From NCBI RefSeq assembly GCF_000382205.1, contig NZ_KB907788.1, positions 1 to 64,000 on the forward strand: 64,000 bases of DNA, written 5' to 3'. Shown in pieces: positions 1 to 64,000 of this stretch. This DNA is from Dyadobacter beijingensis DSM 21582. GTDB lineage: Bacteria > Bacteroidota > Bacteroidia > Cytophagales > Spirosomataceae. Below the pieces are notes generated by a model. The model did not search any database, was not told the origin of the DNA, and saw only the letters and a list, made by a program, of their open reading frames with translations. How positions within the stretch are numbered: position 1 is the first letter of the stretch; each line of letters opens with the position of its first letter. The position numbers were made by a program, and so were the translations under genes.

Positions 1-9
1 AAAGAGTTC

Positions 10-56
10 AAAGTTCAGAGCCAAAAGTCAATGAGTGAGAATCACTCATGAACTTT
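10..56 (+). other. 23S-5S spacer hairpin
   Basis: Two nested inverted repeats lie directly upstream of the 5S rRNA: an outer pair AAAGTTCA/TGAACTTT (10-17 and 49-56) and an inner pair ATGAGTGA/TCACTCAT (31-38 and 42-49). This is the kind of stem expected in an rRNA internal transcribed spacer, where RNase III-type processing separates 23S and 5S. The 23S gene itself must lie left of the window. The processing role is inferred from position only. Confidence 0.5.
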
Positions 57-108
57 AAACCGCTGCGGCGGACGGCTCCTAAACTATCAACTCCACTCAA
101 AGAGCTTG

Positions 109-219
109 TTGGTGACTATTGGACTGGTGTTCACCTCTTCCCATCCCGAACAGAGAAGTTAAGCCCGGTTCCGCCGATGATACTTGGATCAAACCTGGTA
201 AAGTAGGTAGTCGCCACAA
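109..219 (+). rRNA. rrf: 5S ribosomal RNA
   Basis: The segment carries the conserved 5S core CCCATCCCGAACAGAGAAGT followed by TTAAGCCC, a central CGCCGATG segment and the closing GTAGGTAGTCGCCA, and its ends pair (TTGGTGACTA with TAGTCGCCA). Length is about 111 nt, as usual for Bacteroidota. It is followed after a few bases by a strong terminator, so it is the last gene of an rRNA operon that enters the window from the left. The exact ends are estimated from the terminal stem. Confidence 0.93.
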
Positions 220-229
220 TTATTAAAAC

Positions 230-259
230 AAAAAGCATCCCCCAAAAGGATGCTTTTTT
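230..259 (+). terminator. rRNA operon terminator
   Basis: AAAAGCATCC, a short CCCAAAA loop and GGATGCTTTT followed by further T residues form a perfect intrinsic terminator ten bases after the 5S rRNA. It closes the ribosomal RNA operon. Confidence 0.9.
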
Positions 260-363
260 GCGTTTAGGGAGGGGGAATATTTAACCTCCAAATCCGCTAC
301 TGACATACTGCTGTCATGGACCGATTGTTTCTTTGAAAAAGCAAACATCAACCACTCCAAATC

Positions 364-765
364 ATGACATTCGTATCAACACGTATCATTACTGCCGATA
401 TTAACCGGCTTGTTGATTTTTACGAGCAAATTACCGGCTTTCCTGCCGCCCGTTACACCGAAGATTTCGCTGAGTTTCGCACGCCGGTGGCTACACTTGC
501 CATTGGTAGCACGCGTACTTTGCAGCTTTTCGGCGGGGATAGCGTAGCCTCTCCGGCGAAAAACCGTTCCGTGATCATTGAATTCCGCGTCGATGACGTC
601 GATGTAGATTATGAAAGACTGGCTGTTTACCTTGGCGCAGCGCTCGTGCAAAAGCCAACGACCATGCCTTGGGGGAACCGCTCGCTTCTTTTTCGTGATC
701 CGGATGGCAACCTGGTCAACTTTTTCACGCCTGCTACACCAGAGGCAATAGCGCGAGCGAAGTGA
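364..765 (+). CDS. VOC family (glyoxalase/bleomycin resistance-like) protein
   Basis: A 133-residue single-domain protein of the vicinal oxygen chelate fold. It shows the family's paired beta-alpha-beta-beta-beta modules: an N-terminal strand followed by the helix with RLVDFYEQITGF, and the C-terminal module ending FRDPDGNLVNFF, which is the hallmark end of glyoxalase/dioxygenase-like VOC proteins. The final FFTP segment lacks the metal-binding Glu seen in glyoxalase I, so enzymatic activity is uncertain. It is a single gene after the rRNA operon; the next gene is on the opposite strand. Substrate is unknown. Confidence 0.85.
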   Translation: MTFVSTRIITADINRLVDFYEQITGFPAARYTEDFAEFRTPVATLAIGSTRTLQLFGGDSVASPAKNRSVIIEFRVDDVDVDYERLAVYLGAALVQKPTTMPWGNRSLLFRDPDGNLVNFFTPATPEAIARAK

Positions 766-921
766 ACGAAGCCCTCGGTTTCTGTCATTGTCAGTCAAGG
801 GGATACATTGTGAATATCAAACACAGTATCTGCTGGCTCAGCCATGCAAATTTCCCGCTTCCACCCGGCGACAGTCGGTCTGGTTCGAAGTTGGTGAAGA
901 TTATGAAGGGTTAGGAGCCGC

Positions 922-1917
922 CTAAACCAACGAGCCACCCTGCGCAGGCTCCTCGCCACGCCGCAGGCGATCAACGTTTTGCAATGTCACCTGCGCGATT
1001 TCCGTTAATGCTTCTTCCGTAAAAAAAGCCTGGTGGGCCGTTACGAGCACGTTTGGGAAGCTCATCAGGCGCTGGATGGTGTCGTCCTCGATGATATTTT
1101 CGGACAGGTCTTTGAAGAATAGCTTCTCTTCCTGCTCGTATACGTCGATCGCCAGATTGGCCAGGTGCTTGCTTTTCAGGGCGTCGATCGCGTGGGCCGT
1201 ATTGATCAGTCCGCCGCGGCTGGTGTTGATGAGCGTCACGCCGGGTTTCATCATCGCCAGGGTATTTTCGTTGATCAGGTAATGCGTAGCAGGGTTCAGC
1301 GGGCAGTGCAGCGATACCACGTCCGCCGTGCTGAGTACGGCTTCGAGAGATTGGTATTCGATGCCTGCTGCTTGTAAATCTGTGTTTGGGAACAAATCAT
1401 AAGCCAGTACCCGGCAGCCAAAACCTTTCATGATCCGGCAAAACGCTCCCCCGATTTTGCCTGTCCCCACAACGCCGATCGTCTTGCCGTGCAGGTTGAA
1501 ACCGAGCAGGCCGTTCAGAGAGAAATTCTGTTCGCGCACACGGTTGTACGCTTTGTGCGTCTTGCGTACGAGCGTAAGCAGCATTGCCACCGTATGTTCG
1601 GCGACGGCCTCGGGCGAGTATTCAGGCACGCGACATACACGTATGCCATGCGCACGGGCCGCTTCCAGGTCCACATTGTTGAAGCCCGCACACCTGAGCG
1701 CGATAATTTTGACGCCTTTTGACGCCAGTACCGAAATGATCTCCGCATTGACCTTGTCGTTCACAAACACGCAAACCGCCTCCTGGCCGTCCACCGCATT
1801 GACAATGTGCGGCCCCAGGTGCGTTTCGAGGTATTCGATTTCAAAACCGTATGGTTCGTTATAAACATTGAAAAACTGCTTGTCGTAAGGCTTGGCGGAG
1901 AAGAACAGGATTTTCAT
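922..1917 (-). CDS. ldhA: D-lactate dehydrogenase (2-hydroxyacid dehydrogenase family)
   Basis: A 331-residue cytoplasmic NAD-dependent dehydrogenase that reduces pyruvate to D-lactate. The sequence has the start MKILFFSAKPYD typical of this subfamily, the Rossmann glycine motif GVVGTGKIGG near residue 150, the substrate-binding Arg in TSRGGLINT, the insert DVYEQEEKLFF and the catalytic His in LVTAHQAFFT. The insert and length fit fermentative LdhA rather than phosphoglycerate dehydrogenase. I chose the ATG at 1917; an in-frame ATG three codons earlier (1926) is also possible. It stands alone, with no evident operon partner. Confidence 0.9.
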   Translation of the reverse strand: MKILFFSAKPYDKQFFNVYNEPYGFEIEYLETHLGPHIVNAVDGQEAVCVFVNDKVNAEIISVLASKGVKIIALRCAGFNNVDLEAARAHGIRVCRVPEYSPEAVAEHTVAMLLTLVRKTHKAYNRVREQNFSLNGLLGFNLHGKTIGVVGTGKIGGAFCRIMKGFGCRVLAYDLFPNTDLQAAGIEYQSLEAVLSTADVVSLHCPLNPATHYLINENTLAMMKPGVTLINTSRGGLINTAHAIDALKSKHLANLAIDVYEQEEKLFFKDLSENIIEDDTIQRLMSFPNVLVTAHQAFFTEEALTEIAQVTLQNVDRLRRGEEPAQGGSLV

Positions 1918-1979
1918 GGGCAGCATAAAGCATTGTACGGCCTAAATATCGGGAGGTGTGTAAACTGACCGATAAAGCT

Positions 1980-2260
1980 ATCGGGCATTGATACGCTCCC
2001 GGGCGGGCTCATTGAGAATAAATGTGATTTGATTCAGTATTTTCCGGTCAAAAATCATCAGGGGGTGCAGCCATGCGAATACTTTGAAATTCCGCGCACC
2101 GGGAATGACGGAAGATGTGGGCGGCACGATGATCATGTCGAGCGGACCGCCTGCGGGTATCCATGAACCCGTGCACGAGGATAACTGTATTGGCTACCCC
2201 GGTTTCGGGCTTTTGAAAGGGGACTTGGGAAGTGGCAGCGAGCATGTTTTTCATGCCCAA
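1980..2260 (-). pseudogene. possible degraded ORF between ldhA and the metallo-hydrolase
   Basis: This 354-base gap (1927-2280) has no intact recognised gene. On the minus strand an ORF begins at about 2254 with a coding-like N-terminus containing TVILVHGFMD, reminiscent of the oxyanion-hole HG segment of alpha/beta hydrolases, but it then turns into an Arg/His-rich, non-protein-like stretch and stops at 2048. Another minus frame stays open down to about 1985 with a more protein-like composition. This would fit a frameshifted remnant of a short gene, but chance cannot be excluded. Confidence 0.2.
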
Positions 2261-2280
2261 AAGATACGGTATTTTCTACC

Positions 2281-2961
2281 TCAAATCTCAATTACCTCCC
2301 CGATATCCAGCAGCATCAGATCGATACCGGCCGATAGGAAGAGCGCGACGGCATTTTGGTGGTCGATGACGATTTGCGGGAATGTGTCGAAATGCACGCC
2401 GATGACCTTGTCGGCTTCGAGCAGACGGGCCGCCTGGATGGCTTCTTCTACGCCCATCGTGAGGTGGTCGCCGACGGGCAGAACGGCGAAGTCGAGGGCC
2501 GTCGTCTGCGGCACGAGCTGCATGTCGAGCGACAGCCCGGTATCGCCGCTGTAATAAAAGTTGCCTTCGTCGGTCGCCATCGCAAATCCGCATGCGACGC
2601 CGGCGTAACTGCCGTCGGGGAAGCTGCTGGAATGCTGTGCGAGGAAGCAGCGGACCACGCCGAAGTCGAAGCGTGATTTGCCGCCGGGGTTCAGCGTGTG
2701 CACGTTGGCGATGCCCTGGTTACCAAACCACGTCGTGATTTCAAAGTTCGCTATGACGGTCGCCGTTGTGCGTTTGGCGATGCTTACCGCGTCGAGAATG
2801 TGGTCGAAATGGCCGTGGGAGATGATGATATAGTCGGCATGCAGCTCATCGACCTGAATGGCCTCCGCGAGCCCGTTACCGGATATGAATGGGTCGAACA
2901 ACAGGGTAATGCCTTTGATATCAACCGAAAAGGCGGAATGGCCGTAGTAGGTGAATTTCAT
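2281..2961 (-). CDS. metal-dependent hydrolase, metallo-beta-lactamase fold (UPF0173)
   Basis: A 226-residue single-domain metallo-beta-lactamase-fold protein. It starts MKFTYYGHSAF and has the zinc-binding signature SHGHFDH near residue 50, a YSGDTGL motif near 140 and the C-terminal HFDTFP histidine, all typical of the UPF0173/UlaG-like subgroup. No signal peptide is present, so it is cytoplasmic. The physiological substrate of this subgroup is unknown. It lies 18 bases downstream of the alpha/beta hydrolase gene on the same strand and is probably co-transcribed with it. Confidence 0.88.
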   Translation of the reverse strand: MKFTYYGHSAFSVDIKGITLLFDPFISGNGLAEAIQVDELHADYIIISHGHFDHILDAVSIAKRTTATVIANFEITTWFGNQGIANVHTLNPGGKSRFDFGVVRCFLAQHSSSFPDGSYAGVACGFAMATDEGNFYYSGDTGLSLDMQLVPQTTALDFAVLPVGDHLTMGVEEAIQAARLLEADKVIGVHFDTFPQIVIDHQNAVALFLSAGIDLMLLDIGEVIEI

Positions 2962-2979
2962 CGTTCGGGAAGGTTGAGG

Positions 2980-3834
2980 TTATAACCTGGTATACTTTAC
3001 AAAATCATCGATATAGCGGGTAACCAGCTCCGGATACTGGTTCTGCGGGCCATGGCCCGTCTGGCCGAGCGTGATCATTTGCAGGTTGGGGATCTGGCGG
3101 CTTAATGCGTACCAGTTTTCGACGGGGCAGGCGGGGTCGTGGTCGCCGGAAATGACGAGGATCGGGACGTTGATCGTCGCGAGCTTTGCCCTGGAACCGT
3201 ATTCGTCAGCCGCATAATCCTGGGCGCCGGCGAAGTAATTGGCCCATTTTTCCTTGGGTACGGGAATGTCTTTGTCGTCCCTGCGGGCATGGATACGTCC
3301 GAAATAACTTTGCGCCGCCCGCCTGCTGAATGCCGACTCCGGTTCGAAAAACAGCACGACTTCATCTTCGAGGTCGTTTATCTCGTGCATCGTCGCGTCC
3401 AGGAAAGCCTGTTCCAGCGGATGCGCATTCCGGCCCGGCGGATTGGTGCCCAGCAAAACCAGATGCGATACTTTATGCGGATAGCGGGTGGCGAAAGTTT
3501 GTGCTACCAGCCCGCCGTACGACCAGCCGCCGAGGATAAACTGGTCGAGCTGCACCTGGGATGCCAGGAACGTGACATCCTCTGCCACTTCCGCAATTTT
3601 AACCGGCAGGCTGCCTTCCGACGAGCCGATGCCCGAATAATCGAAAATAATGACGCGGTAGGATTTAGCCAGCTCGTCGAGAAAGGCCGGGTCCCACGAG
3701 TCGAGAATGCCGCGCAGGCGGTTGCACAATATCACGGGCATACCTTGCCCGATCGAGCGATAGGCGACCTTCTTACCGGTTTCGGCCGCATGTTGCGTGC
3801 GAGCCTCGATGGCGGAAATGGGAGCGGAACTCAT
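2980..3834 (-). CDS. alpha/beta hydrolase
   Basis: A 284-residue alpha/beta-hydrolase-fold enzyme without signal peptide. Visible features are a modified oxyanion-hole region (ILCNRLRGILDSWD), the strand FDYSGIGSSEG, the nucleophile elbow GGWSYGG (Ser near residue 105), the acid segment ISGDHDP and the catalytic His in GQTGHGPQ. The usual HG dipeptide of the oxyanion hole is replaced by NR. Similar proteins act on small esters or haloalkanes; specificity cannot be read from the sequence. It is the upstream partner of the UPF0173 hydrolase gene. Confidence 0.85.
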   Translation of the reverse strand: MSSAPISAIEARTQHAAETGKKVAYRSIGQGMPVILCNRLRGILDSWDPAFLDELAKSYRVIIFDYSGIGSSEGSLPVKIAEVAEDVTFLASQVQLDQFILGGWSYGGLVAQTFATRYPHKVSHLVLLGTNPPGRNAHPLEQAFLDATMHEINDLEDEVVLFFEPESAFSRRAAQSYFGRIHARRDDKDIPVPKEKWANYFAGAQDYAADEYGSRAKLATINVPILVISGDHDPACPVENWYALSRQIPNLQMITLGQTGHGPQNQYPELVTRYIDDFVKYTRL

Positions 3835-4106
3835 AACGGAATGGTTTTAATGGCTTTGCATGAATGAACACAAAGCAAGCTGGTCCCGGCCGGCAGATCA
3901 ATGGCGATGGTGTGGTTATTGGTGTACTTTGACGGGAATTTATTCTGTAAACGGCTATCTATCAAATGCCTTTCGAATTTCGCCGTCATCCGTGAGCCGG
4001 GCCGTTATCACCGGTCTACGGAAATTATACATATTTGTATGTTTTTACCTATTTCATGCAACTAAAATAAGACAGCTGCAACCGCCGAATTTAAATTGAA
4101 ATAACA

Positions 4107-4979
4107 ATGATGGAAAGAAGAGAATTTTTAAAGAAATCCGGTTTTCTCGCTGCCGGGGCCCTCTCGCTGAATGCATGGAATGCTTTCGCCAATGCACCCA
4201 AAAAACTGATCGACCCGTTCGGCGTGCAGCTTTTCAGCGTGCGCGACTTGCTACCGGCAGATCCGAAAGGCGTAATGGAAAAGCTTGCCAAAATGGGTTA
4301 TAAGCAATTTGAGAGCTTCGCGGGCGCCAAAGGCTTTTTATGGGGAATGGAGCCGAAAGAAATCAAGTCCTTTCTCGACGGGATCGGGGTAGATATGGTG
4401 AGTACCCATTTCGATTTCCGCAAAACGGCTGCCGACGCCGATAGCCTCAAACGCAGCATCGACATGGCGCACGGAGCGGGGTTGAAATACCTGATCTGCC
4501 CGTGGATCGGCCCGCAGAAAACATGGGACGACTGGAAGAAAATCGCCGCGGATTTCAACCGGGTAGGAGAGGAAGTGAAAAAGGCGGGTTTGAAATTCGG
4601 TTACCACAACCACGATTATTCCTTCAAACCCCTTGAAGGCAAGCTTCCGCAGGACTTTTTGTTGGAAAATACCGACCCTAAACTGGTCATGTTCGAGCTG
4701 GATCTTTGCTGGATCGACGTGGCGGGCGTGGATACCGGCGCGCACCTGAAAAAATACGGCAAGCGTTACGAGCTATGCCACGTGAAGGATTACAAAAAAG
4801 AAAATGGCAAACCGGTGCAAAACGACCTGGGCGAAGGAAGTGTCGATTTCAAAAAGACCCTGCGCCTGGCCCTGGACAGCGGCATCAAGTATTTCCTGGT
4901 GGAGCAAGAGGAATACCCCGAATCACCACTCGTGAGCCTGGACAAGGATGCGAAATACATGAAGAAGCTTTCGGTGTAA
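4107..4979 (+). CDS. secreted sugar phosphate isomerase/epimerase-like TIM-barrel protein
   Basis: A 290-residue protein of the AP-endonuclease-2/xylose-isomerase TIM-barrel family. The N-terminus ERREFLKKSGFLAAGALS carries a twin-arginine motif followed by a hydrophobic stretch, indicating Tat export. The mature part shows metal-site segments characteristic of the family: GYHNHDY, LDLCWIDVAG, CHVKDY and the C-terminal FLVEQEEYP. Exported members of this family are common in Bacteroidota carbohydrate loci, usually with an unknown substrate. Two adjacent ATG codons (4107 and 4110) could start it. A terminator follows directly. Confidence 0.85.
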   Translation: MMERREFLKKSGFLAAGALSLNAWNAFANAPKKLIDPFGVQLFSVRDLLPADPKGVMEKLAKMGYKQFESFAGAKGFLWGMEPKEIKSFLDGIGVDMVSTHFDFRKTAADADSLKRSIDMAHGAGLKYLICPWIGPQKTWDDWKKIAADFNRVGEEVKKAGLKFGYHNHDYSFKPLEGKLPQDFLLENTDPKLVMFELDLCWIDVAGVDTGAHLKKYGKRYELCHVKDYKKENGKPVQNDLGEGSVDFKKTLRLALDSGIKYFLVEQEEYPESPLVSLDKDAKYMKKLSV

Positions 4980-4999
4980 CCGAACGCGATTTGAAGGTT

Positions 5000-5038
5000 A
5001 ATGGCCGGTGTACCGTTCGGAGGCACCGGCCATTTTTT
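5000..5038 (+). terminator. intrinsic terminator after the TIM-barrel gene
   Basis: ATGGCCGGTG and CACCGGCCAT form a perfect ten-base stem around a 13-base loop, followed by TTTTTT. It lies 20 bases after the stop codon of the rightward gene. Its position allows it also to insulate the leftward operon ending at 5107. Confidence 0.88.
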
Positions 5039-5106
5039 ATCCGTCTCATTTCCTGATGGCCACAGCCGCGGAAAATGCGGGATAGGGTTAACGGAACGCG
5101 CTTTGG

Positions 5107-5745
5107 TCAACGCGTGAGCCCCAGCTCGGCGGCCATTCGTACCACTGTGGCCGTGTTGGGTACCCCGAATTTCTCTTTCAGGTTTTTGCGGTGACTTTCC
5201 ACGGTATGTGTGCTGATAAACAGCTCGGCGGCGATTTGCTGGGTCGTATAGCCTTGCCCGATCAGTTCCAGGATTTCCTTTTCGCGCCGGGTGAGGCGGG
5301 GGATTTCCTTGGGTTCGGTGCCGGGGGCTTCGTTGAGGGCCTTCTGCGTTTCGGTGCAGAGGTAAATCTGCCCTTCCATCGCGGCGTGCAATGCGGCCAC
5401 GATGTCGTCGCCGATGGCATTTTTGAGCACATACCCGCTCGCCCCGCTTTGCAGCATGCTCATGATCACACTCCTTTCATTGTGAATGCTGAGCGCTACG
5501 ATGCGGATCTGCGGATGGGCCTGCTTCACCTGCTGGCATAACGTCACGCCGCTGACGTCCGGGAGGTTGATGTCCATCAGCATTACCTGCGGGCGGTTGT
5601 AGCCGGGAGAAGGACTGTCCAATGCAGCCAATACGGTGGTGGCCTGGTCGAATATGCCGGTAACACGGATGCCCTCGCGTGATTCGAGCAGGTTTTTCAA
5701 CCCCTGCAACACAATGGGGTGGTCGTCGACGATAAATACTTCCAT
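5107..5745 (-). CDS. NarL/FixJ-type response regulator
   Basis: A 212-residue two-domain transcription factor. The receiver domain (about 1-120) has the acidic pair VDDHP, the phospho-acceptor Asp58 in LMDINLPD, and the conserved Ser/Lys (ALS, YVLKNA). The LuxR-type helix-turn-helix (about 148-210) is seen in LTRREKEILELIGQGYTT and STHTVESHRKNLKEKFG. The gene starts three bases after the stop of the histidine kinase upstream and is the last gene of a seven-gene leftward operon. It is the obvious partner of that kinase; its targets, perhaps the operon itself, are inferred only. Confidence 0.93.
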   Translation of the reverse strand: MEVFIVDDHPIVLQGLKNLLESREGIRVTGIFDQATTVLAALDSPSPGYNRPQVMLMDINLPDVSGVTLCQQVKQAHPQIRIVALSIHNERSVIMSMLQSGASGYVLKNAIGDDIVAALHAAMEGQIYLCTETQKALNEAPGTEPKEIPRLTRREKEILELIGQGYTTQQIAAELFISTHTVESHRKNLKEKFGVPNTATVVRMAAELGLTR

Positions 5746-5748
5746 AGC

Positions 5749-7743
5749 TCAGATTTCGCATTCCACTGTGATGGAAGTGCCTTTTTGTGGGGATGATTGT
5801 AGTTCAAATTTTGCATTCAGGAAATCGGCGCGCGCTTTCACATTCGACAGCCCGGCACCGGCTTTGCCATTCACACGGTCGGGATCGAAGCCGCGGCCGT
5901 CGTCCTCCACCGTCACGAAAAGCGTTTCGCCGCTTTGCTGGATGATGACCAGGATTTGCGCCGCGGCGGCGTGCTTCACGGCATTGTTCACGAGTTCCTG
6001 GATAATGCGGTACAGCAATATCTGCTTTTCTTTCGGCATCGAATCGCGGTAGTTGAATACCTGACAAACGAGGTTAATGCCCGTTTCACGCAGGTTTTTG
6101 CAAAATTCCCTCGTCGCTTCCGCCAGGCCGTAGTTCATCAGGATTTCCGGCATCAGGCTGCGTGCAATGCGGCGAAGCTCGTTCACGGCGTCGTCCAGGT
6201 GAGAGAGCGTGCGTGTGACGCTGCCTTTGAAGCGGTCGTCCTGGACGGACAATTCCCTCGACAGATCAATTTTAATGCTGCTCAGCAAACCGCCCAGGCC
6301 GTCGTGCAGGTCGCGGGCGAGGCGGGTACGCTCTTGTTCCTGCCCTTCGAGCATGGCCGACAGCATCGATATGCGGTAATCCTGTCTGATTTTCTGCATT
6401 TCCAGTTCGTGGAGCTGCGCTTGCTGCTGCCAGAGGCGTTTGTTGTTTCGGTAAAACAATAAAACCAGTACGGTAACGGCCAGCAGGAAAAGACATACCA
6501 CGGCAAGCAGCCAGTTGAGCAGGCGGTTGTTTTTGATCGTCAATGCGGCCTTTTCGTTGTTGGCCTGCAACTGGTAGATGCGCTTCTCCTTCTCCGCCGA
6601 CTGGAATTTAGCTTCCAGCGCAGCAATCTCCGACTTGGTACGCTCCTCGAAAGTACTGTCGGCCAGCTCGGCGTATTTGTTCAGCCATTCGTAGGCGGCT
6701 TTGTGCTGACCGGTTTTTTCGAGCATTTGCGCATATTCGTAGTAGTACAATTTGCGGTTGGCCGACCGTATGAGCGGTGTTTTCTGGTCGATCACGCTGC
6801 GGATAATGCCGAGCGCTTTGGGATAATTTCCCATGGATTTGTAGGTAAAATAAACCTGTAAAAGCATTCCCTGGTAATCGTACTCCCGTTTCAGTTCCCT
6901 GGCGAGGGCCATGCCTTTGTTCAGGCTTTTCAATGCGTCGTCGTACTGCCGCAGCCGGGAGTGGTACATGCCTTCCACCATATGAAAATCGAGCTGGTAA
7001 GCGGCATTCGGGTGAATGGCGAGAATAACGGCCGCGCTGTCGAGCATCGGTTTCACGGGCGGGTATTCTTTGAGGTACACGTAATTTTTGGCCCCGAAAA
7101 TGTACGCATCGGCGAGTTCGAGCGATGTTTGACCGAGTTTTTGCAAAAGGCTGATGGCCGTGTTGAAATAGCCTTCCGCCCGCTTGTAATCCAGCTGGTT
7201 GGAAAAAATAATGCCGAGGTTATGGTAGTTGTTCGCCACGCGTACGCTGTCGCCCGCCTGCGTCGCTAGCGGGATCACGTGTTGTAAAATGATTTCCGCG
7301 TACCGTTTTTCGCGGTCCTGCCGCTGTTCCAGCGCCCCGAAATTATGCCAGGCGCGCGCCCGGTAAATAAGCGCATCCCGGCCGGGAAACTTGCGGAGCA
7401 GCTTTTCGGCCGCCAGGTAGGCATTGCCGCTTTTGGCATAGTCCGCATCGAAGTAGGCACTCCCGGTATAAAAATACCCCAATGCTTCCTGGAAAGATCC
7501 CGGTTTGGCCAACCGGGCCGCCTCGCGCACGTACCGGAGTGCCTGGCTCGTGTCCCTGTCGCTCCAATAGTCCGAGAGCAGGAAAAGGGTGGCAATACGC
7601 GTCGAATCCGGCAGTTTACGGTTTAATATCGTCCGTAAACTGTCGGAATAACGGTCTGCCCGCCCGGCCGTGTTTTGTGCATGGCAAGGCCGGGCGAGGC
7701 AGGTAAGCAGCATTCCAAGGCTAATAAAGAGCAGTTTTTTCAT
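5749..7743 (-). CDS. TPR-containing sensor histidine kinase (HisKA_3)
   Basis: A 664-residue membrane kinase. A signal peptide (MKKLLFISLGMLLTCLARPCHAQ) is followed by a periplasmic TPR array (about 50-350), a coiled-coil segment, one transmembrane helix (NWLLAVVCLFLLAVTVLVLL, about 405-425), a HisKA_3 dimerisation domain with phospho-His in RLARDLHDGLGG, and a HATPase domain (N box ELVNNAVKHA, G box DDGRGFD and GAGLSNV). The architecture is the common Bacteroidota DegS/NarX-like kinase with periplasmic TPR sensor. Its start overlaps the S41 protease stop by four bases (ATGA), implying translational coupling, so the sensor probably reports on that protease or the channel proteins upstream. 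Confidence 0.92.
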   Translation of the reverse strand: MKKLLFISLGMLLTCLARPCHAQNTAGRADRYSDSLRTILNRKLPDSTRIATLFLLSDYWSDRDTSQALRYVREAARLAKPGSFQEALGYFYTGSAYFDADYAKSGNAYLAAEKLLRKFPGRDALIYRARAWHNFGALEQRQDREKRYAEIILQHVIPLATQAGDSVRVANNYHNLGIIFSNQLDYKRAEGYFNTAISLLQKLGQTSLELADAYIFGAKNYVYLKEYPPVKPMLDSAAVILAIHPNAAYQLDFHMVEGMYHSRLRQYDDALKSLNKGMALARELKREYDYQGMLLQVYFTYKSMGNYPKALGIIRSVIDQKTPLIRSANRKLYYYEYAQMLEKTGQHKAAYEWLNKYAELADSTFEERTKSEIAALEAKFQSAEKEKRIYQLQANNEKAALTIKNNRLLNWLLAVVCLFLLAVTVLVLLFYRNNKRLWQQQAQLHELEMQKIRQDYRISMLSAMLEGQEQERTRLARDLHDGLGGLLSSIKIDLSRELSVQDDRFKGSVTRTLSHLDDAVNELRRIARSLMPEILMNYGLAEATREFCKNLRETGINLVCQVFNYRDSMPKEKQILLYRIIQELVNNAVKHAAAAQILVIIQQSGETLFVTVEDDGRGFDPDRVNGKAGAGLSNVKARADFLNAKFELQSSPQKGTSITVECEI

Positions 7744-9179
7744 AAATCAGGTTTGACAGGAAGCAGCCCGTCCTGCGGCGCCGCTTTAATCATCCGGCCG
7801 TCGAGCACCGAAGGCGTATCGCGCAAAGGATTCGGTACGATGCGCTGCGTTTCCCGCGTGCCGGCGAGCCGTGCGGGTTGCCCGGCGGAAACACCCATTT
7901 CCACCAATGCGGCATTCAGCAGCGTCTCGTTCTCGTCGCCGAACGGCAGGAATGGAAACCGGTTGTCGCCCATCACCACGTCGGGCGCAATGCCGTCGGC
8001 CGTTCCGTAATCCGACGTGCCGTCGGCATTGGCCGTTTGTCCCAGCATCATGTAAATGCCATAATTCCAGCGCTTTTTATCATCACCGAAAAGCGCCCCG
8101 AACAGGTTTTTGCCCGCCGTATGGTCGCCGACCGTGACGACATCGATATAAGGCCGTAAGCCATTGACGACGAGTTCGCTCGCCGAAGCGGTCCCCTGCG
8201 AGGTGAGCACGAAAACGCGGTTCAGCCTGCTCCCGATATTACTGCTTTCCTGCGAAAAACGGTAATTCAATGCCTCCTCGCCCTTCTCTTTTTTCCAGTA
8301 AGCCATGTATTTGTCGTTCCATTGCTCGGTGTAAAACAGCTTGGAACCGTTGTTGCCCGGCACGATCAGAGACGCCAGCGTCACGGCCGAAGACATATAG
8401 CCGCCGCCATTGAGCCGCAAATCGAGCACCAGCTCGTTCACACCGGCGGTTTTGAATTCGGAAAAAATGCGGCGCAATGCATTGTCGTATTTCTCCTTGT
8501 CGGCTTCGGTGCCGGGTACAAACTGCGTGTATACCACATAGCCGATCGTCTTGCCTTTCTTGCGGATCACGCTCGCGTGCGCTACGGGGTCTTCGGTGAT
8601 CTGCGCGCGGGTAAGCGGAACGGTTTTTGGGTTCAGCTGCAAAGATTGGTCCACGATCTGCCCGAGCGTCAGCGTGACCGATTCCTGTGAGGCCAGGAAT
8701 GTGCCGTGGTTCTCCGCCGTGAGCGTTTTCCCATCGATTTTTACGACAATATCCCCTCGTTTCAAACCCGCGTTGGCGGCCGGGCTATCTTTGATAATGT
8801 GGCTGACAAACAGCGCAACGGCCGTTTTGTTGTCATCGATGTAGGCCGGGACATAGTGGATGCCGTATGCCTTCACCACGCCGTTGAACTGCTGCTGCAA
8901 GGCACTGTAATTGTCGGTAATGAGCGAAAAGCGATCGTAAACCTGGCGCTGGTAGACAAGTTTTTCGAAGAATGCGTCCGGGTTTTCGGTCGTGTCGAGG
9001 GATTGTTTGCCGGGCATCTCGTCGTACCAGAAATAGCCGTCGTTCATCATGTCATAAACCCAGCCGTTGACGGAGCTTTTTCCGCCCAGCTTGCCGGTGA
9101 GCGTATCCACATCGCCGGGCTGGCAAGCGGCCGCAAGCAGGGCAGTGATCCATAAAATCTGTTTACCGAATGTTTTCAT
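7740..9179 (-). CDS. S41 family (C-terminal processing) peptidase, lipoprotein
   Basis: A 479-residue exported serine protease. The N-terminus MKTFGKQILWITALLAAACQ is a lipoprotein signal with the lipobox Cys after LAAA. An N-terminal helical region is followed by a PDZ domain (about 100-170, with NAGLKRGDIVVKIDGK) and the S41 catalytic core, with VLDLRLNGGGYMSSA and the nucleophile region LTSQGTASASELV. It resembles CtpA/tail-specific proteases but is envelope-anchored. I chose the ATG at 9179 because the signal peptide starts there; one three codons earlier exists. It sits between an ExbB-like channel gene and a sensor kinase in one operon. Confidence 0.9.
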   Translation of the reverse strand: MKTFGKQILWITALLAAACQPGDVDTLTGKLGGKSSVNGWVYDMMNDGYFWYDEMPGKQSLDTTENPDAFFEKLVYQRQVYDRFSLITDNYSALQQQFNGVVKAYGIHYVPAYIDDNKTAVALFVSHIIKDSPAANAGLKRGDIVVKIDGKTLTAENHGTFLASQESVTLTLGQIVDQSLQLNPKTVPLTRAQITEDPVAHASVIRKKGKTIGYVVYTQFVPGTEADKEKYDNALRRIFSEFKTAGVNELVLDLRLNGGGYMSSAVTLASLIVPGNNGSKLFYTEQWNDKYMAYWKKEKGEEALNYRFSQESSNIGSRLNRVFVLTSQGTASASELVVNGLRPYIDVVTVGDHTAGKNLFGALFGDDKKRWNYGIYMMLGQTANADGTSDYGTADGIAPDVVMGDNRFPFLPFGDENETLLNAALVEMGVSAGQPARLAGTRETQRIVPNPLRDTPSVLDGRMIKAAPQDGLLPVKPDL

Positions 9180-9215
9180 AATCGTCACAGGATAAATGTG
9201 AATGGAAATTCAGGT

Positions 9216-9974
9216 TCAGAGAGGATGGTAAATGCGACTGATGAGGTTATCGATGATGTAGGATTTGGCCCTGGAATAGAAAGTGTCCAGGTCTTCGAGG
9301 TAGCGGTGGTAGAAATAGCTGAGAATGAGGCCGAGGAACAATGCGATGAAAGTCGTATCGAAAGAAACATTCAGGCTCTGGGTGATCAGCGGCATGCCTT
9401 CCTCGGTTTTGGCCAAATGGAAAAGCCCGATGGAACCCGCCAAATGCAGGATCGTGCCGATAAAACCCAGCGAAGCAATGGCGTTGATGAGGAAGCGGGC
9501 GATTTCCAGCTTGCCTTCCAGCTCGGTTTTACTGTTATCGATCTGTGCCGTGAGCACCTGTAATGTCTCGCCGATCGACTGGTTGTTGCGGTACTGCGTA
9601 CAGGCGCGTTTTACAAAGTCGGTCAGCAGGAAGCTGAAACCATGTTTTTCCAGGTCGATCACATTCAGTTTGATCTTCGCGACCTCGTCCGGCGAGAGTA
9701 CCAGCTGATCCTGCACGGGCAGCAGGTTGAGTTTAAAACCCTCGTGCTGTTTTTTGATAAACTTCTGGTATTCCAGGATTTCCAGCACCCCGAAAATGAA
9801 CGCCATGTAAATCACCGCATGCACATACCCGCCGAAAGAGCCGCCGAAGGCTTCGAAGAACCGTTTCAGCCCCGGCCCCGACGACAGCGATGCACCTAGT
9901 ATCAGTACAAACCAGATCATTACCGCCGCTACGAGGCTGATGGCAATGTGATAGAGTCTTTTATTTGTCAGCAT
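9216..9974 (-). CDS. MotA/TolQ/ExbB-like proton channel protein
   Basis: A 252-residue inner-membrane protein. Hydrophobic segments lie at about 8-30 and 48-65, followed by a long cytoplasmic helical region (about 70-160) and two further helices with the family signature ASLGFIGTILHLAGSIGLF and SFDTTFIALFLGLILSYFY. The small-residue TM with Gly and the FDTTFIAL segment correspond to the conserved channel core of MotA/TolQ/ExbB. The long cytoplasmic linker is MotA-like. The gene starts nine bases after the stop of the ExbD-like gene, the expected stator partner. What the proton flow drives is unknown. Confidence 0.82.
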   Translation of the reverse strand: MLTNKRLYHIAISLVAAVMIWFVLILGASLSSGPGLKRFFEAFGGSFGGYVHAVIYMAFIFGVLEILEYQKFIKKQHEGFKLNLLPVQDQLVLSPDEVAKIKLNVIDLEKHGFSFLLTDFVKRACTQYRNNQSIGETLQVLTAQIDNSKTELEGKLEIARFLINAIASLGFIGTILHLAGSIGLFHLAKTEEGMPLITQSLNVSFDTTFIALFLGLILSYFYHRYLEDLDTFYSRAKSYIIDNLISRIYHPL

Positions 9975-9983
9975 AGGAAATGT

Positions 9984-10850
9984 CTAATTTTTGGTAAACT
10001 GGAATGCGCCGTTTTCCGGCATTTGAACTGTGCCTATGAGTACGCGTGGCGCTTTGAGTTGCAGCGTGGCACCGAATGGCTCTCCCTTTTCCTCGCCCTG
10101 ATCGTTGCGTGAGTACACAAGCCCTCGTATGCGCACGGACGTGTTGTTTTTGGCGCTTTCTTTAAATAAAGCATAAACCTTGTACTCGCCGGGCAGGATT
10201 TTGTCGAACTGGCGTACCGCTTCCTGTGTCGTGCGAAGGTCGCTGCCGAAGAACTTGGTTTTGGCTTTGCCGCTGTCCCATTGGCCGATGTCGCGGATTT
10301 CGCGCGCGCCGCCCGAGACGCATTTGTTGCCTTTGCAGACGAAAATGTCCACGTTGTCGCCAATGTCCGCCCAGTTGATTTCGATGGAAACCTTGCAAGG
10401 CACGGCAGGCGGATCGCCCTCGTATTTGCTCCGTTTGAAATTATCCGGCGGTGGGGGCGGAGTTTCTGCCGGCTTCGCCGCCAAGGCCGAGTCTTTTCCC
10501 GCCCGTTCCCGTTTCGGCGTTGTGATTCTGGCCGGTTCGATGTCCGCTACCGGCTGCAAGTCCGGGCAGGAAGGACAATCGGGGCATTCGGAGATGCCGG
10601 GCATAGGCTTGTAGTCGGTGAGGACCACGAGTAGCGTATCACCGGGGCGCTTGCCGGCCAGGCTGTCGCTGATGGTCGCGAAAAGCTGCCGGTGGGTCGT
10701 GTCGATCGAGACATTGAGCTGGTTGGACCGTCCCGGCGGGGCGCCGCCTTTCGGCACGGCGATGAACAGGAAGATCACCGCGCCCAACGCACCGCAGATG
10801 ACGTCCAGGAACGAGATATTGAATATTTGAGGTTCGCGATTTCTGGCCAT
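9984..10850 (-). CDS. ExbD/TolR-like membrane anchor with novel periplasmic domain
   Basis: A 288-residue protein with a short cytoplasmic N-terminus, one transmembrane helix (FLDVICGALGAVIFLFIAV, about 15-33) and a large periplasmic part. The Asp in FLDV is placed like the proton-carrying Asp at the start of the ExbD/TolR/MotB helix. The periplasmic part has a Cys-rich segment (CPDCPSCPD, about 85-95), a Pro-rich linker and a C-terminal beta-rich domain with DNVDIFVCKG and PGEYKVYALFKE, resembling beta-sandwich domains of the YfaP/DUF2135 kind (inference). There is no OmpA-like peptidoglycan domain, so it is not an ordinary MotB, TolR or ZorB. Confidence 0.65.
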   Translation of the reverse strand: MARNREPQIFNISFLDVICGALGAVIFLFIAVPKGGAPPGRSNQLNVSIDTTHRQLFATISDSLAGKRPGDTLLVVLTDYKPMPGISECPDCPSCPDLQPVADIEPARITTPKRERAGKDSALAAKPAETPPPPPDNFKRSKYEGDPPAVPCKVSIEINWADIGDNVDIFVCKGNKCVSGGAREIRDIGQWDSGKAKTKFFGSDLRTTQEAVRQFDKILPGEYKVYALFKESAKNNTSVRIRGLVYSRNDQGEEKGEPFGATLQLKAPRVLIGTVQMPENGAFQFTKN

Positions 10851-10868
10851 GGTCGGATGGTTTAGTGC

Positions 10869-11138
10869 TTAGCCCGCGCGCAGGTTGCCGATGACGAACG
10901 TGCCGTCGGCCTGCTGGCGGTTTTCGGTGCGCCGGACGGGTGCCGGGAAGCGGCAGTCGGGGCATTTGGGCAGGTGCGCGCCGATGAGGTTGCCGCAGTT
11001 GCGGCATTGCTGTTGCGCGTGGCCGGTGTGCCCGTCCGGGGTGTTGCCGACCGCCGAAAAGCTGCCCTGAATGCGGCAATGGGTGCAGACGCGGGCATCG
11101 GTTTCGTTGATGGTGCCGCAGTTGTTACAGACCTGCAT
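10869..11138 (-). CDS. double zinc-ribbon protein
   Basis: An 89-residue soluble protein with two Cys4 zinc ribbons: CNNCG paired with CTHC in the first 20 residues, and CRNCG paired with CPDC around residues 48-63. A short tail follows without other features. Such small ribbons are often adaptor or scaffold proteins rather than enzymes. The ATG overlaps the stop codon of the upstream barrel gene by one base (TGATG), and the ExbD-like gene starts 18 bases downstream, so it is firmly within the operon. Its presence beside envelope proteins is unusual because zinc ribbons are normally cytoplasmic. Confidence 0.72.
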   Translation of the reverse strand: MQVCNNCGTINETDARVCTHCRIQGSFSAVGNTPDGHTGHAQQQCRNCGNLIGAHLPKCPDCRFPAPVRRTENRQQADGTFVIGNLRAG

Positions 11139-11866
11139 CAATATTTATCCCCGAAAATAAAGTGGTGTGTATAGGTGACGTTCAGGATCGTCGAGATATT
11201 CGAAATTTTGCCGTCGATCCCCGACGCGGAGCTGCTGCGTTTGTTCACGGCATTGAAACCCAAATCCCACATCAGGTTGAAATTCAGCTTGCCCTTCTCG
11301 CCGACGGCCATGACCATGCCCGGCCCAAGCATGAAACCCGGCTGGAAGCGCTTGTAGTTGTCGTTGATACCGCTCCCGAATTTGATCGTCCCCGACCGGC
11401 TTTCTGAGCCGACGCCCGCCACTTCGAGCTCCAACCGCGAATTGCCCGACAATCCGATATTGAATGAAGGTCCGGCAGAGGCTGTCAGCCCGAATTTTTC
11501 GCCGAGGATACGGAACCGGAACAGGAGCGGGACCTGGATGAACGACGTGTTTTCCCTGCCTTTGACATACCCTATATAATTTCCCTCGATGCGGTAGTTG
11601 TCTGTCTCTGCTTTGGAGCCTTTCTGGATGAAGTTGGCGCCCATGACGATGGCCATGCGGTTGAACTCCATACCGAATACGACGCCGCCGTTGAGCCCGG
11701 GCTTGGGTTTGGAACTCGTCCAGCGATCGGCGTAGTCGGACGTGAATGCATACATGGACAGGTTACCGCCCCCGCCGCCGCCTACGAAAAAGGAGCTGTT
11801 CTGCGCCTGCGCACGAAAACCCGTCGCGGCCGCCAGAAAGAGGATTAGTGTGGTGAGTTTTTTCAT
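11138..11866 (-). CDS. outer-membrane beta-barrel protein (PorT-like)
   Basis: A 242-residue secreted protein. The N-terminus MKKLTTLILFLAAATGFRAQAQ is a clear signal peptide ending AQA-Q. The remainder alternates polar and hydrophobic residues in strands (for example GGVVFGMEFNRMAIVMGANF, LLFRFRILGEKFGLTASAGP, FQPGFMLGPGMVMAVGEKG) and ends with aromatic Tyr, as in the outer-membrane beta-barrel domain (PF13568) of PorT-like proteins. I chose the ATG at 11866; a longer frame from 11914 lacks signal-peptide logic. It is the first gene of the operon that continues through the zinc ribbon, channel, protease and two-component genes. Confidence 0.82.
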   Translation of the reverse strand: MKKLTTLILFLAAATGFRAQAQNSSFFVGGGGGGNLSMYAFTSDYADRWTSSKPKPGLNGGVVFGMEFNRMAIVMGANFIQKGSKAETDNYRIEGNYIGYVKGRENTSFIQVPLLFRFRILGEKFGLTASAGPSFNIGLSGNSRLELEVAGVGSESRSGTIKFGSGINDNYKRFQPGFMLGPGMVMAVGEKGKLNFNLMWDLGFNAVNKRSSSASGIDGKISNISTILNVTYTHHFIFGDKY

Positions 11867-11928
11867 CGCTGTGGTTTCGAAATGGTTTAGGACAAAGGTC
11901 AGCCACGCCCGCAAAACAAACCATCCCT

Positions 11929-12099
11929 GAAAACAGCCATTTTTACGTCGCGTGGGTCAGCCGTCATAAGGGCATCACATTATCGGAGGCTTTGCCGAAT
12001 GCCGCGCTCACGTTCGCGGGTACGATCCTGCTGGGGTATGCGAGCTGGAAATGGTACGACGAGCCGGTCCGGGCCTGGCTGCGGAGGAAGTTGAACTAG
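11929..12099 (+). pseudogene. C-terminal remnant of an acyltransferase 3 family gene
   Basis: On the plus strand the frame ending at the TAG of 12097-12099 encodes FYVAWVSRHKGITLSE, then a hydrophobic helix (ALTFAGTILLGYASWKWY) and DEPVRAWLRRKLN. The WKWYDEPVR ending is the hallmark C-terminus of OafA/NolL-type membrane acyltransferases (acyltransferase 3), whose proteins end with a last TM helix followed by W-x-x-x-E-x-P-x-R. Only about 55 residues remain and there is no start codon context; the frame closes at 11854 upstream. The rest of the roughly 350-residue gene is absent, so this is a deletion scar. Confidence 0.7.
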
Positions 12100-12135
12100 C
12101 AAAAATATCCGCTTCGGAAAACTCCGGGCGGATAT
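12100..12135 (-). terminator. intrinsic terminator of the DUF4242 gene
   Basis: Read leftward, GCGGATAT's complement pairs form ATATCCGC/GCGGATAT (12105-12112 and 12128-12135) with an additional inner CGGA/TCCG pairing, and a run of T follows on the minus strand (plus-strand AAAAA at 12101-12105). It sits about 40 bases beyond the stop of the leftward DUF4242 gene. Confidence 0.7.
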
Positions 12136-12177
12136 GTGCATAACAAACCTTTTTTCACTAACTCTTGACGGCCCTGC

Positions 12178-12456
12178 CTAGGAAACGGCGGAAGTGGTAG
12201 GGTCGATGATGGTTTTGACCTCGGCAATGGAATGGACCGGGAAGCCGCCCCGGCGCGCATGCTCGCGCACGACCTCTTCCGATTCGGCGATATGGATGCA
12301 GTAAAGCTTGTTGTTCGTGACAAAAGACTGTATCCAGTGATACGGGGCATCGAGGCCGCTCACCACAGCGCAGGACGCCTGCGAGATGTTCCTTAATTCT
12401 TCGCCCGAAAGATTACCCAAGCCTTCGATCTCCCGTTCAATGATAAATTTTTTCAT
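12178..12456 (-). CDS. DUF4242 (SCO4226-like) small protein
   Basis: A 92-residue soluble single-domain protein. It matches the DUF4242 pattern: start KKFIIEREIEGLG, middle SCAVVSGL, then WIQSFVTNNKLYCIHIAESEE and the HARRGGFPVHSIAEVKTIIDP end. In family members the conserved His/Cys-containing faces form a ferredoxin-like dimer, and one homologue (SCO4226) binds nickel; function here is not known. It lies 96 bases downstream of a giant LuxR-type ATPase regulator on the same strand, a pairing that recurs for this family, and a putative operator precedes it. A terminator follows. Confidence 0.8.
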   Translation of the reverse strand: MKKFIIEREIEGLGNLSGEELRNISQASCAVVSGLDAPYHWIQSFVTNNKLYCIHIAESEEVVREHARRGGFPVHSIAEVKTIIDPTTSAVS

Positions 12457-12516
12457 GTGCCATTTAATTTTTGGTGTAAGATGGCCACAAAGCTAGGCGT
12501 TGCTCACGGGACGGTT

Positions 12517-12535
12517 CATGGGGATATTCCCTATG
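12517..12535. promoter_or_regulatory. inverted repeat upstream of the DUF4242 gene (putative operator)
   Basis: CATGGGGA and TCCCTATG (seven of eight positions pair) flank a TAT spacer. The site lies about 60-80 bases upstream of the DUF4242 start codon, between it and the end of the LuxR-type regulator gene. The position and symmetry fit a dimeric regulator site, possibly for that regulator. Binding is inferred; I did not find an exact second copy in the regulator's own upstream region. Confidence 0.35.
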
Positions 12536-12552
12536 TTAGCAGTACTTTTTAC

Positions 12553-15144
12553 CTATTTTAACAACGCCATTTTCATTGCCTGCTGGACTGCCTTTGCGCG
12601 GGAATCGACATTCAGTTTGAGCAGCAGGGAGGAAATATGATGGTCCACCGTTTTCGTGGAAACGCTCAGCCTGGACGCGATTTCCTTGTTACGTAGGCCC
12701 TCATTGAGTAGTTGCAGCACATCTACTTCGCGGAGGGTCAGGTTGGCGCTGTTGGCCGTTGTCGATTTCCGCATCCCGCGCGGGATGCGTTTCAACCCTT
12801 CCGCCCGCATGAGGTATTTCAGTTTTTCATAGGTAGCCGCGGCACCCAGGTGCTGCATGGCGCGGATGGCCTGGGTTTTGCCGGTCTCGTCGCCGTCGAA
12901 CAGGGTAAGCGCCTCTTCATAAGGGCAGTTGCTGAAGTTGGCCGTCTGGGAATAACTTTTCGCGGGTGAGAAATTACTGGCGACGTAAGCGTCGTAAATG
13001 CCGGTAAAGTCGGTATCGTGGTCGGAGTACTTCTTTAACCAAAAACAGAATTCCTGGATTTCATACATGCTGCCCATCTTTTGGGTCATTTCCATGGTCT
13101 TTTCGAGTTCGGTTGCCTGCAAAATGCTTTCGCCCGTCAGCCACTGGTATTCCAGCAGCGCGGTGAATGCGGGGATAATGCGCTGTAATTCCATCGTTTC
13201 CAGTGCTTTCGTTTTAGCTCTCGTGAGCAGGGGCAGCGCGCCCGGCTCGTTCCGCCGCATTTTGACGGTACCGAGGACGACCATCGGCCCGATCGTCACC
13301 ACGGCCGGCTGCTCTTCATTGGCCAGCAGCTCCGTGGCGATTTCGCAGGCGTCGTCCCAGGCGCCGGTTTCGAGGCGCATGCGGGCTTTGAGGGAAAGCA
13401 TATAGTTCGTCCACGAATCCAGGTCGCGCTTTTCGCAATACGTCAATCCCTCCTGCAAAATGTGCTCCGCATTGCCGAAATCCCGCAGCCGGATCAGGCT
13501 GGCGCTCAGGTTCGTGTAGGCGCGTGCCGCGTGCTCGTGATAGGAGCCTTCCAGGGCAATTTGCAGGCTTTGCTGCAACACGCCCATCCCTACCGCCGCC
13601 AGGTCGGGCATTTCCATTTGCACGGTGCCCACGTTATTGAGCGCGTGCGAAAGTGTTTCCAGGTCGTTGAGCTGCTTCGCCATCGTGATCGCGAGCTGGC
13701 CCCAGACCATGCATTCGTAAGGCTCGTGCGAAAGCATTTTTAATTGGGATATATTGCTGTAAACCTGCGCCTTGACAATCGAATCGGGCTCGCGTTCCAG
13801 CACCTGCACGGCCCGGAACCCATACCGCTCGGCTTCGCTGCGGCTGCCTTCAAACCACCAGAGCCGCGAGAGGAACCGCAGGCAGTCGCCCAGTTTTTCG
13901 GGATCATTTTGTGCTTCGAAAACCGGCAGCAGGATTTCCTGGTGTATAATGGCCTCCCGGGTCTGGTTGGTGAGGTAGCATTCGTAGGCGTACGATTGGT
14001 GGAGATAAGTCAGGTAATCCTGGTCGATTCCTTTGTAATGGGTGATCGCCGTGCAGAACAGCTTGGCCGCTTCCAGGTGCGCGCCCACGCGGATGGCCTG
14101 CCCGGCCGCCAGCGGGATGTATTTGAGCATCAGCTCATATTCCCTGGCCAGTTCGGCGTGGTGGATAATGCGTTGTGTTACGGGTTCCGGTTCTTCAAGC
14201 AGCAATGCGAGAATGCGTTTATTCAGCGCCATATGGGCAAATGGCGAAATGGATGATTCGATCGTCCGGCGGTAGAGTTCGTGTTTAAAATAGAGCTTGT
14301 CGTCTATGAGCAATACAATTTTAGCATCCAGCGACCGCTCGATGAAAGCGGCATATCCCGGCGCGAGTTGTTCCAGGTAACGCAGTTCCAAACCCGTAGG
14401 CGAGACGGACAGCAGCTCCCATATGCGCCTCGTTTCCTCGCTCTGCCGCTGGCACACCGAGAGGATCGAATCTTTGATATTTTCCGGGATACCAATGCTG
14501 TAACTCGCGAGTATTTCTGTGACATAGAAAGGGTTACCGCCTGAAATACTGAACACGTCTTCACCTCTGTAACCCCTTTTGGCCGCCAGCCCCGCCACCG
14601 CCTGCCGGGACAATGGGCTGAGTTCCAGGCGGGAAAAGGTACCCGTCACGAACTGCCCGAGCAGGCTGCGAAGCGGATGGCGGCTATGGATTTCGTCGCT
14701 CCGGTAGGTAAGGATGAGGAGGAATTGCAGGTCGGTGATGCGCCTGCTGAGGAATTTGATGAAATCCAGCGTGGCTTCGTCGGCCCAATGAATGTCTTCA
14801 AAGATCAGGGTGACGGGCCGCGTCAGTTTTTTTACCTCAATCAGAAAATTTCCGAACAGTTCGCTGCGGTTACCGGCATGCGCTTGTGCCGACAAAGCCG
14901 TGTTACCAAGCTGCCACAACATATCGTAGAGAGGGGCTAGCGGCCGGGGCGTGTACAGGGCGTCGCACGTACCCTTGAAAATATGGCTGTCGGCTTTGCG
15001 CGGGTCGCAGAAGGCTTTGACGAGCGTGCTTTTACCAATGCCGGCCTCGCCGCTGACGAGGATACAATGGCCTTCGCCGTTAATCGTCTCTTCGAACCGG
15101 TGATTGAGCTCTGACAGGAAATCGGATCTTTCTATTAATTCCAT
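12553..15144 (-). CDS. large ATPase-LuxR transcriptional regulator (MalT/LAL type)
   Basis: An 863-residue signal-transducing regulator. The N-terminal STAND-type ATPase domain has Walker A SGEAGIGKST (31-40), Walker B TLIFEDIHWADEA (about 116) and a sensor segment LILTYRSDE. A long helical TPR-like region (about 330-740) follows. The C-terminal LuxR HTH (about 800-860) reads LTLREVDVLQLLNEGLRN and STKTVDHHISSLLLKLN. Such proteins bind an effector through their repeats and activate transcription in an ATP-dependent way. It is flanked downstream by the DUF4242 gene and divergently by a secreted-protein gene, the likely targets. Confidence 0.92.
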   Translation of the reverse strand: MELIERSDFLSELNHRFEETINGEGHCILVSGEAGIGKSTLVKAFCDPRKADSHIFKGTCDALYTPRPLAPLYDMLWQLGNTALSAQAHAGNRSELFGNFLIEVKKLTRPVTLIFEDIHWADEATLDFIKFLSRRITDLQFLLILTYRSDEIHSRHPLRSLLGQFVTGTFSRLELSPLSRQAVAGLAAKRGYRGEDVFSISGGNPFYVTEILASYSIGIPENIKDSILSVCQRQSEETRRIWELLSVSPTGLELRYLEQLAPGYAAFIERSLDAKIVLLIDDKLYFKHELYRRTIESSISPFAHMALNKRILALLLEEPEPVTQRIIHHAELAREYELMLKYIPLAAGQAIRVGAHLEAAKLFCTAITHYKGIDQDYLTYLHQSYAYECYLTNQTREAIIHQEILLPVFEAQNDPEKLGDCLRFLSRLWWFEGSRSEAERYGFRAVQVLEREPDSIVKAQVYSNISQLKMLSHEPYECMVWGQLAITMAKQLNDLETLSHALNNVGTVQMEMPDLAAVGMGVLQQSLQIALEGSYHEHAARAYTNLSASLIRLRDFGNAEHILQEGLTYCEKRDLDSWTNYMLSLKARMRLETGAWDDACEIATELLANEEQPAVVTIGPMVVLGTVKMRRNEPGALPLLTRAKTKALETMELQRIIPAFTALLEYQWLTGESILQATELEKTMEMTQKMGSMYEIQEFCFWLKKYSDHDTDFTGIYDAYVASNFSPAKSYSQTANFSNCPYEEALTLFDGDETGKTQAIRAMQHLGAAATYEKLKYLMRAEGLKRIPRGMRKSTTANSANLTLREVDVLQLLNEGLRNKEIASRLSVSTKTVDHHISSLLLKLNVDSRAKAVQQAMKMALLK

Positions 15145-15300
15145 GGCCTGGTGTCGAATGCGGATGGATGTGGAATGGCTATTCTAACGTAAAAATAGGT
15201 TACTAATCAATGTAATATGGGCAATACATCTGATATCCGGGGGCTGGCGACAGGCTTGTTTTGTGTTCGTAAAAATTCTTCATCCTAAATGTTTTAAACA

Positions 15301-15828
15301 ATGCGAACGATTATGAATGCCAATGCCCGCCTGCGACTTTTCAGCGGATTCTCCCTTTGCCTGTGTGCAGCAATGCTGGCATTGAACTCCTGCACGGAAG
15401 AGGACCACAAGCAGGAACTGCCCAATGTTGTGCAGCAGGAACTGGACCAGGTACGCCAGTCGGTAATTCCATACCGGGATCTGAAAAAAGCCATTGCAGC
15501 GGGCTATGATCACGAAGTTACCGGTTACAGGGCGCAGATGGGTTACCATTACCTAAATGCCGCGTTGCTCGACGACAAATTCGAATTGCAGAAGCCGGAA
15601 ATCCTTTTGTACGCCCCTTATGGTAAAGATTCCATGAAACTGGTGGCCGTCGAATACGCGACGCCCATTGCGGACATCAGGAATCCGCCTGCCGTACCGG
15701 AAGGTTTTACGGGAAAGGATGATGAGTGGGAAATCAATACGGAATTCAATTTGTGGACTTTGCATGCGTGGGTAGAGCTGGAAAATACCCACGGGATATT
15801 CGCACCCCATAATACGAAGTTGCCGTAG
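15301..15828 (+). CDS. uncharacterised exported lipoprotein
   Basis: A 175-residue exported protein. The N-terminus (FSGFSLCLCAAMLALNSC) is a lipoprotein signal with the modified Cys near residue 31. The mature part matches a widespread but uncharacterised family of secreted proteins recognised by an AAGY segment, MGYHYLNAALLDD, LVAVEY, a loop with PP and a C-terminal HAWVELENTHGIFAPHN. The conserved His residues could bind metal (inference). It is transcribed away from the giant LuxR-type regulator with a 156-base shared upstream region, so it is a probable target of that regulator. The start could be the ATG at 15301 or at 15313. Confidence 0.72.
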   Translation: MRTIMNANARLRLFSGFSLCLCAAMLALNSCTEEDHKQELPNVVQQELDQVRQSVIPYRDLKKAIAAGYDHEVTGYRAQMGYHYLNAALLDDKFELQKPEILLYAPYGKDSMKLVAVEYATPIADIRNPPAVPEGFTGKDDEWEINTEFNLWTLHAWVELENTHGIFAPHNTKLP

Positions 15829-15933
15829 TTCCGAATTACCGCATGAAACAGGCCGTGACGCTGATGCAGGTCGTGGGCCTCTGCGAAACGCTGAACGTGG
15901 AATTGGAAGCTACCCAGGTCAAATAGGGCAGCC

Positions 15934-18294
15934 TCATTCGGACCGTAAGCTGGTAACCGGGTTCAGCCATGCGGCTTTGATGGCCTGAAAACTGACGGTA
16001 AACAATGCAATGGCCGTGGCCGAAACGCCGGCCAGGGCGAAAATCCACCAGCTGAGTGCCGTGCTGTAAGCGAATGTGCCCAACCAGGAGCTGAGCGCCC
16101 ACCAGGCGACCGGCGACGCGAGGACGAGCGCGATCAGGACAAGTTTCAGGAAGTCGGAGGACAGGAGCGTAACGATGTTGGAAACGCTGGCACCGAGCAC
16201 TTTTCGTACGCCGATCTCCTTCGTGCGCTGCTCGGCCGTGAATGCCGCCAGTCCGAAAAGCCCGAGGCAGGAAATGAGGATCGCCAGCACGCCGAAGTAG
16301 TCGACGAGCGTGTGCACCTGCCGCTCGCTTCTGTAAAGTCCTTCATATTCTTCATCGAGGAAATGATAGTTGAAAGGGTAGTCCGGGTTAAAATCCCGGG
16401 CTACCTTTTTGAGTGCCGTCAGGGCCTGCTCCGTTTGTCCTGCACGCGTTTTCACGAGCAGGTAAGCCGAGTTTTCCGGTATGTAGGTGAGCACAAGCGG
16501 CGTAATGGCCTGGTGGAGCGAGCTCATGTGGAAATCCTTCATCACGCCGATCACCGGCCCATTGCCTTTCCAGAATTTGATCTGCTTGCCGACGGGGTTC
16601 TTTTCGCCCATGAGCCGGGCGGCGGCTTCGTTGATCAGGTAAGCCGATGTATCAGCCGCGCTGCCCGGACGGAAATCCCGGCCGTCCACGAGCTGTATGT
16701 TCATCGTACGTACGAAATCGGCGCCTACCGTCATGGCGGTCACCGTAGTTTGCAGGTTGGGATCTTTTCCCGGCCAGGTAAGGTCGCCGGACGATGACTG
16801 GATATTCACCGGCAGCATGCCCGTCGCCGTGGCGGACACTACGGACGGCTGGCGCATGACTTCCTGCCGGAACGCCTCCATTTTCGCACCTTGCGCAACA
16901 TTGCCTTCCAGCGGCAGGTACACCACATTGTCGCGGTCGAGGCCCAGGTGTTTGGAACGCAGATACTGCATTTGCGTGCCCACCGCCAGCATGCCTACGA
17001 TGAGGAAAATGGACAATGCGAACTGAAAAGTCACCAGCACCCGTCGGAAAAGGGCAGGGCCGCTGCCGAACTGCAATTTGCCTTTGAGGATCTTCACCGG
17101 CTTCAATCCGGAGAGGAAAAGGGCCGGGTAGCTGCCGGCCATCAGCCCGGTGAGCAGCGTGAGGGCCGCAATGCCTGCCCAGAGCGCCGGCTCGGTCAGG
17201 TCCAGGGCCAGGTGCTTGCCGAACAGCTCGTTAAAAACCGGCAGCGCCAGCCATACCGCCGCCAGGGCCAGTACCGCGGCCATCATACTCGTCAGCACCG
17301 ATTCACTCAAAAACTGCCCCACCAGCGCCGACCGGTAAGCGCCCACTACTTTTCGCACACCCACTTCCCTGGCCCTGGTGGCCGAGCGCGCGGTGGCGAG
17401 GTTCATGAAATTAATGCACGCAATGAGCAGCAGAAACCCCGCAACAATAGAAAACACGCGAACATATTCAATACGGCCGCCTGCGGGTTTGCCCATTTTA
17501 TAATCGCCGTAGAGGTACACATCCGTAATGGGCTGAATAATAGGCACATTTGTATTCTGCGGATCGGTGTAGCGTTTGTAGATGTCCTTCATACCCGGTT
17601 CGGCCTGGGCAGCCGTCGTATTGGGAGCCAGCCGCACGTACGTCAGGAATGAACTGTTGCCCCAGGTTTTTTGCCAGGGTTGTTCCTGCTCTTTCCAGTT
17701 GACGAGCCAGTCGAATTTCAAGGTAGACGTAGCCGGCAGGTCTTTGAGCACCGCGCCGACGACGTAAAACTTGTCATTGTCCAGTTGCAGCGTTTTCCCC
17801 AGCGCGTCGGCGCCCGGAAAGTATTTATCAGCCAGTTTTTTGGAAATGATAACCTGGTTTGTCTGCGCCAATGCCGCCTGCGGATTGCCCTTCACGGCAG
17901 GCAATTGAAATACCCTGAAAAAGTCGTCCGTTGCATAATACCCTTTTTCCTTCGCGCCATTTTCCCCCACTTTCACGAGCAGCTCCATCCACGGGTTGAT
18001 TTTCACGGCCGCCGCCACCTCGGGCACATCCTTCGACAGGGCATTCTGCAGCGGTCCGGGCGTGACGTCGCCGGTACCGACCTCGCCAGTGTTGCGGTTG
18101 GTCGAATTGGTGCGTACAAAATAGATTTGATCCGCGCCGGAAAGGTAATGGTTATAGCTCAGCTCGTCTTTGACCCACAACCCGATGAGCAGCGTGCAAG
18201 CCATCCCCAGCGCCAGGCCGAAGACATTGATGCCGGTATACAACTTGTTTTTGGCCAGATTTCGCCGTGCGGTCGTGAGGTAGGAATGCAGCAT
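15934..18294 (-). CDS. FtsX/MacB-type ABC transporter permease
   Basis: A 786-residue inner-membrane protein of the large Bacteroidota FtsX family. It starts MLHSYLTTARRNLAKNKLYT, has a first TM helix (GINVFGLALGMACTLLIGLW), a MacB-type periplasmic domain (about 45-275), three TM helices (about 280-400) containing ATRAREVGVRKVVGAYRSAL, a second periplasmic domain (about 430-660) and a final three-helix bundle with EQRTKEIGVRKVLGASVSN. The duplicated EVGVRKV motif marks the two FtsX modules. No ATPase gene is adjacent. It is 104 bases downstream of a second permease of the same type, probably in one transcript. Confidence 0.92.
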   Translation of the reverse strand: MLHSYLTTARRNLAKNKLYTGINVFGLALGMACTLLIGLWVKDELSYNHYLSGADQIYFVRTNSTNRNTGEVGTGDVTPGPLQNALSKDVPEVAAAVKINPWMELLVKVGENGAKEKGYYATDDFFRVFQLPAVKGNPQAALAQTNQVIISKKLADKYFPGADALGKTLQLDNDKFYVVGAVLKDLPATSTLKFDWLVNWKEQEQPWQKTWGNSSFLTYVRLAPNTTAAQAEPGMKDIYKRYTDPQNTNVPIIQPITDVYLYGDYKMGKPAGGRIEYVRVFSIVAGFLLLIACINFMNLATARSATRAREVGVRKVVGAYRSALVGQFLSESVLTSMMAAVLALAAVWLALPVFNELFGKHLALDLTEPALWAGIAALTLLTGLMAGSYPALFLSGLKPVKILKGKLQFGSGPALFRRVLVTFQFALSIFLIVGMLAVGTQMQYLRSKHLGLDRDNVVYLPLEGNVAQGAKMEAFRQEVMRQPSVVSATATGMLPVNIQSSSGDLTWPGKDPNLQTTVTAMTVGADFVRTMNIQLVDGRDFRPGSAADTSAYLINEAAARLMGEKNPVGKQIKFWKGNGPVIGVMKDFHMSSLHQAITPLVLTYIPENSAYLLVKTRAGQTEQALTALKKVARDFNPDYPFNYHFLDEEYEGLYRSERQVHTLVDYFGVLAILISCLGLFGLAAFTAEQRTKEIGVRKVLGASVSNIVTLLSSDFLKLVLIALVLASPVAWWALSSWLGTFAYSTALSWWIFALAGVSATAIALFTVSFQAIKAAWLNPVTSLRSE

Positions 18295-18398
18295 CGTCGG
18301 TTAAAGGTTAGTTTAGGGAGCAGATGATCGATCGGCGTGAAAGGTTGCATCAGTGGATAGCGCCACTCGCCCGTTCCCGATCCGGGCCGCTTTTTGCA

Positions 18399-20801
18399 TT
18401 ACTGCGTCCTGAAATACTCCACAGGGTTGCGCATGGCCGCTTTGAATGCGTGCCCGAAAACAGTTAATGCCGTAATGAACGCCGTAATGCCCAGCGTAGC
18501 CCCAAGCGCCCAGACGTTCGATGAAATCCGGTGCGAATATTGCTGCAACCAGGCATTGGTAAGCCACCAGCCCATCGGTGCTGCAATGAGGAACCCGATC
18601 AGGATCAGTCGGCCGAATTCCTTGCCGAATATCCAAAGCAGCTGCGGCGTCTTCGCACCCAGCACCCGGCGCACGCCGATTTCTTTGGCACGACCTTCGG
18701 CCATGAACGTTACCAGACCGTAAAGTCCGAGGCAGCTCATAGCCATAGCAATGAGGGCGAACGACTGCACGAAACCGGCCAGCAGCCGCTCCATTTTCAG
18801 GAATGAGCCCAACAGCTCATCGAGCTGGTCCGCTTTGTAGACCTGGTAAGGCATCGTCTCGTCCCAAATCTGCTCAATGCCTTTCAATGTAGTTTTCGGA
18901 CGGTTAGGCGACAGCGTGAGCACGGCCATCATCGTATGCCCCATATCATGTACGATGGTGACAGGCACAATGGGCTGGTGGAGGTCGCCGCTGCGGAAGT
19001 CGTCCACCACGCCGACGATGATGCGGTCGGCATCCTTGACCCGCATATGCTTGCCTACTACGGCGCTCACGGGCGAGACGCCCAGCTGGCGCACGAGCGT
19101 TTGGTTGACCATTATCTCCTGCGCCGTCGTGTCGGTATTGCTGAAATTTCGTCCGGCCACGAGGGATAATCCGAATGCAGACAAATAATATTCGTCGGCT
19201 GCCCGCAGGCGTGTTTCGAATGGCTCGGGCTTGGAGGCAAAATGGTAGCTGAACGGGGTAGGGCGGTTGTAGGGCGATGCGGGCGGGTCGCTGGCGTACG
19301 TGACGCTCTCTACGCCCGGAAGCTGTAACCAGGCCTGCCGCAACTGGTCGAAAGGGACGGGGTTAGGCGGCGAAAGCCAGACGGTGAGCTTGTTGGCGTG
19401 GTGGAAACCCCAATCGACCGACTGCATATGTTTCAATTGGGTGGAAATGACCAGGACGATGATCAGGAAAAGCTGCGAGAGCACGAACTGACCCGTGATC
19501 AATGTCCTTCTGATGGTAAACCCGCCGATCGTTTGGGTCGTGAGCTGGCCGGTCAATGCTTTGGTAGGGTTAAACCGGGACAATACCCAGGCCGGATAGA
19601 ACCCTGCGAGCAGGACCACGGCAGCAACCAGGCCCAGGAACCATTGCAGGCTTCTGGGATGCAGCAAATCGAGGATCGAAATCGATGGGTAGAGCATTTC
19701 CACCTGCGCGGCCAGTGTGCGGTTTACGAGCGGCATCGCGAGCTGCGTGAGCATGAATGAAAGAAGGACGGCAAAAAATGTGAGCAAGGCGGTTTCGAGC
19801 AGAAACTGCCGGATCAGCTGAAACTGGTTGCTCCCTACCGCTTTGCGCAGGCCCACTTCCCGCGCTCGCTGCAACGCCTGCGCGGTTGCGAGGTTAATGT
19901 AGTTGATACATGCGGCCAGCACGAGCAGTAACCCCACGGCGATCAATGCGTATGAAACCGGGCGCGGTGCCATGCCGCTGCGCTCGTGGTTGAGGTCTGC
20001 CAGCCGCAGCACCTGATAGGCATATTGTGCCGCTTTGTCGCCCGGAAGGTTCTTTTTGCGGACTTCCGTCAATGCGCTGGCCAGCTGTTCGGGGCCCGTG
20101 CCTTCGCGCAGGAGCACGAAGCACATGCTTTGCAGGCCTTCCCAATCCAGTAGTGCGCCCTTTCGCTCCAAACCGGGGATCGTCGCGTAGGAAATCAATG
20201 CATCGTAGCGGAGCTGGGTATTGGCCGGCGGGTTTTTGATAATGCCCGTCACGGTGAGATCCACGCGGTTGTCGAACCGTACCGTGCGGCCCACGGGATC
20301 GGCGTTGTCGAAGTATTTTCGGGCATATCTTTCACTGAGCACGATGGTATTAGGTGCCGACAATGCCTTGGCCGGACTACCCGCCACCCATTCCACGAGA
20401 AAATGATTAAAGTATTGCGGCTCGGCGAAGCACACGTTCCGGGCCTCGTTAAACTTCCTGACCGCTCCCGGTTTTCCGTCGGCAACGCTCATTGTCCGTC
20501 CGAATACGGTTTCCAGCCTGGTAGCACTTTCCACAAACGGGTAGGTTCGCCGAAGCATTTCCGCCAGGGGCCGGGGCGCCGCGTCCGTCTGCATCGTATT
20601 CTCCCGCTGAATATCCGTCACGACCCAATAGGACCGGTCGATATGCGGATGGTGGCGATCAAAACTGAACATATAATTGACCACCAAAAAAATCACCAGA
20701 CCGCTCGCCAGCCCCAAAGCAAGGCTAAAAACGCGTATCAGGTTAACCTGCCGCTGCCGCCACAAGCGGCGCAGGGAAAGCGTGAAGTAATGTGCAAGCA
20801 T
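18399..20801 (-). CDS. FtsX/MacB-type ABC transporter permease
   Basis: An 800-residue permease of the same two-module architecture as its downstream neighbour: N-terminal TM helix (LIRVFSLALGLASGLVIFLV), periplasmic MacB-type domain, a TM triplet with QRAREVGLRKAVGSNQFQL, second periplasmic domain and C-terminal FtsX module with GRAKEIGVRRVLGAKTPQL. It is a divergent paralogue, not a duplicate. An AT-rich region (20812-20850) lies directly upstream and probably holds the promoter for both permeases. Such ATPase-less permeases usually pair with a shared MacB-like ATPase elsewhere; cargo is unknown. Confidence 0.92.
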   Translation of the reverse strand: MLAHYFTLSLRRLWRQRQVNLIRVFSLALGLASGLVIFLVVNYMFSFDRHHPHIDRSYWVVTDIQRENTMQTDAAPRPLAEMLRRTYPFVESATRLETVFGRTMSVADGKPGAVRKFNEARNVCFAEPQYFNHFLVEWVAGSPAKALSAPNTIVLSERYARKYFDNADPVGRTVRFDNRVDLTVTGIIKNPPANTQLRYDALISYATIPGLERKGALLDWEGLQSMCFVLLREGTGPEQLASALTEVRKKNLPGDKAAQYAYQVLRLADLNHERSGMAPRPVSYALIAVGLLLVLAACINYINLATAQALQRAREVGLRKAVGSNQFQLIRQFLLETALLTFFAVLLSFMLTQLAMPLVNRTLAAQVEMLYPSISILDLLHPRSLQWFLGLVAAVVLLAGFYPAWVLSRFNPTKALTGQLTTQTIGGFTIRRTLITGQFVLSQLFLIIVLVISTQLKHMQSVDWGFHHANKLTVWLSPPNPVPFDQLRQAWLQLPGVESVTYASDPPASPYNRPTPFSYHFASKPEPFETRLRAADEYYLSAFGLSLVAGRNFSNTDTTAQEIMVNQTLVRQLGVSPVSAVVGKHMRVKDADRIIVGVVDDFRSGDLHQPIVPVTIVHDMGHTMMAVLTLSPNRPKTTLKGIEQIWDETMPYQVYKADQLDELLGSFLKMERLLAGFVQSFALIAMAMSCLGLYGLVTFMAEGRAKEIGVRRVLGAKTPQLLWIFGKEFGRLILIGFLIAAPMGWWLTNAWLQQYSHRISSNVWALGATLGITAFITALTVFGHAFKAAMRNPVEYFRTQ

Positions 20802-20865
20802 GGGGAGTTGAATTTATATATATATAGTTTTTTTATATATAAATAAAAAACACTCCTAATCCTAC

Positions 20866-21309
20866 TCAAATCTCCTGCGCCAATCCAATCAAAATCCCTT
20901 CGCTGCCGCGGATGTAGCAGAGCTTGTACGAATTTTCGTATTGGACCACTTCGCCGACGAGCTGAGCGCCGTGTTTCAGAAGCCGGGCTACCATTTCATC
21001 GATGTCCTCGACGGTGAACATGGCCCGCAAATAGCCGAGCGAATTCACTGGCGCATTTCGGTGGTCCGATTCGACTGGCGGAGTGAGGAATGTCGATAGT
21101 TCAAGCCGGCTGTGGCCATCCGGCGTGATCATCATGGCAATTTCTACCCGCTGGCCGTGCACGCCCGTCACCCGGCCGGACCATTCGCCTTCGATCATCG
21201 CGCGGCCCTCGAGGCGCATGCCCAGTTCGGTGAAAAATGAAATGGCATTGTCGAGTGACTCCACGACGATCCCGATATTGTCCATTCTTAAAAGTTTGTT
21301 GCCGGCCAT
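20866..21309 (-). CDS. VOC family protein
   Basis: A 147-residue vicinal oxygen chelate protein with two beta-alpha-beta-beta-beta modules. The N-terminal module has NIGIVVESLDNAISFFTELG and the C-terminal module has VEDIDEMVARLLKHGAQLVG followed by LCYIRGSEGILIGLAQEI, in which the Glu near the end corresponds to the metal ligand of glyoxalase-type members. Substrate cannot be assigned. It stands between a leftward permease gene and a divergent small membrane protein gene. Confidence 0.87.
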   Translation of the reverse strand: MAGNKLLRMDNIGIVVESLDNAISFFTELGMRLEGRAMIEGEWSGRVTGVHGQRVEIAMMITPDGHSRLELSTFLTPPVESDHRNAPVNSLGYLRAMFTVEDIDEMVARLLKHGAQLVGEVVQYENSYKLCYIRGSEGILIGLAQEI

Positions 21310-21424
21310 GAATTCGATGGTTTATGTTTGGAAATTAATTTTCGTAAAAAGCCATGCCGAATACGAAATCCCTAAATTGCTACACTAACATGCAGCCGAT
21401 ATCCGGAATCTAATCGAAATAACC

Positions 21425-21634
21425 GTGAGCTTACAAGTCAAACTAATGTTGGGTTCGATGCTGACCGGCTTGGGGTGCTTCTTCCTGATGGCATACGCCT
21501 ACGCGGAAAAAATCGGGGATGGGTCTTGGAATGAGGACATATTTATTTGCAGCCTGCTGGGTATGTTCATGTCTATCGGGGTGTTTTTTCTGGCATTGAT
21601 CTGGTTGATAATCAATGGGATTTTAAATAAATAG
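21425..21634 (+). CDS. small two-helix membrane protein
   Basis: A 69-residue protein consisting almost entirely of two transmembrane helices (about 7-27 and 42-64) joined by a charged loop, EKIGDGSWNED. It matches no family I recognise. The chosen start is GTG at 21425; an ATG seven codons later would remove the few residues before the first helix. It is followed by a strong bidirectional terminator and faces the next leftward gene, so it is an independent unit. Confidence 0.55.
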   Translation: MSLQVKLMLGSMLTGLGCFFLMAYAYAEKIGDGSWNEDIFICSLLGMFMSIGVFFLALIWLIINGILNK

Positions 21635-21655
21635 GTTTTTCCAGTGCCCATAAAA

Positions 21656-21696
21656 ACAGCGTCGGCAGCCCGAATTGACGAGCCTGCCGACGCTGT
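21656..21696. terminator. bidirectional hairpin terminator
   Basis: ACAGCGTCGGCAG and CTGCCGACGCTGT form a perfect 13-base-pair stem with a 15-base loop between two converging genes. The T-run is weak on the plus side and the A-run TAAAAACAGC (21651-21660) gives a T-rich tail on the minus side, so it likely terminates mainly the leftward transcript. Confidence 0.75.
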
Positions 21697-21712
21697 ATGT
21701 TGACGCTACGAC

Positions 21713-22045
21713 CTACAAGGTTTTCTTCAAACCAGTTTTATCAATTGCCGAGGTATCCGGCTTTGTTTGTGTGTTCGGCTGTGATACCGGTTGAACATTG
21801 GTTTCTGCTTTTTGATAAACCATACCTGGCACAGTATTGCCGCGGATCTGCTGGCCGAGGCTTCCCTGGTTGGCGGGCCGGGTAACGGTTTCCTTCCGCG
21901 CAGGGGCTTCTTTGCTGAACAAAAAGCCGGGAGCGGTCCCGTTTTTAATCTGGCTGATGATCGGTTCGTCGGTTTTATAGCGGGTTTGCGCCTGGGCCGC
22001 CAGTCCTGTGCAGGCTAGGAACGCGATGATGAGGTAGCTTCTCAT
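21713..22045 (-). CDS. hypothetical secreted protein
   Basis: A 110-residue protein with a clean signal peptide (MRSYLIIAFLACTGLAAQAQ) and a short, low-complexity mature part rich in Thr, Asn, Gln and Pro. Two related segments occur, FLFSKEAPARKETVTRPANQ and GMVYQKAETNVQPVSQPNTQ, each preceded by an NGTAPG or GNTVPG element, so the mature protein is a short internal repeat. I chose the ATG at 22045 because the signal peptide begins there. It follows the large repeat protein gene on the same strand, starting just beyond that gene's stop. Confidence 0.6.
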   Translation of the reverse strand: MRSYLIIAFLACTGLAAQAQTRYKTDEPIISQIKNGTAPGFLFSKEAPARKETVTRPANQGSLGQQIRGNTVPGMVYQKAETNVQPVSQPNTQTKPDTSAIDKTGLKKTL

Positions 22046-22067
22046 ATGGGGTATTGGATGGATGTTC

Positions 22068-23873
22068 TTATTTGACATTGACAAACACATTGATTTTACC
22101 GATTCCGTCGCCGTCGAAGTTCTGCAACGCTTTACCGAGGATCTGGCCGGCTTTTACCTTCGCTTTGTCGGCTTTCATGGCTACGCCCGGTTTGGATGAG
22201 GTCACCAGCAGATCGCCGCGCTGAATGGCGCCGCCTTCAAGGCATACTTTGGTGGGAATTACGCCTACGACGCCCATGGGTACTTTTCCGGCGAGGTCGC
22301 TGTCGATATGTTCTTCCGTCAGGAGCACGCCGGGTTTGGTCGCATACACGCCCAGCACGAGGTCGGAATAGGCGCCGGCGCTTTTTTCGATGGTACGGTC
22401 TTTGGAAGTGGCGATGCTGAGAACGTCGCCGGGCTCGTAGTCGGATACTTCGCTGATCACGTCGAATGCTTCCGCGATGTCGGCGCCGCCGGATTGAGTG
22501 CCGTCATTGAAAAAGCCTCTTCCCGCCTTGTTGATACGGGCCGCATTCGAGCTGCCGCTCTGGAATATGGCCACGTTTCCGCTCGCGCCGGTGTGGTTGA
22601 CCAGCAAACCAGTGCCTGTTCCGGCATTGCTCACGTGAAGCGTCGGTTGTCCGTTAGATGAATTGTAATTGGCGAAACGCCCTGCTCTCCCCGTGCCGAA
22701 ATTGGGGATAAACCCGGAAACCGCATTGCCATTACCATCACAACTGGCCTCGATACCGTCGCCTGTGCCGCCGGCATTGACCGTGATACCACTACCATTT
22801 CCTTCCGTCAGGGCTAGTATCGCCGGGCCGTTACCGGCGGGGTTGGAAGAGTAGAAAAGTCCCCCGTAACCGCCAGTCCCGGAAGCTTTGCCCATAATGG
22901 CCGCCGTGCCGAAGTTGGCGAATATGGAGTTTACCTCCCCGTACACGGCCGAGGAAGTACCTGTGGTGCGGTTCACGAAAAAGTGGCCCGCGGTGCCGTT
23001 ACCGACCGTGGTGGCGGTGACGACGGCATTTGTGTTGGCCTCATTAAATATATCAAATTTCCCCGCAGCGCCTGTGGCAAACGACGGTACCCAGGCATAC
23101 ACAGCGTTACCGGCCCCGTCGATGTTTGCTTCGACGGCATTGCCTTTACTGGCGTTCGCCGTGATAGCGTTGCCGTTGCCGTCCGAAATCGCAACCAGCG
23201 ATGGGTTAATACCGGCCGGGTTGGCCGCGTGGAACAATCCCGCGAACCCGCCGGTACCCGAGGAGGTGCCAAATATCCCCGCCGCGCCGAAATTGCCGAA
23301 AATCGTGCTTACCTCGCCCCGCACAGCCGCGCCTACGCTGTTGTTGTTGGCGATTTTGAAAGAACCGGCATTCCCCTTGGTATTATCAGAGATATTCCCG
23401 TTTCCATTCGTTTCTACTTGAAGGACGTTTGACTGGGTATTGGTAGCCACCGTATTCCGGAACTGCCCTGCGGGCCCGCCGTCCGAAATACCTTCCAGCG
23501 CGGCGCCTGCACCCTGGTTTGTCACCGAAAACAGGGGGGTAGCCCTGTTACCCGTGCCCGCGTAAGGCAATGCAAGCGTGGAGTCGCTCACCTGCGCCCA
23601 GCCGGAGCCGCTTTTGAAATACCAAAAACCCTTCGTGTCGGTGTCGTACACCAGCAAGCCGTCGGCCGGACTGGCGACGCCCGCCCGCTGGGAGGAGGAA
23701 AGCCGCGGAACGAGCACGCCTTTGGTAGTGGATCTGACGTCGAGCTGGGCGCTGGCGTCGGGGGTTATGGTGCCGATACCCACCTGGGCATTGACTGTCA
23801 AGGCGAATAATACGAGAGGGGCGCCCAGCAACACCGGTTTAAAAATACTTTTCATGGACATGGGAAATTTCAT
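22068..23873 (-). CDS. repeat-rich secreted surface protein (fibre-like)
   Basis: A 601-residue secreted protein. The signal peptide (KSIFKPVLLGAPLVLFALTVNAQ) is followed by the Bacteroidota fibre-type opening VGIGTITPDASAQLDVRST and KGVLVPRLSSSQR, a Gly/Asn/Thr-rich beta region with two related repeats of about 126 residues (from 184 and 310), and a conserved C-terminal domain starting GGADIAEAFDV, similar to the tail of phage-fibre-like surface proteins. The first ATG overlaps the upstream gene's stop by four bases; the ATG at 23855 would give a more standard signal peptide. It may be exported with, or displayed near, the T9SS cargo encoded upstream. Confidence 0.75.
   Translation of the reverse strand: MKFPMSMKSIFKPVLLGAPLVLFALTVNAQVGIGTITPDASAQLDVRSTTKGVLVPRLSSSQRAGVASPADGLLVYDTDTKGFWYFKSGSGWAQVSDSTLALPYAGTGNRATPLFSVTNQGAGAALEGISDGGPAGQFRNTVATNTQSNVLQVETNGNGNISDNTKGNAGSFKIANNNSVGAAVRGEVSTIFGNFGAAGIFGTSSGTGGFAGLFHAANPAGINPSLVAISDGNGNAITANASKGNAVEANIDGAGNAVYAWVPSFATGAAGKFDIFNEANTNAVVTATTVGNGTAGHFFVNRTTGTSSAVYGEVNSIFANFGTAAIMGKASGTGGYGGLFYSSNPAGNGPAILALTEGNGSGITVNAGGTGDGIEASCDGNGNAVSGFIPNFGTGRAGRFANYNSSNGQPTLHVSNAGTGTGLLVNHTGASGNVAIFQSGSSNAARINKAGRGFFNDGTQSGGADIAEAFDVISEVSDYEPGDVLSIATSKDRTIEKSAGAYSDLVLGVYATKPGVLLTEEHIDSDLAGKVPMGVVGVIPTKVCLEGGAIQRGDLLVTSSKPGVAMKADKAKVKAGQILGKALQNFDGDGIGKINVFVNVK
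22640..23324 (-). repeat. two diverged tandem repeats inside the fibre-like gene
   Basis: Protein segments beginning VRGEVSTIFGNFGAAGIFG (residue 184) and VYGEVNSIFANFGTAAIMG (residue 310) are followed by parallel stretches (SSGTGGFAGLFHAANPAG against ASGTGGYGGLFYSSNPAG, and AISDGNGNAITAN against ALTEGNGSGITVN). The period is 126 residues (378 bases). They indicate an internal duplication that has since diverged. Confidence 0.8.
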
Positions 23874-24841
23874 TGTTTAATGATTTTAATGGCCTGGGCC
23901 TTGCCTGTCGCGGTTTCTACCTGGATCAGGTAGGTGCCTGCCGGATAGGTTTTCAGGCTGAACTCCTGGCCCGGTTTAGGTTTGGTCAAATTAAGGATCA
24001 CGCGGCCGTTCAGATCGGTCATCCTGACGCTGTTAAGTGGTTCATTGGAACCGATCCGCAGCTTGTCTACCACCGGGTTCGGATACGCGCTGATCGTGCT
24101 GGCGTCGTCCAGCCGGAGCTGCCGGATAACACTGTACGTGAAACTACCGTCCGTATCCACCATTTTCAGCCGGTAATACTGCGTGCCGTACCGCTGCACC
24201 AGGTCGTTGAAGGTGTATTTCCTGCTCGTGGCGCTTTCGGTAGCGGCCTTCACGTTGCCCAGCGCGGTCCAGCTGCGTGAGTCATCACTTTGCTGGATTT
24301 CAAAATAGTCGCTGTTCCTTTCCTCGGACGTTTCCCAGGCTAGTACTGTCAGGTTTTCCATTCTTCTTACCTGAAACCCGATCAGGCGGACGGGCAACGC
24401 ATTTTCCTGTGCCGCAGTAAGCGCGGTGAAGCTCGTCGTCGAAAGGGTGTCCGAAATGTAATGCCGGGCCAGGTCGACCGTACCGCCCGTGGCCGAAACG
24501 AAGGACGGGTTGCCGTGAGCGAGCTGCAAAGTGCTTTCGGCATTACCATTCAGCTCGGTGGGGCGAAAGAAAAAACCCGCGATGCCGGCGAAAGTGATAG
24601 GGGACGAGAAGTTGTACACGCGCGCAATGCCTGGGGGCGAGCCCGGAACGGGCGTGTGTGAGATCGTGAGCGTTTGCGAGGCGAGCGAAAATCCGGAGCC
24701 GGGTTGCAGGGTGAGGCTATCGATGGACACCTGCGTGTCCCCGGCGATAAAGAAACCTTCGGCCCCGGCGCTGAACTGGGCCCGCGCTGAAAGGGCCGGA
24801 AGCAATGCCAGCTGGCAAATAAACAGGTAGCGTTTAATCAT
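23870..24841 (-). CDS. T9SS type A sorting domain-containing protein
   Basis: A 323-residue secreted protein. A signal peptide (IKRYLFICQLALLPALSARAQ) is followed by a beta-rich N-terminal half, a fibronectin-like segment (LIGFQVRRMENLTVLAWETS and YYRLKMVDTDGSFTYS), and a C-terminal type IX secretion sorting domain: AYPNPVVDKLRIG, VRMTDLNGRVI, YPAGTYLIQVET and a terminal KIIKQ. The protein should cross the outer membrane through the T9SS and be anchored at the surface. Start chosen at the ATG at 24841, where the signal peptide begins. The downstream fibre-like gene overlaps its stop (ATGA), so both are co-translated. Confidence 0.88.
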   Translation of the reverse strand: MIKRYLFICQLALLPALSARAQFSAGAEGFFIAGDTQVSIDSLTLQPGSGFSLASQTLTISHTPVPGSPPGIARVYNFSSPITFAGIAGFFFRPTELNGNAESTLQLAHGNPSFVSATGGTVDLARHYISDTLSTTSFTALTAAQENALPVRLIGFQVRRMENLTVLAWETSEERNSDYFEIQQSDDSRSWTALGNVKAATESATSRKYTFNDLVQRYGTQYYRLKMVDTDGSFTYSVIRQLRLDDASTISAYPNPVVDKLRIGSNEPLNSVRMTDLNGRVILNLTKPKPGQEFSLKTYPAGTYLIQVETATGKAQAIKIIKQ

Positions 24842-24978
24842 ACATTTTGCATAACTAATGTGAAACAAACAAGAGCCGGAAAGGTACCCGGCTCATCTGT
24901 AACTGTTTGTAACAAATAGTTATCAATGTATGTAGAAATTAAGCTACGTATCGGCAGCAGAGCTCGCGGCTAAACTAC

Positions 24979-27018
24979 TCACCCGCCGATAGGCAGAAAA
25001 ATAGAAAACGTAGACCCGGTGCCGGGCGTACTGTTGGCCGTAATGGCGCCGCCGTGGTTCGCCACCACGCGTTCGCAGATAGCCAGGCCGATGCCCGTTC
25101 CAGAATACTGGCTTTTGCCGTGCAGGCGCTGGAACACCTGGAAAATACGGTCGAGATACCGTTCATCGAAACCGATGCCATTATCGGTCACGTCGATCCG
25201 GTAATATTCTGGTGTGGGCCGAAGGGGTGTAACCGATGCGGGCAGCTGGCTCGCCGGCACACGGCTGCCCGTAATATGTACGACGGGCGGTAAGTCCGGC
25301 CGGTGGAATTTGAGTGCGTTCGAAAGCAGGTTTTGAAATAACTGGCCGAGCTGGGATGCGTCGCCTTTGACATCGGCGAGCGGCTCTACACGGATTTGCG
25401 CGTCGGAATCTGCAATCGCAAATTCAAGCGTTTCCAGCACCTGGTCCACAACCCGGTTCAGCGGAACGAGTTTGGCTTCTTCCCTTTGCGTGGATACGCG
25501 CGAGAAATCCAGCAAGTCCTTGATCAGCAAGGCCATACGGCTTGCCGCGGATTGCATCCGACCGATGAAGCCCATTTCCTGCTCCGAGAGCGTGCTCTGC
25601 CGCATGGCCAGCAGGTTGCCAAACTGCTGGATTTTCCGCAGCGGCTCTTGCAGGTCGTGCGACGCCACATAGGCGAAGTTTTGCAGGTTTTCGTTTGAGC
25701 GTTTGAGCAGGCCATTGGCATATTCCAGTTCCAGGTTGCTCGCTTCGAGTTTCTGGTAGCTGCCGGCCAGTTCCTCGGTGCGCTGCATTACCTGCTGCTC
25801 CAGGAGCAGGGTTAGCTCCCGCTGGGCGGTAATGTCCTGCGCGGTGCCTTCGATTTTTGCAAATTCGCCCCGGTCGTCGATGTATATCCGGCCCAGGGTA
25901 TGAATGATCCTTCGGTGGCCATTTTGAGAATGAATGATTGTGCAAATCTGGTCATAACGTTTGCCGATTTCGAGCGAGGCTACCTCGTCGAAGCTGCGGC
26001 GCACCTGCTCGCGATCTGTCTCGGCAATGCACGCCAGGAACGAATCCACGCCAATGACCTGCTCATCGGACCCAAGCCAGTTGGCAACCCTGGGCGACAT
26101 GGTGATTGTGCGCGATGCGGCGTCCAGGCTCCAGGTACCCAGCTCGGCGAGTTCGATCGCGTTGCTCAACGCGGCTTCTTTTTCTACCAGTTCCTGGCGG
26201 GTGAGGTTCAGGTCGGTAATATCGCGGGTGGTGCCGGCGATGGCCTCCACCTCCCCATTTTCGTCGAAAACGGGTGAAAATACATAGTCGTAGATGCGCT
26301 TTCCCAGGGTCGCGTGCGGGAAAGACACTACGCCCCGGATGGATTGTTTCGTAGCCACCACCTGGTCGATTTCGCGTTCGTGCATTTCGGCATGCCAGGG
26401 TTCGTAACCGATTTCCAGCAATCCTTTGCCAATGGAATCCTCCCAGGTGCTGCCCCACATCGAAAGCAGGGCCTTATTAGCATATGTAAAGCGGTAATTG
26501 AGGTCAAAAACATACATTAAGTCGGGCGTGCTGGACGAAATGGTTTCCAGGACACGCTGCTGGCGCTGGATCTGCAAGCGCGCCTCGGCTTCGCTTTCCT
26601 GCACCATTTTTTGTTCGGTTACCTCGTGCGCGAGACCCGCAAAATGGTCGCGGCTCCCGTTTTCCGAAGGGTAGGCACGGCCGTAGAAGCGCACCCAGCG
26701 CAATTTGCCATCGTTTGCGCCGATGGTGCGGTATGTTTCGTCGTACAGGCCGTCGGAACGCGGGTCGACCGCTCGTTGAACGGCGTTGTGCACGCGGTCG
26801 GCGTCCTCGGCATGAATGTGTTTGATGGCCTGCTCGTAGGGGAATACCTGCTGGTTTGTAAGCCCGAAAAGTTCCTGGCAGCGGTCGTCCCAGATCAGCC
26901 GGTTGTTTTTTGTATCGAGTTCCCATACCCCGAACCCGGTGGCCTTCAATGCGAATTCAACGTCGAATTGCTGAAAGTGTGTTGGTCTTGAATCAGGTAG
27001 TTTCTGTTCGATGCTCAT
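24979..27018 (-). CDS. multi-PAS sensor histidine kinase
   Basis: A 679-residue cytoplasmic kinase with no TM helix. Three PAS domains are visible: one at about 20-135 with a PAC segment, one at about 150-270 (TPDLMYVFDLNYRFTYANKA) and one at about 280-400 (LGTWSLDAASRTITMSPRV). A coiled coil leads to the HisKA domain with phospho-His in FAYVASHDLQEPLRKIQQF (about 455), and the HATPase domain carries the N box LLSNALKFH, DNGIGFDE and GTGIGLAICERVV. This is the SHDLQEPLRK phytochrome-type kinase common in Bacteroidota. No response regulator is adjacent, so it is an orphan. Confidence 0.93.
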   Translation of the reverse strand: MSIEQKLPDSRPTHFQQFDVEFALKATGFGVWELDTKNNRLIWDDRCQELFGLTNQQVFPYEQAIKHIHAEDADRVHNAVQRAVDPRSDGLYDETYRTIGANDGKLRWVRFYGRAYPSENGSRDHFAGLAHEVTEQKMVQESEAEARLQIQRQQRVLETISSSTPDLMYVFDLNYRFTYANKALLSMWGSTWEDSIGKGLLEIGYEPWHAEMHEREIDQVVATKQSIRGVVSFPHATLGKRIYDYVFSPVFDENGEVEAIAGTTRDITDLNLTRQELVEKEAALSNAIELAELGTWSLDAASRTITMSPRVANWLGSDEQVIGVDSFLACIAETDREQVRRSFDEVASLEIGKRYDQICTIIHSQNGHRRIIHTLGRIYIDDRGEFAKIEGTAQDITAQRELTLLLEQQVMQRTEELAGSYQKLEASNLELEYANGLLKRSNENLQNFAYVASHDLQEPLRKIQQFGNLLAMRQSTLSEQEMGFIGRMQSAASRMALLIKDLLDFSRVSTQREEAKLVPLNRVVDQVLETLEFAIADSDAQIRVEPLADVKGDASQLGQLFQNLLSNALKFHRPDLPPVVHITGSRVPASQLPASVTPLRPTPEYYRIDVTDNGIGFDERYLDRIFQVFQRLHGKSQYSGTGIGLAICERVVANHGGAITANSTPGTGSTFSIFLPIGG

Positions 27019-27258
27019 ACGGGTAAAAAGTATCGTTCAAAATAAGCGGTAACACTGGTATGCACAGCCGTTACCGGTACAATTTTTGAGCAATATACAT
27101 GCCTCCGTCAACGCGCGCTTATCCGGTTGGCGAAGATGAACGTCCCTGACCAGGGGCAACCTTGAAGACTAGCCTGTTACAGCGAAATCGACAGCGCAGT
27201 ACAGATGTGGTTGTGAGCCTGTAAAAATGCCTTTTGCACCCATTTAACCTATGATTTT

Positions 27259-27681
27259 ATGAAAATTTCTTACCTCCTTCTCCAACTGGCCTTCGCGGTC
27301 GCCCCGCTGGCGGGCATCGCGCAGAATGTTCAGCGCGCATCCGTGCCCGTTGTCAATGCGTCCTATTCCAAAGGCGATATTGGGTATTTTTTTGCCCTAC
27401 GCGACGTGCCGTTGTCTCAGAACCGGTTCATTTTCTCCGCGGACGCATTGAAGAAGGCCGTGTATGTCAATGGCGAAAAGCAGATCCCGCTGAGCCATAC
27501 GATGACCGTTAAGACGGCCAAGGGGTACGATATGTATTTCTCCGCCAACGACTACAATGTCACCCTGGCGCTACGGGACGCCCGCACGACCGACGAAACC
27601 ATTGAATACAAAGGCACGCTGTTCGTGCGCCACGGCTCCGAGAAGCAGAAGATGGCGGTGCACGGGTTTCAGAACAGGTAA
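27259..27681 (+). CDS. hypothetical secreted protein
   Basis: A 140-residue protein with a signal peptide (MKISYLLLQLAFAVAPLAGIAQ) and a soluble mature part of about 118 residues that alternates short predicted strands (VYVNGEKQIPLSHTMTVKTA, MYFSANDYNVTLALRDA). It has no recognised domain and no Cys. A single gene with a free upstream region of 240 bases in which I see no clear promoter motif. Confidence 0.6.
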   Translation: MKISYLLLQLAFAVAPLAGIAQNVQRASVPVVNASYSKGDIGYFFALRDVPLSQNRFIFSADALKKAVYVNGEKQIPLSHTMTVKTAKGYDMYFSANDYNVTLALRDARTTDETIEYKGTLFVRHGSEKQKMAVHGFQNR

Positions 27682-27763
27682 TGCCGATTTTACTGCCGGA
27701 AGGAACTAGCTAGCGGATTTAATGTTTTTTTACTAGCAACGTTCCAAAAGATAGTAGGTAAAC

Positions 27764-28774
27764 ATGGCAGACAAACTCATTCAGAATATACCGTTCTCCA
27801 TCCTCGATCTGGCGCCGATCACGGAGGGGAACAATGCAGGCATTACATTCAAGAACAGTCTCCGGCTCGCCCGGCGGGTTGAGGAACTGGGGTTTAACCG
27901 CTACTGGCTCGCCGAGCACCACAATATGGAAAGCGTGGCCAGCTCGGCTACTTCCGTGCTGATCGGCTACATTGCGGGAGGTACGAATTCGATCCGGGTG
28001 GGAAGCGGCGGCATTATGCTGCCCAACCACGCGCCGCTGGTCGTGGCCGAGCAGTTCGGCACGCTGGCGTCGCTCTATCCGGGGCGCATCGACCTCGGGC
28101 TAGGTCGCGCACCTGGTACTGATCAGGTAACCGCACGTGCGCTCAGGCGCAATTACATGGAGACCGCCCAGGATTTTCCGGAGGATGTGATGGCCCTTCA
28201 AACCTATTTTTCAGCGGAGAACAGCGGCGCGAAGGTACGCGCCATTCCGGGCGAGGGTTTGGACATCCCGATCTGGATCCTGGGTTCGAGTACCGACAGC
28301 GCGCGCCTGGCTGCCCATTTGGGATTGCCCTATGCATTTGCCAGCCATTTCGCACCTGCGCATTTCCTGGAAGCGATCGAACTCTACCGCCGGAATTTCA
28401 GGCCGTCGCAACACCTTGCCCGGCCTTATGTGATGGCTTGTGTGAACGTCATCGCAGCCGACACGAGCGAGGAAGCGGAGCGATTAGCCACCTCCTTCTT
28501 TCAGCTGGCCACCGGGATCATTACCGGCAGGCGCCGGCCATTGCAGCCGCCCGTGGACAGTATGGACGGGCTTTGGGGGGAGTATGAGGAAGCCGCCGTG
28601 CGGCAGATGATGAAATACACGTTCATCGGCGACCGGGGCAGGATCGGGCGGGATCTGGCCTATTTCCAGCAGCGCACCCAGCTCGACGAGCTGATGGTGA
28701 CCAGCCACATTTACGACCCGCAGGCGCGGATACACAGTTACGAGGTGCTAAAAAGCGTGCAGGATGAGCGATAG
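27764..28774 (+). CDS. LLM class flavin-dependent oxidoreductase (luciferase-like)
   Basis: A 336-residue TIM-barrel enzyme of the bacterial luciferase-like superfamily that uses reduced FMN. It starts with [14 protein letters not shown], which marks the YhbW/MsnO8 subgroup, and has [13 protein letters not shown], the [20 protein letters not shown] segment and [10 protein letters not shown], then a C-terminal [12 protein letters not shown]. The alkane or aromatic substrate is unknown and no dedicated flavin reductase is adjacent. Its last codons overlap the next small gene by 11 bases. Confidence 0.92.
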
Positions 28775-29009
28775 AATGGATGAAACGATCATGCTGCCGG
28801 TAGCGTACCAGGGCGAGGTGCATGAGTTCCCGCTGACCATTGTGCCGCTGGGCTATACGTACCAGCTACATATCCTGGTGGAGGGCAGGAACCTTATTTT
28901 TGAAAAAGACGATCAGGGCGAGTACCGGGCGATCGACACGGAGCAGCGTCAGGCGGCTTTCAGCAAGGGACTGGTGGCCGCCATTGTGAATACGTTACAG
29001 GCGTTATAG
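28764..29009 (+). CDS. hypothetical small protein
   Basis: An 81-residue soluble protein without signal peptide or Cys. It overlaps the flavin-dependent oxidoreductase gene by 11 bases, so it is translationally coupled to it. The sequence alternates short strands ([36 protein letters not shown]) with a C-terminal helix ([19 protein letters not shown]), which suggests a small alpha/beta fold, but I do not recognise a family. A strong terminator follows, closing this two-gene unit. Confidence 0.65.
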
Positions 29010-29018
29010 GCGCCCAAT

Positions 29019-29053
29019 AAAAATGCCCGGCTGTATAACAGCCGGGCATTTTG
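29019..29053. terminator. bidirectional intrinsic terminator
   Basis: AAAATGCCCGGCTGT and ACAGCCGGGCATTTT form a perfect 15-base stem with a three-base loop, with T-rich flanks on both strands. It lies between the converging oxidoreductase unit and the leftward lipoprotein gene and can serve both. Confidence 0.88.
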
Positions 29054-29062
29054 CATATCCAT

Positions 29063-29632
29063 CTACTGGCCGAGCAGCCGCACAGCGTGGTAAATATTCA
29101 CTTTCAGCGGATTGTCGCCGAGGACCTCGACGAGGTAGTGCTTGCCGGCCGGTGTTTTGCAGGCGATGACGGTTTTGGCGGGCATGTAGTTGGTCCAGAA
29201 AGCCGACCCTTCCGGAGCGTTCGCGATCGGATACTGGTTGAACTGCAATGCGCCCAAGGACGCTGGTGTAACCGTAGAAATATCCACAATACCCAGGTTG
29301 CTGAATGCAACTTTGACGGGCTTCAATGCAGAGTAGCATCCGTAGGCGCCCCAGCTGATATCGCCTTCGCCGGCCGCCGTAATGGCAAACGGGCTGAGCA
29401 GGTTGAAGCCTTTTTCCTGCGGCACGGTCAGCGTTTGCGCTACCCGCCAGGCGGATGCTTTGGTCGGCAACTGGATCGTCGCGCCCGAAGATGCTTCACG
29501 GGCATTCGCGGATGCATAGGCTTGCTCGCTCGCATAGCCATTCTCCGCAGGTACCGGCTCGTCGGCGTTATTGCAATTCAACAGGATTACCGACAAAGCC
29601 AGCACGGAGATACTTTTCAAGAGATTTTTCAT
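29063..29632 (-). CDS. hypothetical lipoprotein
   Basis: A 189-residue lipoprotein: MKNLLKSISVLALSVILLNC ends in a lipobox Cys at residue 20. An Ala-rich linker (about 30-50) leads to a compact beta-rich domain (WRVAQTLTVPQEKGFNLLSP, VKVAFSNLGIVDIS, WTNYMPAKTVIACKTPAGK, HYLVEVLGDNPLKVNIYHAV) that I cannot assign. The conserved Cys pair (one in the middle, one near 160) could form a disulphide. It is transcribed alone; a possible promoter lies upstream with TTTG at 29717-29714 and a -7-like TACTAATA 19 bases downstream of it. Confidence 0.65.
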   Translation of the reverse strand: MKNLLKSISVLALSVILLNCNNADEPVPAENGYASEQAYASANAREASSGATIQLPTKASAWRVAQTLTVPQEKGFNLLSPFAITAAGEGDISWGAYGCYSALKPVKVAFSNLGIVDISTVTPASLGALQFNQYPIANAPEGSAFWTNYMPAKTVIACKTPAGKHYLVEVLGDNPLKVNIYHAVRLLGQ

Positions 29633-29970
29633 GACTAATAAATTTGTTTTGTTATATTTTATAAAAACGCATGTACTGCAAGGCGGTATTAGTAGTACTA
29701 TACTATCTTAGGTCAAAGCTTCTCTGATTGCTCAGTATTCCGATAATTATGTGCTATTTTCCGCTTTACGGATGCAAAACAACTACCCGTTTTTGACAAA
29801 ACAATGCGCTGCCGTTTAATTTGATTTGCCGGTAAAATGCAATTTTTGAACTTCGTAAATTTACCCGGCTGCATACCAGGTAAATGTCCGGGGTGGTTTG
29901 CGTAGATTTCCCCTAAAACAGAAAACCCCGGGGTATATGCCCCAGGGTTTGTTGCCGGCTATCGTTTCAA
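29633..29970. other. intergenic region with leader and terminator
   Basis: A 338-base gap without a gene. The left part is AT-rich and should hold the promoter of the leftward lipoprotein gene. The middle part is GC-poor without evident ORF. The right end holds the terminator of the leftward DoxX gene (29922-29950). I see no RNA gene or riboswitch-like structure in it. Confidence 0.6.
29922..29950 (-). terminator. terminator of the DoxX-like gene
   Basis: AAACCCCGGGG and CCCCAGGGTTT pair across a short TATATG loop about 20 bases beyond the stop of the leftward DoxX-like gene. On the minus strand the stem is followed by TTTTC. Moderately strong. Confidence 0.65.
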
Positions 29971-30360
29971 TTATTTGTCGGAAGTGCTTTTCAGCGCCCA
30001 GGCCACCAATAGCGGCTGGAAGAACAGACGCGCGAAGCGCTTGTTATCCGTATCCAAGCCGAAAGCGCTTTTTTCATTGACATACTGGGCGATATTACCG
30101 GGGAACACCGCTGTGAAAAACGCGCCGGCAATTTTTCCGACCTGCTCGCGGTACTTTTTCGGGGCGACGATCAGCGCACTGCCCAGCGCAATTTCCGCAA
30201 TACCCGAGTACACGACCGTGTCATCCTTTTTCAAAGGGATAGCATCCGGCACCTGCGCCTGAAATTCCTTTCTTTTAAACGTCAAATGGCTGATCCCCGC
30301 AAATACGAGCCCTGCGCCCAGTAATATCCTCCCGACTGATTTTAGCTGTTGTTCTTGCAT
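29971..30360 (-). CDS. DoxX-like membrane protein
   Basis: A 129-residue protein with about four hydrophobic segments (VGRILLGAGLVFAGISHLTF, VYSGIAEIALGSALIVAP, IAGAFFTAVFPGNIAQYVNE, FFQPLLVAWALKS). The NIAQYV and FQPLLVAWAL segments are typical of DoxX/DoxD-type small membrane proteins that follow the AGISHF motif (here AGISHLTF). These are often linked to quinone or thiosulphate oxidation, but most members are uncharacterised. It is divergent from the YdeI-like gene. Confidence 0.75.
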   Translation of the reverse strand: MQEQQLKSVGRILLGAGLVFAGISHLTFKRKEFQAQVPDAIPLKKDDTVVYSGIAEIALGSALIVAPKKYREQVGKIAGAFFTAVFPGNIAQYVNEKSAFGLDTDNKRFARLFFQPLLVAWALKSTSDK

Positions 30361-30566
30361 GACAGGTTTGTTTTTGAAACCTCATTCCCCGGAAGCATAA
30401 TGCTTGACGTGCGAGGTTGTGATGGCTGATATTTTGTTGAATAACCGGCATGCACAATATCCGTGCCTTCCGGGCGGTCACTATCACAAAAAGCGCCGCT
30501 GCGATGCGTCAAAATCGCGGAGAAATGCCTTTCTTCGAAAAAACATGTTTTTGCAAAGCAGATAAA

Positions 30567-31169
30567 ATGGCCACCAGGGAGACAAAAATTTTCACGCCGG
30601 CCAACCGGCAGGAATGGCGGGATTGGTTACAGCAAAACCATTCCGTGGAAAATTCGGTGTGGCTGGTTTATTATAAAAAGACCGCCGGCATTTCGACGAT
30701 CACCTGGAGTGAGGCTGTGGATGAGGCCCTTTGCTTTGGCTGGATCGACAGCCTTGCCCGGCCGCTGGACGACGACCGATACATGCAGTTTTTCAGCAAA
30801 AGAAAACCCCGGGGCGGCTGGTCGAAAATCAATAAGGAGAAAATCCGGAAGTTGACCGAGGAAGGATTGATGATGCAGGCCGGACTGGACGCCATCGAAG
30901 CAGCCAAGCAGAATGGCTCCTGGGAAATACTGGATCGCGTGGAGGAATTGATCGTGCCGGAAGACCTCCGGAATGCATTCGCGAAGAGCCCTGCCGCCGA
31001 CTCGTTTTTTCAAAAATTGAGCCGGTCCGACCGGCGGAACCTGCTGCAATGGATCGCTTTTGCGAAGCGGGAAGAAACGCGGCGAAACCGGATCGGGGAG
31101 ATCATTGAATACTGCGGGCAGAATTTGAAACCTAAAATTTTGAAATGGGAGAAAAAGGCCCGGGAGTGA
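30567..31169 (+). CDS. YdeI/OmpD-associated family protein
   Basis: A 200-residue soluble protein. It has the family opening FTPANRQEWRDWLQQNHSVE, the signature WLVYYKKTAG and TWSEAVDEALCFGWIDS, RPRGGWSKINKEKIRKL and the C-terminal ETRRNRIGEIIEYCGQN. Members are linked to resistance to polycationic peptides in Bacillus (YdeI) and are otherwise uncharacterised. The ATG at 30567 is chosen because the conserved domain begins there; an upstream extension of 39 codons lacks family similarity. Confidence 0.88.
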   Translation: MATRETKIFTPANRQEWRDWLQQNHSVENSVWLVYYKKTAGISTITWSEAVDEALCFGWIDSLARPLDDDRYMQFFSKRKPRGGWSKINKEKIRKLTEEGLMMQAGLDAIEAAKQNGSWEILDRVEELIVPEDLRNAFAKSPAADSFFQKLSRSDRRNLLQWIAFAKREETRRNRIGEIIEYCGQNLKPKILKWEKKARE

Positions 31170-31194
31170 TTACCGGGCAGGTTTCGGGCGTTTG

Positions 31195-31214
31195 TTAATT
31201 AGAATTAATCTAAA
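31195..31214. promoter_or_regulatory. AT-rich palindrome before the ECF sigma operon
   Basis: TTAGA and TCTAA (31199-31203 and 31209-31213) flank a five-base spacer, with TTAA extending upstream. It is about 40 bases before the sigma-factor start and shares the core TTAwTTAGAAT with a site before the TonB receptor gene at 33711. It resembles the AT-rich operators of Fur-type iron regulators, but the regulator is not identified. Confidence 0.4.
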
Positions 31215-31252
31215 AAGGCTTAACTTGCCGGCGATTTATACATTGCAAGATT

Positions 31253-31792
31253 ATGCCGGGCCTCCATTTGAACGCTGATTCAAAGCTCTTGAACGACTCT
31301 TCCTTTACGAATATCTATAACGAATACTGGGAAAAGGTGTTCGTTGTTTGCTATTCGAACCTGAAAGACGTGGAGGTAGCCAAGGAACTGACGCAGGAGA
31401 TTTTTAAATCCATCTGGGAGCGTCGTCATCAGCTGGTTTTTACCGAGTCGGTAGAGCGTTACCTCGTTCGGTCGGCGAAGTTGAAGGTGTTTGAGTATAT
31501 CCGGAACAAACAGATCCGCGTGGCGCATTTACGTAACATTGCGACTGCCAACACCGGCCATGCCAACGTTACGGAGGACCTTGTCATGCACCAGCATTTG
31601 TCGGACCGGCTCAAAGCGCTCATCGACGGCTTGCCCGGCCATTGCCAGCGCGTTTTCCGTATGAGCCGCGAACAGGGTATGACCAACAAGGAAATCGCCG
31701 GTATCCTCGTCATTTCGGAGCGGACGGTGGAGTACCATCTTTCCAATGCACTCCGGCTGCTGCGCTCGGGGCTGAAAGATTACGCGATCTAG
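31253..31792 (+). CDS. ECF-type RNA polymerase sigma factor
   Basis: A 179-residue sigma-70 family protein of Bacteroidota type. Region 2 shows FTNIYNEYWEKVFVVCYSN and VAKELTQEIFKSIWERR; region 4 is the C-terminal HTH with FRMSREQGMTNKEIAGI and SERTVEYHLSNALRLLRSGL. It stands first in a three-gene unit with a membrane anti-sigma-like protein (67 bases downstream) and a lipoprotein. Such sigma factors commonly control uptake receptors in this phylum. Confidence 0.92.
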   Translation: MPGLHLNADSKLLNDSSFTNIYNEYWEKVFVVCYSNLKDVEVAKELTQEIFKSIWERRHQLVFTESVERYLVRSAKLKVFEYIRNKQIRVAHLRNIATANTGHANVTEDLVMHQHLSDRLKALIDGLPGHCQRVFRMSREQGMTNKEIAGILVISERTVEYHLSNALRLLRSGLKDYAI

Positions 31793-31859
31793 CGGGGCGG
31801 CACGCCCAATCCTTTGATTTGACACCCGTCAGCCGTAGTTTTACATTTTATCCAGATCC

Positions 31860-32480
31860 ATGAACATTTCCCAAGCCTTAATCGAAAAGTACCATCAGGG
31901 CCTTTGCACTGCCGAGGAAAAGGCCGCTGTGGAGCAATGGCTCGACGATGCCGATGAACCGGGGCTCGATTTTCCGGCAGCGCTTTCGAAGGAGGAAATC
32001 AAAATGGAGATCTGGGACGGCTTGCGTGCAGAGGTTACCCACAGCAAGTCGCCCAAAGTGTGGTGGAAATATGCGGGTATGGTTGCGGCGGCGGTGGTAA
32101 TTCTTGTTTCGGGTGTCATGTATGTCCAAAAATCTACGCCGGAAGTTTCCGTTGCAGCAGGCAATGCCCCGTCTTCCGAGGCGCTGCAAATCGAATATGG
32201 TACCGAAAGCGGTGCGGAATACAGCCAGGAGACACAAATGCTCAACTTCTGCGGGGTTATCAAAATCACGCCCAGAAAAAATATGAAACTGTCGTTCACA
32301 AGCATTTGCGACGGGAAGCGGGAAACGGTGCGGGAAATGGACGTGAAAGGCGGTACTACCTATTTCGCAATGGATGTGAAAGACCAGAACTCTTCGCAGC
32401 TGATTGTGATGGATAAAAGCCTGGTGGACGAACTGCCGCCCATTTTGCAGAATTCCCTGATCGCCCAATTCGGTATATAA
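31860..32480 (+). CDS. membrane anti-sigma-like protein
   Basis: A 206-residue single-pass membrane protein. The N-terminal cytoplasmic part (ISQALIEKYHQGLCTAEEKAAVEQWLDD, about 3-30) is the short helical segment of FecR-like anti-sigma factors; one TM helix lies at about 67-90 (WWKYAGMVAAAVVILVSGVM). The periplasmic part (about 95-206) is a small beta-rich domain with two Cys that does not match the usual FecR domain. Its place directly after the ECF sigma gene makes an anti-sigma role likely (inference). The next gene starts 12 bases downstream. Confidence 0.72.
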   Translation: MNISQALIEKYHQGLCTAEEKAAVEQWLDDADEPGLDFPAALSKEEIKMEIWDGLRAEVTHSKSPKVWWKYAGMVAAAVVILVSGVMYVQKSTPEVSVAAGNAPSSEALQIEYGTESGAEYSQETQMLNFCGVIKITPRKNMKLSFTSICDGKRETVREMDVKGGTTYFAMDVKDQNSSQLIVMDKSLVDELPPILQNSLIAQFGI

Positions 32481-32492
32481 TTGATTTCCTGA

Positions 32493-33710
32493 ATGCTACG
32501 TTGGACAAAAGCAGCCATCTTTTCATTTGTATCACTCCTTTTTTGCGCGTCGCTCGCCGGTTGCAGCCATAGCGGCGATGCCCGAATCAAGCGGTACAGT
32601 ATCGTTACAGGATCGGTGGACGGGGGGCTTTACATTTATCAAACGGACAATCTCGATTCGGGGGCGGTCGATCCCATTGCGCAGGGCGTGAAGCTCGCGG
32701 GCCCCCCGAGAATCTGGTATTACCTGCTCGTACGCGACGGGTTTTACTATTATGTGGACTCCAAGTCGGAGTATTTCGTCAAGGCGCAGGTGCGCGACGA
32801 GCGCTTCGTTCACCTCGATTCCGTCCATGTTCCCGATTTCAGCTATCCCGACAATGCACTTTTTACAGACGGCGACACGGCATTCCTTGTGAGCCACAGC
32901 ATGGGTGTGAAGCCCAAATTGTTTGCCAAAGTCAATACGGGCACGATGCAGGCGACCATCGGTACATTGCCGCTCCCTCACCCGGAAAAGCCGTTCGATA
33001 ATATGTCCGTCGGCTTCGAAATGTGGCGGGAAGGGCATTTGTGGATGGGGTATACCTACCATTATGCCAACCGGACAATGGGTTACGGCTCGTCGGATAC
33101 AGTGTATGTGGCGCGTATGACGTACCCCGGCCTGGCACTGGAACATGTAGACAAGGACCCGCGCTCGACCTACCCGGGCAATGTGAACACGGCCCAGCAA
33201 AATACATTTGCCGACGAGGCGGGCGACTTCTACTTCATGTCGAGCCCGGGCATTGTCCGCGGCGCCAATCCCGATCAGCCTACCGGCATTTACCGGATCA
33301 AAAAAGGCGGAATGGGCATAGACAGCGCGTATTTTTTCAACGTTTCGGCCTCGCCGGTGCAGAACCACGCCTATGGGCTCTGGTACCTGGGCAATCACAA
33401 AGCGTTGCTCAGAAGCGAACGAAAGGACCTGTTCAAAACCTACAAAGAGCATTACATGGTGCCGCAAATGGAGTATTACGAGGTGGATCTGCTGACCCGG
33501 CAGGTGCGTAAGCTGGATTTGCCGCTCGACCGCGGCAGCTCGCGCACATGCGTGCTCGTGCAAGGGGAAAAAGCCTATATTACGATTAATGACGGCAAGG
33601 GGAATAACGACGTCTGGATCTACCGCGCCGCCAGCCGTTCGCTCACCAAAGGACTGCATTTGAAAGGTAATGTCGATTACATCTACCGAATCGATCGGCT
33701 CTACGAATGA
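32493..33710 (+). CDS. DUF4374-like propeller lipoprotein
   Basis: A 405-residue lipoprotein: MLRWTKAAIFSFVSLLFCASLAGC has a lipobox Cys at residue 24. The mature part is made of repeating beta-sheet blades (TGSVDGGLYIYQTDN, DGFYYYVDSKSEYFVKAQ, DTAFLVSHSMG, DFYFMSSPGIVR, GIYRIKKGGMGID, AYITINDGKGNNDVWIYRAA), the pattern of a beta-propeller. It is a paralogue of the DUF4374 protein encoded at 36218, with matching IYRIKKG, AYI and YIYRIDRL elements. It is co-transcribed with a sigma/anti-sigma pair, so it may sense or bind a ligand for that switch (inference). Confidence 0.75.
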   Translation: MLRWTKAAIFSFVSLLFCASLAGCSHSGDARIKRYSIVTGSVDGGLYIYQTDNLDSGAVDPIAQGVKLAGPPRIWYYLLVRDGFYYYVDSKSEYFVKAQVRDERFVHLDSVHVPDFSYPDNALFTDGDTAFLVSHSMGVKPKLFAKVNTGTMQATIGTLPLPHPEKPFDNMSVGFEMWREGHLWMGYTYHYANRTMGYGSSDTVYVARMTYPGLALEHVDKDPRSTYPGNVNTAQQNTFADEAGDFYFMSSPGIVRGANPDQPTGIYRIKKGGMGIDSAYFFNVSASPVQNHAYGLWYLGNHKALLRSERKDLFKTYKEHYMVPQMEYYEVDLLTRQVRKLDLPLDRGSSRTCVLVQGEKAYITINDGKGNNDVWIYRAASRSLTKGLHLKGNVDYIYRIDRLYE

Positions 33711-33729
33711 TTATTTAGAATAATTAAAA
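33711..33729. promoter_or_regulatory. AT-rich motif before the TonB receptor unit
   Basis: TTATTTAGAATAATTAAAA begins directly after the stop codon of the upstream lipoprotein gene and contains the palindrome TTATT-TAG-AATAA. It shares the core TTAwTTAGAATwA with the site before the sigma operon at 31195. It lies about 100 bases upstream of the receptor start. Confidence 0.38.
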
Positions 33730-33825
33730 TTTTTTTCGATTTCCACTGTGGCAGGGCTTCGGTTGTGCAACTAGGGTCGCAAAGTCAGAAACAAGCTGTT
33801 CTGACAGGCAACTTTGGTTTGTAGC

Positions 33826-36183
33826 ATGTATAAAAAAAGCACCCTCTTCCACATTTTTACATTTCTCCTGATCTCGCTGTGCGTCCAGGCGCAAAAACGC
33901 ATCACCGTTAGCGGAAGCGTTTACAATGCGGAGAACGTGCCGCTCGAAGGCGTTACGGTGGCCGTAAAAGGCCTCGCTTTGGGCACCAAAACGGAAAACG
34001 ACGGCCGCTTTACACTGCAATTCGCCAGACCGGGCACATTTACCCTCGTCATTTCCAGCGTAGGTTTCAAAACGGTCGAAGAGAAGGTGCGCGTCCAGGC
34101 CGGCAGTGAAGCCATCTCCCCGCAAATCGTGCTCGAATCCACCAGTATTGATTTCAACGAGGTGACCGTGCGCGGCAAGGGCGAGGCGCAGCAGCTGCGG
34201 GAGCAGGGCTTTTCGGTCAATGCCATCGACACGAGGAAGATCGCCAACACGACCATCGACCTCGGCCAGGTCCTCAACCGCAGCACGGGTATCAAAATGC
34301 GGGAACAGGGCGGGGTAGGCTCGGATTTCGAATTTTCCATCAACGGGCTTTCCGGGAAATCGGTGAAGCTTTTCCTCGACGGCGTGCCGCTCGACATTCT
34401 CGGCAGCGCCATGAACCTCAACAACATCCCCGTTAACCTCGCGCAGCGCATCGAGGTGTATAAAGGCGTAGCGCCCGTGGAGCTCGGTTCGGACGCATTG
34501 GGCGGCTCGGTGAACATCGTTACCAATAAATCGCTGGATAACTACCTGGATGTGAGCCATAGCTATGGTTCGTTTCGAACCCACCAGTCGGCGCTGACGG
34601 GGCAATATGTGTACAAGCCGGCCGGGCTGGTCATCAAAGGCAGTACGTTTTTCAATTATTCCAAAAACAACTACCTCATGCGCGGCGTGGAGATCTGGGA
34701 TGCCGAACAATATGCATACGTGCTCCGTGATTTCCGCCGCTTTCACGACCGTTACCAGTCGCTCATGGGGCAGCTGGAAGTAGGGCTGGTGAATAAAAAA
34801 TGGGCCGACGTGCTCTTCCTCGGCGTCGGGTACACGACCTACGACAAGCAGGTGCAAACCGGTGTGCGCCAAAGCATTGTGTATGGCGGCGTGTTGAAGG
34901 ACGGTACCGGCAAAAACGTGAGCCTTCGCTACAAAAAGGACAGCCTGCTCAACAACCGCCTGAGCATCGGGCTGTATGGTACCTATGCTTACGACGAATA
35001 TGTGCTTTCGGACACGACGCTGCGTAAATACAGCTGGGACGGCTCCTACGTGCCGGGTAACCCCGAAACCGGAAGCCTCAGGCTAACCCAGGTGAACCGC
35101 CCGCGCATTTTTGTGCGGTTCAACGGGAACTATCATTTGGCCGAAAACCACGACCTGAACGTCAACTACACGTTCGACCAGGTCGAAAATCAGACTTATA
35201 ACCGCCTTACCTCGTCGGGCGACGATATGCCCGGAAAGCTCGGTAAGCACATAGTAGGCGCGGCCTACCAATGGCGGCTTTTCCAGAACTGGACCAACAC
35301 GTTCATGGGCAAATACTACGGCATTGCCATGAACAAGCGGCAGTACGATTACGGCCTGTCGAAGATCGTGCTGATGCACAATTTTCAGGATTATTTCGGC
35401 TACGGACTGGCGTCGGTATACAAGCTCGACGACAATAGCGGGGTGAAGGCCTCTTTTGAGCATACCTACCGTTTGCAGGATGTGAACGAGGTGTACGGCG
35501 ACGGCTACCAGGTGTTGAACAACATGGACCTGAAACCCGAAGCGAGCGATAATGTGAATATCGGCGGGTTTTATGGCGCCCGCAGCGGCCGGCAGGACTG
35601 GTTTATCGAAGCATCCGCATTCTACCGCAGCGCCAAGGGCTTTATTTATGCCAATCAATACGATAACAACCAGCTGCAATACCAGAACCTCTCGAATGTG
35701 CTCGTGCGGGGGATCGACGCGGAGGCCAGGTACAACTACGGCAACCTCTTCAATGCGATGCTGAACGTGACTTACCAGCATGCGCTCGACAATACCAAAT
35801 ACGTGAATAACAGCGGCAGCGGCGCGGTATCGGCTACTTACCGCAACCGCATCCCCAACCAGCCGTGGCTGTTCGGTAACCTCGACCTGGGGCTGGGCAA
35901 AAATCTGCGCAATGCACAGGGCGCGCGGGTGCAGTTCACGTGGAGCACGCAATACACGCACTGGTACTACCGCTCATGGGAGGGCTTCGCGACGGCCAAC
36001 TCGCTGGCAACCATTCCCAAGCAGCTGGTACACAATGTCATGCTTTCCTACTCCATGCAAAAAGGCCGCTACAATGCGTCGCTCGAATGCCGGAACCTGA
36101 CGAATGAACTCGTATACGACAATTTCCGCTTGCAGAAGCCGGGCCGGGCGATGTTCCTGAAACTCCGGATGTTCCTCATTTAA
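33826..36183 (+). CDS. TonB-dependent outer-membrane receptor
   Basis: A 785-residue receptor. A signal peptide (YKKSTLFHIFTFLLISLCVQAQ) is followed by a CarboxypepD_reg-like domain (about 25-110: VSGSVYNAENVPLEGVTVAV), the plug (about 120-240: VNAIDTRKIANTTIDLGQVL, RIEVYKGVAPVELGSDALGG) and a 22-strand barrel ending with LKLRMFLI. No STN domain is present, so it cannot signal by the classical FecA route. The plug's VELGSDALGGSVNIVT is typical of siderophore/haem-class receptors rather than SusC. It is followed by a DUF4374 lipoprotein and a PepSY protein. ATG at 33826 is chosen. Confidence 0.92.
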   Translation: MYKKSTLFHIFTFLLISLCVQAQKRITVSGSVYNAENVPLEGVTVAVKGLALGTKTENDGRFTLQFARPGTFTLVISSVGFKTVEEKVRVQAGSEAISPQIVLESTSIDFNEVTVRGKGEAQQLREQGFSVNAIDTRKIANTTIDLGQVLNRSTGIKMREQGGVGSDFEFSINGLSGKSVKLFLDGVPLDILGSAMNLNNIPVNLAQRIEVYKGVAPVELGSDALGGSVNIVTNKSLDNYLDVSHSYGSFRTHQSALTGQYVYKPAGLVIKGSTFFNYSKNNYLMRGVEIWDAEQYAYVLRDFRRFHDRYQSLMGQLEVGLVNKKWADVLFLGVGYTTYDKQVQTGVRQSIVYGGVLKDGTGKNVSLRYKKDSLLNNRLSIGLYGTYAYDEYVLSDTTLRKYSWDGSYVPGNPETGSLRLTQVNRPRIFVRFNGNYHLAENHDLNVNYTFDQVENQTYNRLTSSGDDMPGKLGKHIVGAAYQWRLFQNWTNTFMGKYYGIAMNKRQYDYGLSKIVLMHNFQDYFGYGLASVYKLDDNSGVKASFEHTYRLQDVNEVYGDGYQVLNNMDLKPEASDNVNIGGFYGARSGRQDWFIEASAFYRSAKGFIYANQYDNNQLQYQNLSNVLVRGIDAEARYNYGNLFNAMLNVTYQHALDNTKYVNNSGSGAVSATYRNRIPNQPWLFGNLDLGLGKNLRNAQGARVQFTWSTQYTHWYYRSWEGFATANSLATIPKQLVHNVMLSYSMQKGRYNASLECRNLTNELVYDNFRLQKPGRAMFLKLRMFLI

Positions 36184-36217
36184 ATCATTGTAATTCAATT
36201 AAATCCCGATAATTATC

Positions 36218-37429
36218 ATGTTCAAATTACGCAAGCTCCTTTTCGGGGCTGTATTGCTCGCCCTCGGCTCGGTTTCATGCAGCGACAACGACGAGAAAGA
36301 TATTGTAAACCCTGAACCCGAGGCCGCTTCATTTGCCATCTGGGCGCAGCTGGGAAGCTGGCCGAATACCAATTATTACATTATGAATGTGGCCAGCCTG
36401 TCGGAAGGGGCCGTGAAGCTTGAAGGAAACGGGGTGGATGTGACGACGCTGCTCAATAACTCCGTGATTTCCAAAGGCAGATTTTATTATTACTACAACA
36501 CCACCGAAGGTAAATTCGGGAAATACAAGATCGAAAACGGCGCCGTGTCGGTCGTGAAGGAGTTTCCTTTCACACAGTTCCTCTCGCTGGCCGGGCATAC
36601 CTGGATCGACGATAACACGCTGGTGATGATCGGAGGCGTAACCGGCGCGAAAGCGGTGAACTACGTGATCGTCAACACCAACGCGATGACCATTACCAAA
36701 GCCGGAACCGTGAGCGGCCTGCCTGCCGCGCCCGAAACGCACCCGCTTTACCGCGTGGGAGGGGACATTCAGTATAAGGACGGCAAGCTGTTTTTCTCCG
36801 TGATCAACTACAACGGCTCGGATTTTACCTTGTTCAAGCGCTTGAATACACTTGCGGTCTCTTACCCCGATTTCGCGGTGACGAAAGTATCGACCGACAC
36901 GCGCACGGCGGGTCTGGGTAACACCTCGGGCTATTTCACGACGTCGTTCGTAGACCAGGCGGGTGATATGTACTTCCTCACGAGCTGGAACGGTATTTCG
37001 GGCGGCGTGAACACGAAGAAAAGCATTTACCGCATCAAAAAAGGGTCCGACGAACTCGATCCGACCTATTATATGGATGTGCAGGCGGAAATCGGTTTCA
37101 CACCGGCTTCGGGCGTACTGATGGACCTCGGTAACGGCAAGGCTATCATTAAATACATGACGACCGACAACAGTACGACGGCCAAAAACAAGTTCGCGAT
37201 CATCAACATCGCCACCGGCAAGGAGTTCCGCAAGCTCGACGAGGTTCCCGAAGGCCTGGGCAGCGAAAGAAACGTGTTCGTGGAAAACGGTAAGGCATAC
37301 ATTGCCTCATTGTCGGGCCAGGGCACGGATTACATCTGGATCTACGATTCCGCTACCGACAAGGTTACCAAAGGCCTGGAATTGCAGGGCGGCTACACGT
37401 CGTTCTCCCGCATCGACAAGTTGAAATAA
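36218..37429 (+). CDS. DUF4374 siderophore-binding-type lipoprotein (XusB-like)
   Basis: A 403-residue lipoprotein: KLRKLLFGAVLLALGSVSC has a lipobox Cys at about residue 21. The mature part is a predicted beta-propeller with blades such as SVISKGRFYYYYNTTEGKF, NTLVMIGGVTGAKAV, KLFFSVINYNG, GDMYFLTSWNGISG, SIYRIKKGS and AYIASLSGQGTDYIWIYDS. It sits 34 bases after the TonB receptor and before a PepSY protein, the order seen in the Bacteroides XusABC xenosiderophore system. The siderophore role is inferred from context. A terminator hairpin follows. Confidence 0.82.
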   Translation: MFKLRKLLFGAVLLALGSVSCSDNDEKDIVNPEPEAASFAIWAQLGSWPNTNYYIMNVASLSEGAVKLEGNGVDVTTLLNNSVISKGRFYYYYNTTEGKFGKYKIENGAVSVVKEFPFTQFLSLAGHTWIDDNTLVMIGGVTGAKAVNYVIVNTNAMTITKAGTVSGLPAAPETHPLYRVGGDIQYKDGKLFFSVINYNGSDFTLFKRLNTLAVSYPDFAVTKVSTDTRTAGLGNTSGYFTTSFVDQAGDMYFLTSWNGISGGVNTKKSIYRIKKGSDELDPTYYMDVQAEIGFTPASGVLMDLGNGKAIIKYMTTDNSTTAKNKFAIINIATGKEFRKLDEVPEGLGSERNVFVENGKAYIASLSGQGTDYIWIYDSATDKVTKGLELQGGYTSFSRIDKLK

Positions 37430-37443
37430 CCCATCCGGATGCA

Positions 37444-37486
37444 GCCATTGTGCATGCCCGCTGCGGGACTGCACAATGGCTTTTTT
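37444..37486 (+). terminator. intrinsic terminator between lipoprotein and PepSY genes
   Basis: GCCATTGTGCA and TGCACAATGGC form a perfect 11-base stem around a 15-base loop, followed by TTTTTT. It lies 14 bases after the DUF4374 stop and just before the PepSY gene. It may attenuate expression of the inner-membrane component relative to the receptor and lipoprotein, or the PepSY gene may have its own promoter. Confidence 0.85.
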
Positions 37487-37500
37487 ACGCATGAACTGAT

Positions 37501-38667
37501 ATGACTATGGAAAAGACGATCGGGTTGAAAGAGAAGAAACGTACCGCCAGATCCCGGCCCTCGTGGCTGCGGCGGTTCAACGACTGGTTCCACCTATGGA
37601 TCGGCATCGCGGCCGGCATTCCGGTGATCATTATCTGCCTCACGGGCTGCCTGCTGGTGTTCGAGCCGGAGATTACGGCCATGTCGCGCTCATGGTGGAA
37701 TGTGGAAATCCCGGCAGGCGGACAGCCGCTGCCGCCGTCGGCATTGCGGGAGAAAGTCGTGGCGCAGCTGCCCGGCATGCAGATACGCCGCCTGTGGTAT
37801 TACGGCGAAGGCAAAGCGGTGAAAATCACGCCGGACAATTCCAATTCGCTCCTTTTTGCCAATCCTTACACCGGCAAACTGCTTGCCATGCAGGACCACG
37901 AAGACGTGTTCCATTTTATTGAAGAAGGGCATACCAATCTTTGGTTGCCGCGCGAAATCGGGCATCAGGTCGTGAGCTGGGTAACCGCCGTGTTTTTGAT
38001 ACTCACTATCACCGGCATTGTGCTCTGGTGGCCCAAAAAATGGAATGCCCGCGAAATGAAGCAGGCATTGACCATTCAATGGAAAGCAAAATTCAAACGT
38101 GTCAATTACGACCTGCACAATGTACTGGGCTTCTACTCACTGCTGATCGCGCTCATTATGACGCTTACCGGCCTGATCATGGGCTTTCAGTTTGTGAACA
38201 AAACCGTGATGCAAATGCTGGGTGCAAAGCCGCGGAGCAAGGAAATCTCCGCTATCCAGCCCGGTCCGGAGGCCGTTCCCGCTACGATTGAGGGCAGGGT
38301 AGATATGATATTCAAACTCGTAACGACGGAAATGGGCGAATACAACCGCGACCAGATCAGTATCCATTTCCCGAAAGACGACGCCAAATCTATTTACGCC
38401 TGCACGGACATGCACCACGGCTCCTGGCGCGAACTGAATTTCGACCGGAACACATTGGCCCTGCTATCGTCGTCGCAAACGAAAGTCGCGGAGGATACCC
38501 CTGCCGGGTGGATGCGCCGCTCCAATTATGCGCTGCACGTCGGCGCAATCGGCGGGACTTTGACCAAATGGGTCTACTTTTTCGCGAGCTTCATCTGCGC
38601 GACGCTGCCCGTGACCGGGTTTATCGTCTGGTTTGGCAAGCAGAGGAAAAAGCCGTCCCGGAAGTGA
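37501..38667 (+). CDS. PepSY-domain transmembrane protein (XusC-like)
   Basis: A 388-residue inner-membrane protein of the PepSY-associated TM family. It has an N-terminal TM helix (WIGIAAGIPVIIICLTGCLLV), a PepSY domain with a heme/iron-reductase-like His pattern (DHEDVFHFIEEGHTNLWLP), further helices (QVVSWVTAVFLILTITGIVL with WWPKKW, and NVLGFYSLLIALIMTLTGLI) and a C-terminal helix with FASFICATLPVTGFIVWF. Such proteins are thought to act as ferric-siderophore reductases or importers in the inner membrane. It follows the TonB receptor and DUF4374 lipoprotein. Two ATG codons (37501, 37507) are possible. Confidence 0.88.
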   Translation: MTMEKTIGLKEKKRTARSRPSWLRRFNDWFHLWIGIAAGIPVIIICLTGCLLVFEPEITAMSRSWWNVEIPAGGQPLPPSALREKVVAQLPGMQIRRLWYYGEGKAVKITPDNSNSLLFANPYTGKLLAMQDHEDVFHFIEEGHTNLWLPREIGHQVVSWVTAVFLILTITGIVLWWPKKWNAREMKQALTIQWKAKFKRVNYDLHNVLGFYSLLIALIMTLTGLIMGFQFVNKTVMQMLGAKPRSKEISAIQPGPEAVPATIEGRVDMIFKLVTTEMGEYNRDQISIHFPKDDAKSIYACTDMHHGSWRELNFDRNTLALLSSSQTKVAEDTPAGWMRRSNYALHVGAIGGTLTKWVYFFASFICATLPVTGFIVWFGKQRKKPSRK

Positions 38668-38694
38668 CGGAACTTGGCAAAACAATGGAAGTGC

Positions 38695-39627
38695 TCACGC
38701 GCAGGCATTCTTCCTGAATAGCGACGGCGACACGTTCACTTTTTTACGGAAAAACGTTGTGAACGCCGCCTGGCCCGAAAAGCCGAGGCCGTTACTGATC
38801 TCGTTGATCTCCCAGTCCGTTTGGACAAGCAGGGACTTCGCTTCGTGCAGGAGGCGGTCCTGGATGTGTTCGCGCAGCGTCTTGCCGGTGTGGTTCCTGA
38901 TAAGCGCGTTTAGGTAGTTGGGATGGACATGCAGCTGGTCGGCGAATTCGGCGGCGGTTTTGAGCTTCACCATGCTATCGCGGTTTTGCACCTGGAACGA
39001 CGATTCCAGCAGCGACAGAAACCTGTAAATATGCCCATAACCTTCTGAAACGGGCATTTCGGCCCTGTTTTTTCCGGCCCGCCGGCTTTCGAGCAGCAGC
39101 ATTTGCAGTTGCAGCATGATCGCCTGCTTCTTATCGTCGTGGTAGCCGCGGTCCTCCCGGAACATCGTCCCGAAAAAGCCGTTGATCCTCGCCGACTGCT
39201 CCGGCTCCAACCGGATCACGGCCTTATCGGGCTGGAAATAGGGGTATTGGCGGAAAAGCTGTAACACATGGTCGGCTTCGTGTCCGAAGTAATCCGGGTG
39301 GATGAGGCAGAAATGCCCGCCTGTTTCCGCCGAGGTCGTTTGCCACGACATGATCTCGTCGGGGTGCAGGAAGGCGATTTCGTCCGGTCCCATTTCGTAG
39401 CGGTGCAGCCCGATGGTCAGCCCGCCGGTGCCCGCCGTCATGTGAAATATCTTGTAAAATTTCCGGCGATGCGGCGAAATGTAGTCCTTTACCGGGTATT
39501 CGTCGCGGTTTTCGATGATAAAATAGCTCGCATCCAACGGCAGGTGCTCTACATTCAGCAGCGGTACCTTGTAGCCGTCTGCCGCGAATTTTTCAAGTTC
39601 CATTCTGGGTATACCGCTGTTTTCCAT
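38695..39627 (-). CDS. AraC family transcriptional regulator
   Basis: A 310-residue regulator. The N-terminal part is a cupin-like sensor domain (KFYKIFHMTAGTGGLTIGL, MGPDEIAFLHPDEIMSWQ) and the C-terminal part has two HTH motifs (AAEFADQLHVHPNYLNALIR and WEINEISNGLGFSGQAAFTT) ending FFRKKVNVSPSLFRKN. The architecture is the usual AraC one. It is transcribed toward the PepSY gene and lies 74 bases downstream of an SDR gene on the same strand, which is a plausible target. Confidence 0.92.
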   Translation of the reverse strand: MENSGIPRMELEKFAADGYKVPLLNVEHLPLDASYFIIENRDEYPVKDYISPHRRKFYKIFHMTAGTGGLTIGLHRYEMGPDEIAFLHPDEIMSWQTTSAETGGHFCLIHPDYFGHEADHVLQLFRQYPYFQPDKAVIRLEPEQSARINGFFGTMFREDRGYHDDKKQAIMLQLQMLLLESRRAGKNRAEMPVSEGYGHIYRFLSLLESSFQVQNRDSMVKLKTAAEFADQLHVHPNYLNALIRNHTGKTLREHIQDRLLHEAKSLLVQTDWEINEISNGLGFSGQAAFTTFFRKKVNVSPSLFRKNACA

Positions 39628-39701
39628 GACTGCCGGTTGCTGATTACTGAATGATGCCCCGAAAGTAAAGGAATTACCGCGTAAGTGCCGCTCCGCCGAG
39701 G

Positions 39702-40541
39702 TCAGAAATCGGTGGATTTGCTCACGGATTCAAATGCTTTCAAATCATTTTGCAGCATTTCGATCTGTGTGTGCGCCATGCCGAAGGAATCGGACCCCAG
39801 GAACAAATGCAGCGGCTTTTGGGCCATTCCCGCCACCTGAATCAATGCCGCCGCGCCTTTTTCAGGGTCACCCGGCTGGTTGCCGATGATCTGCTCGTTG
39901 TGGACCACTTCCAGTTCCCGCGCTTCCGTATAGGCCGCGATCGGGTGCGCCGCCGTGCGCAGGGAGCCTTGGAGCAGGAAGTTTGTTTTGAAATAACCCG
40001 GGTACACGATCGTCGCCGATACGCCCATCGATTTGGTTTCGGCCGACAGTGCCTCCGTCAAACCGGCTACCGCGAATTTGGTCGCATTGTAAATGCCCCA
40101 GCCCGGAAAGGTGCCCATAAATCCGGCGATGGAGGAAATGTTGAAAAATGCACCCGACTTTTGTTCCCGGAAAACGGGCATGACGTGGCGGATCACGTTC
40201 AATGTGCCGAATACATTTACTTCGAAATTCGTCCGCGCTTCTTCGTCGCTGAGCTCTTCCAATGTCCCCAGCTGCCCGTAACCCGCATTGTTCACAACGA
40301 CATCGATCGTGCCGAACCGGCTGGTAACCTCGCCGATCGCGTTGCGCACCGCACCGTCATTGTCGAGTTCTACTTGCAGCGGCAGAAACGCGTCGCCGTT
40401 AAAACCGGCCTCTTCCCGCAACGCCTGCGCATCGCGCGACGTGGCCGCCACCTGGTACCCACCCGCGAGGAGCTGTTTAACCAATGCCAATCCTAATCCT
40501 TTCGAAGCGCCCGTTACGAGCCAAACCTGTTTTGTGTCCAT
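39702..40541 (-). CDS. short-chain dehydrogenase/reductase
   Basis: A 279-residue classical SDR. It has the cofactor motif TGASKGLGLAL, NNAGYG, the catalytic Ser in SSIAGFMG and the YNATK motif (Tyr/Lys), followed by VYPGYFKTNF. The extended C-terminus with FLGSDSFGM is typical of SDRs paired with AraC regulators in this phylum. The natural substrate is unknown. ATG at 40541 is chosen, since the family domain begins at MDTKQVWLVTG. Confidence 0.9.
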   Translation of the reverse strand: MDTKQVWLVTGASKGLGLALVKQLLAGGYQVAATSRDAQALREEAGFNGDAFLPLQVELDNDGAVRNAIGEVTSRFGTIDVVVNNAGYGQLGTLEELSDEEARTNFEVNVFGTLNVIRHVMPVFREQKSGAFFNISSIAGFMGTFPGWGIYNATKFAVAGLTEALSAETKSMGVSATIVYPGYFKTNFLLQGSLRTAAHPIAAYTEARELEVVHNEQIIGNQPGDPEKGAAALIQVAGMAQKPLHLFLGSDSFGMAHTQIEMLQNDLKAFESVSKSTDF

Positions 40542-40793
40542 GATTTTGTCTGTTTTTGTACCATGCAAAATTGGCAGGAAGGGGCCGGACGGGCTTTACG
40601 CGAAGGAAAGGGGTATTTGTTAGTTTCAAAGAAATATCGGCAGTTCGGGCTGTCCGCTGGCAAGGCGGCGGTGTTCGTTTATGGACAGGATTATCGGAGT
40701 GTTTTGATATAAAAATTTGAAATTCAATAAATTATATTGTTAGGATCAGCTGGCATGCTATTTTGTCTACAAATATTGAAGTTATAAAATGCG

Positions 40794-41132
40794 ATGAAAA
40801 GAAACTATCTGGGCGAATTCGAAGAACTGGTGCTGCTGACGGTCGCTATCCTGCACCCCGGCGCGTACGGGGCGGCCATTACCGATGAAATGGACGCGCA
40901 GACAGGCCGGTCCGTGAGCATCAGCGCGGTACATGCCGCATTGGCGCGGCTCGAAGAAAAGGGCATGCTTAGTTCCGCATTCGGCGAAGCTACCCAGGAA
41001 CGGGGCGGTCGCCGTAAGCGGCTGTTTACCGTGACGGTGCTGGGGAACCAGACATTGCAGCACGTGCGCGACACCCGCGCCCGGCTTTGGGATTCCATTA
41101 CGTCAAAAAGCCTGCTGACACAAGGGATATGA
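40794..41132 (+). CDS. PadR family transcriptional regulator
   Basis: A 112-residue winged-helix regulator. It has the PadR opening YLGEFEELVLLTVAILHPGA, YGAAITDEMDAQTGRSVS, the recognition segment VSISAVHAALARLEEKGML and a beta-wing (ERGGRRKRLFTVTVLG). PadR proteins repress efflux genes and respond to phenolic or drug ligands. Its stop overlaps the start of the downstream permease (ATGA), so it is translationally coupled to it and likely controls it. Confidence 0.92.
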   Translation: MKRNYLGEFEELVLLTVAILHPGAYGAAITDEMDAQTGRSVSISAVHAALARLEEKGMLSSAFGEATQERGGRRKRLFTVTVLGNQTLQHVRDTRARLWDSITSKSLLTQGI

Positions 41133-43744
41133 AGCACCTGAAACCACCCGCGCCTGCCGATTGGCTGCTAGGCATGTTTTGCAGTCCCGCCCGGCTCGAA
41201 GAAGTGCAGGGCGACCTGGAAGAGCGTTTCCAGAGGCGCGCCGTCCGGTCGGGAAGGCGCCGTGCGCAGCTCGCCTATTTCCTCGAAGTGCTCGGTTTTG
41301 CCCGGTTTTTGTTCAAAAAGCGGCCCAAAGAAACCCGATATACGAAACAAACTTTCTCTGTCGATATGCTACACAACTATCTCCGCATTTCCTGGCGGAA
41401 CCTGCTCAAAGCAAAAGGTTATGCATTCATCAACATCGCCGGACTGATGGTCGGCATGACGGCGTCGGCGATGATCTTTTTCTGGATCCGGAGCGAACTG
41501 CGGTTCGATCGGCAATACAGCCAGGCCGACCGCATTTACCAGGTATACAACCGCGATGTTTTCAGCGGCGAAAAAACCGTTTGGCCCACCACGCCGTCAC
41601 CATTGGCGCCCGAGCTGAAAACCTCATTCCCGGACATCGAGCTGGCCGCACGTTATGCGCCGCTGACGCTGCTTCTGTCGGTGAACGAGGTCAACAGCAA
41701 TGTAAAAGGCGCATTGACCGACCCTGATTTTCTCCGCGTGTTCGACGTCCGGCTGCTTTCGGGCAGCGAGCGTGGGGCGCTCACAGGGGCGGGTGGGATT
41801 ATTATTTCAAAGCGGTTGGCGGTGAATTTGTTCGGGACTGAAAATGCCGTGGGAAAGACGGTGCAGATCGATCATAGGGATAATTTCCTCGTGTCGGCAG
41901 TGATGGATAATATGTCGGAAAACACCCAGTTTCAGGACCTTGACTACCTGGTTCCCTGGGAATACATGTTCCGCCCGGACGCTTCGGGCGACTGGACCGC
42001 CAATAACCACACGACATTCGTCATGCTGCGCGAAGGCGCCACGGAGGCGGCGGTCAACCGGAAGATCCGGAAAGTGACGGCCGGCCATTTGAAAGGAGCC
42101 ATTGACAATGTCTCGAACCGGGAAATCTTTTTGCATCCGGCCCGCAAATGGCATTTGTATTCCAAAATAGAAAAGGGCGAGCTGGTGGACGGCGGCATTA
42201 TCGCCGTCCGGCTGTTCGGGGTGATCGCCGTGTTCATCCTGGCCATTGCGTGCGTCAATTTTGTGAACCTGAGCACGGCACGGGGAGCAATGCGTGCGAA
42301 GGAAGTAGGTATCCGCAAGGTGGCCGGCGCGCCCAAAGGGTCGCTCGTGCTGCGGTTTATCAGCGAAGCGGTGCTGCTCGCAGGGATCGCCGGATTGTGG
42401 GCGGTGGCGGTAATCTGGGCCGTGACGCCGCTGTTCAACGACCTGGTGGGCAAGCAGATCGACCCGAACTTCGGGTCCCCGTTATTCTGGGCATCGGGCC
42501 TGGCCTTCGTGCTGGTTACCGGGCTGCTGGCGGGGAGTTATCCGGCCTTTTTTCTTTCTGCTTTTCAACCCGCCAGGGTTTTGAAAGGTACCTACAAGCG
42601 TGGGCCGGCCGTGGTACCCGCGCGGCAGGGCCTGGTGGTGCTGCAGTTCGCATTCGCCATTGTCCTGATCATCTCCACGCTCGTCATCCGCAACCAGATC
42701 GACCACGCCGAAAAGCGGGATAGCGGCTATAACCGGGAGAACCTGCTCTATACCGCATTGCCCGGCAACCTCGAAAAACATTATGCATTGCTGCGCGACG
42801 AGCTGATCGGCAGCGGGGCCGTAGTGTCCGCCACACGGTCGCTCGGGCCGACGATGAGCCTGAACACCCGCCAATGGGGCGTGCAGTTTCCGGGCAGCGT
42901 CGAAACCGATAAGGATGTAGAGTTCGACCTTTTCGGTGCGGACCGGCATTTCGTGCGGACCAGCGGGGTGACGTTGCTGGAAGGCCGGGAGATCGATATT
43001 TCAAAATATGCCAGCGATTCGACGGCCATCGTGCTGAACGAAACGGCCGTGAAAGCGATGCGGTTGAAAAATCCGGTGGGCACCGTCGTTCGTTTTCAGA
43101 AGACGGACTGGCATGTGACGGGCGTCGTGCGGGATTTTATTTATGAATCGCCCTATTCGCCTGTGAAGCCGGCCATCATTACCGGGCCGGGTGGCATGCT
43201 GCCGCATCAATGGGTGAACCTGCGCCTCAATCCCGCGCAACCGCTGGACCAGAACCTGCGCACGGTGGAATCCATATTTAAAACGATCGATCCGGGTTAT
43301 CCATTCACGTATTCGTTCGCGGACGATACCTATGCGGCGCGTTTCGCGCGGGAAAAGCTGATCGGCACGCTGACGAGCATTTTTACGGGCCTCGCCATCT
43401 TCATTTCCTGCCTCGGCATATTCGGGCTGGCAGCATTCTCCGCGCAGCAGCGTATGAAGGAAATCGGCGTCAGGAAAGTGCTCGGCGCGTCGGTACCCGG
43501 CATTGTGGGTATGCTTACGGGGGACTTCGTCAAACTGGTGGGTATTTCATTCGTGATCGCGGCGCCGATAGGGTGGTATGCCATGGAAAAATGGCTCGCC
43601 GATTTCGATTACCGGGTGCAGATTGGTCCGGGTGTATTTCTTTTTACCATTTGCTCCAAACTACTCATCGTAACGGCGACAGTCATCATGCAGGCCATTC
43701 GGGCCGCATTGATGAACCCTGTCCGTTCGCTCGCGAGTGAATGA
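41129..43744 (+). CDS. FtsX-type permease with N-terminal prefix domain
   Basis: An 871-residue permease. An N-terminal prefix (about 1-90: PPAPADWLLGMFCSPARLEEVQGDLEE) is the 'permease prefix' found on permeases encoded next to PadR genes. Then follow the FtsX core: first TM helix (YAFINIAGLMVGMTASAMIF), periplasmic MacB-type domain, TM triplet with RAKEVGIRKVAGAPKGSL, a second periplasmic domain and the last module with RMKEIGVRKVLGASVPGIV. It pairs with the upstream PadR gene through a four-base overlap. No ATPase is adjacent. A terminator hairpin follows. Confidence 0.92.
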   Translation: MKHLKPPAPADWLLGMFCSPARLEEVQGDLEERFQRRAVRSGRRRAQLAYFLEVLGFARFLFKKRPKETRYTKQTFSVDMLHNYLRISWRNLLKAKGYAFINIAGLMVGMTASAMIFFWIRSELRFDRQYSQADRIYQVYNRDVFSGEKTVWPTTPSPLAPELKTSFPDIELAARYAPLTLLLSVNEVNSNVKGALTDPDFLRVFDVRLLSGSERGALTGAGGIIISKRLAVNLFGTENAVGKTVQIDHRDNFLVSAVMDNMSENTQFQDLDYLVPWEYMFRPDASGDWTANNHTTFVMLREGATEAAVNRKIRKVTAGHLKGAIDNVSNREIFLHPARKWHLYSKIEKGELVDGGIIAVRLFGVIAVFILAIACVNFVNLSTARGAMRAKEVGIRKVAGAPKGSLVLRFISEAVLLAGIAGLWAVAVIWAVTPLFNDLVGKQIDPNFGSPLFWASGLAFVLVTGLLAGSYPAFFLSAFQPARVLKGTYKRGPAVVPARQGLVVLQFAFAIVLIISTLVIRNQIDHAEKRDSGYNRENLLYTALPGNLEKHYALLRDELIGSGAVVSATRSLGPTMSLNTRQWGVQFPGSVETDKDVEFDLFGADRHFVRTSGVTLLEGREIDISKYASDSTAIVLNETAVKAMRLKNPVGTVVRFQKTDWHVTGVVRDFIYESPYSPVKPAIITGPGGMLPHQWVNLRLNPAQPLDQNLRTVESIFKTIDPGYPFTYSFADDTYAARFAREKLIGTLTSIFTGLAIFISCLGIFGLAAFSAQQRMKEIGVRKVLGASVPGIVGMLTGDFVKLVGISFVIAAPIGWYAMEKWLADFDYRVQIGPGVFLFTICSKLLIVTATVIMQAIRAALMNPVRSLASE

Positions 43745-43793
43745 CGGGCGCGGCCCGGAGGTTTACGTATAGCACTGCTCGTTAAATCGGCAT

Positions 43794-43828
43794 AACAAGC
43801 CCGGCTGGAAGATCAGGCCGGGCTTGTT
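43794..43828. terminator. bidirectional hairpin terminator
   Basis: AACAAGCCCGGC and GCCGGGCTTGTT form a perfect 12-base stem with an 11-base loop between the converging permease and 2TM protein genes. T-runs are weak on both sides, so termination strength is uncertain. Confidence 0.75.
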
Positions 43829-43840
43829 CGTGGTGCGTCG

Positions 43841-44062
43841 TTAGGTAGCCCGCTTTGCAAAAACATACACGCCCAGGTAATGGAAGAGTAATCCAATGCC
43901 CCAGGCCGGGGTCGACCACAAGGGCCACGGATATGACTGGGCGGTGAAATACCAGACCAGCCAGATGGCAGGCGTAACGAGCACAAAAACGAGCAGGTGT
44001 ATCCTGAAACCCTTTTTAGCTTTCTCTTTCGAGATTTCGTCCCATTTGGTAAGGTTTGTCAT
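43841..44062 (-). CDS. 2TM domain-containing small membrane protein
   Basis: A 73-residue protein with a short charged N-terminus (EISKEKAKKGFRIHLLVFVL), then two transmembrane segments joined by the SYPWPLWSTPAWGIGLLFHY segment, ending with the aromatic-basic VYVFAKRA. This is the 2TM domain (PF13239) found alone or on histidine kinases and regulators in Bacteroidota. Its role is unknown. It lies between a permease gene and a sigma-54 regulatory cluster. Confidence 0.78.
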   Translation of the reverse strand: MTNLTKWDEISKEKAKKGFRIHLLVFVLVTPAIWLVWYFTAQSYPWPLWSTPAWGIGLLFHYLGVYVFAKRAT

Positions 44063-44204
44063 AATGATACGTGGATAGGGTTACAAGGCGGTCCCGGGCA
44101 GGCGATGCGTTGCTGCCGGTTTGGTTTTATACCAAAATTACGACGGACACGGCCCTATGAGAAGGATGCGGATCACTTTAAAAATGTGACGGCGATCACA
44201 CCGG

Positions 44205-45194
44205 TCACGATTCGGGGAGTGGCTGATGGTCAGTCGGGTAGGCTTTACGGATGCCAAGCCTTTTGATCATCGAATGCAGCGTGGTAGGAGGCACGCGCAA
44301 TGCTTCCGCTGCACCTCCCGGGCCGGCGACCTTGCCCTCGCACAGTTTCAAAACCTGCAAAATGTGCTCGCGGAGCACTTCGTCGATCGTTTTCACCCGG
44401 TTGCCGGTCATGACCGTACCCAGGTATTCGTCGTGCCGCGACAGGAACAGTTGGTCGATTACCGGTCCTGGCGTCATGAGCAGGCTTCTTTCAATGAGAT
44501 TTTCGAGCTCCCGCACATTGCCTGGCCAGCTGTATGCCAAAAGTTTTCGCATCACCTTACCGGCTATACGCGGCGCTTTCCTCCCCATTCTTTCGGCATA
44601 TTTTTTCATAAAAAAAACCGCCAGCGCCCTGATGTCCTGCTTTCTTTCCCGAAGCGGGGGAATGGTGACGGGAAATACATTCAGCCGGAAAAACAGGTCG
44701 CTGCGGAACCGGCCGTGCTGCACTTCGGCGGATAAATCCTTATTACTGGCGGCAATCACGCGCACATTGGTAGGGATCACCGCTTTCCCGCCGATCCGCT
44801 CGATCTCCCGCTCCTGCAAGGCCCGGAGCAGCTTCGCCTGCAGTTCCAGGGGCATTTCGCCGATTTCGTCGAGGAAGAGCGTCCCCTGATCGGCCAGCTC
44901 CCATTTGCCGATCCGCGTTTCCGACGCACCGGTAAAGCTGCCTTTCTCGTGGCCAAACAGCTCGCTTTCAATCAGATCGGCGGGCAGGGCGGCGCAGTTG
45001 ACGGTGATGTTGGGCTGGTCGCGCCGTGGTGAGCTGCGGTGAATGGCCCTGGCTACCAGGTCTTTGCCGGTACCGGTTTCCCCCAGCAGGAGAACGGTGC
45101 TTTGCGTGCCCGCGACCTGCGCCATGAGGCCGCGCAGGTGTGCGATGGCGGGCGAGCTGCCTATAATTTCCGGATAATTTTCAGTGAATTCCAT
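44205..45194 (-). CDS. sigma-54 interaction domain transcription factor (orphan)
   Basis: A 329-residue NtrC-family activator that lacks an N-terminal sensor domain. It shows the AAA+ core with Walker [28 protein letters not shown] (the GAFTGA loop here reads GSFTGA), Walker [14 protein letters not shown] and the sensor-[21 protein letters not shown], then a Fis HTH ([20 protein letters not shown]). Constitutive or partner-controlled activity is possible. ATG at 45194 ([15 protein letters not shown]) is chosen. It is divergent from a second NtrC-family gene with a 92-base shared upstream region. Confidence 0.92.
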
Positions 45195-45286
45195 GTGACC
45201 TGTCGACGCAATAATCTTCCAATTTAGCAAAGAATGTCCCTTCATTTGCGTATTTTTAAAGCATTATCCCGCAGAAATGCCAGCTT

Positions 45287-46684
45287 ATGGGCCTAAATGT
45301 ATTCATCGTTGAAGACCAGTTCATCGAGGCTAACGACTTGCAGCTGATCCTCGAAAGTGCCGGTCATTCCGTTTGCGCGATCGTGAAATCGGTCGCCGGT
45401 GCCCTGGAATTTTTGACAACGGCACGGCCCGACATTGTGCTGCTCGATATATTCCTGAAAGGCCCGGAAACCGGCATCGACCTCGCGCCGGCGCTTACCG
45501 CGGCCGGCATTCCATTTATCTATATTTCTGCCAATTCCGATCCGCTGACGTTCGAAGCGGCGAAGACGACGCGGCCGGACGGCTTTCTGATCAAACCTTT
45601 CAGGCGGCAGGACATTCTGCTGGCGCTGGACATTGCCATTTACCGCCATCATTATGCCGCCCAACATACGCTGCATCAGCAGCAGGCCAGGGCGCAAAAC
45701 CTGCGCATCGGCTCCAAAACGAAGGAATCGACGGGCGAATTCAACGAGATCATCGGCAACAGTGCCAAATTGCTCGAAGCGCTGGACCTCGTGCGCCAGG
45801 TGGCGCCGATGGACACTTCCGTGCTGATCCTGGGAGAAACGGGAGTAGGGAAGGAGGGCATTGCCAGGGCCATACACAGGCTTTCCAAACGGAAAAACAA
45901 GCCGCTGGTCAAGGTCAATTGCGCCGCCATCCCGCCTGGTCTCATTGAGTCGGAGCTGTTCGGGCATGAAAAAGGGGCATTTTCTGGCGCTTCGGAAAGG
46001 CGGATCGGTAAATTCGAGCAAGCGCAGGGGGGGACCATTTTCCTCGACGAAATCGGGGAAATGCCGCTGGAAACCCAGACGAAGCTGCTGCGCGTCATCC
46101 AGGAAAAAGAATTGGAACGCATCGGCGGCCGGACGACGATCCGGCTCGATATCCGCATTGTGACTGCCACCAACCGCAATTTGTACAAGGAAGTAGCCGC
46201 CGGGAAGTTCCGCATCGACCTCTATTACCGCATCAACGTGTTTTCCATCACGCTCGCGCCGCTGCGGGAGCGCCCGGAGGACATCCCTGCGCTGGTCGAT
46301 TATTTCCTGCAAAAGAATGCCCGGCTGATGGGCACCCTGCCCCGGCGTATCGAGCCGCAGGCACTCGCACGCCTGGTCCGGTATGCATGGCCTGGGAATA
46401 TCCGCGAACTCGAAAATGTGATGGAACGGCAGATTATCCTGGCGCGGTCCGGGGTGATCTCGTCTGTGGACCTGCCCGACGACGATATACGTGCAGATTA
46501 CCCGCCGGCCGGCAGCCCCAAAAACCAACCCGACGAAAAGCATATGATCATGGCCGCATTGACCAAAAGCAACGGAAAAGTATCGGGAAAAGGCGGTGCC
46601 GCCGAAATCCTGAATATTCCCGCCCCTACGCTGGTATCGCGTATGAAAAAGCTTGGCATCAGCTGGCGGTTCGTCGTTGGCTGA
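45287..46684 (+). CDS. sigma-54-dependent response regulator (NtrC family)
   Basis: A 465-residue protein with a receiver domain (1-120; acidic VEDQ and phospho-acceptor Asp54 in VLLDIFLKG), an AAA+ domain with Walker [28 protein letters not shown] (the loop here reads GAFSGA), Walker [13 protein letters not shown] and WPGNIRELENVMER, and a C-terminal Fis HTH (SGKGGAAEILNIPAPTLVS). It converges with a TPR histidine kinase gene, leaving only eight bases between their stops; that kinase is the likely partner. Confidence 0.92.
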   Translation: MGLNVFIVEDQFIEANDLQLILESAGHSVCAIVKSVAGALEFLTTARPDIVLLDIFLKGPETGIDLAPALTAAGIPFIYISANSDPLTFEAAKTTRPDGFLIKPFRRQDILLALDIAIYRHHYAAQHTLHQQQARAQNLRIGSKTKESTGEFNEIIGNSAKLLEALDLVRQVAPMDTSVLILGETGVGKEGIARAIHRLSKRKNKPLVKVNCAAIPPGLIESELFGHEKGAFSGASERRIGKFEQAQGGTIFLDEIGEMPLETQTKLLRVIQEKELERIGGRTTIRLDIRIVTATNRNLYKEVAAGKFRIDLYYRINVFSITLAPLRERPEDIPALVDYFLQKNARLMGTLPRRIEPQALARLVRYAWPGNIRELENVMERQIILARSGVISSVDLPDDDIRADYPPAGSPKNQPDEKHMIMAALTKSNGKVSGKGGAAEILNIPAPTLVSRMKKLGISWRFVVG

Positions 46685-46692
46685 GCGCGTGG

Positions 46693-49236
46693 CTATACCT
46701 GGGCCATGACCGGCGCATCGGCCGGATGCGCGACCTGGACGAGTCGGAAAGGAAACAGTACCCGCAAAGTCGTTCCGGGGCCGCTTTCCACGAAAAATGT
46801 CCCTTCGAGGTCTTCCGTAAGCCCTTTGATCAGTTTGAGGCCGAAGGTTTTAATGGTACCGAGGTCGAACCCCGGTGGAAATCCTATGCCATCGTCGTGG
46901 ATGCTGAGCACGATTTCGTCCTCTCCGGCTTTGGCAAACGTGACTTTTACTTCGCCTTCCCGGTCGTCGGGGAAAGCATATTTGAGTGAATTGGTGATTG
47001 CCTCGTTCAAAATCAGGCCGATAGGCACTGCCTGGGACAGGTCCAACTCTATTTTTTCTACATATACATTTAATATGATGCGGCGGCCGGTGTTGAAACT
47101 GCTCCCGAGATACGACACCAGCTCGTGAATGTAGCTGGTCATACCGATGCTCGTCATATCCTCCGACTGGTAAATGCGCTGGTGCAGCATCGACATCGCC
47201 TGAATGCGGTGGCGGCTTTCCACGATCGCGTTCACGGCCACTTCTTCTTTCAAATAGGCCGATTGCGAGTTCAGCAGGCTGATCACGATCTGCAAATTGT
47301 TTTTCACCCGGTGATGTACCTCGCGCAGGAGCCATTCCTTTTCATTGACGAGCTGCATCAGGGACGAGTTTTTGATGCTGATCGTCTTTTGCTGTTCTTC
47401 CAGCTGCCGGTTCTTGCTTTGTTTGGCGCGGTAGCTGCTGTATGAAAGCCCCAGCAGGAAAAGCAGTACGGCAAAGCCGCCGTAGGTAAATTTCTCCGTG
47501 CGGGCGGCCAGTTCCAGCTTTTCCCTTTGCAATGCGGCGTCTTTGGTCAACAGCTTGATGTCTTTTTCCTTCTGCGCGGCTTTGAAATTGGCTTGCATGA
47601 CCGATACTTCCTTATTTTTCGTAATGGCTTCCACCGAATCGCTCAGCATTTTGAAACGCTGGTAATTCCGGATGGCACCCAGGTAATTGCCCGCCGCGGA
47701 ATCCACCTTAAAAAGCAAATGCCGCGTATCCCGTTCAAAAACGGCATTCAGGTTCCATGCCGTCAGGGCGCTCCGAAGGTAAGGGCCCGCCTGCGTGAAT
47801 TTGCCCGCCTGTGCGTAAAACCGGCCGATCGTGAGAAAAGCTTCTGCGCCCGTGATGGGGTACAGCTTGCCAGAGGTGGTCCGAAGGGAATACTCGGCGG
47901 CGCTGTTAAGACGGATCATTTCCAGGTAATACTTTTCGGCGGTGGCGTAATTGCCTAAGGCCGCGTAGCAATTTCCGAAGGCAAGCGCGATCGTCTGTTT
48001 GTTCACGGAGGTTTGATTGGGGGCCTTGTCCCGCAAAAACGCACGGAGAAAGCGAATGCCTTCTGCAGCCTGGCCGGATTTGATCTGGGAGTCGGTCAGC
48101 AATCGCAGCAGATCGAAGGTCCATACCCGGTGAACGGGAGTCGTGGCGTACACCAGTTTGTAATATTTTACGCTCTCGGGGTAGTTGTTTAGCGCATAGT
48201 TGATGTTGCCCAATGTCATGTACACCGAGCTTAGCTGGCTGCTGTCTTTCCGGGCCTGCATGTTTTTGAGGCTCAGAAAGGCGTATTGCAATGCTTTGTC
48301 GAAGTTTTTCTGCTTCTCGTAAAAGCCGGACAACCGCTGGTAGCTCGCCGTGATTTCGTCGTCGAGCTTCGCCGATTTTAACGTTTCGAGATCGGCCAGA
48401 TAGAATTTTTCCGCGAGATCCTGCCGGTTGTTCAACCCATAGATATAGGCTTCGTGCCAGAGCGTTTCGGCATACGAGGCGATATCGCCGATCTCTTTAA
48501 ATAGCTTCGCTGCCTGTTGGAAACTGTAAATCTCGATGGCATAGGTGCTATCCGAATCGGGGATGTAGAGGCCGAGATCGTACCACCAATGCGCCTGCCG
48601 CTCTTTGTTCCCAACCTCTTTGTAATGTTGGATGATCTGGATAAACAGGTTCTTGCCTGCCGTCATCTCGCCCACGCGATAGTGGTATTTTGCTTTGGTA
48701 CTCAAACTATTGTCCGTCCATTTTCTCGATTTCAGCTCTTCGCTCCGCTTGATGGCCTGGTTGAGATAGGGCAAGGCGAGACGGAGCTCGTCCGGCGTGG
48801 CGTCCTTAAAATTGATATAATATTCGGCAAGGGTGAGCAGGATGCAAACGGACATTTCGCCATGCACGTCATGGAGCACGAGCGATGCCGCTTTCAGGTC
48901 CCGTTTTTTACAAAAGGTCGTACAAAGCAGGTAGCATGCATTGTTGTAGCCGTTTGTATAGTTCAACGATTTGCTCAGCACCGCCGCCTGCCTTCCGAAG
49001 ATAATGGCGCTGTCCAGCCATCCTCTTGCTTCACTTGAATGGTAAATGGCCCCGATTTTCAGAAGCAGGTCCACCTTTGACGTATCCGCTTTGGCACTCC
49101 CGAGCTGCGCCAGGTAAGAAGGAAGCGCATTGATCGGGTAGCGCTCGATGCCGACGTGTCCGTCGGTCCGCTGGGCCCTTGCCGGAAGGAACCAGGCCAT
49201 GAGCAGGCCAAGCAAAATTGCCGCTTTTTGTATCAT
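46693..49236 (-). CDS. TPR-containing sensor histidine kinase (HisKA_2)
   Basis: An 847-residue membrane kinase. A signal peptide (QKAAILLGLLMAWFLPARAQ) is followed by a long periplasmic TPR region (about 45-520), a TM helix (YGGFAVLLFLLGLSYSSYRA), and a HisKA_2 domain with EWLLREVHHRVKNNLQIVIS, then a HATPase domain (LILNEAITNSLKYAF, HDDGIGFPPG). This is the SpoIIE-like HWE/HisKA_2 class, usually paired with response regulators that lack a canonical partner. The opposite-strand NtrC-type regulator ends eight bases away and the upstream region is shared with a Crp gene. Confidence 0.92.
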   Translation of the reverse strand: MIQKAAILLGLLMAWFLPARAQRTDGHVGIERYPINALPSYLAQLGSAKADTSKVDLLLKIGAIYHSSEARGWLDSAIIFGRQAAVLSKSLNYTNGYNNACYLLCTTFCKKRDLKAASLVLHDVHGEMSVCILLTLAEYYINFKDATPDELRLALPYLNQAIKRSEELKSRKWTDNSLSTKAKYHYRVGEMTAGKNLFIQIIQHYKEVGNKERQAHWWYDLGLYIPDSDSTYAIEIYSFQQAAKLFKEIGDIASYAETLWHEAYIYGLNNRQDLAEKFYLADLETLKSAKLDDEITASYQRLSGFYEKQKNFDKALQYAFLSLKNMQARKDSSQLSSVYMTLGNINYALNNYPESVKYYKLVYATTPVHRVWTFDLLRLLTDSQIKSGQAAEGIRFLRAFLRDKAPNQTSVNKQTIALAFGNCYAALGNYATAEKYYLEMIRLNSAAEYSLRTTSGKLYPITGAEAFLTIGRFYAQAGKFTQAGPYLRSALTAWNLNAVFERDTRHLLFKVDSAAGNYLGAIRNYQRFKMLSDSVEAITKNKEVSVMQANFKAAQKEKDIKLLTKDAALQREKLELAARTEKFTYGGFAVLLFLLGLSYSSYRAKQSKNRQLEEQQKTISIKNSSLMQLVNEKEWLLREVHHRVKNNLQIVISLLNSQSAYLKEEVAVNAIVESRHRIQAMSMLHQRIYQSEDMTSIGMTSYIHELVSYLGSSFNTGRRIILNVYVEKIELDLSQAVPIGLILNEAITNSLKYAFPDDREGEVKVTFAKAGEDEIVLSIHDDGIGFPPGFDLGTIKTFGLKLIKGLTEDLEGTFFVESGPGTTLRVLFPFRLVQVAHPADAPVMAQV

Positions 49237-49502
49237 GGTCTAATCGTTTGAGTATGAGGGATCGCTGTGCTGCCGGAGCGGCAATGCAAATTGAAATTAC
49301 AATCTTTTGCAACGCATTCATAGCACGGAAAGCGACAAAATCGCATGTCGCTGAAAGCTGTCACGAAATGGCGAAATATCGTATTAGAACAATAATAGGT
49401 TTTTTGTTAAATAATTGATAGTTAGCTGTTTAATACCTGGTATAATGTTTGATTATTGAATGAAAATATTTTGCCTCATGCTTAGCTGCTCACATCCTCG
49501 AT

Positions 49503-50087
49503 ATGGAAAATCTGCGAAAACACATTGAAGAAATCACGCCCATCAGCGATGACGAGTTCGAGTACGTCCGGACATTTTTCACCAAAAAGCGGGTACGGAA
49601 ACACCAGTTTCTCATCCAGGCCGGTGACAGGGTCGCCTGCGAATACTGGATCGCGAACGGCGTTTTCCGGGCATTTTACGTCGACGACGGCGGGCGGGAG
49701 CATATCCTGCAATTTGCCCTCGAAAATTCCTGGCTCTCGGATTACCATGCTTTTTTTTACCAGACCGGGGCGAACATGAATGTCGTATGCATGGAAGAGG
49801 CGGAGGTATTTTGCCTGACGCTGCTCGCGCGGGAGAAACTGGCCTCCGACCTGCACAAAATGGAGCACTTTTTCAGGATGAAGGTGACCAGCGGCTACAC
49901 CGCCCAGCAGCACCGGATTATTTCGCTGCTTTCCAGGAACCCGCGGGAACGTTATGAAGAATTTGGCAGCCTTTTTCCCGATATTGTGAAGCGGATACCC
50001 AAAAAGTACATCGCCGAATACCTGGGTATCAGCCGCGAAACGCTCAGCCGGATTCACCCGGCCCACCGGCGGCGATCCCTGAACTAA
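49503..50087 (+). CDS. Crp/Fnr family transcriptional regulator
   Basis: A 194-residue regulator with an N-terminal cyclic-nucleotide-binding-type domain (about 20-110: FLIQAGDRVACEYWIANGVF, then DGGREHILQFALENSW) and a C-terminal HTH (KRIPKKYIAEYLGISRETLS). The phosphate-binding-cassette arginine is not evident, so it may not bind cAMP. In Bacteroidota such small Crp proteins often regulate nearby small-molecule-reducing enzymes. It is the first gene of a rightward set that continues with an NAD-dependent protein. Confidence 0.92.
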   Translation: MENLRKHIEEITPISDDEFEYVRTFFTKKRVRKHQFLIQAGDRVACEYWIANGVFRAFYVDDGGREHILQFALENSWLSDYHAFFYQTGANMNVVCMEEAEVFCLTLLAREKLASDLHKMEHFFRMKVTSGYTAQQHRIISLLSRNPRERYEEFGSLFPDIVKRIPKKYIAEYLGISRETLSRIHPAHRRRSLN

Positions 50088-50253
50088 GCTTGGGCAGCGG
50101 CATGGTCGGGGCCGACGGGCGCGGTGTGATTTTTGTCACAAATTAATAGTGATCTGATGCATCGTTTTGCTCGTGCCTGCTGCTGACCTTTGTAATATCA
50201 CCAGGCACCTCGGACGAACAGTCGCTTTATTCATAACCATTACCCGTCGAAAT

Positions 50254-50904
50254 ATGAGAGCGTTGATTATTGGTGCAACCGGTGCTACCGGCAAAGACCT
50301 GGTTAATATATTGCTGGAAGATCCGGCGTATACGAAGGTGATCAGTTTTGTGCGCCGCCCGGCGGGCGTTGTGCATCCCAAACTGACAGAGCACGTCATC
50401 GATTTCAACAAACTCGACGAGGTGGCCGGGTACATTCAGGGGGATGTCTGGTTTTCGTGCCTGGGAACGACGCTGAAAGCTGCCGGTTCAAAGGAACAGC
50501 AATGGCGGATCGATTACGAAATACCGCTCACATTTGCACATATAGCAAGGCGCAACGGTGTGCCCCGCATGGTGCTGCTGTCGTCGTACGGGGCGTCGTC
50601 GGCAAGTAATGTGCTCTATTTGAAGATTAAAGGCCAGCTGGAAGAGCAGATCGCCAGCCTGACCTTCGACCAGTACATTATTTTCCGGCCGGGGCAGCTG
50701 CTGCGCGAAAATACCGACCGTTCGATGGAGCGTGTCGCTACCGCCATGCTTGGTTTTTTGAACGGAATAGGCTTGTTCCGCAAGTACCGCCCGCTGCCGA
50801 CCGCCATTCTTGCCGGAAAACTGGCAAAAGCCCCGAAAATGCTTGCGAATGGCGTGCATGTGGTGGAGCTGGACGAAATCTTCGGGTTCCAGGCAGGACG
50901 ATAG
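50254..50904 (+). CDS. NAD(P)H-binding oxidoreductase (atypical SDR)
   Basis: A 216-residue protein with an N-terminal Rossmann motif GATGATGKDLVN, then VIDFNKLDEV, FSCLGTTLKAAGSKEQQWR and the segment FRPGQLLRENTD. This is the NmrA/HTATIP2-like atypical SDR group, often of unknown substrate. ATG at 50254 is chosen, since the Rossmann segment follows. It is preceded by a Crp regulator (166-base gap) and followed by a cupin gene at 29 bases. Confidence 0.85.
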   Translation: MRALIIGATGATGKDLVNILLEDPAYTKVISFVRRPAGVVHPKLTEHVIDFNKLDEVAGYIQGDVWFSCLGTTLKAAGSKEQQWRIDYEIPLTFAHIARRNGVPRMVLLSSYGASSASNVLYLKIKGQLEEQIASLTFDQYIIFRPGQLLRENTDRSMERVATAMLGFLNGIGLFRKYRPLPTAILAGKLAKAPKMLANGVHVVELDEIFGFQAGR

Positions 50905-50933
50905 CGTATTAGTCACCATTTTCCATAATTTTT

Positions 50934-51491
50934 ATGAGCCAGAAAACATTCAGGCGCATTGTGACGGGTCACGATGCCGACGGGAAAGCTATTGTCGTGT
51001 CGGACGCGCCGCCGGTACGGGCACAGCTGGTAGGCGGCCCCGGCGGGCCCACTTTTTTCGAAGTATGGCACACGCTGGAAACGCCGGCGCAAATCCACGC
51101 GCAGCCCAGCGACTCCGACGAAACGGGGCTGGTACTACCGCCGCCAAAAAACGCGACGCGCATCCGGGTCATCGAGTTCCCGCCCGAGGGGGAGGAAATC
51201 CGCCAGCTTACCGGCAGCGATGCCGCCGAGAAATTCAGGGCAATGGGCGATGAACGTGCGTCTACCTCGGCCGCCGGTGCCCCGCATCCGCTCATGCACC
51301 GCACGCAGACGGTCGACTACGGCATTGTGCTCGAGGGCGAGATGACGCTCGTGCTCGACCGCGCCGAAACGACCATTTACCCGGGCGATATCGTGATCCA
51401 GAACGGCACGAACCACGCCTGGGCCAACCGTTCCGACAAGCTTTGCCGGATGGCATTCGTGCTGATCGACGGGGAATTCGCCCTTTCCTAA
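50934..51491 (+). CDS. cupin domain-containing protein
   Basis: A 185-residue soluble protein. A C-terminal double-stranded beta-helix contains the cupin motifs, with GIVLEGEMTLVLDRAET and YPGDIVIQNGTNHAWANRS; the His and Glu metal ligands are partly retained (His in TNHAW). An N-terminal strand-rich segment (RRIVTGHDADGKAIVVSD) precedes it. Such proteins, often with carboxymuconolactone decarboxylase-like partners, are linked to aromatic-compound metabolism. The next gene starts 20 bases downstream. Confidence 0.85.
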   Translation: MSQKTFRRIVTGHDADGKAIVVSDAPPVRAQLVGGPGGPTFFEVWHTLETPAQIHAQPSDSDETGLVLPPPKNATRIRVIEFPPEGEEIRQLTGSDAAEKFRAMGDERASTSAAGAPHPLMHRTQTVDYGIVLEGEMTLVLDRAETTIYPGDIVIQNGTNHAWANRSDKLCRMAFVLIDGEFALS

Positions 51492-51511
51492 CCCATTCAA
51501 AAAGGATTCAT

Positions 51512-52081
51512 ATGCGCATTCAACCATTAAATCCGGAAAATCTCGGCCCGGAACTCCGTTTCGTGCACGACGAAATCGCGAACCTTGTTTCCGGAAGCCA
51601 GGGGCAGGTACGGATGATCGACGAGCAGGGGGCATTGCTTGGGCCATTTGCCCCGATGCTGCATTACCCGCAGTTCGGTGTACCGGCCCTGAGCTTTGTA
51701 CGAACGCTGGACACGCACGCCACGCTAGGCAAAACGGTTCGGGAAGTGGCTATTCTCACGGTCGGCGGCATGTTCGGGGCGCGGTTCGAGCTGTATGCGC
51801 ACGAGATCATGGCCGAGGCGTTCGGCTTACCGCCCGGCATTATCGCGTTGCTGGCGGCCGGCGGCCAGCCTTCCGGGCTCAGCGACGAGGAGGCCATTGC
51901 ACACACCATTGCCCAATGCCTTGTCCACGGGCGCATTGTCCCGGAGTCAGCATACCGCCACGCCGTGAAACTGCTCGGCCGCGACGGCGTTGCGGAGCTC
52001 TTTTTCCTCGTGGGGGGGTACAGCCTCATCGCTGTGATCCTGAATGGCTTCGATATGCCGGCCCCTGAGCGGACGGCTTGA
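51512..52081 (+). CDS. carboxymuconolactone decarboxylase-like protein
   Basis: A 189-residue all-helical protein of the carboxymuconolactone decarboxylase/AhpD superfamily, with FARVRTLDTHATLGKTVREV-type helix order (here FVRTLDTHATLGKTVREVAI), FELYAHEIMAEAFGLPPG and the C-terminal VAELFFLVGGYSLIAVILNG. The CxxC redox pair of AhpD is absent, so it is not an alkylhydroperoxidase; a decarboxylase-like or unknown role is more likely. It is 20 bases after the cupin gene and precedes a lipoprotein hydrolase. ATG at 51512 is chosen. Confidence 0.87.
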   Translation: MRIQPLNPENLGPELRFVHDEIANLVSGSQGQVRMIDEQGALLGPFAPMLHYPQFGVPALSFVRTLDTHATLGKTVREVAILTVGGMFGARFELYAHEIMAEAFGLPPGIIALLAAGGQPSGLSDEEAIAHTIAQCLVHGRIVPESAYRHAVKLLGRDGVAELFFLVGGYSLIAVILNGFDMPAPERTA

Positions 52082-52122
52082 TTTTCAGTAATCTATTCTT
52101 TCAGTTTTTTAATTCAAATCCA

Positions 52123-52926
52123 ATGATACAAACAGGACTGATGCTGCTATCCGCGGCACTTGCACTCTCCGCTATGGCCTCCTGCTCGCAGGACGACCAT
52201 GTTCCCGCGCCCGCGCAGACGTACGTGCTAGTACATGGCGCGTGGCAGGCGCCTTACGTGTGGGACGAAGTTCGCGACCAGCTCGTCAGTAAAGGGCATA
52301 AAGTTATGCTGGTGGAACTGCCTGGCCACGGCAGCGACAAAACGGCTCCGCACCTGCTGTCACTCGACGTATACCGGGATAAGGTCATAGAATCGATTAC
52401 GTCGGCGGGCGGGCCGGTGATACTGGTTGGCCACAGTATGGGCGGCATGGTGGTCACGCATGTCGCGGAAAAAGTGCCGGCAAGTATTCGTAAGCTGATC
52501 TACATCGGTGCATTTGTGCCCACTTCGGGCCAGGCGTTGGTGGAAATAGCCGATCCCGGTTCACAGCTCGGCCCCAACCTGGTGCAGTCGGCCGATCAGC
52601 TCACGCTCGACGTGAAAAATGAGAAACTCACCGATCTGTTCATCCCGGACGGCTCGCAGGCTGCCAAAGACAAGGTAATAGCCCAGTACCGCGCCGAGCC
52701 GGCAATCCCCTTTACGAACAAAGTAACGGTAACGAGCGGCGCGTTCGGGTCGGTGGAAAAGGCTTACATTAAAACGCTCCGGGACATCGTGATCTCGCCG
52801 GCCTTGCAGGACCAGATGATCGCTGCGGCGGGTATCAAGGCTGTTTACGAAGTGAATGCGGGGCACTCGCCATTCCTGTCGCAGCCGGCGGCGGTGGCGG
52901 ATTTGTTTTTGAAGCTGGGGATGTAG
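52123..52926 (+). CDS. alpha/beta hydrolase lipoprotein
   Basis: A 267-residue exported hydrolase. QTGLMLLSAALALSAMASC is a lipoprotein signal. The mature part has LVHGAWQAPYVWDEV, the nucleophile elbow GHSMGGMVVTHVAE (Ser near residue 107), the acid segment and the catalytic His in VNAGHSPFLSQPAA. It matches the small pyrethroid/salicylate-esterase-like hydrolase group. It ends the run of four closely spaced rightward genes from the NAD-binding oxidoreductase at 50254 and converges with another hydrolase nine bases away. ATG at 52123 is chosen for the signal peptide. Confidence 0.9.
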   Translation: MIQTGLMLLSAALALSAMASCSQDDHVPAPAQTYVLVHGAWQAPYVWDEVRDQLVSKGHKVMLVELPGHGSDKTAPHLLSLDVYRDKVIESITSAGGPVILVGHSMGGMVVTHVAEKVPASIRKLIYIGAFVPTSGQALVEIADPGSQLGPNLVQSADQLTLDVKNEKLTDLFIPDGSQAAKDKVIAQYRAEPAIPFTNKVTVTSGAFGSVEKAYIKTLRDIVISPALQDQMIAAAGIKAVYEVNAGHSPFLSQPAAVADLFLKLGM

Positions 52927-52935
52927 GCTTCATAT

Positions 52936-54075
52936 TTAACCCGGTGCTGGTGCTGCGATAGTGGCCGCTAGCCAGTCGGCCATCGCCGCCAATGCAGTCG
53001 GAGAGAAGGTTTCGCGAATTTTGCCGTACTCGTTCGGATGGCCGGTTTTGCATGGCTGGAAGAGGTGGTTCAAGCCGGGGAGTTCTTTTACCGTAACATT
53101 GGCATTCCCGCCTTCTCGGACCGCTTTCAAAATGGGCGGGAGGTTCTGGCTGGCATCTACCTGCAAATCTTTCGACCCGTTGAGGGCCAGCACGGGGCAT
53201 TTGACCTTCTTAAAATACGACGCCGGTTCGATCTCGAAGGCGTACCGGTACCAGGGCGAGCAAAGCATATTGACCTGGAATTTAAAGAAATCCTCCTTTG
53301 ATTGACCGGGATACATCATTTTCAACGGGTAATCATGCAGGTTGGCTTTGGTATAGGCCATTAGTTTGGCGCGCAACCCGGCCGTGTCGGGCGTGCTGCG
53401 GATTATTTCCGTAGTTTCGCGGTTTGCCCGCTTGATTAATGCAATGCCCGCTTCGTCCACGCCGCCGGCCCGCGCGATCAGCTCGGATTGCAGGGTGATC
53501 ACATCGATACCTTTCGCGCCCGGCCCTGCGAGCGAGATGATGAAACCGATGTCTTTCGTTCGCGACGCGGCGATCGCTGCCACCAATCCGCCTTCGCTAT
53601 GGCCGGCGAGGCCTATTTTGCCGGAATTAATCTCTTGCCGGGTTTTCAGATACGCTACGGCACTTTCGGCATCGGTGGTCACGTCGGCCGTGGTGGCGTT
53701 ATTGAATTTGCCCGTCGATTTTCCGACGCCCCGGTCGTCGTACCGCAGCACCGCGAAGCCTCTGCGGGTGAGATAATCCGCGATGACGAGGAATGGCTTA
53801 TGGCCGAGAACCTCTTCGTTTCTGTTTTGCGGGCCGCTGCCGGTAATGAGCACCACGGCCGGAAAACTGCCTTTTTTGTCGGACAGCGTCAAAGTGCCTG
53901 CCAGCGTAATTCCCGCGCTGTCATTACGGAAAGTGACCTCTTCGGTGTGATAAGGGTAGGGGGTTTCAGGCTCCTGCGGCCTCGCCTCGGCCATTTTAGC
54001 CGAGGATACCAGGATGTAGGCGATTCCCGCTCCAATCGAAGCCAGAAAAAGAACGATTACGATAGTTTTCTTCAT
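52936..54075 (-). CDS. alpha/beta hydrolase (exported, dienelactone-hydrolase-like)
   Basis: A 379-residue exported hydrolase. The N-terminus (KKTIVIVLFLASIGAGIAYI) is a signal anchor. The core has LITGSGPQNRNEEVLGHKPF, RYDDRGVGKSTG, the nucleophile motif GLAGHSEGGLVA, the acid segment LNGSKDLQVD and the catalytic His in LPGLNHLFQPC. It fits the acylamino-acid-releasing or dienelactone hydrolase-like group of secreted esterases. ATG at 54075 is chosen, since the signal begins there. It converges with the lipoprotein hydrolase. Confidence 0.9.
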   Translation of the reverse strand: MKKTIVIVLFLASIGAGIAYILVSSAKMAEARPQEPETPYPYHTEEVTFRNDSAGITLAGTLTLSDKKGSFPAVVLITGSGPQNRNEEVLGHKPFLVIADYLTRRGFAVLRYDDRGVGKSTGKFNNATTADVTTDAESAVAYLKTRQEINSGKIGLAGHSEGGLVAAIAASRTKDIGFIISLAGPGAKGIDVITLQSELIARAGGVDEAGIALIKRANRETTEIIRSTPDTAGLRAKLMAYTKANLHDYPLKMMYPGQSKEDFFKFQVNMLCSPWYRYAFEIEPASYFKKVKCPVLALNGSKDLQVDASQNLPPILKAVREGGNANVTVKELPGLNHLFQPCKTGHPNEYGKIRETFSPTALAAMADWLAATIAAPAPG

Positions 54076-54151
54076 GGTGTAGCGTCCCGGCCCGGCGGAA
54101 TGCCTCACCGTTTTTTGAAATAAAAGAACAGGCGAAAGCGATTCTCCCCGG

Positions 54152-54301
54152 CTACCGGTAGCGCTTCATGAACAGCGACAACGGCCAGAAAAGGGCGGTA
54201 ACGATCGCCTTGTTCCAGTTGGGGCGTTCGGGGTTTTCCCGGACTGCTTTCGCGCAATACCACACGAGGATGATAAGCGAAATGGTGATAGCGAATGCCA
54301 T
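54152..54301 (-). CDS. small single-helix membrane protein
   Basis: A 49-residue ORF: a hydrophobic N-terminus (MAFAITISLIILVWYCAKAV) forms one TM helix, then RENPERPNWNKAIVTALFWP leads to a second hydrophobic stretch ending SLFMKRYR. The composition with basic residues at the end fits a small inner-membrane protein. It lies 76 bases upstream of the exported hydrolase on the same strand and may be co-transcribed. No family recognised; its shortness limits confidence. Confidence 0.5.
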   Translation of the reverse strand: MAFAITISLIILVWYCAKAVRENPERPNWNKAIVTALFWPLSLFMKRYR

Positions 54302-54510
54302 GGATCAAGGTTGGTTAGTAATGCGTTGTAAATTAATGAATTATTGATTGCTGTCTAAAATATTCGGACCAGCGGCAAGTTGTAACTCACCAGTGAAAGC
54401 TGGTATTTCCGTCGATTCGTGTCCGCTGGTAGCCAGGTAACCGCCCGATTTTATGCAAACGGAGTATCAGTAATGCGCAATCGGTTATCAATTTATTGCA
54501 TTTTGTAGTC

Positions 54511-54518
54511 ATAGATTT
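54511..54518 (+). promoter_or_regulatory. putative Bacteroidota -7 element
   Basis: TAGATTTG matches the Bacteroidota -7 consensus TAnnTTTG and lies 64 bases before the start of the DUF1549/DUF1553 gene. A matching -33 TTTG at the usual spacing is not clear, so this is only a candidate for the promoter of the rightward operon. Confidence 0.35.
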
Positions 54519-54581
54519 GCATCAATCTTATACGTAGGGCGACCCCGGATTGGGTGTTGACCTGCGGTTTTCAGTTTAGAA

Positions 54582-56915
54582 ATGACGATTGATGCAATGA
54601 AGGCTGCATTTCCTATTAAATATGTGCTCCTGGCCGGGGCCGGCATTTTAGCGGCAGGTTTGGGCTGGAATTCGCTAGCAGGTGGCGGTTTCGGCACCCG
54701 GAAAGCCATTTCCTACAATTATCAGATCAGGCCCATTTTGTCCGACAAATGCTTTGCATGCCACGGTCCGGATGCGAACAAAAGAGAGGCCGGTTTGCGG
54801 CTCGACCTCGCGAAAAGTGCCTATGCGCCGCTCGAAGGGAAGGAGCGGTTCGCGATCGTGCCCGGCAACCCGGCGGCTTCGGAGGTGTACAGGCGGATCA
54901 CGTCCGCCGACCCCGGTTACCAGATGCCGACGCCGGAGTCGCACCTCGGTTTGCTGAATGAAAATGAAGTAGGGTTAATCAAAAAATGGATCTCGCAAGG
55001 GGCTAAATACGAGCAGCACTGGGCATTTACCGTGCCGAAAAAGGAAGCACTCCCGGACGTCGGTAACGAAGATTGGTGTAAAAACGAAATAGACCGCTTT
55101 ACCCTCGAAAAAATGGACGAGGTAGGCCTCGCGCCCAACGAGGAAGCTACAAAAGCGCAATTGCTGAAACGCCTGGCACTCGACCTTACCGGCCTGGCAC
55201 CGTCGCTGGACATGCAGCAGCAATTTGCCGGGGACCATTCCGGTAACGCCTACGAGAAAATCGTCGATAAACTGCTCTCGCAAAAAGCCTATGGCGAGAA
55301 AATGGCGATCCATTGGCTCGATGTGGCCCGGTTCGCGGATTCTTATGGCTACCAGAACGACGACGCGCGTACGCAATGGGCGTGGCGCGACTGGGTGATC
55401 CACGCTTTCAACACCAACATGCCTTACGACAGGTTCCTGACCTGGCAGCTGGCCGGCGACCTGCTTCCTAATGCCGGCAAGGAGCAAATACTGGCCACGG
55501 CATTTCTTCGCAATCACAAAATCACGGAAGAAGACGGCGTCATTCCCGAGGAATATCGGGTTGAGTACCATCTGGATAAGACCAAGACGTTCAGTTCCGG
55601 TTTGCTGGGGCTTACGGTCGAGTGTGCGCAGTGCCACGACCACAAGTACGACCCCATTTCCCAAGAGGATTACTACCGTCTTTTTGCATTTTTCAATACT
55701 TCCAAAGAAAAAGGTTTCGATGGCAGTGCGGGCAGCGGACCGGCGAAAACGCCTGTGCTGACCATTTCCGGCAGCGAAACGGAACAGCTATTGAATTTTA
55801 TCAACCGCAAAGACACTGCGCGGATCGTAGTGTCGGTCATGGGCGAGGGGGATGAGCCGCGGATAACGCACGTGCTCAACCGCGGCGTATACGATGCACC
55901 GGGAAAGGTGGTGACGGCGAGCGCATTGCCGGCCGTGATGCCATTCGATACGGCCTGGTATGCCCGCAACCGGTTAGGCCTGGCGCAATGGACCACCAGC
56001 AAACAGAACCCGCTGACAGCCCGCGTGTTCGTCAACCAGGTGTGGCAGGAGATATTCGGCCGGGGGCTTGTAAAGAGCACGGGCGACTTTGGCATGCAGG
56101 GCGATTTGCCGACGCACCCGGCGCTGCTGGACTGGCTTGCCGTCGATTTCATGGACCACGGCTGGAATATCAAAAGGCTCGTGAAGCAAATGGTAATGTC
56201 GGCCACTTACCGGCAGTCGTCGCGATCGACGAAGGAAAAGACGGAGAAGGACCCGGAAAATATTTACCTGTCCCGGGGGGCGCGCTACCGCGTTCCGGCG
56301 GAGTCGATAAGGGATATCGTGCTGTCGACCAGTGGTTTGCTGAACACGGAAATCGGCGGGCCAAGCGTGAAGCCTTATCAGCCCAAAGGCATCTGGGAGG
56401 CTACTACGGCCAATAGGGGCAGCCTGGCGCGCTATGTGCAGGACACGGCCGGGGCATTGTACCGCCGGGGACTATATACATTTATCAAACTCACATTACC
56501 GCCCCCGGCGATGATCATTTTCGACGCCAGTAACCGCGATCATTGTGAGGTGAAACGCCAGAAAACGAACACCCCGCTCCAAGCGCTGGTGATGCTGAAC
56601 GACCCCACGGTGCTGGAAGCCTCGCGGGTGCTCGCGGAACGCCTGAGCGCGTCCCGGACGCCGGTCGAACGGCAGATCAGCGAGGTATTTCAGCGCATTG
56701 TTTGCCGGCAGCCGGATGCAGGCGAAATGCAATTGCTGACGGGCTACTACCAGGAAGAATTGGCTGCATTTACCAAAAACAGACACAAGGCGGGCATTGC
56801 GCTGGATGTGGGCGATAGCAGGCATTTACCCAAAATAGATCCGGCGAGGGCTGCCGCGCTGATGCGGGTGATCAGCACGATTTACAACATGGAGGAAACG
56901 ATAACCAAAAGCTGA
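54582..56915 (+). CDS. DUF1549/DUF1553 cytochrome-c-type protein
   Basis: A 777-residue envelope protein. A signal anchor (FPIKYVLLAGAGILAAGLGW) is followed by a PSCyt1 cytochrome-c-like domain with CFACH (about 58-62), a DUF1549 domain (about 165-390: ALDLTGLAP, HWLDVARFADS, ECAQCHDHKYDPIS with a second CxxCH) and, after a short linker, DUF1553 (about 460-740: NPLTARVFVNQVWQEIFGRG, NTPLQALVMLNDP). This family is common in Planctomycetes and in Bacteroidota carbohydrate loci. The linker between DUF1549 and DUF1553 is shorter than usual. A DUF1501 gene follows at 37 bases. Confidence 0.92.
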   Translation: MTIDAMKAAFPIKYVLLAGAGILAAGLGWNSLAGGGFGTRKAISYNYQIRPILSDKCFACHGPDANKREAGLRLDLAKSAYAPLEGKERFAIVPGNPAASEVYRRITSADPGYQMPTPESHLGLLNENEVGLIKKWISQGAKYEQHWAFTVPKKEALPDVGNEDWCKNEIDRFTLEKMDEVGLAPNEEATKAQLLKRLALDLTGLAPSLDMQQQFAGDHSGNAYEKIVDKLLSQKAYGEKMAIHWLDVARFADSYGYQNDDARTQWAWRDWVIHAFNTNMPYDRFLTWQLAGDLLPNAGKEQILATAFLRNHKITEEDGVIPEEYRVEYHLDKTKTFSSGLLGLTVECAQCHDHKYDPISQEDYYRLFAFFNTSKEKGFDGSAGSGPAKTPVLTISGSETEQLLNFINRKDTARIVVSVMGEGDEPRITHVLNRGVYDAPGKVVTASALPAVMPFDTAWYARNRLGLAQWTTSKQNPLTARVFVNQVWQEIFGRGLVKSTGDFGMQGDLPTHPALLDWLAVDFMDHGWNIKRLVKQMVMSATYRQSSRSTKEKTEKDPENIYLSRGARYRVPAESIRDIVLSTSGLLNTEIGGPSVKPYQPKGIWEATTANRGSLARYVQDTAGALYRRGLYTFIKLTLPPPAMIIFDASNRDHCEVKRQKTNTPLQALVMLNDPTVLEASRVLAERLSASRTPVERQISEVFQRIVCRQPDAGEMQLLTGYYQEELAAFTKNRHKAGIALDVGDSRHLPKIDPARAAALMRVISTIYNMEETITKS

Positions 56916-56952
56916 TTTTCTAGGAAACAGCGCAATGTATACCTGACAAAAT

Positions 56953-58410
56953 ATGGAAAAGCCGGTTTTTGATTTTGGAATGAACACCAACCGAAGGCAC
57001 TTTCTGTCCAAACTGAGCCTGGGCATCGGAAGCGCCGCATTGGGTTCGCTGCTCGTCCCTGATCTTTTCAAATCCAGTGCGGAAAATAGTGTGAACGACA
57101 TTGTCGCGGGCCTGCCGCATTTTGCGCCGAAAGCGAAACGTGTCATCTACCTGTTCCAGAATGGAGCCCCTTCGCAATTCGAGCTTTTTGACCATAAACC
57201 CTTGCTCAACAAGATGTTCGGCGAAGACCTCCCCGAATCCATCCGGGCCGGGCAGCGGCTTACCGGCATGACCTCCAATCAGACCCGTTTCCCGCTGGCC
57301 GGTTCCATATTCGATTTCAAGCAATATGGCAGCTCAGGCGCGTGGGTCAGCGAGCTGCTGCCGCATACCGCCCGCATTGTCGACGACATTTGCATCATCA
57401 AATCCATGAATACCGACGCGATCAACCACGATCCGGCGCTGACTTTTTTCCAAACCGGCGCGCAGGTAGGCAACAGGCCCAGCATGGGCTCATGGCTGAG
57501 TTACGGGCTCGGGAGCGAAAACCAGAACCTGCCCGGCTTTTGCGTATTGCTATCGAGGGGCAAGGGAAATGGGCAGGGGGTGTATTCCAAATTATGGACC
57601 AACGGTTTCCTCGACTCCGTGCACCAGGGCGTGCAGTTCAGCAGCGGCGAAAACCCGGTGCTATACCTGGGCGACCCAAAAGGAATGGACCGCTCGGAGC
57701 GTCGGCGGATGCTCGACAAGCTGGCCAAACTCAACCAGGGGACTTTCGAGGAGTTCGGCGACCCGGAGGTGACGGCAAAGATCGAGCAATATGAAATGGC
57801 CTTTCGCATGCAAACGGCCGTGCCGGAAATCACCGATATGAGCCGGGAACCCGAATCGGTGCTGAAAATGTACGGCCCCGAATGCCTCAAACCGGGCACC
57901 TATGCCGCCAACTGCCTGCTGGCGCGGAAGCTGTCGGAGCAGGGCGTGCGCTTTATCCAGCTGTACCACCAGGGTTGGGACGGGCATGCGAGTCTGCCAA
58001 AGGAAATAGCGGGGCAATGCATGGACGTGGACCAGGCATCGGCCGCGTTGGTCACCGATCTGAAACAGCGCGGCTTGCTCGACGAAACGCTTGTGATTTG
58101 GGGTGGTGAGTTTGGCAGGACGAATTTTTGTCAGGGCAAATTCACGAAAGAGGACTACGGCCGCGACCACCATCCGCGGGCGTTCACGATCTGGATGGCC
58201 GGGGGCGGGATCAAGCCGGGGCTCGTATATGGGGAAACGGACGATTTCGGATACAACATTATCAAAGATCCCGTACATGTGCACGACCTGCACGCGACGA
58301 TCCTCCATCAGCTGGGCTTGGACCATGAGCGGCTGGTGTTCAAGCACCAGGGCCGGCGCTACCGGCTCACCGACGTGGCGGGCAAGCTTGTCAAAGACAT
58401 TATCTCTTAA
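56953..58410 (+). CDS. DUF1501 protein (Tat-exported, sulfatase-like fold)
   Basis: A 485-residue Tat-exported protein: TNRRHFLSKLSLGIGSAALG has the twin-arginine motif and a hydrophobic core. The mature part has the DUF1501 signature IYLFQNGAPSQFELFDHKP, INHDPALTFFQTGAQ, FIQLYHQGWDGH and the C-terminal VIWGGEFGRTNF and DYGRDHHPRAFTIWMAGGG, which form the alkaline-phosphatase-type metal site. DUF1501 and DUF1553 genes almost always occur as a pair, and their joint role is unknown. It starts 37 bases after the DUF1553 gene. Confidence 0.92.
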   Translation: MEKPVFDFGMNTNRRHFLSKLSLGIGSAALGSLLVPDLFKSSAENSVNDIVAGLPHFAPKAKRVIYLFQNGAPSQFELFDHKPLLNKMFGEDLPESIRAGQRLTGMTSNQTRFPLAGSIFDFKQYGSSGAWVSELLPHTARIVDDICIIKSMNTDAINHDPALTFFQTGAQVGNRPSMGSWLSYGLGSENQNLPGFCVLLSRGKGNGQGVYSKLWTNGFLDSVHQGVQFSSGENPVLYLGDPKGMDRSERRRMLDKLAKLNQGTFEEFGDPEVTAKIEQYEMAFRMQTAVPEITDMSREPESVLKMYGPECLKPGTYAANCLLARKLSEQGVRFIQLYHQGWDGHASLPKEIAGQCMDVDQASAALVTDLKQRGLLDETLVIWGGEFGRTNFCQGKFTKEDYGRDHHPRAFTIWMAGGGIKPGLVYGETDDFGYNIIKDPVHVHDLHATILHQLGLDHERLVFKHQGRRYRLTDVAGKLVKDIIS

Positions 58411-58423
58411 CCTAGCCATTACC

Positions 58424-59875
58424 GTGCGCCGCTATCTGTCTGATTGGAAGGGATTTGTATTGAATTCGGCCTTCTTCCTGAATGGCTTGCTGATTTTCCT
58501 GCTATTTTTCGAGGAACGGGTAGTTGCCCCGGCCTGGATGTTTCCCATCGGCCGGCTACACCCGGCGGTACTGCATTTCCCGCTGGTAGTGCTGCTGCTT
58601 TATGGTTTTTGGGTATTGATTGTCGAAAAAGAAGGGTCGGCGCGGTGGAACGCGGAGCTGGCCGATACGCTGCTTTTGCTGGGTGCGTTTACGGCCTGCA
58701 CGGCCGCATTTTCGGGGTTTTTATTGTCCAGGGAAGAAAGCGATGCCTCTCAGACCCTGCAATGGCACAAATGGCTGGGCACCGGTACTTCCATCGGGAG
58801 CCTCGCATGGTATGCTGCTTCCAAATATCTGCCGGCGTGGCGGATACCGGCCAAATTCGTCGCAGCCGGGTTCTCCGCATTGCTACTGGTTACCGGGCAT
58901 ATGGGCGGGAATCTCACCCACGGCGAAGATTTCCTGGCATGGTCGCCGGCTGGCGCCTATGACCCCGTCCCGCTCGTCTCCATCGACCAGGCTGTCGTCT
59001 ACGACCATCTCGTGCAGCCGGTGTTGCGGCAAAAGTGCTACGCCTGCCACAATGCCGACAAGGCGAAAGGCGGGTTGCAGATGCAAAGCGTGGCGCTGCT
59101 CACCAAAGGCGGCAAAAGCGGTATGCTCTGGGATACCACAAGCCCGGATTTGGGCCTGATGATCAGCCGGGTGCATTTGCCTTTGGAAGACAAAAAACAT
59201 ATGCCGCCAAAAGGGAAGGCGCAGCTCACGGAGGAGGAAATGCTATTGCTCTCCGAATGGGTGAAGCTTGGGCCGGATTTTACACAAAAAGTGAATGCAT
59301 TACCTGCACAAAACCCGCTATCCCGCTATGCCGCGCAGGTACTCGGCGGCAACGAAGCCGCCGAAGCGTACGATTTCGAAGCGGCGGACGCAGCGAAGGT
59401 GAAGGAGCTGAATACCAACTACCGGGCGGTGCGGCATTATGCGGCTGGTTCACCGGCGTTGTTTGTGAACTTTTACAATCAGGCCGTATTCAAATCCGGG
59501 GACATCGGCGATTTGTTGCCTCTCAAAAGCCAGATCGTGGCGATGGATCTCAGCAAAATGCCGGTGAAGGATGAAGACTTGAAAACGATCGCGCAATTCA
59601 CGGAACTGCGGAAGCTGGTCCTGAACTTCACGGATATCAAAGGAAATACCCTCGCGGAACTGGCGAAACTGCCCAAACTGAAAGAGCTCGCATTGAGCGG
59701 CACGGCGGTCGGTCGCGTGCACATGGAACCGCTTAGCCGCATGGCGTCGCTGCAAAAGGTGTACGTGTGGAGCACGGCGATGACGGCGGACGAACTGGCT
59801 GCATTGAGACAAGACAAAAAGATCCGTTTCGAAACGGGTTTTACCACTGACACCACCCTTACATCGCTGCGGTAA
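58424..59875 (+). CDS. membrane cytochrome-c-type protein with DUF2231-like and LRR-like regions
   Basis: A 483-residue protein. The N-terminal part has four TM helices (ILNSAFFLNGLLIFLLFF-type, LHPAVLHFPLVVLLLYGFWV, LADTLLLLGAFTACTAAFSG, FVAAGFSALLLVTGHMGGNL) resembling DUF2231. A c-type cytochrome domain follows with CYACH (about 204-208) and the Met in KKHMPPKGK. The C-terminal quarter has leucine-rich-like units (LKTIAQFTELRKLVLNFTD, LAKLPKLKELALSGTAV). The GTG at 58424 is the first plausible start. It could pass electrons from the DUF1549/1553 protein. The next gene overlaps by one base. Confidence 0.85.
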   Translation: MRRYLSDWKGFVLNSAFFLNGLLIFLLFFEERVVAPAWMFPIGRLHPAVLHFPLVVLLLYGFWVLIVEKEGSARWNAELADTLLLLGAFTACTAAFSGFLLSREESDASQTLQWHKWLGTGTSIGSLAWYAASKYLPAWRIPAKFVAAGFSALLLVTGHMGGNLTHGEDFLAWSPAGAYDPVPLVSIDQAVVYDHLVQPVLRQKCYACHNADKAKGGLQMQSVALLTKGGKSGMLWDTTSPDLGLMISRVHLPLEDKKHMPPKGKAQLTEEEMLLLSEWVKLGPDFTQKVNALPAQNPLSRYAAQVLGGNEAAEAYDFEAADAAKVKELNTNYRAVRHYAAGSPALFVNFYNQAVFKSGDIGDLLPLKSQIVAMDLSKMPVKDEDLKTIAQFTELRKLVLNFTDIKGNTLAELAKLPKLKELALSGTAVGRVHMEPLSRMASLQKVYVWSTAMTADELAALRQDKKIRFETGFTTDTTLTSLR

Positions 59876-61101
59876 TGTACATTGTAGCCATCGAAACAAA
59901 GGATAAAAGGTTCGATCTGGCCGATGGGGTCGGGTCGGATGCGACACATACCAACCCGCAATATGCCTATGCGGTATGCTGCCTGAAAACGGACGGGGCC
60001 ACAACGGGCGTGGGCCTGGCATTCACCCTGGGCGCCGGCACGGACCTCGTTTGTAAGGCGATCACCTATCTTTCCGAATCGTTAGAGGGGCGCGAAATCG
60101 AAGAACTGATGGCGGATTTCGGTACGGTTTACCGCAAAATGGCCGATTCGCCGTCGCTGAGGTGGCTCGGGCCACATAAGGGTATCATACATCTGGCATT
60201 GGCGGCCGTGGTCAATGCCTGCTATGACCTTTGGGCGAAATCGCGCGGGGTGCCGCTTTGGAAACTGCTGCTGGACCTCACGCCGGAACAGCTATTGGAT
60301 ACCCTCGACCTTAGTTACCTGGAAGAAGTTCTCTCCCGCGAGCAGGCGCTGGACCTGTTACGGGCGAATTATGCCACGCGCGAGGCGCGCACGAACATTT
60401 TGCAAACGGGTTATCAAAGCTACGACACGTCCGTCGGCTGGTTCAATTTTTCGGATGAGGAAATTGTATCAAATACAAAGAATGCGATCGGCCAGGGATT
60501 TACCGCTTTGAAACTGAAAGTCGGGTCGGATGATCCGGCGCGCGACATCCGGCGTGCGGCTTTGATCCGCGAGGTGGGCGGAGACGATGTCAAAATCATG
60601 GTGGATGCGAACCAGAAATGGAACGTTCCGCAGGCATTGACCATCTGCCGCCAACTTGGCGGCATTAACCCCTTCTGGATCGAAGAACCGACGCACCCCG
60701 ACGATGTAATCGGGCATCAAACCATCGCCCGCGCCATCGCACCCCTAAAAGTGGCGGCAGGCGAGCATATTCCGAACAAGGTCATTTTCAAGAATTTCCT
60801 CCAAGCCAAAGCCCTGGACTTTTGCCAGGTCGATGCCGTTCGGGTAGGAGGCATTTCGGAGTTTTTGACGATCAGTTTGTTAGCGAAAAGTATGGGCGTT
60901 CCCGTCGTGCCGCATATCGGCGATATGGGCCAGATACACCAGCACCTGGTATTGTTCAATCACATCGGCATGGGGCACGAGCATCTGTTTTTGGAGCATA
61001 TCCCGCATTTGAGGCAGTTTTTCGTACATCCGGCGGAGATTGTCGATGCCTTTTACCAGGTTCCGCAGGTAGCCGGAAGCAGCAGCGATCTTAAGGGATA
61101 A
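59875..61101 (+). CDS. L-fuconate dehydratase-like enolase superfamily enzyme
   Basis: A 408-residue enzyme of the mandelate racemase group of the enolase superfamily. It follows characterised L-fuconate dehydratase in order and motifs: IETKDKRFDLADGVGSDA, SLRWLGPHKGIIHLALAAVV, LTPEQLLDTLDLSYL, the KLK catalytic Lys in FTALKLKVGSDD (about 215), the metal ligands in MVDANQKW, IEEPTHPDDVIGH and AAGEHIPN, and the His in VPHIGDMG. It would dehydrate L-fuconate to 2-keto-3-deoxy-L-fuconate in a non-phosphorylative route. It overlaps the cytochrome gene by one base and is followed by an SDR. Confidence 0.88.
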   Translation: MYIVAIETKDKRFDLADGVGSDATHTNPQYAYAVCCLKTDGATTGVGLAFTLGAGTDLVCKAITYLSESLEGREIEELMADFGTVYRKMADSPSLRWLGPHKGIIHLALAAVVNACYDLWAKSRGVPLWKLLLDLTPEQLLDTLDLSYLEEVLSREQALDLLRANYATREARTNILQTGYQSYDTSVGWFNFSDEEIVSNTKNAIGQGFTALKLKVGSDDPARDIRRAALIREVGGDDVKIMVDANQKWNVPQALTICRQLGGINPFWIEEPTHPDDVIGHQTIARAIAPLKVAAGEHIPNKVIFKNFLQAKALDFCQVDAVRVGGISEFLTISLLAKSMGVPVVPHIGDMGQIHQHLVLFNHIGMGHEHLFLEHIPHLRQFFVHPAEIVDAFYQVPQVAGSSSDLKG

Positions 61102-61136
61102 TAGCTGCCGCCAGGCAACGGGCAATTTTAATCATC

Positions 61137-61904
61137 ATGGGAGTATTAAAAGGAAAGGTCGTATTCATTACCGGTGGTGCCTCGGGTATCGGCAGGAAAT
61201 GCGTGGAAGCATACCTCGCGGCAGGGGCGAGCGTGTCGGTTATGGATAATGACCCGGCTGCGCTGGAAAGCCTTGCGGCAGCGCTTGCCGGAACGCCGCT
61301 CGTCGCTCGTGCGGGCGATGTGCGGGCGGGTAACGACGTAAAAGCAGCCATTGAAAACACCGTGGCCACGTTCGGCAAAATCGACGTCATTCATAACAAT
61401 GCCGGCATTGCCAGTCCTTCGAAGCCGCTGGACGAAACTTCGGAAGCGGAGTGGGACAACCTGTTGGCCGTCAACCTGAAAAGTGTTTTCTGGACGACGA
61501 AATACGGGATCGGCTATCTGAAACAAACCCGCGGCTGCATCCTCCATACAAGCAGTCTCGTCGGGGAAATGGGGCAGGAAAACCATGCGGCGTACGTGGG
61601 TACCAAAGGCGGGATGAATGCGCTCACCAAGGCGATGGCGCTCGATTATGCGCCTTTCGGCATCCGGGTGAATGCGCTTTGCCCCGCGGGCGTGTGGACG
61701 CCCATGCTCCGGAAATGGTCGGAAGAGCAACCGGAGCCGGACCGTATTGCTCGGTACCTGGACGATATCCATGCGCTGGGCTATTGCCCGGAAGGCGACG
61801 TCATTGCCGACGTGGCCGTGTTCCTCCTTTCGGAAGCGGCGCGGTTTGTGACGGGGTGCATCATGCCCGTCGGCGGCGGTGCGGAGCTGGGTTACCGGAG
61901 ATAG
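61137..61904 (+). CDS. SDR family oxidoreductase (likely sugar dehydrogenase)
   Basis: A 255-residue classical SDR with the cofactor motif TGGASGIGRKCVE, NNAGIAS, the catalytic Ser in TSSLVGEMG, the AYVGTKGG motif (Tyr/Lys) and the C-terminal FVTGCIMPVGGGAELGYR. In this position, after an L-fuconate dehydratase-like gene, it most likely is the L-fucose dehydrogenase or the 2-keto-3-deoxy-L-fuconate dehydrogenase of the same route. It starts 35 bases downstream of the dehydratase. Confidence 0.88.
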   Translation: MGVLKGKVVFITGGASGIGRKCVEAYLAAGASVSVMDNDPAALESLAAALAGTPLVARAGDVRAGNDVKAAIENTVATFGKIDVIHNNAGIASPSKPLDETSEAEWDNLLAVNLKSVFWTTKYGIGYLKQTRGCILHTSSLVGEMGQENHAAYVGTKGGMNALTKAMALDYAPFGIRVNALCPAGVWTPMLRKWSEEQPEPDRIARYLDDIHALGYCPEGDVIADVAVFLLSEAARFVTGCIMPVGGGAELGYRR

Positions 61905-61910
61905 AGAGGC

Positions 61911-62798
61911 TCAGCCCTTACGCCGGTTCCGCGTTTCTAGTGAATCGCGGAATTCTTTAGGCGACATTTTATTGATTTTCTTGAAACAGCGGTTGAAATA
62001 CGAAATGTTGCTGTAACCGCATTCTAGGGCGATCTGCGTAATCGGGAGATCGGACTGGTGCAGTAGTTTGCAGGCGTAGCCGATGCGCACGTCGTTCAGG
62101 AATTCCGAAAATGTGCGGTTGGTCAATGCCTTGAAATACCGGCAGAATGCGTGGATTTGCAATCCGGCCACCGACGCGGCGTTTTCCAGGCTGATATCTT
62201 CCTTGAAATTCTGATGGATATAGTACATCAGCTTGGGAATCCTTCCATGCGGCTTGATCGAATAGGTGGAGATCGGGTCGGGCGCATTGAGGTAAGTGAG
62301 CTCTTCCGGGTCGGACAGGTGTGCGAGGATGCGCAGGAAGGACGATAGCAGATGGATTTCCTTCTGTTCGAGCATTTCCTGCAAAATATCGACTACCTGC
62401 TCCTTTTTATTTCCATGAATTTTCAGTCCGCGCTGCGATTCGTTGAAAAAGCCCTGGACTTTTTTGACATCCACCAGCCCGCTCATCTGCTCGCACAACA
62501 GCTCGGAATCGATGTAAAGCGCCAGCGAAATAGCTTCCAGCGTCTCCGGATTCCCCGATTCCGACTCACTGTACCAGACGTGCGGGACATTCGGGCCCAC
62601 GAACGTCAGATCGCCTTTTTCAAACCTTTCGACCGATTGTCCGATAATGCGCACGCCCGAGCCGGAAACGACATGCACGAGCTGGCATTCCTTGTGAAAG
62701 TGGAAATCGGTAGAGAAGGACGAGCGCGCAATTTTCTTCACCACGAACGATTTCCGGGCATGGGCGAGGTCGGACAGTATCGCAAAGTTGGGCTTCAT
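61911..62798 (-). CDS. AraC family transcriptional regulator with cupin sensor
   Basis: A 295-residue regulator. The N-terminal half has a cupin sensor with HFHKECQLVHVVSGSGVRII and the FEKGDLTFVGPNVPHVWYS segment, typical of sugar-sensing AraC proteins. The C-terminal half has two HTH motifs (LENAASVAGLQIHAFCRYFK and LPITQIALECGYSNISYFNR). It converges with the SDR gene (6 bases between stops) and is divergent from the SusC-type receptor, which it probably regulates in response to the sugar taken up. A candidate promoter lies upstream. Confidence 0.93.
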   Translation of the reverse strand: MKPNFAILSDLAHARKSFVVKKIARSSFSTDFHFHKECQLVHVVSGSGVRIIGQSVERFEKGDLTFVGPNVPHVWYSESESGNPETLEAISLALYIDSELLCEQMSGLVDVKKVQGFFNESQRGLKIHGNKKEQVVDILQEMLEQKEIHLLSSFLRILAHLSDPEELTYLNAPDPISTYSIKPHGRIPKLMYYIHQNFKEDISLENAASVAGLQIHAFCRYFKALTNRTFSEFLNDVRIGYACKLLHQSDLPITQIALECGYSNISYFNRCFKKINKMSPKEFRDSLETRNRRKG

Positions 62799-62817
62799 GA
62801 TAAAGTTATTTGGGTTG

Positions 62818-62849
62818 CAAATATAGTACTACAAAATATCAACCTAAAA
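62818..62849 (-). promoter_or_regulatory. putative promoter of the AraC gene
   Basis: Read leftward, TTTA (62849-62846) is followed after 20 bases by TATATTTG (62825-62818), matching the Bacteroidota -7 consensus TAnnTTTG with a near-consensus -33 element. It is about 20 bases before the AraC start codon. Function is predicted only. Confidence 0.45.
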
Positions 62850-63071
62850 TCATTTTTTTGAACTAAATCACTATTTATTTGTCTGAAAGTATGCCACTTC
62901 ATCAGGGACCACATGCTCGGTCTATTTGTAAAAAAGTGATTTCCGCCCTCTTTAGTGATCAATTGCCCGTAATGACCATTCCCCTGATGACAGGTAAGCC
63001 GCCCTGCACATTTGGTATTAGTTGTCACCACTGCACAGTTCAACAGTTCCCACTTAAACCTCGGAAAATTT

Positions 63072-64000
63072 ATGGATCAACTTTGCTATCCTGAGTCCCG
63101 GACGACATCAGGCAGTTGCCTTGCCCGGCACCTGCTATTCGTCGTCATTTTACTCATTTGCAGTACCGTTTCCCGGGCGCAGAACCGCCAGGTTTCGGGT
63201 ACCGTTTTCGACAACAACGGAGCCCCGCTCCCCGGTGCCAGCGTGCAGCTCAAAGGCACCACCACCGGTACTATTACCGATAGCGAGGGTAAGTATGCTT
63301 TGCAGGTACAAGCCAACTCTGTACTGGTTTTCAGTTACATAGGGTATATCAAACAGGAAGTGCCCGCCGGTAACCTCGCCACCGTGGACGCTACGCTGAA
63401 AGCCGAGGAATCATCGCTTTCCGAGGTGGTGGTGGTCGGGTACGGAACGCGCACCAAGGCCAATTTGTCGGGGTCGGTCACGACGGTGTCCGGGAAGGAG
63501 CTCACCGAGCGGCCGGTACCCAATGTGCAGAACCTGCTGCAAGGCCGGGTATCGGGGCTGGACGTGATCCAGTCGACCGGCGAGCCGGGGCGCGATGATG
63601 CCGCGTACCAGCTACGGGGATTCGGTTCTTTCGGCGCGTCGAATGCGCCCCTGATCCTCGTAGACGGCATTATCGCGTCGATCAAGAACCTCTCACCGCA
63701 GGATATCGAGAGCGTTACCGTGCTGAAAGATGCCGCGTCCGCGTCCATTTACGGCGCGCGGGCTGCGAACGGTGTGATCCTGATCACGACCAAGAAAGGG
63801 AAAGCGGGCTCTTCGGAGATCGAATATGCGGGCAGCTATGGCCTCAGCGAAGCCACCCGCACCCCGGAGCTGATCACCAACTCGGTGCAGTATATGGAAA
63901 TGTACAATTCCGCACGGGCCAGGAGCGGTCAGGCGCCGATTTACACCCAGGCGCAAATTGACCTGTACCGCAATAACCCGAACAGTAACCAGTACCCCAA
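63072..64000 (+). CDS. SusC/RagA-type TonB-linked outer-membrane receptor (partial)
   Basis: The first 309 residues of a SusC/RagA-family receptor, cut by the window edge. A long signal segment (ARHLLFVVILLICSTVSRAQ) is followed by a CarboxypepD_reg-like domain (VSGTVFDNNGAPLPGASVQL), the SusC signature SLSEVVVVGYGTRTKANLSG, and the plug (PNVQNLLQGRVSGLDVIQST, DIESVTVLKDAASASIYGAR, ANGVILITTKKGK). In this class, transport of an oligosaccharide or glycoside works with a SusD lipoprotein, expected just beyond the right edge. Its own promoter should lie in the 270 bases shared with the divergent AraC gene. Confidence 0.95.
   Translation, partial: MDQLCYPESRTTSGSCLARHLLFVVILLICSTVSRAQNRQVSGTVFDNNGAPLPGASVQLKGTTTGTITDSEGKYALQVQANSVLVFSYIGYIKQEVPAGNLATVDATLKAEESSLSEVVVVGYGTRTKANLSGSVTTVSGKELTERPVPNVQNLLQGRVSGLDVIQSTGEPGRDDAAYQLRGFGSFGASNAPLILVDGIIASIKNLSPQDIESVTVLKDAASASIYGARAANGVILITTKKGKAGSSEIEYAGSYGLSEATRTPELITNSVQYMEMYNSARARSGQAPIYTQAQIDLYRNNPNSNQYP

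Follow-up and report, generated by a model that had tools for sequence, protein, structure and literature searches.

A conserved Dyadobacter gene cluster pairs an ExbB-like channel protein with a DUF2135-like transpore-helix subunit beside protease and two-component genes

Results

Seven tightly packed genes encode envelope and signalling proteins

The window analysed here is a stretch of 64,000 nucleotides from Dyadobacter beijingensis DSM 21582 (NZ_KB907788.1, positions 1 to 64,000). The list of open reading frames and our reading of the sequence place seven ORFs in a tight leftward array at 5107–11866, all on the minus strand (Table 1). The initial annotation had described seven closely spaced leftward genes, and re-reading all junctions in the sequence reproduced the spacings that it gave. 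The stop codon of the barrel gene and the zinc-ribbon ATG overlap by one base (TGATG); gaps of 18, 9 and 36 bases then separate the zinc ribbon from the gene in the ExbD position (hereafter ExbD-like), the latter from the ExbB-like gene, and the ExbB-like gene from the protease. Protease and kinase genes overlap by 4 bases, and the regulator follows the kinase after 3. We infer that the seven genes form one operon and are transcribed together. Predicted sigma-70 promoters (5 vs 4.3 in shuffles) and terminators (9 vs 11.2) were not above the shuffled control. One TAnnTTTG, a Bacteroidota -7 motif, lies at 12107 and was read without a control.

Table 1. Genes of the cluster, listed from the barrel to the regulator.
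Feature	Position	Strand	Remarks
Outer-membrane beta-barrel (OMP_b-brl_2)	11138-11866	-	ATG start; TTG at 11914 is an alternative
Small double zinc ribbon	10869-11138	-	ATG start; Zn_ribbon_3
ExbD-position subunit (ExbD-like)	9984-10850	-	Transpore helix and DUF2135-like domain; without Pfam family
ExbB-like ion-channel subunit	9216-9974	-	MotA_ExbB
S41 C-terminal-processing-type protease with PDZ domain	7740-9179	-	ATG start; GTG at 9188 is an alternative
TPR histidine kinase	5749-7743	-	TPR, HisKA_3 and HATPase_c
NarL/LuxR-type response regulator	5107-5745	-	Response_reg and GerE

TPR kinases, S41 proteases and barrels of this sort are common in Bacteroidota. The barrel protein matches PF13568 (OMP_b-brl_2, 56.1 bits) and carries a signal peptide recognised by eye, MKKLTTLILFLAAATGFRAQA. 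The protease combines Pept_S41_N, PDZ_6 and Peptidase_S41 (PF18294, PF17820 and PF03572, the last at 80.1 bits) and scores 353 bits against the NCBIfam model NF058627, under its cut-off of 455; its lipobox LAAAC, identified by eye, predicts a lipoprotein facing the periplasm. The kinase has a signal peptide (by eye), TPR repeats and a single transmembrane segment (412–430) in addition to HisKA_3 and HATPase_c, and its TPR part is predicted to be periplasmic. The regulator matches Response_reg and GerE at 84.3 and 70.6 bits. The zinc-ribbon protein, with 27.6 bits for Zn_ribbon_3 (Pfam cut-off 27) and no transmembrane segment, is predicted to be cytosolic. Its mean pairwise identity of 0.47 is the lowest of the seven proteins, and all 8 cysteines are invariant across 9 aligned rows, the window included.

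The channel subunit belongs to the MotA/TolQ/ExbB family

A MotA_ExbB match (PF01618) at 29.4 bits, above the Pfam cut-off of 22.9, and at 30.8 bits in a second scan identifies the ExbB-like protein by its sequence as a member of the MotA/TolQ/ExbB family. It has four hydrophobic segments with threonines in the last two. In an alignment that includes two other ExbB proteins of the same genome, T174 is invariant and T207/T208 are nearly so; these residues are candidate channel threonines. The host genome has two further MotA_ExbB genes in all, one of which adjoins an ExbD-like ORF recognised by eye.

The Pfam match is firmer ground than the fold, as the monomer model is weak (mean pLDDT 57.5). 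On this model, VIA-align ranked ExbB or TolQ chains in all of its first 16 places (Z 11.9–12.7, ~200 residues), with an unrelated chain next at Z 11.6; all these values lie within what helical proteins can attain through a common arrangement. Foldseek likewise placed ExbB/TolQ at ranks 1–13, the best at E 4.8e-3 and none reaching E 0.001. Single-sequence and profile searches returned no meaningful PDB sequence relatives of the ExbB-like or the ExbD-like protein.

A transpore helix joined to a DUF2135-like domain occupies the ExbD position

The partner protein had been labelled ExbD-like. The label holds for its single N-terminal transmembrane helix with an aspartate, but the ExbD/TolR domain is absent: Pfam gave no family at E up to 1, hence no PF02472, no vWA and no direct PF09906, and NCBIfam gave no match. 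The transpore helix, FNISFLDVICGALGAVIFLFIAVPK, spans the membrane once at 14–32 and carries Asp16, which is kept in 9/9 aligned family rows. Its gene neighbours the ExbB-like gene, with no ExbD/TolR gene beside it, and this pair is found in 13/13 carriers of the cluster.

A Pro-rich linker with a CPxCPxC motif connects the helix to a C-terminal domain of approximately residues 142–288, which by profile kinship through its relatives looks like a divergent DUF2135. Aligned alone with DUF2135, the Dyadobacter domain gave a weak hhalign probability of 22.5% (P 9e-4), and with related motor proteins 70% (P 4e-5). The structure model of the whole protein (mean pLDDT 38.4) was useless and was set aside.

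The gene order is conserved in a subset of Dyadobacter genomes

The cluster was found in 13 of the 48 Dyadobacter genomes searched, and its order, from barrel through zinc ribbon, ExbD-like, ExbB-like, S41 protease and kinase to regulator, is kept in every carrier, as the initial annotation had expected of a functional system. Barrel, ExbD-like, ExbB-like, kinase and regulator genes are all present in 13/13. The zinc ribbon is found in 11/13 and the protease in 12/13, no other gene ever being absent, so neither is essential. Distribution at the level of the order is patchy, with carriers in 1 of the 115 genera sampled. One genus-search match (G571, E 5.9e-4) was judged by eye to be a DUF2135-like lipoprotein and was left out of the carrier count.

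Purifying selection acts on the proteins compared, most strongly on the ExbB-like subunit (dN/dS 0.013–0.039, five pairs), with values of 0.056–0.096 for the ExbD-like protein (five pairs) and 0.165–0.413 for the zinc ribbon (four pairs). The S41 figures in the pairwise comparison include one row read past its stop (1144 aa); the protease-kinase fusion that this length suggests is apparent only, as a stop codon separates the genes. Gene distance matrices correlate with r 0.57–0.94, the same outcome being expected from vertical descent alone.

In four of the near-relative pairs compared, the operon with up to ~600 adjoining bases was the sole DNA match between the compared stretches (blastn); loci L010, L016 and L055 share flanking DNA as well. 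The genes flanking the cluster in the window are present elsewhere in Dyadobacter. Among the matches listed, no Dyadobacter genome showed both window flanks side by side, so the evidence stops short of proving that the operon arrived as one inserted block.

Homologous pairs in other groups lie beside phospho-signalling genes

Outside the order, seven loci were read that carry homologous pairs of ExbB-like and transpore-helix genes; six are in genomes of another class and one is on a Rhizobium plasmid. They establish the kinship of the Dyadobacter pair with those in other groups. The periplasmic domain at these loci is DUF2135-like or vWA. FHA genes lie beside the pair at 7/7; PP2C does so at all six loci scanned with Pfam and, by eye, at the seventh; and a Ser/Thr kinase is present at 6/7 (five by Pfam, one by eye). 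The FHA protein carries a trypsin domain above cut-off at 3/7, and three loci have a zinc ribbon. With such FHA, PP2C, kinase and trypsin neighbours, the motor is repeatedly found in the company of phospho-signalling, although the parts differ from group to group, and several loci add a protease. No barrel family was found among the Pfam-scanned proteins, which cover part of the ORFs.

Three matches were kept apart from the seven: in L039 (G516) a vWA transpore-helix gene lies close to a contig end, and the ORFs listed for that stretch include no ExbB-like gene; L040 (G197) matches only via its DUF2135 domain; and the match in G168 belongs, by eye, to another motor family and was not counted as kin. 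Orthology of the Dyadobacter zinc ribbon with those of the kin was considered and rejected: the alignment covers the first ribbon alone (50%, P 1.6e-4), as could happen with any zinc ribbon.

Discussion

The probable Dyadobacter motor is a variant of a published kind

The initial annotation recognised no described system in this gene set. A close kind is nevertheless in print: section 8 of PMC12204202 (Mol Biol Evol 2025) describes transpore-helix vWA (TPH-vWA) proteins that accompany TolQ without ExbD/TolR, with models in which the two Asp residues lie within the ring of TolQ threonines. As described there, that form resembles the Dyadobacter pair in the TolQ/ExbB-like partner, the lack of an adjoining ExbD/TolR, a single helix with a channel aspartate and a globular, non-TolR periplasmic domain. 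What remains distinctive is that Dyadobacter has a DUF2135-like domain and no Pfam vWA match, a single helix gene where that section describes pairs, and a histidine kinase and response regulator, S41 protease, barrel and zinc ribbon as companions. The words ‘kinase’ and ‘DUF2135’ have no occurrence in the main text of PMC12204202. From the published vWA form and the DUF2135-like or vWA kin loci it follows that the probable Dyadobacter motor is a DUF2135-like variant of the TPH kind, with a two-component pair where its relatives have Ser/Thr signalling.

Other systems are more distant. ExbB-ExbD-TonB and TolQ-TolR-TolA share the channel subunit family, its threonines and the aspartate in the partner helix, whereas the Dyadobacter operon lacks the ExbD/TolR domain, and Pfam found no TonB or TolA transducer among the seven operon and three flanking proteins scanned. 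The TerY-P triad, outlined in part of PMC11090510 as vWA, PP2C and a Ser/Thr kinase with zinc ribbon, resembles the kin loci in their vWA or DUF2135-like domain, PP2C, kinase and, at three of them, zinc ribbon, but Pfam found neither PP2C nor Ser/Thr kinase in the Dyadobacter operon; ‘ExbB’ has no occurrence in PMC11090510. YfaP/DUF2135 proteins are akin to the C-terminal half of the ExbD-position protein through its relatives, yet their examples (YfaP, a lipoprotein recognised by eye and VIT-domain proteins) are not channel partners.

A proposed ion-driven machine and its alternatives

We somewhat favour the view that the operon encodes a trans-envelope motor, driven by ions, whose action is linked with proteolysis in the periplasm and with phospho-signalling. 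The identity of the motor is probable on sequence grounds; its coupling and purpose are more conjectural. An ExbB-like pentamer around a helix dimer (5:2) would form an inner-membrane ion motor like those of ExbB, TolQ and MotA, with the transpore-helix protein and its DUF2135-like periplasmic domain standing in for ExbD/TolR. Proton (or sodium) flow past Asp16 and the ExbB-like threonines may rotate the helix dimer or put it under strain. This motion would travel along the flexible Pro-rich linker to the DUF2135-like domain, whose targets could include the S41 lipoprotein protease and the outer-membrane barrel. Conditions in the periplasm would be sensed by the TPR histidine kinase, which would act through the NarL-type regulator to set expression of the operon or an envelope response, with the zinc ribbon as a putative cytosolic adaptor. 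It is plausible that the machine has a sensor of its own. Adjacency of genes, for its part, is no proof of contact between their products.

The most serious alternative, which we consider rather unlikely, is a motor that transmits force to the outer membrane in the manner of Tol or Ton, stabilising the envelope or working the barrel, with the two-component pair providing ordinary expression control only. The constant company of barrel gene and motor pair (13/13 carriers) is in keeping with it, and force on the outer membrane is what section 8 of PMC12204202 proposes for the vWA form; the companions at the seven kin loci are instead FHA, PP2C and kinase, with no barrel among the proteins scanned there.

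It is improbable that the locus is a chance cluster of envelope genes in which an orphan motor pair lies next to a protease and a two-component pair with a TPR kinase, with no joint machine. Zinc ribbon and protease can be lost, contact between the products is presumed, and L010, L016 and L055 have flanking DNA in common as well as the operon. Against this, five genes stay together in every carrier, little beyond the operon matches in the four near-relative pairs, and the distance matrices correlate, as they also would under vertical descent alone.

A Zorya-related defence system, in which an ion-driven sensor would detect phage attack and set off an effector, is very unlikely. In its favour, the channel is of MotA/ExbB type, the fold matches include ZorA (Z 11.5 on the weak model) and ZorA2 is the sole PADLOC match of the ExbB-like protein (E 0.016), the spread is patchy both within Dyadobacter and across the order sample, and cyanobacterial ExbB relatives adjoin CRISPR or methylase and helicase genes. 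On the other side, the ZorA2 match is weak, the channel protein lacks ZorA's long cytoplasmic tail, no operon protein matches ZorB, ZorC or ZorD in PADLOC, so that the Zorya gene set is absent, the ExbD-like protein, protease and barrel have no PADLOC match at E up to 1, and none of the seven proteins matches a nuclease or helicase family in Pfam. The remaining PADLOC matches are of the regulator, by way of its HTH region, to models of CARF3 and CasR (best E 4.3e-8), and of the kinase to SspD and the zinc ribbon to HEC-08 at E above 0.1; the ExbD-like protein had no match in phage records.

Well-studied 5:2 ion motors perform mechanical work (TonB, Tol, flagella, gliding) or serve defence (Zorya). 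A motor that is regularly accompanied by kinases, phosphatases, phosphopeptide-binding domains and proteases would put the same engine to another use, supplying energy or sensing for signalling across the envelope. The position of distant relatives of the motor beside signalling genes points to a class of signalling machines linked to motors that has received little study. More tentatively, this class may extend across phyla: an ExbB-like pentamer and a transpore-helix output, DUF2135-like or vWA, would be connected to cascades of phosphorylation (in Dyadobacter a histidine kinase and response regulator, in the other groups seen Ser/Thr kinase, PP2C and FHA), in many cases together with a protease in the periplasm. 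Such machines would turn strain on the envelope or an ion gradient into a phosphorylation signal, or work in the opposite direction. In Dyadobacter the system is compact, with seven genes, and its own two-component pair is a natural reporter, which together make the idea directly testable. If it is true, DUF2135, listed in Pfam as conserved and uncharacterized, would be assigned to the output side of a motor.

A conserved seven-gene operon in Dyadobacter

The initial annotation described seven tightly packed leftward genes at 5107-11866; all seven are present, with spacings exactly as it gave them. Next to them, and outside the conserved block, lie genes for a SCO4226-like family protein and an 863-residue AAA_16-LuxR regulator (12178-15144; Pfam). 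The 7.4 Mb host genome has two further MotA_ExbB genes besides that of the operon.

Genes of the operon and their family matches
Gene	Position	Strand	Family match
Regulator	within 5107-11866	-	Pfam: NarL-type
Kinase	within 5107-11866	-	Pfam: TPR and HisKA_3
Protease	within 5107-11866	-	Pfam: S41 with PDZ
ExbB-like channel	within 5107-11866	-	Pfam: MotA_ExbB
ExbD-like protein	9984-10850	-	no family match (Pfam, NCBIfam)
Zinc ribbon	within 5107-11866	-	Pfam: zinc ribbon
Barrel	within 5107-11866	-	Pfam: OMP_b-brl_2

Conservation of the neighbourhood in relatives, proposed there as a check, is borne out within the genus. A profile search matched 14 of 48 Dyadobacter genomes. The candidate in G571 was rejected because its match is a DUF2135-like lipoprotein, leaving 13 carriers; the operon was not found in this genome by the genus profile search. 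The lipoprotein gene adjoins one for an OmpA-like protein, as read by eye (locus L054, 6156-8384). The neighbourhood was inspected in all 13 carriers, and gene order and strand are the same throughout. The barrel, ExbD-like, ExbB-like, kinase and regulator genes are each present in 13/13, the protease in 12 (missing from L013) and the zinc ribbon in 11 (missing from L014 and L053). Pairwise, the window, L051 and L057 share 85-86% DNA identity, and L014 and L053 share 91%; in the stretches compared, the sole blastn match in each case is the operon with at most ~600 flanking bases. Flanking DNA is also common to L010, L016 and L055. The blastn comparison of flanks thus differs between loci, and the operon has been kept amid changing surroundings in some lineages, not all. 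A search across the genus for the flank genes of the window gave no clean empty site among the matches listed.

Wider samples gave matches in 7/291 genomes of the order, all from this one of 115 genera, and in 5/121 genomes of the family, again all Dyadobacter (the window's own genome counted in both). A species collection yielded nine loci encoding relatives of the ExbD-like protein, all titled Dyadobacter.

The channel subunit and its putative transpore-helix partner

The ExbB-like protein has four hydrophobic segments and matches Pfam MotA_ExbB at 29.4 bits (cut-off 22.9). Its predicted monomer is of low confidence (mean pLDDT 57.5). With this model, Foldseek ranked ExbB/TolQ structures 1-13 and MotA 14 (best E 4.8e-3), with no match at E <= 0.001 and unrelated chains from rank 15 on. 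VIA-align placed ExbB/TolQ at ranks 1-16 (Z 11.9-12.7 over 194-210 residues), above an unrelated chain (11.6), ZorA (11.5) and PomA/MotA chains (8.6-9.9). Because helical proteins may attain such Z values without kinship, the sequence match is the firmer basis for the family assignment. T174 and T207/T208 align with threonines or their neighbours in the two other ExbB proteins of the genome.

The ExbD-like protein has a single hydrophobic helix (residues 14-32) in its N-terminal part, which shows no variation over the first 24 aligned residues of 11 Dyadobacter rows. A variable linker follows, rich in Pro and containing the motif CPxCPxC, and then a conserved C-terminal domain. Asp16 is kept in 9/9 aligned family rows spanning the Dyadobacter, coiled-coil DUF2135-like and vWA forms; in this alignment the genome's ExbD is, by eye, probably a few residues out of register. 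Periplasmic cysteines 89, 92, 152, 172 and 177 are kept in 10/10 Dyadobacter rows, and 95 nearly so; they are missing at the aligned positions of four relatives from other groups. They may form disulfides or bind metal.

By sequence comparison, the C-terminal domain of relatives from another class is clearly DUF2135-like (hhalign 98%, 1.4e-13), and tblastn with the partner protein of one such locus, L021, retrieved YfaP and VIT-domain proteins. The Dyadobacter domain matches those relatives at 70% (P 4e-5) and DUF2135 examples at 22.5% (P 9e-4). Since this link to DUF2135 is weaker than that of the relatives, we term the domain DUF2135-like, divergent.

Related motor loci and their companions

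The ExbB-like subfamily occurs in 6/395 phylum-sample genomes, the window's own included; a wider profile found 7/395, the same genomes plus G168, which was left out of the kin count. For the class to which one of the six genomes with the ExbB-like subfamily belongs, a partner profile gave six matches among 145 genomes. The pair is present in G342, G334, G384 and G531; in G516 the stretch read shows a partner match but lacks an ExbB-like gene. G197 matched solely through the DUF2135 domain. Other phyla were sampled through plasmid records, and a Rhizobium leguminosarum plasmid carries the pair (ExbB-like 28% identical over 201 residues).

Both motor genes are present at seven kin loci outside the taxonomic order of the window's genome. 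The partner domain is DUF2135-like by alignment at L021, L022, L038 and L064 (with no direct Pfam hit to DUF2135 at L021, L022 and L064) and vWA at L035, L036 and L037 (the last by eye). Pfam detected FHA domains at 7/7 loci, PP2C at 6/6 scanned for it and a Ser/Thr kinase at five; by eye, L035 also has PP2C and L038 a Ser/Thr kinase; L037 shows no such kinase on its 5.9 kb contig. A trypsin domain exceeds the cut-off at L021, L022 and L038, on an FHA-starting protein with an intervening transmembrane helix (by eye). The L037 match is below cut-off, L035 and L036 have no Pfam trypsin match, and L064 had no such FHA-starting protein among those scanned. L021 also encodes a Pfam double zinc ribbon, on a protein whose FHA match (18.1) falls under the cut-off of 20.7; aligned L022 and L038 proteins have the double ribbon too.

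On the Rhizobium plasmid (pRlBT01d; L064, 5423-21816), one run holds PP2C, FHA, ExbB-like and DUF2135-like transpore-helix genes, together with those for a small secreted protein, a Gly-rich protein of 1610 residues and a protein with vWA and FHA. Two Ser/Thr kinase genes flank the run, of which Pfam identified one and the other was read by eye.

A variant of a published motor kind, with proposed coupling to signalling

Periplasmic force transducers were the subject of a 2025 study (PMC12204202), in which vWA proteins bearing a transpore helix are described as partners of TolQ-like proteins, TolR/ExbD being absent; these forms, mainly from Proteobacteria and Verrucomicrobia, are given there as of unknown function. 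By description, the three vWA kin loci resemble this form. The main text of that study contains neither "kinase" nor "DUF2135", and a DUF2135-like form, phospho-signalling companions and a histidine kinase/response regulator version were not found in the open-licence papers searched. With the vWA form published and the others not found there, we file the Dyadobacter operon as a DUF2135-like, histidine kinase/response regulator variant of the transpore-helix/TolQ motor kind.

As judged from sequence, the core common to Dyadobacter and the kin loci is an ExbB-like channel with a putative transpore-helix output subunit. Its companions differ: FHA, PP2C and Ser/Thr kinase proteins, in some cases with a trypsin-like protease, at the kin loci, in contrast to a histidine kinase, response regulator, S41 protease, small zinc ribbon and barrel in Dyadobacter. 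What recurs is a motor together with phosphorylation, to which a protease is often added. We infer each gene's place in a machine from the conserved neighbourhood, and think that the operon encodes a trans-envelope device that is driven by ions and coupled to signalling, in which force may drive the signal or the signal may gate the motor.

Two sets of loci are worth recording separately. In G168 (L073, 1456-5198), an ExbB-like gene is followed by genes for a transpore-helix-like protein and a 663-residue protein, CHAT/caspase-like by eye, again pairing motor genes with a possible protease. Two cyanobacterial plasmids (L065, 7539-10118; L066, 7539-10139) encode an ExbB-like protein that is long (466 residues in one, about 470 in the other) and two small proteins that are ExbD-like by eye. 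Type III-B CRISPR genes, or genes for helicase and methylase, lie next to them; these motors may be defence-linked.
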